A stretch of DNA of 33,302 nucleotides from Candidatus Treponema equifaecale (lineage in GTDB: Bacteria; Spirochaetota; Spirochaetia; Treponematales; Treponemataceae), in the NCBI GenBank assembly GCA_018064905.1, contig JAGHUJ010000028.1, positions 1-33,302 on the forward strand, read 5' to 3'. The notes below the pieces were generated by a model. That model was given only the letters and a program-made list of their open reading frames with translations. It did no database searches and was not told the DNA's origin. How positions within the stretch are numbered: position 1 is the stretch's first letter; the number at the start of each line of letters is the position of its first letter. Below, piece after piece: positions 1 to 33,302 of this stretch. Position numbers and translations under genes: made by a program.

Positions 1-230
1 GTGAGCGGGTAAAGCTTCTTGCCGGCAGATTTTGGTTCAAAAGAAAAGGAAATCTCACCTTCCCCTGAAATATTTGTAATCGTGGCCACACCTGCAGCTC
101 CGCCAATGATTCCCGCATCAAATGTGTCTCCTTCCTTTTTGTGGAGAACCTTTACAATATGCTGTGCCCTTTCGTCTTTTTTTGGAAGGGAGTGATTTAT
201 TTCCTGTGCTGTAAATAGACAAATGTTCAT
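1..230 (-). CDS. rsmE: 16S rRNA m3U1498 methyltransferase RsmE, N-terminal part
   Basis: The first 230 bases, read on the minus strand from an ATG at 230, encode about 76 residues that run off the window edge. They contain RAQHIVKVLHKKEGDTF followed by a Gly/Ala-rich strand, which resembles the PUA-like N-terminal domain of RsmE. RsmE methylates U1498 of 16S rRNA in the assembled 30S subunit using SAM. The methyltransferase domain lies outside the window. There is no Shine-Dalgarno sequence. A TATAAT on the minus strand (238-243) ends seven bases before the ATG, so the mRNA is probably leaderless. Identification is from the N-terminal domain only. Confidence 0.72.
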   Translation of the reverse strand, partial: MNICLFTAQEINHSLPKKDERAQHIVKVLHKKEGDTFDAGIIGGAAGVATITNISGEGEISFSFEPKSAGKKLYPL

Positions 231-283
231 GTAGTGAATTATATAGAAAATTGAATTATAATAGTAGGGTATGATGAAAATCT

Positions 284-375
284 GCTCCACGGACGGAGCA
301 AAAAAGAAAAAGAATTTTGCAAGTTTTCGATTTGAAAACTTGTCAGCAACAGGAGGTTGCGACCTCACGCAGGAG
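284..375 (+). promoter_or_regulatory. Hairpin-rich leader of the metallopeptidase operon
   Basis: A plus-strand TATAAT at 257-262 could start a leader of about 115 bases. It contains three stem-loops in series: TGCTCC/GGAGCA (284-299), CAAGTTTTC/GAAAACTTG with a five-base loop (320-342), and GCAAC/GTTGC (346-360), whose loop holds AGGAG. An alternative stem GAGGT/ACCTC (353-366) excludes the third one. The SD used by the gene is the second AGGAG at 371-375. The pairing is seen in the sequence. A role in translation control, or simply a repeat element, is inference. Confidence 0.4.
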
Positions 376-383
376 ATTTTTTT

Positions 384-2096
384 ATGAAAAGACATTCAAT
401 TTTTTTGACCATATCGATTTTATCAGCAATATTTTTTTGCAGCTGTGAATTTTTGGATGGGTTGTTTGGATTGGAAGAGGATGCCACAATTCACGAAGTA
501 TATTCGTATGAAACTTCTGTAAGCCTTAAAGAACTTCCAAAGGGCTCAACAGTCTACCTTGCAAAAATCAATCCAAGCAATCGTGATATATCAGACTCCA
601 ACACTCGAAGAGTTGAAAGCTTTACTGGTGATGCAAGAAGCATTGTTCCCGCTACCTCTTCTGAAATAACAAAATTCAACACAACAGAAAGCTTTACAGA
701 TGCGAACACTTGGGAATATAAAATTCACAATTATCCAAGATTTGAAAATGCCCAAATAGTGAAAAAAACACCTTCTGCTCGCTCAGCAGCTAGAACTGCT
801 GGATTTCCAGCATATCAAATTGGAACTCCAAAAGAACTGAACATTGAAACATCTTCCGGAAGCTACACTGGCAGAACTGCATATTTGCGTGCAGCAGGAA
901 CTTATTGCTATGTCTGGGTTGTTGACGGATATTTTACAAGCAATGCAAGCGGAAACAAGATTGATGCAAAAATTGCACAGAACTTTGCCAATAAATTTGA
1001 TGAAATGTACCCACTCATTACAAATATATACGGAAATGAATCAGACTATCTTTACGAAATTTCCTATGATGAAAAAGGAAATCAGATTATATCACTAGAA
1101 GATATAGAAGAAAATTCTGATACTGGAAACATGATAAATATCGTAATCTGTGATATTCCTGGCGATACAATTCTGGGAGAATTCAGTTCCAAGGATTACT
1201 ATTTTTCTTTTGATGAGTTGACTGGCAATGATGCGGCTATCAACTATTCAAATTGGGGAAAATATTTTTATATAGATGCTTATTCTGCTGTAAATAAATA
1301 TAACGAATCCATTTCAACATTGGCCCACGAATTTCAGCACATGATTTCTTTTTATCAGAAAAATACTAGATTTTATGAACAGGAAAACAATACTGCAAAT
1401 CCTATAGATACAAACCTTGATGAAATGCTCAGCATGCTTTGCGAGGACATGATGCAGTCCTATCTTAGAATTTCAGACAAAGAATCTCCTAAAGGCAGAC
1501 TTCAGTGGTTCAATGCAGCCTACTATAAGTCAGGTATAAGACAATTTAATAATACTGACCAAGACAGCAGATCTGCATCATATTCAAACGCATATGCTTT
1601 TGGAGCCTGGCTTTGTAGAGAATATGGCGGAGCATCCCTTGTTCAGCGAATAATGAGGAATAACTACACAGACAATAAGGCTATCACAATGGCGACAAAT
1701 ATTGATATGGACACATTGATTTTGCAGTTCATGCAGGCAATCACTGGCAGTGAACGCTATACCTTAAATAAGGCAGCGTCAAAATTAGTTAGCTACAAAA
1801 ATTACAATTATCCTATGAATGCAATCGATTTGTTCAGTGACACAAAAATTAACAACAAATATCTATATGCAATAAACGGTTCATCAATATTCAGATCAAA
1901 TGAGTCGTCTTTTTATTCTGAGTATAACGGTTTTGGACCTATGCTTTTTAACAAAAACACTGCACTTGAGCTTAAACAAATGTACGGATTTTCTATCCAC
2001 GGAATTGCAAAAATAACTGAAGATGATGGAAAAATTACTGTAAACTTTGGTGGAAATGGTTCCAAAGACCTCAAAATGTATCTGATTGTACAGTAA
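384..2096 (+). CDS. M30-like zinc metallopeptidase lipoprotein (first paralogue)
   Basis: The predicted product is a 570-residue surface or periplasmic lipoprotein with protease activity. The start at 384 is chosen because AGGAG lies at 371-375 and the protein then begins with a basic, hydrophobic signal peptide ending FFCSC (Cys19 or Cys21 as lipidated residue). The zinc motif HEFQH is at residues 315-319, and a downstream DEMLSMLCED segment could supply the third, acidic ligand. HExxH followed by M resembles peptidase family M30 (hyicolysin-like). The substrate is unknown. It shares many blocks with the next gene, for example GTYCYVWVVDGY, so the two are tandem paralogues in one operon (36-base gap). 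Peptidase assignment is good; the exact family is less certain. Confidence 0.78.
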   Translation: MKRHSIFLTISILSAIFFCSCEFLDGLFGLEEDATIHEVYSYETSVSLKELPKGSTVYLAKINPSNRDISDSNTRRVESFTGDARSIVPATSSEITKFNTTESFTDANTWEYKIHNYPRFENAQIVKKTPSARSAARTAGFPAYQIGTPKELNIETSSGSYTGRTAYLRAAGTYCYVWVVDGYFTSNASGNKIDAKIAQNFANKFDEMYPLITNIYGNESDYLYEISYDEKGNQIISLEDIEENSDTGNMINIVICDIPGDTILGEFSSKDYYFSFDELTGNDAAINYSNWGKYFYIDAYSAVNKYNESISTLAHEFQHMISFYQKNTRFYEQENNTANPIDTNLDEMLSMLCEDMMQSYLRISDKESPKGRLQWFNAAYYKSGIRQFNNTDQDSRSASYSNAYAFGAWLCREYGGASLVQRIMRNNYTDNKAITMATNIDMDTLILQFMQAITGSERYTLNKAASKLVSYKNYNYPMNAIDLFSDTKINNKYLYAINGSSIFRSNESSFYSEYNGFGPMLFNKNTALELKQMYGFSIHGIAKITEDDGKITVNFGGNGSKDLKMYLIVQ

Positions 2097-2132
2097 GTTG
2101 TTTATTTCGTGATTCGAATTAAGGGAAAAATT

Positions 2133-3902
2133 ATGAAAAAAAATAAAATTACCGTGATAGCCATATCTTTGCTGGGATTTTTGCTTGCCGGTTGTGTGCA
2201 ATTTTTGGAATTTTTGGAAAGTTCTGGAGGGTTAAAGGCTTATCAAACCAAATACGCAACCATCACAAAAACCTGGGACTACAAGGAGTCACCAATATTT
2301 GAAATTGACGACGATGTGAAGACTGTAAACATTTCAAATCTTCCAAGAGGGAAACACCTGTACTACGCAAAGGTGAATCCAACCCAGTTCAGCTTTAATT
2401 TTGAAGATACCAGATTTGTCACAACCAATAGCGGAAGGGCCGTTACAACTTCAGATGATTTTGCACCGATTGAGGATCTGAACATTCGGAATGAAGAAGC
2501 AGACCTAGAAAATCATTTGAAGCATTATCAGATTCCAGAAATCAATAGAAGTTCCTGTAGAGCTGTATTGACTCCAAACGAAAGTCCAACCGACACCTAT
2601 CCTAACCAAAAAATAGATTATAAAGAAGGTTCAAGAGAATACTTCTGGATCAATGACGAAAAAAATGACAAGGCTCAAAATAAAAGGCCTGCAACTCTGC
2701 AGAAAATCGGAACTTACTGTTATGTATGGGTTGTTGATGGCTACTACAGCTCAAATTACTATAAAACAGAAAATCAGGTTTCTAAAACTGATGTAGAAGC
2801 AATTCAGCAGGCTTTTGATACAATGTATCCATATATAACCCATGTTTTTGGAAATGAGTTCAACTATCTTGTGAACGATACTTATTATGGAACAATATTC
2901 AACAGCATGAATTTTGCCTCAAAAACCGGTAACAAAATCAACATAATCGTCTTTGACATAAACGGTGACTATACAAGTACCAACACCGGATCTGTTATGG
3001 GTTATTGTGCAACCAAGGATTTTTACTCAGTCAAAAATGTGGAGTCATCAAATGAAGGAAAATGTTTCTATCTTGATTCTGCATACGTAAAAACCGGTGA
3101 GTTCAAGTCTACATTGCCCCACGAATTTCAGCACATGCTGATGTTCTCTCAGAAAATCTTCAATCCCTTAAAAAAAGGATTCAAAAGACAGGTACCAAGC
3201 ACATCTTATAGCGAAATGCTTGCAATGCTGGCAGAAGATATGCTGCAGGAAAAACTTGAAATACCTGATGCAAAAAGTCCAAAGCAGCGTTTGGCTCAAT
3301 TTGTTCTAAATTATCCCGCTTCTGGAATAAATGAATACAATCAGGGATATCCTTCTATTTCATACGCTAATTTCTATGCCTTTGGTTCATGGCTGGCCAG
3401 ACAATATGGTGGAGCAGAACTAATTAAAGAAATGACGCAGAATGAGTGCAATGATTTGCATTCGATAACAGCTGCCGTCAACAAATTGAACCCAACAAAT
3501 TTTACATTTGATGAACTTTTTCAACAATTTCTTTTGGCACTGTTGAGAAATTCAAAATATACTCATAATCAGGATGCAAATACAAATATTTCTTATGGAA
3601 TTGAAAACTACACATTCCCAATGAAAGCAATCGATTTGTTTGAAACCAGGACATATCAAACTGCTTTGAACGATCCTGCAAACTATACAACTTTGTCGCA
3701 AAATGTCTATGCAGATTATGGCTGGAAAGGACCTGTTATATTCAAGAATCGGACAGGTACGAAAATTCTGCGACCAAATTATGGAATTACCCTGCACGGA
3801 ATTGCAAAAACAGACTCCCTTCGAGATTTTAATGGAAAGGCGACAATAGATTTTTCTGCAGAAGGTGCGGTAGGCCTTAAAATTTATCTTATAGTTCAAT
3901 AG
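2133..3902 (+). CDS. M30-like zinc metallopeptidase lipoprotein (second paralogue)
   Basis: This 589-residue lipoprotein is paralogous to the preceding one. The ATG at 2133 follows AAGGGA and opens a textbook signal peptide with lipobox LAGC (Cys21). The longer reading from 2109 would put charged residues in front of the signal and is not favoured. HEFQH is at residues 330-334, followed by SEMLAMLAEDMLQ, matching the acidic segment of the first copy. The two proteins differ mainly in their N-terminal 150 residues and agree through GTYCYVWVVDGYY and the metal site. It lies in the same operon as its paralogue and the small exported protein that follows, with SD AAGGAGG just after its stop. It is predicted to be anchored in the envelope and to act on an unknown protein substrate. 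Confidence 0.78.
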   Translation: MKKNKITVIAISLLGFLLAGCVQFLEFLESSGGLKAYQTKYATITKTWDYKESPIFEIDDDVKTVNISNLPRGKHLYYAKVNPTQFSFNFEDTRFVTTNSGRAVTTSDDFAPIEDLNIRNEEADLENHLKHYQIPEINRSSCRAVLTPNESPTDTYPNQKIDYKEGSREYFWINDEKNDKAQNKRPATLQKIGTYCYVWVVDGYYSSNYYKTENQVSKTDVEAIQQAFDTMYPYITHVFGNEFNYLVNDTYYGTIFNSMNFASKTGNKINIIVFDINGDYTSTNTGSVMGYCATKDFYSVKNVESSNEGKCFYLDSAYVKTGEFKSTLPHEFQHMLMFSQKIFNPLKKGFKRQVPSTSYSEMLAMLAEDMLQEKLEIPDAKSPKQRLAQFVLNYPASGINEYNQGYPSISYANFYAFGSWLARQYGGAELIKEMTQNECNDLHSITAAVNKLNPTNFTFDELFQQFLLALLRNSKYTHNQDANTNISYGIENYTFPMKAIDLFETRTYQTALNDPANYTTLSQNVYADYGWKGPVIFKNRTGTKILRPNYGITLHGIAKTDSLRDFNGKATIDFSAEGAVGLKIYLIVQ

Positions 3903-3917
3903 AAGGAGGATTTTATT

Positions 3918-4241
3918 ATGAAAAGATTTGCTTTGGCTTCATTTTTATTTGCTTTGATTTGTGGATTCGCATTCGGCTATGGAAAAGCTCCTGCAACTGT
4001 TGTGGGTCACATAAATTTCTACGGAAACGCTCCTGTTGAATTTCCTGGAATCGTTACCGTTGATGGTCAAACTTATGGCTTAAAAATTGCCGAAGGTTCT
4101 GCCTTTACTTTAAAAGAAATAAGCTCCCACCAGGGGGAGCTTCTGGAACTGACAGGTGAAATAGAAAATCCCAAAGGCCCTGCTTACCAGCGCCTGAAGG
4201 ACGGTTTTTTCATCGTGTCAGAATGGAAGGTTCTGAAGTAG
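3918..4241 (+). CDS. Small exported protein of unknown function
   Basis: This 107-residue protein begins with an apparent Sec signal peptide (MKRFALASFLFALICGFAFG), leaving a mature domain of about 87 residues. That domain is rich in Gly, Val and Thr and looks like an all-beta fold. An OB-like barrel is possible, but no family was recognised. A strong SD (AAGGAGG, 3903-3909) sits 8 bases before the ATG and directly abuts the stop of the upstream metallopeptidase, so it is translated from the same transcript. Its position as third gene after two secreted proteases suggests an envelope role, perhaps as inhibitor, chaperone or ligand-binding partner. That is inference from context only. Confidence 0.65.
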   Translation: MKRFALASFLFALICGFAFGYGKAPATVVGHINFYGNAPVEFPGIVTVDGQTYGLKIAEGSAFTLKEISSHQGELLELTGEIENPKGPAYQRLKDGFFIVSEWKVLK

Positions 4242-4243
4242 TT

Positions 4244-4335
4244 CTGCCAGGGATAGTAAGGGCGCCGAAGGCGTTGCGAAGCAATGAAGGCGAAAGCCGG
4301 AACCCTGAATAGCCCGACCCGCTTGCGGGTGGCAG
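4244..4335. repeat. Multi-hairpin intergenic element between convergent genes
   Basis: This 92-base GC-rich element fills the gap between convergent genes. CTGCC at its left end pairs with GGCAG at its right end. Inside are TTGC-gaa-GCAA, GGC-gaaa-GCC and ACCCGC-tt-GCGGGT hairpins. No T-tract follows, so it is not a standard intrinsic terminator, although such structure could stop transcription or protect 3' ends. Its base composition differs from the flanking genes, which suggests a REP-like dispersed element. Confidence 0.45.
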
Positions 4336-4336
4336 C

Positions 4337-5188
4337 CTATTCCTTATTTTCTGAATTTCCAAGCTGTTCACTCAGATTGTTCAGATATTCGCGGTTTAAG
4401 TCCTCGTGATTTTTGAGCATTGCGTATGGAACACCATAAGCTTTCTCCACATCATCACGGTTCAGAACTTCATCCGGTGTTCCCAATGACATATCACGGT
4501 TAGGGAAGAAGAGCAGAACTGTATCTGCATATTTTTTTGTGAGATCCAGTTCATGCATTGAAATATAGATTGTTGTGCCAGTCTTGTGAACAAATTCCTT
4601 TAAATATGAAAGAGCGTTTTCCTTTTGCTTTTGTTCCATTGCAAAAAGCGGCTCATCCATGAATACAGATGCGCTTCCGTAGAGAATTGAAAAGGCGAGA
4701 AGAACGCGCTGAATTTCACCCTTGCTCAAATGAGTAAGTCCACGGTTCAAGACATTTTTAAGTTCAAAAACATCTATTACTTCTGAAAGCAAATCATTTT
4801 CTGAACGGATTCCTTTTGCAGAACCCTTTAAATTTCCGTTGGCATAAACAAATGAAAGCAGCTGGTCCACAGTGTCCTCTGTTTCAAATTCCATGTTCTG
4901 ATAAATCATTGAGGCCAGGAGATTCTTCTGCTCTTCTGGAAGTTCTGCGGGATTCTGATCCAAAAGTGTAACTGATCCACTTTCTGGTTTAAGACGGCCG
5001 GCACACAGCAGCATAAGTGTAGATTTTCCGCAGCCGTTCTGACCTACAAAGCTTACAAAGCCTGATGGAAGCTCAGCAGAAAAATGTTCAAACACCGGAG
5101 AAGGTACAATCTGCTCTCCGTTCTCATCAATATCGCCCTCAACCGGCGGATAAGTAAATGTCACATCATTTAATTTAAGAAAACTCAT
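4337..5188 (-). CDS. ABC transporter ATP-binding protein
   Basis: This is a 283-residue single ABC ATPase. It shows Walker A GxxxxGKST at residues 49-57, signature LSKGE at 154-158, Walker B VFMDEP at 175-180 and a switch His at 212. An acidic insert at residues 17-30 is unusual. The D-loop region reads LFAMEQ rather than the usual SALD, a departure from canonical transporters. No permease or binding protein is nearby, so the partner and substrate are unknown. It could serve a transporter encoded elsewhere or a non-transport role. A TTCAAA-N17-TATTAT promoter ends six bases before the ATG, with no SD, implying a leaderless mRNA. It is convergent with the metallopeptidase operon. Confidence 0.82.
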   Translation of the reverse strand: MSFLKLNDVTFTYPPVEGDIDENGEQIVPSPVFEHFSAELPSGFVSFVGQNGCGKSTLMLLCAGRLKPESGSVTLLDQNPAELPEEQKNLLASMIYQNMEFETEDTVDQLLSFVYANGNLKGSAKGIRSENDLLSEVIDVFELKNVLNRGLTHLSKGEIQRVLLAFSILYGSASVFMDEPLFAMEQKQKENALSYLKEFVHKTGTTIYISMHELDLTKKYADTVLLFFPNRDMSLGTPDEVLNRDDVEKAYGVPYAMLKNHEDLNREYLNNLSEQLGNSENKE

Positions 5189-5194
5189 GCTTTT

Positions 5195-5223
5195 ATAATA
5201 GTAGAAATTTTGAAGGTTTTGAA
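5195..5223 (-). promoter_or_regulatory. Promoter of the ABC ATPase gene (leaderless type)
   Basis: On the minus strand TTCAAA (5218-5223) and TATTAT (5195-5200) are separated by 17 bases. The -10 box ends six bases before the ATG, so transcription should begin at or within a base of the start codon. Confidence 0.5.
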
Positions 5224-5250
5224 GTGGGTGACTATCTTCTTTTTTATCCG

Positions 5251-5279
5251 TTGTAAATTCCCATTTTTTCCATTATTCT
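5251..5279 (+). promoter_or_regulatory. Promoter of dnaX-ybaB-recR (leaderless type)
   Basis: TTGTAA (5251-5256) and TATTCT (5274-5279) are separated by exactly 17 bases. Only seven bases lie between the -10 box and the dnaX ATG at 5287, and no SD is present, so the predicted transcript starts at the initiation codon. Confidence 0.55.
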
Positions 5280-5286
5280 ATTCAAT

Positions 5287-7311
5287 ATGTCATACGAAGT
5301 AACTGCAACCCGCCGACGTCCTCAGGCTTTTGAAGCTTTGGCTGGACAAGAATTTGTTGCTGAAACACTTAAAAATTCAATTCAGTCAGAAAAAATTGCA
5401 CATGCCTATCTTTTCTCTGGCCCTCGTGGTTGTGGTAAGACTTCCACTGCCCGCATTCTTGCTAAGGCTCTCAACTGTGCAGAAGGTCCTACTGCCACAC
5501 CTTGTGGAAAGTGTCAGCAGTGTCTTGAAATTACAAAAGGCCAGAGCACTGATGTAATTGAAATCGACGGTGCTTCAAATACTTCTGTAAATGATATTCG
5601 TCAGATCAAGGATGAGGTTTTGTTTCCGCCACAGAGCTCACGTTACAAAATCTACATCATTGATGAAGTCCACATGCTCTCAACCTCGGCCTTTAATGCT
5701 TTGCTTAAAACTATTGAAGAGCCGCCTCCATACGTTATTTTCATTTTTGCTACTACTGAACTTCACAAGGTTCCGGCTACCATTAAATCACGCTGCCAGC
5801 AGTTCAACTTCCGTCTTGTTCCTATTGAAACTGTAAAGGAACAGCTTGCCCAGGCTGCTGCAGAAATCGGTATTCAGGCTGAAGATGAGGCTCTTTATTG
5901 GGTTGCCAGAGAATCAACTGGTTCCATGCGTGATGCCTACACTCTTTTTGATCAGGTTGCAGCATTCAGTGGCGATAAAATCACTTATGAAAAAATCCGA
6001 GACAAGCTTGGTCTTGTTGGTGTTGAGCGGCTCAATGCAATTTTTGAAGATTGTGCTCAGAACAAGTCTCAGGATGCACTTTTAAAAATTGATGAATTTT
6101 TGCAGAACGGTATTTCAATCGAACAGTTCATTTCAAACTGTACTGATTACCTTCGTTCGCTGCTTTTGATTCGTGCCGGCATTACTAAAGAAGCTCTTCT
6201 TGGAAATGCCCGTGAACGTTTTTCTGAAATTGTTCTCAAAGCATGGAATCCTATTCAGCTGGAACGAGCTCTTTCAATTCTGTTGCAGCTTTTCCGTGAC
6301 ATCCGCTATTCACTTTCTCCACGCTACGAACTGGAACTGGCCTTTTCAAGATTAAGCTGGCTCAGTGAATATGTTTCTCCTTCAGAAGTAAAAAAGGCTC
6401 TGGATGAAGCCAAGGCTCTTTTACTGGGAAACGCATCGGCTCAGGTTGTAAAAACTGCACCACAACCAGCACAAGTTCAGACCCCTGCGGCAAATCCAGT
6501 GGCACCAGCTCAAGTTGTTCAAAGTGCGGCTGTCCAGAATGTTCAGCAGATTCAGAATGTCCAGCCGGTTCAGAACGGATCTGTTCAGAATGCGCCTAGA
6601 AATATTTTTGCACAGGCTGCATCTTCAACTTCAGCACAACCTGCACAATCTGCACCTGTTCAGAACGCGCCAAAAGCAATTCCAACCTTCAGCGCATTGG
6701 CAGGAATGCAGTCAGCGGCTCCAACTGATTTTTCTAATCAACCGCCGGTTTCAGATCCGGAAATGGACGAAAATTTTGCTCCACCTGATCCAACACCTCA
6801 GGACCTGCCACCACAATCTTTTAGCAATGGCGGAGCTGTACCGCCTGAACAAACAGAAGCAGACGGAACAGACGAACCTGGGGATTTTAGAAGCAGGGTT
6901 TTAAAACAGCTTTCAATTCAGGAGCCTATGCTGGCTGGTTCTCTTTATCAGACTGGTCCCTGGCTACAGAACGGAAATTTGGTCACAACTGTGGTTCAGT
7001 CCACCTATCTGAAGATGCAGTTGGATTCAAACCAGAAAAAGATTTCAGAATTCCTTACAAAATTCTGTGGCCAGCAGACAAATTTTCAGGTAAATCTTCT
7101 GCAGCAGCAAAGGGTGAACCTTGATGAAAACGCACCGGAAGAAGTTAAGCTTCTCTGTTCAATTTTTAAGGGACAGATTGTAGGTCATTCCAAGAAAACT
7201 GATCAGGAAATTGCGGCTGACTCTCAGAAAAAACAGGAAATTGAACAAAATAACGATTCAGAATCACAGGCAGAAGAAATCCAGACTGATGATGCTGAGG
7301 AAAATGAATAA
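5287..7311 (+). CDS. dnaX: DNA polymerase III subunits gamma and tau
   Basis: DnaX is the motor of the clamp loader that puts the beta sliding clamp on DNA; full-length tau also tethers polymerase cores and helicase. In this 674-residue protein Walker A (GPRGCGKT) is at residues 45-52, zinc-binding cysteines at 64, 73, 76 and 79, Walker B DEVH at 126-129 and the SRC arginine-finger motif at 168-170. A Gln/Ala/Pro-rich linker spans roughly 385-530, followed by a C-terminal tau domain and an acidic tail. A candidate -1 frameshift site (6390-6396) would yield a product of about 373 residues ending at domain III. It is the first gene of the classic dnaX-ybaB-recR operon, with ybaB 15 bases downstream. 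Confidence 0.97.
   Translation: MSYEVTATRRRPQAFEALAGQEFVAETLKNSIQSEKIAHAYLFSGPRGCGKTSTARILAKALNCAEGPTATPCGKCQQCLEITKGQSTDVIEIDGASNTSVNDIRQIKDEVLFPPQSSRYKIYIIDEVHMLSTSAFNALLKTIEEPPPYVIFIFATTELHKVPATIKSRCQQFNFRLVPIETVKEQLAQAAAEIGIQAEDEALYWVARESTGSMRDAYTLFDQVAAFSGDKITYEKIRDKLGLVGVERLNAIFEDCAQNKSQDALLKIDEFLQNGISIEQFISNCTDYLRSLLLIRAGITKEALLGNARERFSEIVLKAWNPIQLERALSILLQLFRDIRYSLSPRYELELAFSRLSWLSEYVSPSEVKKALDEAKALLLGNASAQVVKTAPQPAQVQTPAANPVAPAQVVQSAAVQNVQQIQNVQPVQNGSVQNAPRNIFAQAASSTSAQPAQSAPVQNAPKAIPTFSALAGMQSAAPTDFSNQPPVSDPEMDENFAPPDPTPQDLPPQSFSNGGAVPPEQTEADGTDEPGDFRSRVLKQLSIQEPMLAGSLYQTGPWLQNGNLVTTVVQSTYLKMQLDSNQKKISEFLTKFCGQQTNFQVNLLQQQRVNLDENAPEEVKLLCSIFKGQIVGHSKKTDQEIAADSQKKQEIEQNNDSESQAEEIQTDDAEENE
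6390..6407 (+). promoter_or_regulatory. Candidate programmed -1 frameshift site in dnaX
   Basis: The in-frame codons GTA AAA AAG form the heptamer A-AAA-AAG (6390-6396), the same slippery sequence used in Escherichia coli dnaX. After a -1 slip the reading is GGC TCT GGA TGA, stopping at 6405-6407. The shortened protein would have about 373 residues. A weak GGCT/AGCC stem overlaps the start of the downstream region. No strong upstream SD-like stimulator was seen, which lowers confidence. Confidence 0.45.
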
Positions 7312-7326
7312 GCGCAGGAGACATAT

Positions 7327-7638
7327 ATGGCTATCAACCCTTTTGAAATGATGAAGAATCTCAAAAATCTTGAAGGCACAATGAACAATATGAAGGAAGA
7401 ATTGGCAAACATCGTTGAAACTGGTTCTTCCGGCGGAAACATCGTTCAGGTTACTCTTAACGGAAAATTTGAAGTTGTTGATGTAAAACTGGATCCAATT
7501 GCCGTTGATCCAAGAGATGTTCAGATGCTTCAGGATCTTATCAAGGCTGCACATCACGCCGCAATGGATAAGGTTCAGGAAAAAATCAAGGAAAAATCCT
7601 CATCGCTTCTGGGCGGTTTGAACATACCTGGAATGTAA
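7327..7638 (+). CDS. ybaB: YbaB/EbfC nucleoid-associated protein
   Basis: This 103-residue protein has the family's usual size and layout: an N-terminal helix rich in Met, Lys and Asn (NPFEMMKNLKNLEGTMNNMK), a beta core around GNIVQVTLNGKFEVVDVKLD, and a C-terminal helix ending in the typical Gly-rich LLGGLNIPGM tail. YbaB/EbfC proteins form tweezer-like dimers that bind DNA and affect nucleoid organisation. Its position between dnaX and recR is the conserved bacterial arrangement and strongly supports the call. The SD is GCAGGAG at 7312-7319. The gap to recR is nine bases. Confidence 0.95.
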   Translation: MAINPFEMMKNLKNLEGTMNNMKEELANIVETGSSGGNIVQVTLNGKFEVVDVKLDPIAVDPRDVQMLQDLIKAAHHAAMDKVQEKIKEKSSSLLGGLNIPGM

Positions 7639-7647
7639 GATTAAAAT

Positions 7648-8238
7648 ATGACTGCTATTGATGAACTTACGGATTCTTTTTCACGGCTGCCGGGCATTGG
7701 AAAAAAATCTGCAGGAAGACTTGTAAACTATATTCTCAAAGCTGATTCAACCTGGGTAAAGCGATTTGCAAACCAGCTGGCAACTCTTCAGGAAAAAATC
7801 CACGCCTGCTCAATCTGCGGTGCCTGGACTGAATCTGACCCTTGTCCAATCTGTTCAAATTCTCTGCGTGACCAGAGTTTGCTTTGCGTTGTGGAGCAGC
7901 CTCAGGACGTGAACACAATTGAAAGCTCCCACGAATTTTCTGGACTTTTTCATGTTTTGGGTGGAGTTATTGCTCCCCTTGAAGGAATTGGTCCTGACCA
8001 GCTTAGAATTGCACAGCTTCTGGAGAGAGTCCGAAACGGTCAGATTAAAGAAGTGATTTTGGCCACAAATCCAACGGTGGAAGGTGACACTACGGCCCTT
8101 TACATTCAGCGTTTGCTTTCAGAATTTCAGGAAGTTACAGTAACTCGGCTTGCTTCCGGGCTTCCTGTTGGCGGTGACCTGGAATATGCTGACCGTCTCA
8201 CACTGGCCAGATCTTTGCGGGGACGAATGAAATTTTAA
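7648..8238 (+). CDS. recR: Recombination mediator RecR
   Basis: RecR works with RecO and RecF to load RecA at gaps during recombinational repair. The 196-residue protein has an N-terminal helix-hairpin-helix (SRLPGIGKKSAGRL), a four-cysteine zinc finger (Cys54, Cys57, Cys66, Cys69), then a Toprim domain beginning LLCVVEQPQD and a C-terminal VGGDLEYADRLTLARSLRGR segment. Length and domain order match the family. It ends the dnaX operon. No clear SD precedes the ATG, so translational coupling to ybaB nine bases upstream is likely. It is convergent with the next gene, with nine bases between stops and no terminator visible. Confidence 0.97.
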   Translation: MTAIDELTDSFSRLPGIGKKSAGRLVNYILKADSTWVKRFANQLATLQEKIHACSICGAWTESDPCPICSNSLRDQSLLCVVEQPQDVNTIESSHEFSGLFHVLGGVIAPLEGIGPDQLRIAQLLERVRNGQIKEVILATNPTVEGDTTALYIQRLLSEFQEVTVTRLASGLPVGGDLEYADRLTLARSLRGRMKF

Positions 8239-8247
8239 CAGATTTTT

Positions 8248-8670
8248 CTATTTTTTCTTTGCGTAACAAACTGTACAGCCGGTAATCATAACGTGCTTTT
8301 TGCCTTCAGTTCTGTTAAAAAGCCTTGCAATCAGCTCACCGTCCATTGGAACATCCTTTCTGCACACTGGACAGATTCTTTTTACTCCGGCTTCCAGTTT
8401 TGGATAGCAATGGGGACAGCCGTGAACCGTCATTCTTTGATCCGGCGTGTTCATTGGTCTGTAAATTCTTGAAAACATATCCTCATTTTTTGCCAAAGGT
8501 GTGTTGCACAGAGGACAGCGCACAAAATCAACTTTTCCGTCTTCAGTCTTCTGCTTTCTGAAAATTTCATTTTCCCTTTTACCGGAACCAAATTTTAAGC
8601 TGAGCCTTGAAAAAATCATAAATCCCAGCACAAGTATCACAACCGCAATGAATAGAAAAAAATATTCCAT
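8248..8670 (-). CDS. Membrane-anchored protein with four CxxC pairs
   Basis: This 140-residue protein has one N-terminal transmembrane helix (about residues 3-20) followed by a soluble domain with four CxxC pairs: CPLC, CPHC, CPVC and CTVC. The pairs suggest two zinc-ribbon or rubredoxin-like knuckles. A basic stretch follows the helix, which favours a cytoplasmic domain. No characterised family was recognised and no function is proposed. The mRNA looks leaderless: GATAAT (8677-8682, minus strand) ends six bases before the ATG and no SD is present. Its promoter region is shared with the divergent diguanylate cyclase gene. Confidence 0.65.
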   Translation of the reverse strand: MEYFFLFIAVVILVLGFMIFSRLSLKFGSGKRENEIFRKQKTEDGKVDFVRCPLCNTPLAKNEDMFSRIYRPMNTPDQRMTVHGCPHCYPKLEAGVKRICPVCRKDVPMDGELIARLFNRTEGKKHVMITGCTVCYAKKK

Positions 8671-8743
8671 GACTACATTATCGGTGTTATTTTTTTAAAT
8701 TTGTGATATAATTATACGAATATTTTTTTGGGGAGAAAATCAA

Positions 8744-10468
8744 ATGGAAGGTCCGATAAATCAGCGGCGACTCAGTGACATCTCATTCAAAATTGACAAG
8801 GATCTCAACGTTGTGGACGGCAACAGAAATTTCCTTAGACTTCTCCACAAAACTGAATTTGAAAACATCAATCTTTCCTGCATTCTTTCAGAAACTGATT
8901 CTTTTAACTTCAAGACATTTCTCTCAAACTATAAGGGTGATGAAAGCGAGACCAGCAATTTTATTGTAAGAATCAGACCAAACGAAAATCTGCTCACCTG
9001 CATCTTCACTGTAAAATCCGTAAATCAGGAAATTTTTGAAATAATTCTTGAAGAACTTTCATATTCCCGGGAGCTTTTGGACAAAGCACTTCTTGAAAGC
9101 CGTGAATACACAGCACTTCTTCAGAATTTTGACGCATATTACTTCATCTTTAACGGTTCAAAATTCATTTTAAAGAATACAAAGGATTTGAACACAATTT
9201 TCAGCGGCACAACTGAAGAATTCAAGGTTTACTTTGAGACAACCTTCAAGCTGAACCTTAGACACAATGATTCCGGCGCCCAGTACAGAAGCATGTTTGA
9301 GGATCTTGAAAAAATGGAAGCCAACAAATACTACAACTTCCTGCTTTCAGAAAAAAAACCTCTCACTGTTCACACGCTTAAAACTCAGACCAGAAGCAGT
9401 GCATTGATTGTTGGAAGCATAAATCAGGGCAAAAAATCCGATCCTTCAACCAACCTTTATTCAGAAAAAAAAGACGGTCTCACAGGTCTCTACAATAAAA
9501 AGGCAATCACGGAACTGGCAGTTCAAAAAATCAATGAAGAAAAAATGCCTTGTTCCCTGATCATAATCGATGTTGATAAATTCAAGGAATGCAACGATAC
9601 TTACGGCCATATTTTTGGTGACAGAGTTCTGGTTGCCGTTTCAAGCTGTATCAAGGACGCAATAAACGGAATCGGAATTGCAGGCAGAATTGGTGGCGAC
9701 GAGTTCATGATCATTCTGGACAGAACAGAAGAAGCCGACATCAGAAACGTAACCCGAAACATCAGGACCGGAATCCAGTGGAGCATAACTTCTGTTGACC
9801 CGGAAAGCGTTGTAACCTGTTCAATGGGTATTGCAAGATTTCCTTCAAATGCAAAGGACTATGACGGCTTGTTCAAAATGGCGGACAAATGTCTTTACAT
9901 TGCCAAAGAAAGAGGCAGAAACTGCTACATCATCTATAAGCCTGAAATTCATGACAAGGTTCTTGCAGAAAATGAGTATAAAGAAAACAAAATTTCTTCC
10001 GGCAAGTTCTATTTTGATTCATCAAATGCAGAGCTGAACATTCTTTCAATTCTTTCTGAACAGAAGGGAGATTTTGTAAAGACTGCGCTGGACGAGCTTT
10101 TAAAATATCTGAACATCAGCAAAATTACTGTTTACGACTCAAATTTCAAACCATTCTACATTTTGGGCGCAGATCAGAACGAATACAGAAAAAGTGTGAT
10201 TGATGGCGGTGAATATTTCAAATTCTTCAATGAATTCGATTTCCTTCACCTGGACAACACAAATGTTCTGGACTCAATCAACAGTCAGCGCTACGACATG
10301 TACAACACCAACGGAATCGCCTCAACAATCGAAGTGAACTGCAAGGATGAAAACGGAAATACAAAGGCATTGGTTTGCTACGATTTGTACAGGCCTGCAA
10401 GAACCTTCGCAAAAGAAAAAATCACTTTCGCCATTGTTGTCGCAAAGATGATCGCAAAATACATATAA
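8744..10468 (+). CDS. Diguanylate cyclase (GGDEF) with PAS-like and GAF-like regions
   Basis: The protein makes the second messenger c-di-GMP from two GTP. In 574 residues it has a PAS-like N-terminus (about 1-95), a second sensory stretch, and a GGDEF domain near 245-405 with metal-site DVDKF and an intact GGDEF signature at 317-321. A C-terminal region of about 150 residues resembles a GAF-like sensor. The inhibitory RxxD site expected at 308-311 reads N-G-I-G, so product feedback through that site is probably absent. There is no transmembrane segment, so it should act in the cytoplasm. The SD GGGGAGA precedes the ATG, and a TATAAT lies at 8707-8712. purD follows 23 bases later, suggesting co-transcription. 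Confidence 0.9.
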   Translation: MEGPINQRRLSDISFKIDKDLNVVDGNRNFLRLLHKTEFENINLSCILSETDSFNFKTFLSNYKGDESETSNFIVRIRPNENLLTCIFTVKSVNQEIFEIILEELSYSRELLDKALLESREYTALLQNFDAYYFIFNGSKFILKNTKDLNTIFSGTTEEFKVYFETTFKLNLRHNDSGAQYRSMFEDLEKMEANKYYNFLLSEKKPLTVHTLKTQTRSSALIVGSINQGKKSDPSTNLYSEKKDGLTGLYNKKAITELAVQKINEEKMPCSLIIIDVDKFKECNDTYGHIFGDRVLVAVSSCIKDAINGIGIAGRIGGDEFMIILDRTEEADIRNVTRNIRTGIQWSITSVDPESVVTCSMGIARFPSNAKDYDGLFKMADKCLYIAKERGRNCYIIYKPEIHDKVLAENEYKENKISSGKFYFDSSNAELNILSILSEQKGDFVKTALDELLKYLNISKITVYDSNFKPFYILGADQNEYRKSVIDGGEYFKFFNEFDFLHLDNTNVLDSINSQRYDMYNTNGIASTIEVNCKDENGNTKALVCYDLYRPARTFAKEKITFAIVVAKMIAKYI

Positions 10469-10491
10469 AACAAAATATATTGGAGAAAACT

Positions 10492-11832
10492 ATGAAAGTT
10501 TTGGTTGCCGGAAGCGGCGGAAGAGAGCACACAATCAGCTGGAGACTTGCACAGAGCGCAAAAGTAACTGAAGTAATCTGCGTTCCTGGAAACGGCGGTA
10601 CAGAATACGAAGCAAAATGTAGAAATGTGAACCCAAAAGACGATCCTGCATTGGAAAATCTGTCTTTTGTTGAGGCTGTAACAAAAATCGCTCAGAACGA
10701 AAAAGTTGAATTCGCTGTAATCGGACCAGAAGATCCATTGGCAGAAGGAATTGCAGATTCTTTGTGGAACGCAGGAATTCCAACTGTTGGTCCAAAGGCA
10801 AAGGGTGCTGCTCTTGAAGCTTCAAAAGATCTTTCTAAAGTTTTCATGCAGAAATACGGTGTTGCCTGCGCTGATTCTCAGACATTTACAGACAAGGCTG
10901 AAGCATTGGCTTATGTTCAGAAAAAAGGTGCACCAATCGTTATCAAGGCTGATGGTCTTGCTGCAGGAAAAGGTGTTGTTGTTGCAAAGACTCTGGAAGA
11001 AGCACTCAAAGCTGTTGAAGATTTAATGGGCGGTCAGGTTGGTTCAGCCGGCGACAAGCTCGTAATTGAAGAATATTTGCAGGGTGTTGAAATTTCTGTT
11101 CTGGCTGCAGTAAGTGTTACAGAAGAATCTGCTGCAAATGGAAAAGCCTGCATCAAGGCATTCCTGCCAGCCCGCGACCACAAGAGACTTATGGACGGTG
11201 CTCAGGGACCAAATACTGGTGGAATGGGTGCAGTTTGTCCGCTTTCTGATGTTACTGCAGAAACAATGGCTGCTTTTGACAAGGATATTCTTCAGCCAAC
11301 ACTTAAAGGTCTTGTTGCAGAAAAAATGGATTACCGTGGATTCATCTTCTTTGGTCTTATGATTACAAAGAATGGTCCAAAGGCACTGGAATACAATGTT
11401 CGCCTTGGTGACCCAGAAACACAGGCTGTTCTTCCAATGATGGATTTTGACTTTGCTGATTTGTGTCAGGCTATTATGAACGGCACTTTGAACGAATTTG
11501 AAATGAAGTGGAAGAGTGGTTTCCAGGTTGCACCAGTTGCAGTTTCCGGCGGATATCCTGCAAGCTATCCAAAGGGAAAAGTTATCACTTACGATGATGC
11601 AAAGATCAGCGCTGCCGGAGCAAAGGTGTTCATTGCCGGAGCAATCAAAGACCGTCGTGCAGCAACTCCAACACAGATTACAAGCGGTGGTCGTGTTCTT
11701 GCCTGCTCTGCTCACGGAGACACATTTGACGAAGCATGGAAGAAAGCTTACGAAGCTCTTGAAGGCGTAAAATTTGAAGGAATGTTCTACAGAAAGGACA
11801 TCGGTCTTCCAGGTGCTGCAGAAAGCAACTAA
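10492..11832 (+). CDS. purD: Phosphoribosylamine-glycine ligase (GAR synthetase)
   Basis: PurD catalyses the ATP-dependent joining of glycine to phosphoribosylamine in purine synthesis. The 446-residue protein starts MKVLVAGSGGREHTI, typical of the family's N-terminal domain. It carries ATP-grasp motifs including IKADGLAAGKGV and DGAQGPNTGGMGA, then a C-terminal domain with VSGGYPASYPKG. The start at 10492 is fixed by GGAG at 10482-10485; an upstream in-frame extension reads into the previous gene. No other pur genes are in the window. It follows a diguanylate cyclase gene by 23 bases, and an intrinsic terminator follows its stop. Confidence 0.97.
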   Translation: MKVLVAGSGGREHTISWRLAQSAKVTEVICVPGNGGTEYEAKCRNVNPKDDPALENLSFVEAVTKIAQNEKVEFAVIGPEDPLAEGIADSLWNAGIPTVGPKAKGAALEASKDLSKVFMQKYGVACADSQTFTDKAEALAYVQKKGAPIVIKADGLAAGKGVVVAKTLEEALKAVEDLMGGQVGSAGDKLVIEEYLQGVEISVLAAVSVTEESAANGKACIKAFLPARDHKRLMDGAQGPNTGGMGAVCPLSDVTAETMAAFDKDILQPTLKGLVAEKMDYRGFIFFGLMITKNGPKALEYNVRLGDPETQAVLPMMDFDFADLCQAIMNGTLNEFEMKWKSGFQVAPVAVSGGYPASYPKGKVITYDDAKISAAGAKVFIAGAIKDRRAATPTQITSGGRVLACSAHGDTFDEAWKKAYEALEGVKFEGMFYRKDIGLPGAAESN

Positions 11833-11842
11833 GTTTTAGAAA

Positions 11843-11874
11843 GGCTGTGTCTGTACGGGCACAGCCCTTTTTTT
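11843..11874 (+). terminator. Intrinsic terminator after purD
   Basis: GGCTGTG (11843-11849) pairs with CACAGCC (11860-11866), and seven T follow at 11868-11874. The T-tract directly abuts the ATG of sfsA at 11875, so termination here would end just before that start codon. Confidence 0.8.
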
Positions 11875-12567
11875 ATGAAATACAGCAAAATTACAATAGG
11901 AAAATTCATCGACCGTCCAAACCGCTTCATTGCAAATGTTGAAATTGAGGGAAAAATCGAGACGGTTCACGTTAAAAACACAGGCCGCTGCAAGGAACTT
12001 CTTTTGCCAGGTTCAAAAGTCATTCTGGAAGATTTCAGGGCTTCTTCGGGCAAGCGAAAAACTTTGTTTGCCCTGATTGCAGTTTATAAAAATACCACTT
12101 CTCCAAAACTAAATTCACCCTTACTCATAAATATGGATTCTCAGGCTCCAAACAAAGTTATGCATGAGTGGCTTTTGAAACAGGATTACGATTTCATAAA
12201 GCCGGAATTTACCTTTGGAAATTCCAGAATAGATTTTTACCTTGAAAAACAGAATGAAAAATGGCTCGTTGAAATAAAGGGCTGTACCCTTGAAATTGAC
12301 GGCACAGGTTATTTTCCAGACGCACCAACTGAACGGGGCGTAAAGCATTTACGGGAACTGGCAGCCGCAGCTAAAAACGGCTACAAATGTGCCGTAGGTT
12401 TTGTAATTCAAATGGAAGGAATTGATAAAGTTCTTCCAAACACAGAAACTCACCCGGAATTTGGAACGGCACTTAAAGAAGCTCAGGAAAATGGCGTTGA
12501 AGTATGGTTCATGCTGTGCAAGGTAATGGAGGATGGACTTGAAATTGTGGGAAAAAATTCAGAATGA
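11875..12567 (+). CDS. sfsA: SfsA family protein, copy 1
   Basis: SfsA was named for stimulating sugar fermentation in E. coli. The family contains the arrangement SRID...EIKG, here Asp120, Glu133 and Lys135, which resembles the metal site of PD-(D/E)XK nucleases. Its cellular role is not firmly established. The protein is 230 residues, normal for the family. A second copy of the same length at 31320-32012 shares most of its sequence, including KFIDRPNRFIA and YFPDAPTERGVKHL. The ATG comes immediately after the T-tract of the purD terminator, leaving no room for an SD or an ordinary promoter. Expression may depend on terminator read-through. The start is supported by alignment with the second copy. 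Confidence 0.88.
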   Translation: MKYSKITIGKFIDRPNRFIANVEIEGKIETVHVKNTGRCKELLLPGSKVILEDFRASSGKRKTLFALIAVYKNTTSPKLNSPLLINMDSQAPNKVMHEWLLKQDYDFIKPEFTFGNSRIDFYLEKQNEKWLVEIKGCTLEIDGTGYFPDAPTERGVKHLRELAAAAKNGYKCAVGFVIQMEGIDKVLPNTETHPEFGTALKEAQENGVEVWFMLCKVMEDGLEIVGKNSE

Positions 12568-12634
12568 TAAGGATAGTTTTTCAAGATAGAAAAAAATTAA
12601 GGTATACTTTATTATAAAAAAGGATGACAAGTAA

Positions 12635-12937
12635 ATGTATATAAAAGACGGTATCTGCTATGCAGGCGAATTAGTTCCTTCTATCGAAGTTTCTTCGATC
12701 AAGTTATTAGATTCAGCTATGATGCTTGTTACCTTCTCGACTGGTGAAGTCCGTCTGTTTGATGTGCTTTCTCTTTTAAATAAAGGTTCCGCTTATGTTC
12801 CTTTATCAGAAGAAAAAAATCGTCAGACCGCAAAAGTAACATACGGATTTGTTTCCTGGATGGATGGAGAAATAGACATTGCTCCGGAAACTATGTATTT
12901 GGAAAGTTATAAGTATTCTCAGGAATTTACAGCATAA
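12635..12937 (+). CDS. DUF2442 domain protein
   Basis: This 100-residue protein fits the DUF2442 family: a central strand-rich LLVTFSTGEVRLFDV-like segment and a C-terminal WMDGEIDIAPETMY motif. The biochemical function of the family is not known to me. It is followed 10 bases later by a DUF4160 gene, a pairing commonly found in bacteria and sometimes suggested to act as a toxin-antitoxin-like module. An SD (AAGGA) precedes the ATG, and a possible -10 TATACT sits at 12603-12608. The pair lies in a short accessory stretch just before the RiPP locus. Confidence 0.75.
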   Translation: MYIKDGICYAGELVPSIEVSSIKLLDSAMMLVTFSTGEVRLFDVLSLLNKGSAYVPLSEEKNRQTAKVTYGFVSWMDGEIDIAPETMYLESYKYSQEFTA

Positions 12938-12947
12938 AGGAAAGATA

Positions 12948-13211
12948 ATGCCAGAATTAAGCAGATTTGAAGGAATGGTAATTTATATGCTTTTTCGTGA
13001 TAATAAAGAGCATAATAAACCTCATGTACATGTATATTATGGTGAATATAAAGCTGCAATTGCAATTGATGGTGAATTGCTGGCAGGGAGATTACCACCA
13101 AAACAATTAAAGATTGTTGTCGGATGGTTAGCTTTACATGAAGAAGAAGCATATGCGGCCTGGAATCTCGCTGTTTCTGGCGAACATTTCGAAAAAATAA
13201 AACCTATTTAA
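12948..13211 (+). CDS. DUF4160 domain protein
   Basis: This 87-residue protein matches DUF4160: an N-terminal MPELSRFEGMVIYM strand region, the conserved HNKPHVHVYYGEY segment and a C-terminal helix with LHEEEAYAAWN. The start at 12948 is chosen because AAGGAAAG precedes it and the family starts with this MPE/ISRF motif. The His-rich HxxPHxH motif could bind a metal, but no activity is established as far as I know. It is co-transcribed with the DUF2442 gene. A large hairpin with T-tract at 13252-13307 ends the unit. Confidence 0.78.
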   Translation: MPELSRFEGMVIYMLFRDNKEHNKPHVHVYYGEYKAAIAIDGELLAGRLPPKQLKIVVGWLALHEEEAYAAWNLAVSGEHFEKIKPI

Positions 13212-13251
13212 TTCCGCGTCAGGGATATGAAAAATGTCCGTAAGGACAAAC

Positions 13252-13307
13252 AAAAAGGGACAGGGCGGTGGTTGAGCTTGGTCAAAACCACTGTTCTGTC
13301 CCTTTTT
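13252..13307. terminator. Bidirectional terminator enclosing a REP-like palindrome
   Basis: AAAAAGGGACAG (13252-13263) pairs with CTGTCCCTTTTT (13296-13307), a 12-base stem flanked by A and T runs that can terminate in both directions between convergent genes. Its loop contains a second palindrome (13267-13292) with arms GTGGTT/AACCAC around a GAGCTTGGTC centre, the same family as the element at 18786-18810. A small TGTCC/GGACA hairpin precedes it at about 13235-13248. Confidence 0.7.
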
Positions 13308-13356
13308 AGTCGCAGTCGTTCGGGCAACATCAAAGACACAGTATTAGATGAATTTT

Positions 13357-13656
13357 TCATAAACTTTTTAAAAAAATCAATAAATTGTTTTGTTGCTCAG
13401 AAGTCAGTCTATTAATTTCATTCAACAACTCATTTTGTTTTTCTGTAAGATCAACCATTGATGAAGATGAAAAAAACTGTGCCAGAGTAATATTAAAAGC
13501 ATCACATATTTTCTCAAGCGAACAAATAGATGGCTGCATATTTTTTCTATACCAAGAAGAAATTGTAGATTGAGGTAGTTCAGATTTTTCAGCTAACTGG
13601 TATTCAGACCATCCGCGTTCTAAACGCAAATTTCTGATTTTCTCAAGAATATCCAT
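13357..13656 (-). CDS. XRE-family transcriptional regulator of the RiPP locus
   Basis: This 99-residue protein has an N-terminal Cro/CI-type helix-turn-helix (QLAEKSELPQSTISSWY, about residues 20-37), an F-N-I-T-L segment typical of XRE repressors and a helical C-terminal tail likely to aid dimerisation. The start at 13656 (MDILEKIRNLR) is preferred over 13719 because the family normally begins just before the first helix and because a TTATAT -10 box (13663-13668) ends six bases upstream, implying a leaderless mRNA. It is transcribed away from the RiPP operon. Palindromes WACGA-N4-TCGTW at 13667-13680 and 13733-13746 are candidate operators. Repression of both directions is inference. Confidence 0.82.
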   Translation of the reverse strand: MDILEKIRNLRLERGWSEYQLAEKSELPQSTISSWYRKNMQPSICSLEKICDAFNITLAQFFSSSSMVDLTEKQNELLNEINRLTSEQQNNLLIFLKSL

Positions 13657-13666
13657 AGTCCTATAT

Positions 13667-13680
13667 AACGATATTTCGTT
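13667..13680. promoter_or_regulatory. Candidate XRE operator 1
   Basis: AACGA-TATT-TCGTT is a perfect 5+4+5 palindrome overlapping the -10 box of the XRE gene. It shares the pattern WACGA-N4-TCGTW with the site at 13733-13746. Autoregulation is inferred from position. Confidence 0.5.
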
Positions 13681-13700
13681 TATTTTACTAAATGTTTTCC

Positions 13701-13729
13701 TTGACAAGTGATAATTCATGTCGTAAAAT
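13701..13729 (+). promoter_or_regulatory. Sigma70-type promoter of the RiPP operon
   Basis: A consensus TTGACA (13701-13706) and TAAAAT (13724-13729) are separated by exactly 17 bases. The expected start is near 13736, which falls inside the second candidate operator. This is the best-matching promoter in the window. Confidence 0.7.
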
Positions 13730-13732
13730 TAT

Positions 13733-13746
13733 TACGATAAATCGTA
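13733..13746. promoter_or_regulatory. Candidate XRE operator 2
   Basis: TACGA-TAAA-TCGTA repeats the WACGA-N4-TCGTW pattern of operator 1 and covers the expected transcription start of the RiPP operon. Another inverted pair, TCGTAA/TTACGA (13721-13737), overlaps the -10 box and this site. Confidence 0.5.
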
Positions 13747-13777
13747 GCAAGTAACGTAGGTATTTTATTATTTTATT

Positions 13778-14251
13778 ATGAGACCAAATACAATAACTGA
13801 ATTTGATAATGTTTGTAGTGCCATCAAAAAATCCCTTTATGGCCAGAATCCGATTAAATTTATAGCAGGAAGATTTGAAAATCCTATCGTATATAAAGAC
13901 AACTTTATGTGGATTTCCACATCTGACAATGAAATTGGATTTTCCCAGTGCCATTATGAAATTCGTCTATGTGAAGATTTAAGCAATCCTTCAAATTTGG
14001 TTGAATATATCTCCGTCGAAATTCATATCGAATCATCCAAATCAAAAATTTCAAATGGACTGAGTAAAAATATACAGACAGTTTTAACCACCGTTCAGAG
14101 CAGTATTGGATCGAATTATATTTGGAACTCAACAGGTAAAAGATTTCCTGTAAATATAAATCAAGTTACACCTATAATTAAGGAATTGACTAATCTTGAT
14201 TCGTTAATTGGGCAAACTATAAAAAACAACATCAAACAAACATTAGGCTAA
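13778..14251 (+). CDS. Unknown protein, first gene of the RiPP operon
   Basis: This 157-residue soluble protein has no signal peptide or transmembrane helix. It shows alternating beta-strand-like segments (NPIKFIAGRFEN, NFMWISTSDNEIGF, EYISVEIHIESS) and a helical C-terminus. No family was recognised. It is the promoter-proximal gene, and its stop lies 28 bases before the precursor peptide start, so it is co-transcribed with the peptide and its enzymes. Possible roles are leader binding, self-protection or an unrelated passenger; none is supported by motif. The SD is weak (TAGG far upstream). Base composition is AT-rich like the rest of the RiPP block. Confidence 0.6.
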   Translation: MRPNTITEFDNVCSAIKKSLYGQNPIKFIAGRFENPIVYKDNFMWISTSDNEIGFSQCHYEIRLCEDLSNPSNLVEYISVEIHIESSKSKISNGLSKNIQTVLTTVQSSIGSNYIWNSTGKRFPVNINQVTPIIKELTNLDSLIGQTIKNNIKQTLG

Positions 14252-14279
14252 ATAACCAATGTAACAATGGGGTGTTTTT

Positions 14280-14612
14280 ATGAAAAAAACAACAAAAGAT
14301 ATTTTAAATGTTGCACTACCAGTTGCTATGCTCCTTTCATCTGGTTGGACTGCAAATGCAACTGTATCAAAAACTACAGAAGAGCAAAATGTTTCTGTTG
14401 AAAAAACAAGGGAAGACCTTTCCATTGTTGAAAACTGTGCAGAAGATTCTCAAGTTTTACAAGCACTTTATGCCTGCAGAAACAGTTGCATGGGATCCTG
14501 TGGAGGCTCTTGTTATGGAAGTTGTGAACGCAGCTGTATGGGAAGTTGCACTGCGGGTTGCTCTAGTAGCTGTTCTGGTAGCTGCAAATTTTCAAGTGCA
14601 CGGACTTGGTAA
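14280..14612 (+). CDS. CXXX-repeat RiPP precursor peptide
   Basis: This 110-residue peptide has a C-terminal core with ten cysteines at positions 66, 70, 74, 78, 82, 86, 90, 94, 98 and 102, an exact period of four. The nine spacers are RNS, MGS, GGS, YGS, ERS, MGS, TAG, SSS and SGS; eight end in Ser. One further Cys (53) lies in the leader. The N-terminus is basic then hydrophobic and ends in A-x-A (TANA, residues 24-27), like a Sec signal, an unusual RiPP leader. It is followed by a radical SAM/SPASM enzyme and a SPASM-only protein. From memory, this matches the computationally defined 'CXXX repeat peptide' class. Thioether crosslinks from Cys to spacer residues are the likely modification, by analogy with sacti- and ranthipeptides. 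The SD GGGGTG is at 14269-14274. Confidence 0.85.
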   Translation: MKKTTKDILNVALPVAMLLSSGWTANATVSKTTEEQNVSVEKTREDLSIVENCAEDSQVLQALYACRNSCMGSCGGSCYGSCERSCMGSCTAGCSSSCSGSCKFSSARTW

Positions 14613-14624
14613 TAATTGCTGTAA

Positions 14625-15791
14625 ATGAATAAACATGGCGAATTAGAAATTGATGCTTTTAAGTCACTTAACTCAAATTTTCCCTTGACCTTTACTTTTG
14701 TACTTACAGAAGCATGTCAGTTGATCTGTAAGTACTGTTATTTTGCTGGTAAAAACAGGGAAAATCATATGACTTTTGAAACTGCTCAAAAAGGCATTGA
14801 TTATCTATTGGAAAACCCTCATATTTTTTCACATAAAAGAATTGTTTTCGATTTCATAGGTGGAGAACCATTTCTTGAAGTTGATTTAATGAACAAAATT
14901 TCCTCATATATAAAAAAAAGAATGTATGAACTTAATCATCCTTGGTTCAATGACTATATGTTTAATGTCAGCACCAATGGATTATTATATTCAGATCCAA
15001 AGGTAAGGGAATTTATTTCAAATAATCGGGCTCATCTTGAAATAGGTATAACTATTGATGGAACAAGAGAAAAACATAATCTGAACAGAATATTTCCAAA
15101 TGGGAAAGGTTCATATGATGAAGTCATAAAACAAATTCCATTGTGGTTAAAAGATTTTCCAAATGCTTCAACCAAAGTTACTGTTGCATCAGATGACATG
15201 CCATATTTAGCTGATTCGATTATTCATTTGTTTAATTTAGGAATAAAAACGGTAAATAGTAATGTTGTATTTGAAAATGTGTGGAAAGAAAATGATGATA
15301 AGATTTTTGGAGAACAATTAATCAAACTGGCAGATAAGATAATAGATGATAAATATTACATAGATTATCAATGTTCATTTTTTTCTGAATCCATAGGGAA
15401 GCCTGAAAACAACAATGACAATTGGTGTGGAAGTGGACGAAACATGATAGCTTTGGATGGTCATGGAAATTTTTACCCATGTGTTCGTTTTACACCTTTT
15501 AGTATGTCTCAGAAAAAAACAACTGTTTCAGTCGGTAATATAAATTCAGGACTTGATTTCAATAAACTGAGACCCTTTTTAACTTTAGATAAATTTTCCC
15601 AATCAACCGAAGAATGCATAAATTGTGAAATAGCATCTGGATGTGCATGGTGTGTTGGTTTCAATTATGATTCCGCAGCAACTGATACGATTTACCAGAG
15701 AGCGACTTATATCTGTAAAATGCATAAAGCCAGAGTACGAGCTAACAATTACTTTCAACAAAGACTTATGGAGGCGAAAAAAAATGATTGA
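14625..15791 (+). CDS. Radical SAM/SPASM peptide maturase for CXXX-repeat peptide
   Basis: This 388-residue enzyme has the radical SAM CxxxCxxC motif at Cys31, Cys35 and Cys38, the SAM-binding GGEP motif in FIGGEP, and a complete SPASM domain with cysteines 268, 286, 331, 334, 340, 343 and 364. SPASM domains hold auxiliary [4Fe-4S] clusters and are typical of enzymes that form thioether or carbon-carbon links in peptides. It begins 12 bases after the precursor stop with no clear SD, suggesting coupled translation. It overlaps the next gene by 8 bases. From memory it fits the radical SAM maturase family assigned to CXXX-repeat targets. The precise bond formed is not known. Confidence 0.88.
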   Translation: MNKHGELEIDAFKSLNSNFPLTFTFVLTEACQLICKYCYFAGKNRENHMTFETAQKGIDYLLENPHIFSHKRIVFDFIGGEPFLEVDLMNKISSYIKKRMYELNHPWFNDYMFNVSTNGLLYSDPKVREFISNNRAHLEIGITIDGTREKHNLNRIFPNGKGSYDEVIKQIPLWLKDFPNASTKVTVASDDMPYLADSIIHLFNLGIKTVNSNVVFENVWKENDDKIFGEQLIKLADKIIDDKYYIDYQCSFFSESIGKPENNNDNWCGSGRNMIALDGHGNFYPCVRFTPFSMSQKKTTVSVGNINSGLDFNKLRPFLTLDKFSQSTEECINCEIASGCAWCVGFNYDSAATDTIYQRATYICKMHKARVRANNYFQQRLMEAKKND

Positions 15792-16746
15792 ATCGATAAA
15801 CGTACTCCTGTCAGATGACTCTGTTCAGTTTTGCCATTATACGACAGAGAAAAAGAATGCTGCAAAATGGCTAAGTATAAAAGATTTAAAAGAATGCTTT
15901 GAATATTCAAAAGCTAATAAGATTAATATCAATGTTGTATTTCCAGAATCACCTATACCACAAGATATAAAAAGTGTTCTTGAAAATGAAGATTACTGCA
16001 GCATACAGCATTATTCAGAGCATAATATTGCAGACGTGAATGTTCTTTATGCAAATGATATTGAACATTCAACTTTTAACAATTCTGAGGAATTTGTTTT
16101 TATAATTTTAATTGAAAAGAAAGATGTTGCAAAATACCCAGTAATTCTTAAACAGATGCAGAAAAAGTTTAAAAAATTATCATTTATCATAACAGATATC
16201 GAATTCTGGACTGAAAAAGATTTGATAAATTATGAAAATGTTCTCAACACGTGTTTCGACTTATTGGTAAGTATTTATAAAGATACAAAAGAAAAATTAC
16301 CTGAAATAAACTTTGTTACAGACAGATGGTTTTTAGTTCAAGAAAATAGTTGCAATGCTGGAATTCGTCATTACACATTGGCACCAGACGGTAATATCTA
16401 TTTATGTCCAGCATTTTATTTTGCGAATAAACAAGATATTGGAAATATAGGTAATGTAAAAATCTTAAATGAACATTTACTAAAATATGATTATGCACCA
16501 ATTTGCAAAGAATGTGATGCATATCATTGCAACAGATGTGTTTTTCAAAACAAGATTTCAACAAATGAATTAAATATTCCTTCCTATCAACAATGTGTAA
16601 TTTCTCATTTAGAAAGAGAATTATCCAGAAAACTTTTGTGCAAGCTCAAATTATTAAATCCCCTATTTAATCAAATCATCGACTTTAAGGAAAATAATTA
16701 TACAGACCCACTGGTAAAAAAAATTCAGAAACAACACTCTTTTTAA
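15784..16746 (+). CDS. SPASM-domain partner protein lacking the radical SAM motif (CXXX peptide maturase-like)
   Basis: This 320-residue protein has seven SPASM-type cysteines at 190, 208, 241, 244, 249, 252 and 271. It has no CxxxCxxC at the N-terminus, so it should not cleave SAM itself. The N-terminal 180 residues look like a degenerate alpha/beta barrel. It may bind auxiliary clusters, present the precursor or pair with the true radical SAM enzyme encoded just upstream, with which it overlaps by eight bases. The start at 15784 is supported by GGAGG at 15770-15774. From memory it corresponds to the family called CXXX repeat peptide maturase, though the missing motif makes enzymatic independence doubtful. 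Confidence 0.75.
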   Translation: MIESINVLLSDDSVQFCHYTTEKKNAAKWLSIKDLKECFEYSKANKININVVFPESPIPQDIKSVLENEDYCSIQHYSEHNIADVNVLYANDIEHSTFNNSEEFVFIILIEKKDVAKYPVILKQMQKKFKKLSFIITDIEFWTEKDLINYENVLNTCFDLLVSIYKDTKEKLPEINFVTDRWFLVQENSCNAGIRHYTLAPDGNIYLCPAFYFANKQDIGNIGNVKILNEHLLKYDYAPICKECDAYHCNRCVFQNKISTNELNIPSYQQCVISHLERELSRKLLCKLKLLNPLFNQIIDFKENNYTDPLVKKIQKQHSF

Positions 16747-16757
16747 GGATATATTAT

Positions 16758-17024
16758 ATGAAAATTATTGGAAAAGTTTTACAAGAAGAACGAGATGAGA
16801 TCAAAAATCTATATATGCGAAAACTTTCATTAATTGACTTGGTGAAGTCTTTAAAGGATGATGATGCTATTTATGAAAAAGTAATCTCAGACTTATCTAA
16901 GACAAATGAAAAATTTGAAAACTGGTGGAATGAAATTGGAGCTAAATATTGCTTGGAAGGCAGAGGTTCTACAAGTAATTGGACTATAAATTTCGATACC
17001 TGCGAAATTTCTTTATGTGATTAA
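16758..17024 (+). CDS. Small accessory protein of the CXXX peptide system
   Basis: This 88-residue protein is mostly helical in residues 1-60, with a conserved-looking FENWWNEIGAKY segment and a C-terminal strand WTINFDTCEISLCD. It lies 11 bases after the SPASM partner with SD AAGGATA, as last gene of the operon. From memory it resembles the small 'CXXX repeat peptide modification system protein' family that accompanies these maturases. It has no catalytic motif; binding the leader peptide, as RiPP recognition elements do, is a reasonable guess but is not shown by sequence. A terminator follows at 17097-17143. Confidence 0.7.
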   Translation: MKIIGKVLQEERDEIKNLYMRKLSLIDLVKSLKDDDAIYEKVISDLSKTNEKFENWWNEIGAKYCLEGRGSTSNWTINFDTCEISLCD

Positions 17025-17096
17025 ATTAGCTACTAATCATTATACAATGCTATAAAAAAGAAACCCTTCTTACGTCAGTAGCAATTAGCATATGGC

Positions 17097-17143
17097 AAAA
17101 AAAAGGGCTGTCCCAAAAACAAAGTTTCAAGGCAGCCCTTTTT
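17097..17143. terminator. Bidirectional terminator between the RiPP operon and uxaA
   Basis: GGGCTG (17105-17110) pairs with CAGCCC (17133-17138), flanked by eight A on the left and five T on the right. It can serve both convergent transcripts. Confidence 0.75.
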
Positions 17144-17163
17144 AATCAATCTTCCATCTTCAA

Positions 17164-18732
17164 TTACAATGTTACGCCGTCTTTGAAAATTGCGATTTCA
17201 CGATAACCGTTCTTTTCGTTCTTTGTAACTGCACGGCCAGAACAGATGTCAACAATCTGCTGGAGAAGTGCGTCACGAACCTTGTCTGAAGGTTCATCAA
17301 GAAGACGAGCTGCATCAAAGTCAATCCAGCCAGATTTTTTCTGAGCCAATGGATGGTTTGTTGCAATTTTAACTGTTGGAACTGGTGCTCCAAGTGGTGT
17401 ACCGCGACCTGTAGAGAACAGGATGATGTTTGCACCAGCAGAAGTCATGTCAGTTGTAGAAACGATGTCGTTTCCTGGACCTTCCAAAAGTGTAAGGCCA
17501 ACATTTTCCTGTGGAAGTCTTTCACCGTATTTGAGAACGCCAGTAACTGGAGCCTTACCACCCTTCTGAACACAACCAAGAGATTTGTCTTCCAAAGTTG
17601 TGATACCACCGGCTTTGTTTCCTGGAGAAGGATTTTCGTAGCAAACCTGATTGTGGCGGGCATAGTAATCTTTGAATCCGTTGATGAGGTCAACAGTCTT
17701 GTCAAAGCGAGCCTTGTCAACACAACGGTTCATGAGCATCTGTTCAGCACCGAACATTTCTGGAACTTCTGTAAGCATTACGCGTCCGCCCATACCTGTC
17801 ATTGCATCACAGATACGACCGATGAGAGCGTTTGCAGTGATTCCAGACATACCGTCAGAACCACCGCACTTCATACCAAGAACGATGTCTGTAAGAGGTG
17901 CTGGCTCACGCTTGAATTTACCAGCAAATTCTGCAAGTTCTTTGAGGAGCTTTTTGCCCTGCTCCATTTCATCTTCGTGTTCCTGAGTAACCATGAACTT
18001 AACGCGGTTTTCATCGTATTCGCCCAAGAATTCCTTGAAGTATGGAACGTTACATTCTTCACAACCAAGTGAAACTACAAGAACTGCACCTGCATTTGGA
18101 TGCTTTACAAGGTTTGCAAGAACTTTTGCTGTAGTTTCTTTGTCGCCGCCCATCTGTGAACAGCCATAAGGATGTGTCCATGTGAAAACGCCTTCAATTC
18201 CGCCAACTTCATTAGCCTTTGGTTCACCGCCGCAGAACTGAGCATTTCCCCAGTTTGCAAGATTTTCAGAAATTTTGTTTACACAACCAACAAGTGGAAC
18301 AATCCAGATTTCGTTGCGTGAACCAACTTTTCCGTCTGGACGCTTGTAAACGTTTACAGTTGGAACATTTGTGCGGAGGCTTTCAGTGTCCTTGTACCAT
18401 GCGTCGTAAGCAGCCTTTGCTGCAGGTTCGTTGTATGTGTATTCAAGCTTGTCAGAAAGCAAAGTATGGATGTTGTGAGTGTGAACATGGCATCCAGTTT
18501 TGATTTCTTCTGTAGCAGCACCAATTGGGTAGCCGTACTTGATGATTGGTTCGTCTTTTTTGATGTCGCGGAGTGCGAATTTGTGGCCAGCAGTAATGTC
18601 TTCCTGAAGAGTTACAGTTACTTCTGGAACATTGTCCATTGCTTCGAGAGTTACAGTTGTGCCTTTTACAAGTGGTTCAAGGGCAACGGCAACTACGTCT
18701 GCAGAATTGATTCTGATAGCAATTTTGCTCAT
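17164..18732 (-). CDS. uxaA: Altronate dehydratase family protein (UxaA/GarD type)
   Basis: This full-length 522-residue protein has the N-terminal SAF domain (about residues 1-95, with GCHVHTHNIH) and the large C-terminal dehydratase domain (GCEECNV, KCGGSDGMSGITAN, LLEGPGNDIVSTT). Family members are metal-dependent sugar-acid dehydratases: UxaA converts altronate to 2-keto-3-deoxygluconate in galacturonate use, while GarD acts on galactarate. Altronate is the likelier substrate but the sequence alone does not settle it. No other hexuronate genes are adjacent. The SD GGAG lies seven bases before the ATG. A possible TTGGAT-N17-TAAAGT promoter lies on the minus strand at 18813-18841, upstream of REP-like hairpins. 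Confidence 0.85.
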   Translation of the reverse strand: MSKIAIRINSADVVAVALEPLVKGTTVTLEAMDNVPEVTVTLQEDITAGHKFALRDIKKDEPIIKYGYPIGAATEEIKTGCHVHTHNIHTLLSDKLEYTYNEPAAKAAYDAWYKDTESLRTNVPTVNVYKRPDGKVGSRNEIWIVPLVGCVNKISENLANWGNAQFCGGEPKANEVGGIEGVFTWTHPYGCSQMGGDKETTAKVLANLVKHPNAGAVLVVSLGCEECNVPYFKEFLGEYDENRVKFMVTQEHEDEMEQGKKLLKELAEFAGKFKREPAPLTDIVLGMKCGGSDGMSGITANALIGRICDAMTGMGGRVMLTEVPEMFGAEQMLMNRCVDKARFDKTVDLINGFKDYYARHNQVCYENPSPGNKAGGITTLEDKSLGCVQKGGKAPVTGVLKYGERLPQENVGLTLLEGPGNDIVSTTDMTSAGANIILFSTGRGTPLGAPVPTVKIATNHPLAQKKSGWIDFDAARLLDEPSDKVRDALLQQIVDICSGRAVTKNEKNGYREIAIFKDGVTL

Positions 18733-18746
18733 TTAAAGCTCCATGT

Positions 18747-18810
18747 GGTCATTGAGCCTGTTGAAATGACCAGAGATTTGTTAAAGGTGGTTTGAACAGG
18801 CTCAACCACC
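18747..18810. repeat. REP-like palindrome pair upstream of uxaA
   Basis: Two adjacent palindromes occur: GGTCATT...AATGACC (18747-18771) and GGTGGTT...AACCACC (18786-18810). Their centres contain GAGCCTGTT and its complement AACAGGCTC, so the two can also pair with each other. The second matches the palindrome within the terminator at 13267-13292, and the first resembles those at 21017 and 21447. Confidence 0.6.
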
Positions 18811-18874
18811 GTACTTTATTCAATTCTAATATGAAATCCAAAAAATGTATATTGTGAAAATTCACGCTAAAATC

Positions 18875-18902
18875 TTGACTTCTGGCTAATTTTTTATATA
18901 TT
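18875..18902 (+). promoter_or_regulatory. Promoter of the toxin-antitoxin operon (leaderless type)
   Basis: TTGACT (18875-18880) and TATATT (18897-18902) are separated by 16 bases, and the -10 box ends six bases before the antitoxin ATG. A palindrome GTGAA-AA-TTCAC (18854-18865) lies just upstream and could be an operator. Confidence 0.55.
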
Positions 18903-18908
18903 TAAACT

Positions 18909-19196
18909 ATGTGCAGAGCATCTATTTACGAAGCCCGGAACAATCTTTCGGCATATATTAAAACCGCAGAAAATGGAGAAGTTGTTGAACTCACCCGTCA
19001 TGATAAGCCTGTTGCTGTTATTTTGAGCTGGACAGATTATGAAAATGAGGTGTTGAAATCAAATTCAAAAAAAACAAACTGGCTGTCCGACTGGAGAGAA
19101 AAAAACAAGGATTTGCTGGAAGAATTTGGTGATGATGACTGGCTTCACCGTGACAGAAGGCACCCTCCAAAAAACTATGGAAAATGTTTTGATTAA
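18909..19196 (+). CDS. Phd/YefM-type antitoxin
   Basis: This 95-residue protein has the Phd/YefM N-terminal DNA-binding fold: SIYEARNNLSAYIKTAENGEVVELTRHDKPVAVILSW-type sequence in about 40 residues. An acidic C-terminal part (KDLLEEFGDDDW) probably wraps the toxin. It should neutralise the PIN-domain RNase encoded 15 bases downstream and repress their shared promoter. The start has no SD and lies six bases after the -10 box, so the antitoxin message is probably leaderless while the toxin has a good SD. That difference could set their relative synthesis, which is inference. Confidence 0.87.
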   Translation: MCRASIYEARNNLSAYIKTAENGEVVELTRHDKPVAVILSWTDYENEVLKSNSKKTNWLSDWREKNKDLLEEFGDDDWLHRDRRHPPKNYGKCFD

Positions 19197-19211
19197 TAGG
19201 AGATGTAAAAA

Positions 19212-19637
19212 ATGAATCCAGTTTATCTTCTTGATACAAATGTGGTTTCTGAATTTACGAAGCCATATCCAAATGAAAATGTAATCCAGTCTTATGAAGC
19301 TTATCGAACAATAAGTGCAATTTCTTCAGTTACTTGGCAAGAATTGGTTCATGGTGTTGAAAGGCTTCCTGATGGAAAAAGAAAGTCCAGACTGCAGAAT
19401 TTTATTGATGGACTGCAGAACAATGTTCCCATCATAGAATACGACGCTTTTGCTGCAAGAATCTGCGGGGAAGTTCAGGCAAAGTGCGAAAATCAGGGTG
19501 TTTCTCTGGGTTCCTACGATTCTCAGATTGCGGCTACGGCTCTTGCAAACGGAATGATTCTCGTTACCCATAACACCAGAGATTTTGAGCCATTCTGCCA
19601 GAATTCCTCCCTCAGCATGGTGGATTGGGCCAGCTAA
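19212..19637 (+). CDS. vapC: VapC-family PIN-domain toxin
   Basis: This 141-residue PIN-domain ribonuclease has the acidic metal-binding residues in place: Asp8 in LLDTNVVSE, Glu44 in WQELVHG, Asp103 in YDSQIAATAL and Asp124 in NTRDF. VapC toxins typically cut tRNA or rRNA and halt translation when not bound by antitoxin. The active site appears intact, so the module is probably functional. SD AGGAGATG precedes the ATG. It pairs with a Phd/YefM antitoxin, a common combination. The RNA target cannot be read from sequence. Confidence 0.9.
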   Translation: MNPVYLLDTNVVSEFTKPYPNENVIQSYEAYRTISAISSVTWQELVHGVERLPDGKRKSRLQNFIDGLQNNVPIIEYDAFAARICGEVQAKCENQGVSLGSYDSQIAATALANGMILVTHNTRDFEPFCQNSSLSMVDWAS

Positions 19638-19717
19638 ATTTTCCAAAAAATTTCTGCTTTTTTTTATAAAAATTCGACTTTCTCACAAGTTTATCTAACA
19701 TTATTTATATAGAAGAT

Positions 19718-19746
19718 TTGTGATGAAAGTTGAAATTTGATAAAAT
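19718..19746 (+). promoter_or_regulatory. Sigma70-type promoter of the pnt operon
   Basis: TTGTGA (19718-19723) and TAAAAT (19741-19746) are separated by exactly 17 bases. Transcription would start near 19753, giving a leader of about 127 bases before pntAA. Confidence 0.6.
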
Positions 19747-19754
19747 ATCGGCGT

Positions 19755-19877
19755 ATTCCTAAAAATCAAATTTTTAGGAATTCCATTAGTGTTTTGGATA
19801 ACTGAAACTTAAAAGGGGCTTGATAGAGTGCGTTGCACTTTTAATTTTGAGTTCCTGTCAAATTTTATAGGAGACAG
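19755..19877 (+). promoter_or_regulatory. Structured 5' leader of the pnt operon
   Basis: A perfect 12-base inverted repeat ATTCCTAAAAAT/ATTTTTAGGAAT with a three-base spacer (19755-19781) begins at the expected transcription start. A short AGTGC-gtt-GCACT hairpin followed by TTTT is at 19827-19839. CTGTC (19855-19859) can pair with GACAG (19873-19877), which puts most of the SD in the loop. No known riboswitch class was recognised. Control of transhydrogenase expression is inference. Confidence 0.45.
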
Positions 19878-19879
19878 AT

Positions 19880-21010
19880 ATGAAAAAAGTTCTTGTCTGT
19901 AAGGAAAAGGATGAGCGCGAGACACGCGTTGCTCTTATTCCTGATGATGTAAAGAAACTTGTTCCAATGGGCTTTGAAATCAAAGTCGTTGCAGGAGCAG
20001 GTTCAAAAAGTGGCTTTACTGATGAAGCTTACAAGGCTGCCGGTGCCACAATCGTTGATTCGGAAGAGTCGGCTTATGCTGATTCTGAAATCGTTGTAAG
20101 AATCATGAAGCCTGAGTCAATTTCGGGCCTCAAAAAAGATACTCTTCACCTGAGCTACATGGATCCATTCAACAACAAGGAATTGCTCAATGAATTTGCT
20201 TCAAACGGAATTCAGGCTGTTTCTCTGGAAATGATTCCTCGTACAACTCTTGCTCAGAAAATGGACGTTCAGTCTTCACAAACTTCTTTGGCAGGTTATG
20301 TTGCAGTTCTCAATGCAGCTGCAAAACTTCCAAAAATCCTTCCTATGATGGTTACTCCAGCTGGTACAATCAATCCTGCACGTGTTTTCATCATCGGTGT
20401 TGGTGTTGCAGGTCTTCAGGCTATCGCTACTGCAAAACGTCTTGGTGCTCGTGTTGACGCATTTGATACTCGTCCTGTTGTTGAAGAGCAGGTTAAATCT
20501 TTGGGTGCTTCATTTGTAAAAATCGACCTTGGTGAAATGGGTCAGACTTCTCAGGGATATGCTAAGGAACTTACTCCAGAGCAGATTGCAAAACAGAAGG
20601 AAGCTCAGGCTAAAGTTTGTGAAAAAGCAAATATCGTAATCACAACTGCCAAAGTTTTCGGACGCAAAGCTCCACGTCTTATCGAAAAAAATGTAATCGA
20701 CAGAATGATGCCAGGTTCAATCATTGTTGATATGGCTTGTTCAACTGGTGGAAATGTTGAAGGTTCAAAGCTCTTTGAAAATGTTGTTACAGAAAACGGC
20801 GTAACAATCATGTCTGGAGATTTGCTTGAACGTCAGGTTCCGTATGATGCTTCAAAAATGTTCTCTGGAAACATCACAGCATTCCTTACACATGCTGGTT
20901 TCTATGACAAAGAAGCTAAAGAATTCAAAGTTAATCTTGAAGATGAAATCATGAAGGGCTGTCTCCTCACAAAAGACGGACAGATTATTCACGAGAGATT
21001 CAAGGCATAA
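19880..21010 (+). CDS. pntAA: NAD(P) transhydrogenase alpha subunit, NAD(H)-binding part
   Basis: This is the soluble domain I of proton-translocating transhydrogenase, which exchanges hydride between NAD(H) and NADP(H). The 376-residue protein starts with KEKDERETRVALIPDDV, typical of the alanine dehydrogenase/PNT N-terminal domain, and has a Rossmann motif GVGVAGLQAIATAKRLGA. It lacks membrane segments; those are encoded separately by pntAB and pntB, the three-gene arrangement of Rhodospirillum rubrum rather than the two-gene form of E. coli. The SD TAGGAG precedes the ATG. A REP-like element separates it from pntAB. Confidence 0.95.
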   Translation: MKKVLVCKEKDERETRVALIPDDVKKLVPMGFEIKVVAGAGSKSGFTDEAYKAAGATIVDSEESAYADSEIVVRIMKPESISGLKKDTLHLSYMDPFNNKELLNEFASNGIQAVSLEMIPRTTLAQKMDVQSSQTSLAGYVAVLNAAAKLPKILPMMVTPAGTINPARVFIIGVGVAGLQAIATAKRLGARVDAFDTRPVVEEQVKSLGASFVKIDLGEMGQTSQGYAKELTPEQIAKQKEAQAKVCEKANIVITTAKVFGRKAPRLIEKNVIDRMMPGSIIVDMACSTGGNVEGSKLFENVVTENGVTIMSGDLLERQVPYDASKMFSGNITAFLTHAGFYDKEAKEFKVNLEDEIMKGCLLTKDGQIIHERFKA

Positions 21011-21016
21011 GATTTT

Positions 21017-21099
21017 TGTCATTTCGAGCGTAGTCGAGAAATCTATAATACGATTGAAGTAACAGATTTCTCCATTCGCTTCGCTCAGTCGAAATGACA
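21017..21099. repeat. REP-like inverted repeat between pntAA and pntAB
   Basis: TGTCATTTCGA (21017-21027) is the exact inverse of TCGAAATGACA (21089-21099), and an inner pair GAGAAATCT (21036-21044)/AGATTTCTC (21064-21072) extends the stem. A third half-site GAAATGACA is at 21117-21125. The unit lies inside an operon, so it would fold in the pnt mRNA. Confidence 0.7.
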
Positions 21100-21146
21100 T
21101 TGGTAATATATCACTAGAAATGACAGTGATAAAACAGGAGAAAATT

Positions 21147-21440
21147 ATGGATATAATGCTTATTTTCGTATTCGTTATCGCAGCTTTTTTGGGTCTTGAA
21201 CTCATTGCAAAAGTTCCTTCACAGCTGCACACACCATTGATGTCTGGTACAAATGCCATCTCTGGTATCACAGTTGTTGGTGCTATTTCCATCACAGCTG
21301 CCGCAGTAACAATCGGCGGAAAAGTTGGTGCAATCCTCGGATTCCTCGCAATCGTATTTGCTACTATCAACGTAATCGGTGGTTACATGGTAACAGACCG
21401 CATGCTTGGTATGTTCAAGAAAAAGGAGGAAAAGAAATAG
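21147..21440 (+). CDS. pntAB: NAD(P) transhydrogenase alpha subunit, small membrane part
   Basis: This 97-residue protein has three predicted transmembrane helices (ML IFVFVIAAFLGLELI region, an ISGITVVGAISITAAAV region and a GAILGFLAIVFATINVI region), as expected for PntAB. It contains HTPLMSGTNAISGI, a conserved feature of the subunit. The start at 21147 follows CAGGAG; the longer reading from 21120 begins within the REP-like sequence and is not favoured. It forms the proton channel with PntB in the inner membrane. A REP-like sequence follows its stop. Confidence 0.93.
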   Translation: MDIMLIFVFVIAAFLGLELIAKVPSQLHTPLMSGTNAISGITVVGAISITAAAVTIGGKVGAILGFLAIVFATINVIGGYMVTDRMLGMFKKKEEKK

Positions 21441-21446
21441 CGTAAC

Positions 21447-21473
21447 TGTCATTTCGAGCCTGGTCGAGGTGAC
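21447..21473. repeat. REP-like half element between pntAB and pntB
   Basis: The sequence begins TGTCATTTCGAGCC, shared with the element at 21017, and ends TCGAGGTGAC. Arms GTCA/TGAC and TCGA/TCGA make an imperfect palindrome. The GGAG that follows at 21475-21478 is the only purine-rich SD-like sequence before pntB but is over 20 bases from its ATG. Confidence 0.5.
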
Positions 21474-21498
21474 GGAGAAAACTTTTTCTTAAACAATT

Positions 21499-22953
21499 AT
21501 GAATGATACATTGATTAAAATTCTTTACATGATTTCTTGTATTTTCTTTATTCGAGGAATCAAACTTTTGGGTAAAACAGCTACAGCTCGCAAAGGTAAC
21601 TTCTACTCAGCAGTTGGTATGCTCATTGCCGTTGTAACAGTTCTTGTTCAGAAAGATGTAATGTCAGCATGGTCTTTCGATGCAGCTAAGGCTCCATTTG
21701 GAGTTTCAATTCTTGCCAACGGTTATGTTCGGATTGCTGCCGCAGTTCTTATTGGAACTGTAATTGGTGCAATCTGGTCAAAGAAAGTTCAGATGACAGG
21801 AATGCCTGAGCTTGTTGCTTTGTTCAACGGTTTTGGTGGTCTTTCTTCACTTCTCGTAGCTTTGACACAGTACATTGCAGCTCCAAAAGGTGATGCTTTC
21901 TCTGCTGTTTCATTGGGACTCACAATCGCAATCGGTGCTGTAGCTTTCACAGGTTCTCTGGTAGCCTGGGGAAAACTTTCTGGAAAAATGACATTCAAAG
22001 GCTGGGTAATTCCTGCTAAAAATGCCGTAAACGGTGTTCTCTGTGTACTTGGTCTTGTTGCAATTGTTGCTTACTCTTTCTTCAATGCAGAAAATCCATT
22101 CGGTCTTGCTGAAATCGAAAAATTCGGAGTAATTGCTTCAACTGTAATCTTCCTCCTTTTGGGATTCACAATGGTAATTCCAATCGGTGGCGGTGACATG
22201 CCAGTTATCATTTCTTTCTTGAACGCTTTGTCAGGTCTGGCTGCTGCATTTGCTGGTTTTGCAATCAACAACACTGTACTTGTAGTTTCAGGATGTCTCG
22301 TAGGTGCTTCTGGTCTCATCCTTACTTTGATTATGTGTAAGGCCATGAACAGAACATTTGCTTCACTCCTCTTTAAAACATTTGGTGGAGCAAAGAAGAA
22401 GGGTGCTGCTGGTCCTGCAAAAGAACCAAAGGCTATGTCTGTTGAAGATGCTTACATGATTCTTGAAGCTGCAAAGAGCGTAGTTGTAGTTCCAGGTTAC
22501 GGTATGGCAGTTGCACAGGCTCAGCACGCTGTAAAGGAATTGAGCGACAAACTCGAAGCAAATGGTGCAGAAGTAAACTTTGCAATTCACCCTGTTGCTG
22601 GTCGTATGCCAGGACACATGAACGTTCTTTTGGCAGAAGCAAATGTTCCTTACGAACAGCTCAAAACTTCTGATGAAATGAACCCACAGATGAGCAATGT
22701 TGATGTAGCAATCGTAATCGGTGCAAACGACGTAGTAAACCCAGATGCAATCAACGACGAATCATCACCACTTTATGGTATGCCAATCGTAAATGCCCAC
22801 GAAGCCCGCACAGTATTCGTACTCAAACGCGGTAAAGGTACAGGCTTCTCTGGCGTAGAAAACCCATTGTTCACAAACGACAACACAGTAATGATCTACG
22901 GAGATGCTAAACAGACAGTATCTCAGCTTGTTTCTGAATTTGATTCGGAATAG
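21499..22953 (+). CDS. pntB: NAD(P) transhydrogenase beta subunit
   Basis: PntB is the membrane subunit with the NADP(H)-binding domain III. The 484-residue protein has about nine hydrophobic segments in the first 290 residues, including GMPELVALFNGFGGLSS and IPIGGGDMPVIISFLNALSG, both conserved. The soluble C-terminal domain has the nucleotide motif VVPGYGMAVAQAQ and GANDVVNP. With PntAA and PntAB it couples inward proton flow to NADPH formation. There is no well-placed SD: the nearest GGAG is over 20 bases away, perhaps because a REP-like sequence sits in the intergenic space. A strong terminator follows. Confidence 0.96.
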   Translation: MNDTLIKILYMISCIFFIRGIKLLGKTATARKGNFYSAVGMLIAVVTVLVQKDVMSAWSFDAAKAPFGVSILANGYVRIAAAVLIGTVIGAIWSKKVQMTGMPELVALFNGFGGLSSLLVALTQYIAAPKGDAFSAVSLGLTIAIGAVAFTGSLVAWGKLSGKMTFKGWVIPAKNAVNGVLCVLGLVAIVAYSFFNAENPFGLAEIEKFGVIASTVIFLLLGFTMVIPIGGGDMPVIISFLNALSGLAAAFAGFAINNTVLVVSGCLVGASGLILTLIMCKAMNRTFASLLFKTFGGAKKKGAAGPAKEPKAMSVEDAYMILEAAKSVVVVPGYGMAVAQAQHAVKELSDKLEANGAEVNFAIHPVAGRMPGHMNVLLAEANVPYEQLKTSDEMNPQMSNVDVAIVIGANDVVNPDAINDESSPLYGMPIVNAHEARTVFVLKRGKGTGFSGVENPLFTNDNTVMIYGDAKQTVSQLVSEFDSE

Positions 22954-22983
22954 AAATAAGGTAGATTCATAACCCAATTTAAC

Positions 22984-23015
22984 CTCCAGCTGATATTTTG
23001 GCTGGAGTTTTTTTT
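22984..23015 (+). terminator. Intrinsic terminator of the pnt operon
   Basis: CTCCAGC (22984-22990) pairs with GCTGGAG (23001-23007), followed by eight T. Confidence 0.88.
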
Positions 23016-23027
23016 GTTGCTTTAAAA

Positions 23028-23082
23028 CAGTAAAAAGAGTTAAAATCAGTAAACAACAGTAAAAGAAAATTAAAACAGTAAA
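23028..23082. promoter_or_regulatory. Four CAGTAAA direct repeats upstream of an AAA ATPase
   Basis: CAGTAAA occurs at 23028-23034, 23047-23053, 23057-23063 and 23076-23082. The start-to-start spacings are 19, 10 and 19 bases, close to whole helical turns. Most copies are extended as TTAAAAcAGTAAA. A TAAAAT at 23041-23046 could be the -10 box, so the array would overlap the promoter. A regulator binding site is inferred. Confidence 0.45.
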
Positions 23083-23094
23083 GAGAGGGGAATA

Positions 23095-24129
23095 ATGCAA
23101 AATCCATTTTCGTTGACATTCGGAAAAAATCCGCTTAATGCAGTTTCTCGTCCTGTGGAAATAATGGAAATTACAGAATCATTTTCTTCTGAAATCGTAA
23201 ATCAGCAAATTTATCTGCTGACTGGCATTAGAGGTTCTGGAAAAACTGTTTTAATGACTGAAGTTTGTAAAATATTTCGTGAAAAGAAAGATTGGATTGT
23301 AGTTGAACTAAATCCTGAACTAGATTTTCTCGAAAGCCTTATGTCAAAACTCGTAAGCAACAGCACTTGTACTGAGATTTTTAAATCTGCAAAAATCAAT
23401 CTTTCTTTTTGGGGCTTAGGGCTTGAAATTAGTGGTGTTCCTCCGATTACTGATAAGGAAACTGCTATCATAAAAATGCTTGAAGGTTTGAGAAAACATG
23501 GAAAACGAGTTTTAATTTCGATTGATGAAGTTACAGATTCACCACAGATGAGAGTTTTTGCAAGCTCGTTTCAGATATTTGTTCGACAGGAACTTCCTAT
23601 TTTTTTGATTATGACAGGTTTGTACGAAAATATTGAGGAATTGCAAAATGAAAAAAATCTGACATTTTTATATCGTGCGCCAAAAATAGAAATGAAGCCC
23701 TTGAACATCAGGTCAGTTGCTGAAAAATACAGGTCGATTTTTGAAATTGATGATAAAACTGCTGTAAAAATGGCAAAACTGACAAAAGGTTATCCATTTG
23801 CATTTCAAGTGTTGGGATATTTAACTTGGAATAATAAAGGAAAGTTTGAAGAAATCCTCGATGAATATGAGCATTATCTTGAAGATTATGTTTACGAAAA
23901 AGTCTGGTCCGAACTTTCACCAAAAGACAAAACTGTTCTTTATGGAATAGCAACTTCTTCTGATTCTCAAATTAAAACAATTCGTCAAAATTTAAAAATG
24001 GATACAAATAGCTTCAATCCCTACAGAAAAAGACTCATCAAAAAAGGTATTCTGAACGGAGAAGAAAGAGGCTTTTTAACTTTCGTACTGCCTGCTTTTG
24101 AAAAATTTGTGATTTTTAATTTTGAATAG
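23095..24129 (+). CDS. AAA-family ATPase with C-terminal winged-helix-like region
   Basis: This 344-residue protein has Walker A GIRGSGKT at residues 44-51 and Walker B VLISIDEV near residue 140. An LIMTGLYENI segment resembles sensor 1, and the C-terminal part, rich in Lys and Arg, is likely a winged helix. This is the layout of the stand-alone archaeal/STAND-like ATPases often annotated only as ATP-binding protein. Their biological role is poorly defined; ties to mobile or stress functions have been suggested. The SD GAGGGG is good. Four CAGTAAA repeats lie in its promoter region. It is convergent with the XRE gene, with only eight bases between stops. Confidence 0.8.
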   Translation: MQNPFSLTFGKNPLNAVSRPVEIMEITESFSSEIVNQQIYLLTGIRGSGKTVLMTEVCKIFREKKDWIVVELNPELDFLESLMSKLVSNSTCTEIFKSAKINLSFWGLGLEISGVPPITDKETAIIKMLEGLRKHGKRVLISIDEVTDSPQMRVFASSFQIFVRQELPIFLIMTGLYENIEELQNEKNLTFLYRAPKIEMKPLNIRSVAEKYRSIFEIDDKTAVKMAKLTKGYPFAFQVLGYLTWNNKGKFEEILDEYEHYLEDYVYEKVWSELSPKDKTVLYGIATSSDSQIKTIRQNLKMDTNSFNPYRKRLIKKGILNGEERGFLTFVLPAFEKFVIFNFE

Positions 24130-24137
24130 ACAGCTTT

Positions 24138-24473
24138 TCAGTTCTTTTTATATTTTTCATTCAATGCATTTACAATAACAGAAACTGCGTTCAAGTCTTC
24201 GCTGGAAAATTTTTTTATTGTATGACTGATTTTTTCAACTTCGGAATTATAAGAAGTTGCTTCAGAAGAATCTTGTTTTTCCATATCCAAAAGATAATCC
24301 AAAGAGACTCCTAGAAATCTGGAAATTTTCAAAGCCGTATCAGCTGAAGGTATGCTGTTCCGTTTTATCCCGAAACTGATATTTGTAACATCAAAACCGA
24401 TTTCAGAAGCAAGCTCCTTTCTGCTTTTTCCCACATATTCAAGCTCTGTATCTACTTTCTTCCAAAAATTCAT
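24138..24473 (-). CDS. XRE-family regulator upstream of the giant lipoprotein gene
   Basis: This 111-residue protein has a Cro/CI-type helix-turn-helix (RKELASEIGFDVTNISFGIKR, about 18-38) with the SADTALKISRFLGVSLDYLL continuation typical of XRE repressors. An acidic, helical C-terminal tail follows. It is divergent from the 1324-residue lipoprotein gene. Candidate operators of form ATGAN6TCAT occur at 24485, 24546 and 24565, one beside its own -10 box and two beyond the lipoprotein promoter. TATTGT (24480-24485, minus strand) ends six bases before its ATG, without SD, so the message may be leaderless. Confidence 0.85.
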   Translation of the reverse strand: MNFWKKVDTELEYVGKSRKELASEIGFDVTNISFGIKRNSIPSADTALKISRFLGVSLDYLLDMEKQDSSEATSYNSEVEKISHTIKKFSSEDLNAVSVIVNALNEKYKKN

Positions 24474-24484
24474 ATTTCAACAAT

Positions 24485-24578
24485 ATGACAAAACTCATTT
24501 TTAAAGTTGCGATTATTGAGTATTGATATATAATTAGAGGATAAAATGAGAAAACTCATTTTGCATGAGTAAAATCAT
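24485..24578. promoter_or_regulatory. Divergent promoter region with three ATGAN6TCAT operators
   Basis: Candidate sites are ATGAC-AAAA-CTCAT (24485-24498), ATGAG-AAAA-CTCAT (24546-24559, extended to an 8-base arm palindrome at 24543-24562) and the looser ATGAG-TAAA-ATCAT (24565-24578). The lipoprotein promoter is TTGCGA (24507-24512), 16 bases, then TATAAT (24529-24534), with start near 24541, just before the second site. This suggests control by the divergent XRE protein. Confidence 0.55.
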
Positions 24579-24594
24579 TCATAGGAGAAAAGTT

Positions 24595-27500
24595 ATGAAT
24601 AAATTTCTAACGAAATTTTTGTTGTTGCAGGCAATACTTTTTGCATTATTGTTTGCTGCTTGTTCAGATGCTGGAGGTGGTGATGAATCGCCTGTACCTA
24701 AGGCTTCAATTTCAGGAAAAGTCGTATATTCAAATTCAAGCGACAGTTCTGGGATAAATGTTTCAATTGAAGCGACTGACGGATTGAGAGCAGTTTCTGT
24801 AACAAATGTACAAGCTGGTCGTTCAGTTATTGATTCTTCAAGAGCGATATTAAGTTCTAAAATTACTGGAAGTGACGGTAGTTTCCATTTTTCGGATTTA
24901 GAGGCTGGTACTTATACAATTTACGCTTCTTCAAATTCAAGTTCTGAAAAAGCAGTATACAGAAATGTAACTGTTGAACCAGGCAAAGAAACTACTGTTG
25001 AAGATTTAAAACTTACAGCAACAGGAACTATAAGTGGAAAAATTTCTGTAAATGATACAGATAGTGAAAATGCAGGATTTCTTGTGTTTATTGGCGGAAC
25101 TTCTTATATGGCTATGACAGGTAGTGACGGAAGCTTTGTAATTTCTGGAGTTCCTGCAAAAGAAAATTATCAGGTTTTAGTAACAAAAGGCATTTCAACA
25201 TATTCATGGAAATCAAATGTAACTGTTAGTGCAAATAGCAATACAGATTTGGATACATTCAATATTTCAAAAGATGAACTTCCTTCTGATGGAAAAGATG
25301 GAGAAAACGGTAAAGATGGAATTTCTATCATCTGGCTCGGAAGTTTTGCAAATTCCAATAGCATTGAAAATCCAAAAGCGCTGAACGCATATTACAACAC
25401 AACAGATGGTTGTTCATATATTTACGACGGAACACAGTGGACTTTACTTGCTAAGGCTGGAGATAAAGGAGATGAAGGAAATGACGGTGTTTCAATAGTA
25501 TGGCGTGGAAGTTTTGAGAACTCAGACAGCATTGAAAATCCAAAAGCTATGAACGCATATTACAACACAACTGACGGTTGTTCATACATTTATGATGGAA
25601 CGCAGTGGACTTTGCTTGCTAAGGCTGGAGAAAATAACAAAGACTTAATGGAATTAACAACTGAAGTTCCAGTTGGTGCTGTCGTTTTCTATGAGGACAA
25701 GTATTATCTTGTAACACATAATTCTTACTCTCAGGAAAAATTAAATTCTGTGGCTTATAGTGTTTTCAGGACTTATAACACTGTAAAAGATTCAGAAAGC
25801 CGCAAAAAATATTTAAAAGAATATGAAGATATTGAGGAATACATCGAACTTTACAAACTTCCTGATGAATCAAACAGAAATTTAAGTCCTAACGGCGAAA
25901 GTCAGCTTATTGATAACTTTGAGATATTCAATTCAGATTTACATCACGATATAGAAATCACTTATATCTGGAAATCTCATGATTTACTGAATCAAAGTTC
26001 TGTAGCTGGTAAAAACTCTGTTTTTGATGCAACTTCTGAAGAAGTAATCAGAAAAATATCTCCAACAACTTTCTCATACATAAGTTATTTTACTGATACA
26101 AGTAAAAGAAAAAAATTGAGTATTACTTATGAAGCAACAAAAGCAGCAACTGTAGAAAGTGCGTCTGTTTCCTCTAATAAGGTCTATTCAATAGAAGTAG
26201 CAGAAAATCTTATAAAGATTGGAGAAGAGGACTATTATAAAACAAGATACATAGAAAATTTTGATTCAGACGGAAACAGAACTAACAGGCAATATGCTCT
26301 TAATGCTTCAGTCCCTAATGGAAACTTTCTTAGAACAACTGTGTACGAAGACGGCAGTTATGAGATTTATTTCAAAGGTGATGGTTTCTCTGATACAAGT
26401 GATGCAAGTTATAATGGTAAAACAAAGATAACTTTTGATGGAGATTCGTATTCTTACAAAGTTACTGCTAAAGAAAACAATGTAAGTGTTATCAATAAAA
26501 CTTATACAGCTGAATCTAAGTATCTTGAAAAATCAGGCGATAGTTACATTCTTTCTTGTATTCCTCCATTGGGAACACCACTTTCAGAATATGGTTATGT
26601 AACATTCTCAAAAGACTCAACAGGCAAGTATGTTCCTGACATCGACGGCTTCTTAAATAAATGGATTGCTGACTATGAACAAGTCTACGAAAGTAAATTC
26701 TGGGAAAACAAAGATGCATTAATCGAAGCAGATAGAAAAAGGAGAGAAGAAGAGGGAATTTGGGATAAAATAGTTACAGTTGATTCTAAAGTTGGTTCTG
26801 TCGTTTTATATGACGGCTCAAATCACCTTGTTACATATAATTCTTTTACTTCGGGCATTGAATCTTCTGATGAGTACAATATCTACAAAAATTATAACAC
26901 TGTAAAAGATTCTGAAAGTCGTAAGAAATATCTAAAAGAATACTATGATGTTGAAGAATACATAGAACTGTATAGAATACCTGATGAATCAAGCAGAGAT
27001 GTAGCAAGCAGCGGAAGTAGACTCCGTGATAAATTTGCAATTTTAAACTCTGTTTTACATCGCGATGTAAAAATCGAATACTATTGGAAATCTGATGATT
27101 TACTTAATCAAAGTACAACTGCTGAAAAAAGTGCTGTTTTTGATGCAACTTCTGATGAAGTAGTCAGAAATATTTTCCCTACAGATAGCTATTACACTGG
27201 AGAATTAACTGATAAAACTAGAAATAAGAAAGTGGATATAGGTTACAACATAGTCAAAGCTTCAACTGTCGAAGGTGCTGTTGTTTATCCTGATAAGCTT
27301 GCATCACTTGGTACTACAGAAAAACTTATAACCATTAATGGAAAAGACTATTATAAGACAGGTTATAGAGAAGAATATGATGCATACGGAAAAATAGTGA
27401 TAAAAAATTATATTCTTAATGCTCCAGTTCCTGGCGATAAGTTCTTTTATATATCTGTGTATGAAGATGGTACATATAGACTTTATTTCAATGGAAATGG

Positions 27501-28569
27501 TTTCTCTGATGTAAATTCAAAAAACTTCAAAGGCAAGGTATATATATATCCACATCCTCATGATAATCTGAATGGTGTTTCTTATCATGTTACAATTGAT
27601 GAAAACGCTCAAAATGTCTTTGATAAACAGTATTATAATCAAGAATCTAAGTATCTTAAAATGGAAGACGACAAATTCATCATTACTTGTCCTGTACCGC
27701 TCGGAACACCACTTGCAGAATATTGTTATGTAACATTCTATAAAGACTCATCTGGCGAGTATGTTCCTGATATTGATGGTTACTTAAATAAATGGACTGC
27801 TGCCTATGAACAGGTCTACGAAAGTAAATTCTGGGAAAACAAAGATGCATTAATCGAAGCAGACAGAATCAAGCGAGAACAGGAAAAGGCAGCTGAAGAA
27901 GCAGCTCAAAAGGCAAAGATTGAAAGACTGTATCTGGATTCTTATGCAGGAAAGACTTGTTTCTTTGAGTATAACAGGACATATGATTCATCTATAAAAA
28001 CTGCATATTCTACAAAACTGTTGTTTAATGCAGATAAAAGCGTTCTTATCAGTTTGGTGTCAAAACAATGCGGAGAGATGATTCAGAGCTATTTAGAAGC
28101 ATCAGCAGAAGTCATCATTGGACCTGAAGCGTTTTCTGTAGAAATTCCAGATTTTGAGACTATTACAGTTGATGAATCTGGCGCATACCTTATGTTTGAT
28201 AAAAGCAGGAATGTTTATTACCAAGAGGTTCCAGAAAACTGTGACATTTATGTGGGGATGGAAGATTTTTACAGTGACTTTTATGGTTATGATGTGATAG
28301 GAACTTCATATTTTCGTATAAATATTAATGAAAAATACTATCAGCATAATCCATATAATTCTGGAAAATTCACCGTGATAGATAATAAACTCATTTTGGA
28401 TTACAATGACGATCCAGCAGATGGTGATGATGACACAAGAGAAGATTGGGAACGCTACCAATTCCTAACAATTTCCGAAGATGGAAAAACTCTTACTTAT
28501 ACTCATAAAGAGTGGGACAACGACAAGCAAGTAGATGTCAAAGTAGAAGATGTTTACTACAAAATGTAA
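24595..28569 (+). CDS. Giant repeat-containing lipoprotein
   Basis: This 1324-residue surface lipoprotein has lipobox FAAC at Cys23; the start at 24595 follows AGGAG. Domain order is: two carboxypeptidase-regulatory-like beta domains (about 30-235, TGSDGSF motifs), a Gly-Lys-Asp-Gly collagen-like linker, two 47-residue modules (242-288 and 298-345) sharing LNAYYNTTDGCSYIYDGT, then two tandem units of about 365 residues (358-721 and 727-1099) sharing YNTVKDSESRKKYLKEY and FWENKDALIEADR, and a 215-residue C-terminal domain. The 47-residue module recurs in Treponema lipoproteins from memory. An adhesin or ligand-binding role is plausible but unproven. Internal duplication at DNA level is still clear, so it is not ancient. 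Confidence 0.82.
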   Translation: MNKFLTKFLLLQAILFALLFAACSDAGGGDESPVPKASISGKVVYSNSSDSSGINVSIEATDGLRAVSVTNVQAGRSVIDSSRAILSSKITGSDGSFHFSDLEAGTYTIYASSNSSSEKAVYRNVTVEPGKETTVEDLKLTATGTISGKISVNDTDSENAGFLVFIGGTSYMAMTGSDGSFVISGVPAKENYQVLVTKGISTYSWKSNVTVSANSNTDLDTFNISKDELPSDGKDGENGKDGISIIWLGSFANSNSIENPKALNAYYNTTDGCSYIYDGTQWTLLAKAGDKGDEGNDGVSIVWRGSFENSDSIENPKAMNAYYNTTDGCSYIYDGTQWTLLAKAGENNKDLMELTTEVPVGAVVFYEDKYYLVTHNSYSQEKLNSVAYSVFRTYNTVKDSESRKKYLKEYEDIEEYIELYKLPDESNRNLSPNGESQLIDNFEIFNSDLHHDIEITYIWKSHDLLNQSSVAGKNSVFDATSEEVIRKISPTTFSYISYFTDTSKRKKLSITYEATKAATVESASVSSNKVYSIEVAENLIKIGEEDYYKTRYIENFDSDGNRTNRQYALNASVPNGNFLRTTVYEDGSYEIYFKGDGFSDTSDASYNGKTKITFDGDSYSYKVTAKENNVSVINKTYTAESKYLEKSGDSYILSCIPPLGTPLSEYGYVTFSKDSTGKYVPDIDGFLNKWIADYEQVYESKFWENKDALIEADRKRREEEGIWDKIVTVDSKVGSVVLYDGSNHLVTYNSFTSGIESSDEYNIYKNYNTVKDSESRKKYLKEYYDVEEYIELYRIPDESSRDVASSGSRLRDKFAILNSVLHRDVKIEYYWKSDDLLNQSTTAEKSAVFDATSDEVVRNIFPTDSYYTGELTDKTRNKKVDIGYNIVKASTVEGAVVYPDKLASLGTTEKLITINGKDYYKTGYREEYDAYGKIVIKNYILNAPVPGDKFFYISVYEDGTYRLYFNGNGFSDVNSKNFKGKVYIYPHPHDNLNGVSYHVTIDENAQNVFDKQYYNQESKYLKMEDDKFIITCPVPLGTPLAEYCYVTFYKDSSGEYVPDIDGYLNKWTAAYEQVYESKFWENKDALIEADRIKREQEKAAEEAAQKAKIERLYLDSYAGKTCFFEYNRTYDSSIKTAYSTKLLFNADKSVLISLVSKQCGEMIQSYLEASAEVIIGPEAFSVEIPDFETITVDESGAYLMFDKSRNVYYQEVPENCDIYVGMEDFYSDFYGYDVIGTSYFRININEKYYQHNPYNSGKFTVIDNKLILDYNDDPADGDDDTREDWERYQFLTISEDGKTLTYTHKEWDNDKQVDVKVEDVYYKM
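25321..25628 (+). repeat. Two copies of a 47-residue module within the lipoprotein gene
   Basis: Copies at about 25321-25460 and 25488-25628 encode nearly identical modules joined by a short Gly-Asp-Lys linker; only a few residues differ (for example LGSFANSNS against RGSFENSDS). Confidence 0.85.
25666..27890 (+). repeat. Tandem duplication of a 1.1 kb unit within the lipoprotein gene
   Basis: Units at about 25666-26757 and 26773-27890 encode aligned sequences of roughly 365 residues. Blocks of DNA such as the one encoding SKFWENKDALIEAD are nearly unchanged, which could allow recombination to delete or add units. Confidence 0.85.
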
Positions 28570-28608
28570 ACTATCCCAAATATTTCATTAATCAAAAATT
28601 AATTTTTC

Positions 28609-28643
28609 GCTGACCAAGTTCACTCTTGGTCAGCATTTTTTTT
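28609..28643 (+). terminator. Intrinsic terminator after the giant lipoprotein gene
   Basis: GCTGACCAAG (28609-28618) pairs with CTTGGTCAGC (28625-28634), followed by a run of eight T. The T-tract reaches the stop codon of the convergent ATPase gene. Confidence 0.92.
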
Positions 28644-29881
28644 CACCCAAAAAACCTCATAGCATCAACAACTTCAATAATTTTTCCATCATAAGAAATT
28701 TTATCATTCTGCTTCAGCGTGACAATTTTTCCTTCCAAATCTGGAAATTTTTTCATTGTTTCTACTAGGCCTTTTGATTCCCTTTCAAGATTTTCGTTTG
28801 TAAGCTCATAGCACACTTGAACAGCTTTTTCTGGAACAACAGACGAACCGTACAAAAAGTCACACTCAAATCCTGCTTCGGAATAGTACCAGATATTTTT
28901 TGTTTCCCGTCTGATTTTGCTGAAAACTGCATTTTCGAAAAGTCGTCCCAAATCTTTTCCAGCTGAAATCGAAATGCTTTTGGCAAGACCTGTGTCTATG
29001 CAGTAAACCTTTTTTGGATTTACAGATTGTGCCTTTGGTGAATAGTCAAATTTTGGTACAAGCGAAAAAAGATAACTCTGTTCAAGATAAGATAGATATT
29101 CAAGAATTGTTGCAGTTGTTTTTAGTCCGAGTTGGGCAGAAAGTTTTGAACCTGTAACCAGATTTCCACAGTTTGAGCACAAATAAACTGCAAGAATTCT
29201 CAGCGAACGAGAATCTTTTATGCCATAACGTACAATTATATCTCTAAAAAGAATGTCATCAAAAAGTCGTGTGAGAATCTGAGTTTGCCTGTACTGAAGA
29301 TATTCCGGGAATCCGCCTTTTTCTATATATTCTGAAAAATCTTCAACAGTTCCTTCTTTTTTTAGGAATGTGCAGAATTCATTAAAGCTGAATGGAAAAA
29401 CTTCATAGTCTAAATGGCGGCCTGTAAGACGAGTTCCAAGTTCCTGACTTAAAAGACTTGCATTTGAACCTGTAACTGTCACCAGATTTCCTTCTTTTAG
29501 CTTTGCACTGACATAGACTTCCCAGCCTTGAACTGACTGAATTTCATCAAAGAAAAGTTCATTTGAATTTCCGTATTTTTTTCTGAATTCACTTATTGCT
29601 TCATCAAGAATAGCAAAGGCACTGTCATCAAAACCGACAAGTGAAGGATCATCAAAATTTAAATAGAATGTATTTTCACAGCGTTCTTTTAAATCCTGGC
29701 AGACAAAAGTGCTTTTTCCGCAGCGTCTTATCCCAATGATGATTCTTGCAAATTGAGGAATTGGTGGAAGAATTTTTTCATGGCATTCTCTATGAATTTC
29801 ATAAAAAAAATTCCCCGTATTGAGGATTTCTTCCCGCTGTTTTTCTGCCGTTTCAAGGATTTGTTTTACACTGAATATCAT
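28643..29881 (-). CDS. AAA ATPase with DUF4143 domain
   Basis: This 412-residue stand-alone ATPase has Walker A GIRRCGKST at residues 50-58, Walker B LFFDEIQ around 109-115, an arginine-rich sensor region near TGRHLDYEVFPFSF, and a C-terminal DUF4143 part with YYSEAGFECDFLY, an E-x-D pattern like nuclease-fold metal sites. Proteins of this type are abundant in some anaerobes and their role is not firmly established. A TTGTAT-N17-TATAAT promoter ends six bases before the ATG with no SD. Three copies of a 15-base palindrome overlap and precede this promoter, implying tight control by an unidentified factor. Confidence 0.87.
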   Translation of the reverse strand: MIFSVKQILETAEKQREEILNTGNFFYEIHRECHEKILPPIPQFARIIIGIRRCGKSTFVCQDLKERCENTFYLNFDDPSLVGFDDSAFAILDEAISEFRKKYGNSNELFFDEIQSVQGWEVYVSAKLKEGNLVTVTGSNASLLSQELGTRLTGRHLDYEVFPFSFNEFCTFLKKEGTVEDFSEYIEKGGFPEYLQYRQTQILTRLFDDILFRDIIVRYGIKDSRSLRILAVYLCSNCGNLVTGSKLSAQLGLKTTATILEYLSYLEQSYLFSLVPKFDYSPKAQSVNPKKVYCIDTGLAKSISISAGKDLGRLFENAVFSKIRRETKNIWYYSEAGFECDFLYGSSVVPEKAVQVCYELTNENLERESKGLVETMKKFPDLEGKIVTLKQNDKISYDGKIIEVVDAMRFFG

Positions 29882-29887
29882 AGTTTG

Positions 29888-29916
29888 ATTATAGTATTTA
29901 GTGGCACTAAATACAA
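29888..29916 (-). promoter_or_regulatory. Promoter of the DUF4143 ATPase gene (leaderless type)
   Basis: On the minus strand TTGTAT (29911-29916) and TATAAT (29888-29893) are 17 bases apart, and the -10 box ends six bases before the ATG. The first palindromic operator fills the spacer. Confidence 0.6.
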
Positions 29917-29957
29917 CCTTTTAGTGGTACTAAACAAATCCTTTTAGTACCACTAAA
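29897..29957. promoter_or_regulatory. Array of three 15-base palindromes at 23-base intervals
   Basis: TTTAGTGGCACTAAA (29897-29911), TTTAGTGGTACTAAA (29920-29934) and TTTAGTACCACTAAA (29943-29957) are each palindromic or nearly so. The last two are exact inverse complements of each other. Starts are exactly 23 bases apart. Position over the promoter suggests a cooperative repressor site. Confidence 0.75.
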
Positions 29958-29970
29958 TACTTTTTACAAC

Positions 29971-30744
29971 TTACATCGAAGTATATCCGCCATCAACTGG
30001 CAGAATTACGCCTGTTACGTAGCTTGAGGCTGGGCTTGCAAGGAAGATTGCAGCTGTATCCAGTTCGCCTTCGTTTCCGTAGCGGCTCAATGGAATCATT
30101 GTCTGTGCATTTTGCTGGAAGAATTCTGAATCCAATGTTTCCTTTGTGAGAGGTGAATAGAAATAGCCTGGACAGATTGCGTTTACATTGATGTTGTATT
30201 TTCCCCATTCTGCTGCCAGACCTCTTGTAAGATTTACTACACCACCTTTTGCTGCGTGATATGGTGAAGCTGGTGCTACCTTGTTTCCAACCATTCCATA
30301 CATTGAGGCAATGTTGATGATTCTTCCGTATTTTGCAGGAATCATTGCTTTCTTTGCAACGGCGCGGGCAACTTTGAATGTTCCGCCCAAGTCTACATTG
30401 AGTTCACCGTTAAACTGTTCGTCTGTAATATCTTCTGCAGGTGCTACGGCTCCTGTTCCTGCATTGTTGATTACGATGTCGATTCTTCCGAATTTTGCCA
30501 TTACTTCATCAACTGCTGCATTCACTCTTTCTGTATCCGTAATGTCGCACTGAACTGCCAGTGTTGGAACTCCAAATTCCTTTGCGATTTCAGCTGCTAC
30601 TTCATCAATCTTTTCCTTACGACGGGCAATAGCTACGATTGTGGCCCCCTGATTTGCCAAAGCCTTTGCCATCTGAACTCCAAGTCCTGTTGAGCAGCCT
30701 GTTACAATTGCAACCTGTCCTTTCAAATCGAAATATGATTTCAT
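29971..30744 (-). CDS. Short-chain dehydrogenase/reductase (gluconate 5-dehydrogenase/KduD-like)
   Basis: This 257-residue classical SDR has the cofactor motif TGxxxGxG at residues 15-22, NNAG near 93-96 and the catalytic Ser147, Tyr162 and Lys166. It resembles enzymes that interconvert keto- and hydroxy-sugar acids, such as gluconate 5-dehydrogenase or KduD, which would fit the UxaA dehydratase elsewhere in the window. The substrate is inferred from general resemblance (WGKYNINVNAICPGYF). The start at 30744 follows GGAGG by five bases; the upstream ATG at 30756 would place the SD within the gene. Confidence 0.87.
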   Translation of the reverse strand: MKSYFDLKGQVAIVTGCSTGLGVQMAKALANQGATIVAIARRKEKIDEVAAEIAKEFGVPTLAVQCDITDTERVNAAVDEVMAKFGRIDIVINNAGTGAVAPAEDITDEQFNGELNVDLGGTFKVARAVAKKAMIPAKYGRIINIASMYGMVGNKVAPASPYHAAKGGVVNLTRGLAAEWGKYNINVNAICPGYFYSPLTKETLDSEFFQQNAQTMIPLSRYGNEGELDTAAIFLASPASSYVTGVILPVDGGYTSM

Positions 30745-30870
30745 ATAAACCTCCAAAAAAATTGACCTTTACTTAAATATAACAATGAATTTGAAAAAAA
30801 GAAAGATGTTAGCAATAACTAACTCCAATTTATATATTATTATTTCAAACAAGTGGAGCAATTTATTATT

Positions 30871-31317
30871 ATGGAAGAAAACTTTTACAAGACCAAAAAT
30901 CTGATGGAAATGTCGGATGAAGAATGGGAAGCCCTTTGTGACGGATGCGGAAAATGCTGCTTCAGAAAATTCATTGAAGGACACGGAAAAAAGACCAGAC
31001 TCTACTACACCTGCATCGCCTGTGATCTGCTGGATTTAAACACTGGACTCTGTTCAGACTATGAAAACCGCTTCAAACTGAACAAGGAATGCACTCACCT
31101 TACCAAAAAAAATGTCAAAGAATTCAGCTGGCTTCCTGACACCTGTGCTTACCGGCTTTTGTATGAAAAAAAGGAGCTTCCAGAATGGCATCCGCTGATT
31201 TCAAAGGACAAGGATTCTGTAAAAAAGGCCAGAATTCAGATTAAAAACGGCATTCACGAAAAAGATGTGGAAGATTGGGAAGATTATATTCTGAACGAAG
31301 AAAATATCGGTGGAAAA
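30871..31317 (+). CDS. YcgN/YkgJ-like cysteine-cluster protein (UPF0260 type)
   Basis: This protein of 149 residues starts MEENFYKTKNLMEMSDEEWE and carries the family's CDGCGKCC cluster, followed by YTCIACDLLDLNTGLCSDYENR and TCAYRLL. The cysteines probably bind a zinc or iron-sulfur centre; the function of the family is not established. GGAG at 30855-30858 is 12 bases before the chosen ATG, and homologues start at this position. The coding part ends just before TGA at 31318-31320, whose final A begins the ATG of sfsA copy 2, so the two genes are translationally coupled. Confidence 0.85.
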
Positions 31318-31319
31318 TG

Positions 31320-32012
31320 ATGCGCTACGAGAACACAATTACCGGAAAATTCATAGACAGACCAAATAGATTCATCGCTCATGTGGAAATTGAAAGAAAA
31401 ATAGAAACGGTTCATGTTAAAAATACGGGTCGCTGCAAAGAGCTTCTTCTCCCAGGTTCCACTGTAATTCTGGAGGATTTCAGAAATACCAGAGCCGGTG
31501 AGAATAGAAAAACTAAATTCGATCTGATTGCAGTCTACAAAAAGCGAAATACAGACCAGCTTTTAATAAACATGGATTCTCAGGCACCAAACAAAGCGGC
31601 TTTTGAATGGCTAAAGAAGCAGGACTACACCTTCATAAAACCAGAATATACCTTTGGTCAAAGCAGAATTGATTTTTACATGGAACGAAATGATTCTCAG
31701 GGCAACATAGAAAAATGGCTGCTTGAAATTAAGGGCTGCACTTTGGAAATTGATGATGTGGGCTATTTTCCGGATGCACCAACAGAACGAGGCGTAAAAC
31801 ATTTAAGGGAACTGGCCGCTGCTGCTAAAAACGGCTACAAATGTGCCATTGGTTTTGTGATTCAGATGGAAAATATTTCCAAAGTCCTGCCGAATGTTGA
31901 AACCCATGCTGAATTCGGCAAGGCTCTGGAAGAAGCAATGCAGGCTGGAGTTGAAGTCTGGTACCTGCAATGCAAAGTTAAAGAAGATTCACTGGAAGTT
32001 GTTAAAGCTTAG
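31320..32012 (+). CDS. sfsA: SfsA family protein, copy 2
   Basis: This is a second full-length SfsA (230 residues), by eye about 70% identical to the copy at 11875-12567. The SRID...EIKG residues are Asp118, Glu136 and Lys138. The two differ most around residues 56-80 and 120-132, where there are small insertions and deletions. Its ATG overlaps the stop of the YcgN-like gene. Its TAG stop overlaps the TAA of the convergent dehydrogenase, with no terminator between. Both copies appear intact, so a difference in role or regulation is possible. As for copy 1, biochemical function is not settled. Confidence 0.9.
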   Translation: MRYENTITGKFIDRPNRFIAHVEIERKIETVHVKNTGRCKELLLPGSTVILEDFRNTRAGENRKTKFDLIAVYKKRNTDQLLINMDSQAPNKAAFEWLKKQDYTFIKPEYTFGQSRIDFYMERNDSQGNIEKWLLEIKGCTLEIDDVGYFPDAPTERGVKHLRELAAAAKNGYKCAIGFVIQMENISKVLPNVETHAEFGKALEEAMQAGVEVWYLQCKVKEDSLEVVKA

Positions 32013-33196
32013 TAGGCTCTTCTGTAAATTTCTTCCATATCGTTTCGATCAAGTTTCTTTGTGGCACCCAAAGTTCTAGTTCCGTCAAATGAAGCCTTTC
32101 TTGCAAGTTCCTTTACGATTTCTTCACTCCAGTCAGTTTTAAGTTCACGGATTGAAGTTGGCATGTGAATATCCTTGAAGAACTGTTCCATCGCATCAAT
32201 TCCGGCATTTGCAACATCATCTTTTTCGGCTTCACACATTGGTGCAGGAATTCCCATAACATCAACTGCAAAGCTTACAAAACGATCCAGATCTTCCTTG
32301 TAAACATAGCGGGCCCAGGTTGCACAAAGAGCTGCAAGTCCTGCACCGTGGGTTACATCGAACATTCCGCTAAGTTCATGTTCCATCTGATGAGTTGTCC
32401 AGTCACCGTTTCCGAATGGTCCTGTAAGAGTGTTGTGGCTCAAAGATCCGGCCCACATGATTTCAGCACGGGCTGTGTAGTCATTTGGCTTTTTAACAAG
32501 GATTCTTGAATAATAAAGAACTGTCTTCATAAGTCCAACGGCAATTGAATCCACCATCATTGAATAATCTCTTTCCCGTGCAAAATAACGTTCCATTGTG
32601 TGCATCATAATGTCTGCACAACCTGAGAAAGTCTGCCATTCTGGAAGGCTCATTGTAAGCTCTGGATTCATGATTGCAAAACGAGGACGGTAAAGATCGT
32701 TGTTCAAACCTCGCTTAATGTCTCCGTCTTCATTGGTGATTACAGAAGAACAGCTCATTTCACTTCCAGCAGCCGCAATTGTAAGAACAGCACCGACTGG
32801 AAGACATTTTGTGGATTTTGCTTTTCCAAGATAGAAATCCCAGACAGGTGTGTCGTTTGTTGCACCCATTGAAATTCCTTTTGCAGAATCAATTACAGAA
32901 CCACCGCCCACAGCAAGAATGAAATCAATTCCTTCTTTTTTACAAAGTTCAATTCCCTTTTCCACAAGACTAAGACGAGGATTTGGAACAACTCCACCAA
33001 GTTCAAAATATTCAATTCCCTCAGCCTTAAGTGAAGCACAAACTCTGTCCAGCAAACCTGATTTTTTTGCAGACTGACCGCCAAAATGAACCAGAACCTT
33101 GCTTCCTCCAAATTCCTTCACAAGTTTTCCAGCCTGGCTTTCAGTTTCCTTACCGAACACAACCTTAGTCGGCGCATAATAATAAAAATTCAACAT
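32009..33196 (-). CDS. Iron-containing alcohol dehydrogenase (butanol dehydrogenase-like)
   Basis: This 395-residue protein belongs to the group III iron-dependent dehydrogenases. The NAD(P)-binding GGGS lies at residues 97-100 and the metal ligands are Asp195, His199, His273 and His283. The start MLNFYYYAPTKVVFG is typical of the BdhA/YqhD-like branch, which reduces aldehydes during fermentation, often with NADPH. The exact substrate is unknown. An SD-like GAGG precedes the ATG, and a TATAAT on the minus strand at 33223-33228 gives a leader of about 20 bases. It is convergent with sfsA copy 2 and overlaps its stop. Confidence 0.93.
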   Translation of the reverse strand: MLNFYYYAPTKVVFGKETESQAGKLVKEFGGSKVLVHFGGQSAKKSGLLDRVCASLKAEGIEYFELGGVVPNPRLSLVEKGIELCKKEGIDFILAVGGGSVIDSAKGISMGATNDTPVWDFYLGKAKSTKCLPVGAVLTIAAAGSEMSCSSVITNEDGDIKRGLNNDLYRPRFAIMNPELTMSLPEWQTFSGCADIMMHTMERYFARERDYSMMVDSIAVGLMKTVLYYSRILVKKPNDYTARAEIMWAGSLSHNTLTGPFGNGDWTTHQMEHELSGMFDVTHGAGLAALCATWARYVYKEDLDRFVSFAVDVMGIPAPMCEAEKDDVANAGIDAMEQFFKDIHMPTSIRELKTDWSEEIVKELARKASFDGTRTLGATKKLDRNDMEEIYRRAY

Positions 33197-33302
33197 TGGA
33201 CATTTCCTCTTTCATCTGTAAAATTATATATATAGAAAATGATAATCGAAAAAACGTCTATTTGGAAATTTTATTTTATGAATTTGATTAAAAGTTTTGT
33301 TA

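Follow-up and report, generated by a model that had tools for sequence, protein, structure and literature searches.

The nearest characterised relatives of the enzymes described here, PapB and CteB, produce Cys thioethers. PapB links Cys to an Asp or Glu located four residues further on (PMC9413430). The CXXX-repeat families, in turn, have so far been named from sequence alone. A literature search on TIGR04114-04119 and on CXXX repeats gave no paper on the system or its chemistry, and the CXXX papers that it did turn up concern cnidarian proteins; this agrees with the sequence-only reading of this DNA, which had described the families as named and their chemistry as undefined. The window considered here is the whole stretch of 33,302 nucleotides from Treponema. 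The earlier assignment of one of its loci to the CXXX-repeat system was right, as the NCBIfam search placed three of the encoded proteins above cut-off (TIGR04115, TIGR04119 and TIGR04116). The features of the locus are the following:

13357..13719, minus strand: HTH regulator of the Cro/C1 type (PF13443, E 1.4e-10; PF01381, E 4.4e-10)
13701..13729, plus strand: candidate sigma-70 promoter, TTGACA-17-TAAAAT (11/12 consensus matches)
13721..13746, no strand assigned: two adjoining operator-like dyads, TCGTAA/TTACGA and TACGAT/ATCGTA (I6 and I7), covering the -10 box
13778..14251, plus strand: 157-aa ORF, which stops 28 bases upstream of the precursor ORF
14280..14612, plus strand: CXXX-repeat precursor, 110 aa, 11 Cys (TIGR04114, 18.5 bits against a cut-off of 20)
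14280..14360, plus strand: putative Sec-type signal peptide as leader, MKKTTKDILNVALPVAMLLSSGWTANA, with predicted cleavage after ANA (hydropathy, charge and AxA site)
14475..14585, plus strand: core with ten Cys at period four in C-x-x-S repeats (residues 66-102)
14625..15791, plus strand: radical SAM/SPASM maturase of the CXXX-repeat family (TIGR04115, 544.5 bits, cut-off 350)
15784..16746, plus strand: SPASM-only partner (TIGR04119, 205.7 bits, cut-off 150)
16758..17024, plus strand: small accessory protein, 88 aa (TIGR04116, 74.3 bits, cut-off 50)

Genes and proteins of the Treponema locus

The sequence-only reading had started the locus at 13357. The locus is real, and that span also takes in two genes that had gone unmentioned, the HTH regulator and the 157-aa ORF. 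The regulator, whose RstR-like NCBIfam model scored below cut-off, is divergent from the operon and is a probable local regulator. The TTGACA-17-TAAAAT site, which may drive the CXXX operon, was the best-scoring of 21 candidate sigma-70 sites, a total at chance level; the adjoining dyads could act as its operator. No match to the 157-aa ORF was obtained in NCBIfam, Pfam, plasmids, viral contigs or PDB, nor was a counterpart found in related CXXX loci; it may be cotranscribed with the precursor gene. The precursor, radical SAM, SPASM-only and small genes form one operon, as had been proposed: all are on the plus strand, with the first two 12 bases apart, the second and third overlapping by 8 bases and the last two 11 bases apart. 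Their four frames are intact and every catalytic Cys is retained. The G+C content of the locus is 0.31 versus 0.39 in the flanks, where chromosomal genes lie (purD, sfsA and altronate dehydratase); a prophage origin was rejected on account of these genes. The operon is horizontally acquired in this Treponema genome, and its maturase family was above cut-off in none of the 97 related genomes searched.

The ten Cys at an exact spacing of four, already pointed out, were confirmed in the precursor, and so was the almost invariant Ser in front of them, present before 8 of the 10 and replaced by Ala at the first Cys and by Gly at the eighth. The eleventh Cys (residue 53) is out of the four-residue register. 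When the Cys of the 83-residue mature part were shuffled, a period-4 run of at least five appeared in 0.09% of the trials, and the chance of a run of ten is of the order of 1e-10. The precursor narrowly missed the repeat model TIGR04114 and clearly missed TIGR04117 (11.4 bits, cut-off 50); the L200 precursor, a clear family member, also misses both models (19.0 and 43.0 bits). The description of the precursor by its Cys core holds, and what it overlooked are the signal-like first 27 residues, in which the h-region has a mean hydropathy of 2.38, the N-charge is +2 and ANA forms an AxA site, with the predicted cleavage point between LPVAMLLSSGWTANA and T. Taking into account hydropathy, charge and the AxA site, residues 1-27 were assigned as a putative Sec-type signal. 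A twin-arginine (RR) motif is absent from this precursor.

In the maturase, the CX3CX2C motif and the seven SPASM Cys are invariant among 23 sequences (alignment A3), and the iron-sulphur ligands are intact. By NCBIfam profiles the enzyme is related to PapB, CcpM, SCIFF and sactipeptide enzymes; the PapB model NF047865 gave 194.9 bits, under its cut-off of 340, and the SCIFF model TIGR03974 gave 108.5 bits, under 425. The closest solved structure was CteB (5wgg, E 1.6e-45 with the maturase family profile). In the SPASM-only partner the seven SPASM Cys and Cys17 are invariant (alignment A1) and CX3CX2C is missing. Its predicted model (pLDDT 90) was matched to CteB with Z 20.7 and rmsd 3.2 over 277 residues, and judged by this model it is a degenerate copy of the radical SAM fold, closest to this thioether maturase. 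The small protein was modelled as a helical hairpin plus a beta-hairpin (pLDDT 88) and had no confident fold match, the best Foldseek E being 0.3. VIA was discarded as a fold relative, because helical hairpins that are unrelated score about as high as its Z of 7.5.

Relatives of the locus and routes of export

The order precursor, radical SAM, SPASM and small gene is common to Planctomycetota, Bacteroidota, Fibrobacterota and Spirochaetota. One Alphaproteobacterium has it altered, and in Planctomycetota, Clostridium and others SPASM and maturase make up one fused protein. In the comparison with other Treponema suggested earlier, a second one (G458, locus L043) has the SPASM and small genes and a maturase gene cut at the contig end, but a pattern search for its precursor returned low-complexity matches only.

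The N-termini of the related precursors read as export signals. Twin-arginine (Tat) signals were seen on 20 of 25 precursors (xRRx(F/L/I) in 19/24, plus L200), and lipobox-like sequences in the precursors of five loci. All 11 sampled genomes whose precursors carry Tat signals encode TatC. As 2 of the 4 non-RR loci have TatC too, the association between RR motif and TatC, drawn from few loci, is by itself modest; what the case for Tat rests on is the presence of the motifs and of tat genes inside CXXX operons of two lineages (tatC in G1116 and G1160; TatA and TatC in MT837480.1). A literature search gave no relevant paper on Tat-exported RiPPs. Where a lineage lacks the Tat motif, an ABC exporter usually adjoins the CXXX locus, as at the non-Tat loci L040, L074 and L075. 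Such exporters also adjoin L042 and L072 and the plasmid locus L199. TatC (PF00902) is absent from the window genome (91% complete), from five other sampled genomes of the same genus and from G458, and the precursor of the window is the only one of Sec type that was found. A family-wide split by export route was sought on the maturase tree and rejected; its forks are too weak to place the routes in a temporal order.

Close relatives of the maturase, together with a homologue of the small protein, form a separate clade in phage tail and lysis modules, where they adjoin genes for long CXXX proteins; the nearest family outside the cellular maturase clade belongs to phage tail modules. Three of the phage CXXX loci (L125, L128 and L130) are IMG/VR entries that seem to derive from genomes of isolates. 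The CXXX proteins of the phage branch carry no signal peptide, so not every branch of the family is exported.

Proposed product and alternative readings

We consider it fairly probable that the operon encodes an extracytoplasmic Cys-repeat protein together with the enzymes that mature it by multiple modifications. The radical SAM/SPASM enzyme would act in the cytoplasm on the register Cys, repeat after repeat, with the degenerate SPASM paralogue relaying electrons or clamping the substrate, and the small helical protein presenting it. By analogy with PapB and CteB, the most likely chemistry would be a thioether cross-link from the Cys sulphur to a carbon in a small residue close by. The modified product would then be exported and its signal removed. 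Most relatives would use Tat or a dedicated ABC exporter for this, and the Tat-less Treponema of the window would use Sec with cleavage by signal peptidase I. The mature product may be a secreted repeat segment of about 83 residues, cross-linked or otherwise modified, with a structural or binding role. Sec export of a core already modified, and possibly bulky, would need premature export to be prevented.

A small Cys-rich precursor beside a SPASM enzyme is usually interpreted as a secreted antimicrobial or signalling RiPP, similar to ranthipeptides or sactipeptides. The kinship of the maturase, the short core in the window, the paralogous precursor arrays of L035 and L037 and the ABC exporters of the C. 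gasigenes and plasmid loci agree with such a product, but we find it unlikely here: the window locus has no exporter, protease or immunity gene, some of the related precursors have lipobox-like sequences, and the nearest outgroup family belongs to phage tail modules. The small RiPP natural product of the sequence-only reading is likely misleading, given that the relatives are mostly exported by Tat or ABC routes, span 47-330 aa and 5-71 Cys, and have kin encoded in phage tail modules. Since the same machinery appears to serve exported, often lipid-anchored cell proteins and phage tail-block proteins, the CXXX product is probably something more than a small peptide antibiotic.

It is less probable still that the Cys are free or otherwise changed, for example with epimerised or hydroxylated neighbours, and that the product, once exported, acts as a metal or redox buffer. 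Exported, Cys-dense precursors with a signal peptide are a hallmark of bufferins (PMC12452194), and a freely varying Cys count fits such a role; nevertheless, the closest SPASM maturases form Cys thioethers, no MNIO (DUF692/PF05114) match was detected among the six locus proteins, and no obvious metal-transport gene adjoins the locus within the window. That the locus is a recently acquired, decaying or silent one, with a drifted Tat leader left without a route, would accord with its low G+C, the missing TatC and the lack of an above-cut-off maturase in the 97 related genomes, but is very improbable in view of the intact frames and catalytic Cys, the clean AxA site and hydrophobic core of the leader, and the SPASM and small genes retained in the second Treponema.

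The reading of an exported, multiply modified Cys-repeat protein can be extended, tentatively, to a general hardening machine, in which a radical SAM enzyme and a small adaptor would staple long rods with Cys at every fourth residue, either exported (Tat, lipoprotein, ABC or Sec) or encoded in phage tail modules and perhaps carried in virions, the Treponema locus being a Sec-routed cellular form.

Comparison with known systems

Three results render the CXXX families testable. Export signals on the precursors and Tat genes in the operons point to substrates that undergo maturation in the cytoplasm and leave it already modified; in its predicted fold, the SPASM partner is a degenerate radical SAM copy in which every ligand of the auxiliary clusters is kept; and phage tail modules encode the same enzymes along with a homologue of the small protein. 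These enzymes may install tens of modifications on one chain. If the phage CXXX proteins are in virions, they would be a case of a virus structural protein modified by a radical SAM enzyme, of which a literature search gave no report.

The window locus is a new variant of a known family with uncharacterised chemistry, Sec-routed according to its predicted leader. By comparison with the NCBIfam CXXX-repeat system, it has the same order and the three enzyme and accessory models above curated cut-off, but its precursor lies under both models, with a Sec- instead of a Tat-type leader and one short run of ten Cys. PapB/freyrasin, the nearest characterised maturase family by profile, shares the many regularly spaced Cys. 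However, the Asp/Glu acceptor is missing in the register of the window core, where the fourth position after each Cys is the next Cys in nine cases, and the window adds a SPASM partner, a small protein and an exported precursor. Among solved structures, SCIFF/thermocellin CteB (5wgg, 5why) comes nearest to the maturase and to the SPASM-only partner alike, but CteB acts on one short peptide and the partner is without the SAM cluster motif. Bufferins and MNIO RiPP-lipoproteins (PMC12452194, PMC12636315) likewise have long precursors with Cys-rich cores and a signal peptide that doubles as leader, in some cases of the lipoprotein kind, whereas the CXXX system uses radical SAM and not MNIO enzymes, with Tat and ABC routes in its relatives.

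Identity of the operon and its probable origin

Four closely packed genes on the (+) strand occupy positions 14280-17024:

14280-14612 (+), precursor, 110 aa, first of the four genes
14625-15791 (+), radical SAM/SPASM enzyme (maturase), 388 aa
15784-16746 (+), SPASM-only protein, 320 aa
16758-17024 (+), small protein, 88 aa

The sequence-only reading had named this a CXXX-repeat RiPP locus, and the naming was right: against NCBIfam, the maturase scored 544.5 bits with TIGR04115 (cut-off 350), the SPASM partner 205.7 bits with TIGR04119 (cut-off 150), and the small protein 74.3 bits with TIGR04116 (cut-off 50). The precursor stayed below the NCBIfam repeat model TIGR04114 (18.5 bits, cut-off 20) and below TIGR04117 (11.4 bits, cut-off 50). 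Considering that the precursor of L200, a faecal contig filed as phage and a clear member of the system, likewise falls below the precursor models, this shortfall tells more of the models than of the locus. Residues 66-102 carry ten Cys at exact period four, eight of them directly preceded by Ser, and one further Cys lies out of register; a run of five period-four Cys appears in <0.1% of random Cys placements. A literature search found no paper on the TIGR04114-04119 models or on CXXX repeats in bacteria. The system has a name but is uncharacterised, and this locus represents a Sec-routed variant of it; the earlier finding was sound and its interpretation held only in part. It is the wider pattern that deserves attention, namely Tat genes in the operon, lipobox-like sequences and very long Cys rods, and phage tail modules.

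At the 5′ side of the precursor there are a divergent HTH gene and a 157-aa ORF for which no relatives were found; the interval between these two contains a sequence that matches a promoter well and a pair of adjoining operator-like dyads. Taking into account that the G+C of the block 13357-17024 was 0.31 versus 0.39 in the rest of the window, and that the maturase family was above cut-off in only 1 of 98 genomes searched (the window genome), the block probably originated by horizontal transfer. It is flanked by paired DUF2442/DUF4160 genes on one side and a toxin-antitoxin pair, Phd/PIN, on the other (12635-13211 and 18909-19637). The window also encodes two SfsA-like proteins resembling each other (11875-12567 and 31275-32012) and two putative lipoproteins, tandem paralogues that match no Pfam family and contain a metallopeptidase-like HEFQHM motif (357-2096 and 2109-3902).

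Cellular relatives and the phage branch

Scanning 84,980 species genomes yielded twelve loci, and family searches added others, with a scattered distribution that takes in Planctomycetota, Bacteroidota, Fibrobacterota, Alphaproteobacteria, Bacillota, Aminicenantes, and Spirochaetota. Related loci keep the trio of radical SAM, SPASM, and small protein, and CX3CX2C plus the seven SPASM Cys were invariant in all 23 maturases compared. The precursors hold 5 to 71 Cys, separated for the most part by Thr, Ser, Gly, Asn, and Ala. In L080, 69 Cys follow one another at period four within 330 aa. A 330-aa Tat-signal protein with a lipobox-like sequence (L088, G1160:C300, 10420-11409) has 71 Cys, including 69 in an unbroken period-four run.

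On the Anaerococcus prevotii plasmid pAPRE01, typed as conjugative, a fused CXXX maturase and an ABC transporter adjoin a class III lanthipeptide cluster (L199, NC_013164.1, 44-9203). An Aminicenantes CXXX peptide (L089, G457:C694, 826-1050 (-)) has a double-glycine-like leader (KVVGG), with a lower-scoring relative of the maturase nearby (122 bits). In genome G435, transposase-like genes break up the CXXX locus (L072), with its ABC exporter in two pieces.

When IMG/VR was scanned with the family alignment, 80 loci were recovered. The TIGR04115 cut-off was passed by 8 of 10 maturases tested, one at 650 bits, and these enzymes form a clade of 13 separate from the cellular ones (support 99/92). 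Many stand next to Cys-repeat proteins, which have as many as 76 Cys and frequently share a non-signal domain; three of the proteins tested, plus those of loci L119 and L141, matched phrog_6085, of unknown function. Baseplate, tail-collar fibre, virion structural, or endolysin genes were neighbours in 4/4 loci tested. The small protein beside phage maturases shows homology to TIGR04116 (hhalign 97%, E 5.9e-11), and L119 and L122 contain TIGR04116-like proteins themselves. Since phage loci combine TIGR04115 maturases, CXXX proteins, and TIGR04116 homologues, the core machine consists of the maturase, the small protein, and the CXXX substrate, the SPASM partner being a feature typical of the cellular branch.

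In six IMG/VR loci (L125, L127, L128, L136, L151, and L155), TIGR04115-family maturases adjoin CXXX proteins of ≤72 Cys within tail/lysis modules, most with the TIGR04116 homologue; these CXXX proteins are candidate radical SAM-modified phage structural proteins. Distant SPASM-type maturase relatives (25% identity) occur in Salmonella and Erwinia jumbo phages, for example SPN3US (JN641803.1, 140144-141319), and in many large phages, where their annotation says no more than radical SAM protein.

Partner proteins and export routes

The SPASM-only protein was predicted with high confidence (pLDDT 90) to adopt a radical SAM/SPASM enzyme fold, its best structural match being the SCIFF maturase CteB (5wgg; Z 20.7, 277 residues, 3.2 Å). 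It lacks CX3CX2C and keeps all seven SPASM Cys; Cys17, near the lost cluster site, is invariant in 20 sequences. Profile comparison with the maturase gave 95% probability across the SPASM half, as expected if a duplication was followed by loss of SAM chemistry. Fusions of both proteins (about 700-760 aa) in Planctomycetota, Clostridium, Aminicenantes, and G435 suggest that they form a fixed complex. The small protein was modelled as a helical hairpin with a terminal beta-hairpin, and fold comparison returned no confident match.

A canonical twin-arginine signal (SRRAFMKK or DRREFIKK, for example, then a hydrophobic stretch) begins 19 of 24 precursors, that of L200 being the twentieth. By inspection, a lipobox-like sequence ends the stretch in five loci (L039, L073, L076, L080, and L083). 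TatC is encoded in all 11 examined genomes with such a precursor, and the sole tatC found in spirochaetes G1116 and G1160 is inside the CXXX operon:

L084 (G1116), 3515-4222, tatC, spirochaete family
L085 (G1160), 14629-15336, tatC, spirochaete family
L200 (MT837480.1), 5226-6267, tatA and tatC; order: precursor, radical SAM, SPASM, small, tatA, tatC

In non-RR loci an ABC exporter usually adjoins the enzymes (L040, L074, and L075), as also in L042 and L072, where the precursor was not found. Neither the window genome nor the second Treponema has TatC, and it is likewise absent from five other genomes of the window's genus. There is also no exporter beside the window locus, whose precursor bears a short predicted Sec-type signal with a KK n-region, the h-region ILNVALPVAMLL (mean hydropathy 2.38), and an ANA cleavage site. 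A Leu/Ile-Pro ahead of small and hydrophobic residues is a recurring feature of the leaders, whichever of the three routes they use (KILPALAVLGLA, TLPGLAFVNLGA, ALPVAMLLSSG), and, judged by inspection, may be a maturase recognition element.

Proposed order of maturation, and precedents

In the most likely order, the precursor would be synthesised and its leader held by the maturase complex, the register Cys would be modified in sequence in the cytoplasm, and after export a general signal peptidase would remove the signal; this proposed route would explain why the window locus has neither protease nor exporter of its own. By analogy with the nearest characterised relatives, the linkage would most likely be a thioether. 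The ranthipeptide maturase PapB follows a Cys-X3-Asp/Glu rule (PMC9413430), whereas the precursors examined have no fixed acidic acceptor between Cys, so the rule is not transferable to them. No paper describing a Tat-exported RiPP turned up in the literature search. A precedent for a signal peptide that doubles as leader, a logic called rare, comes from the bufferins and RiPP-lipoproteins modified by MNIO (DUF692) enzymes (PMC12452194, PMC12636315).
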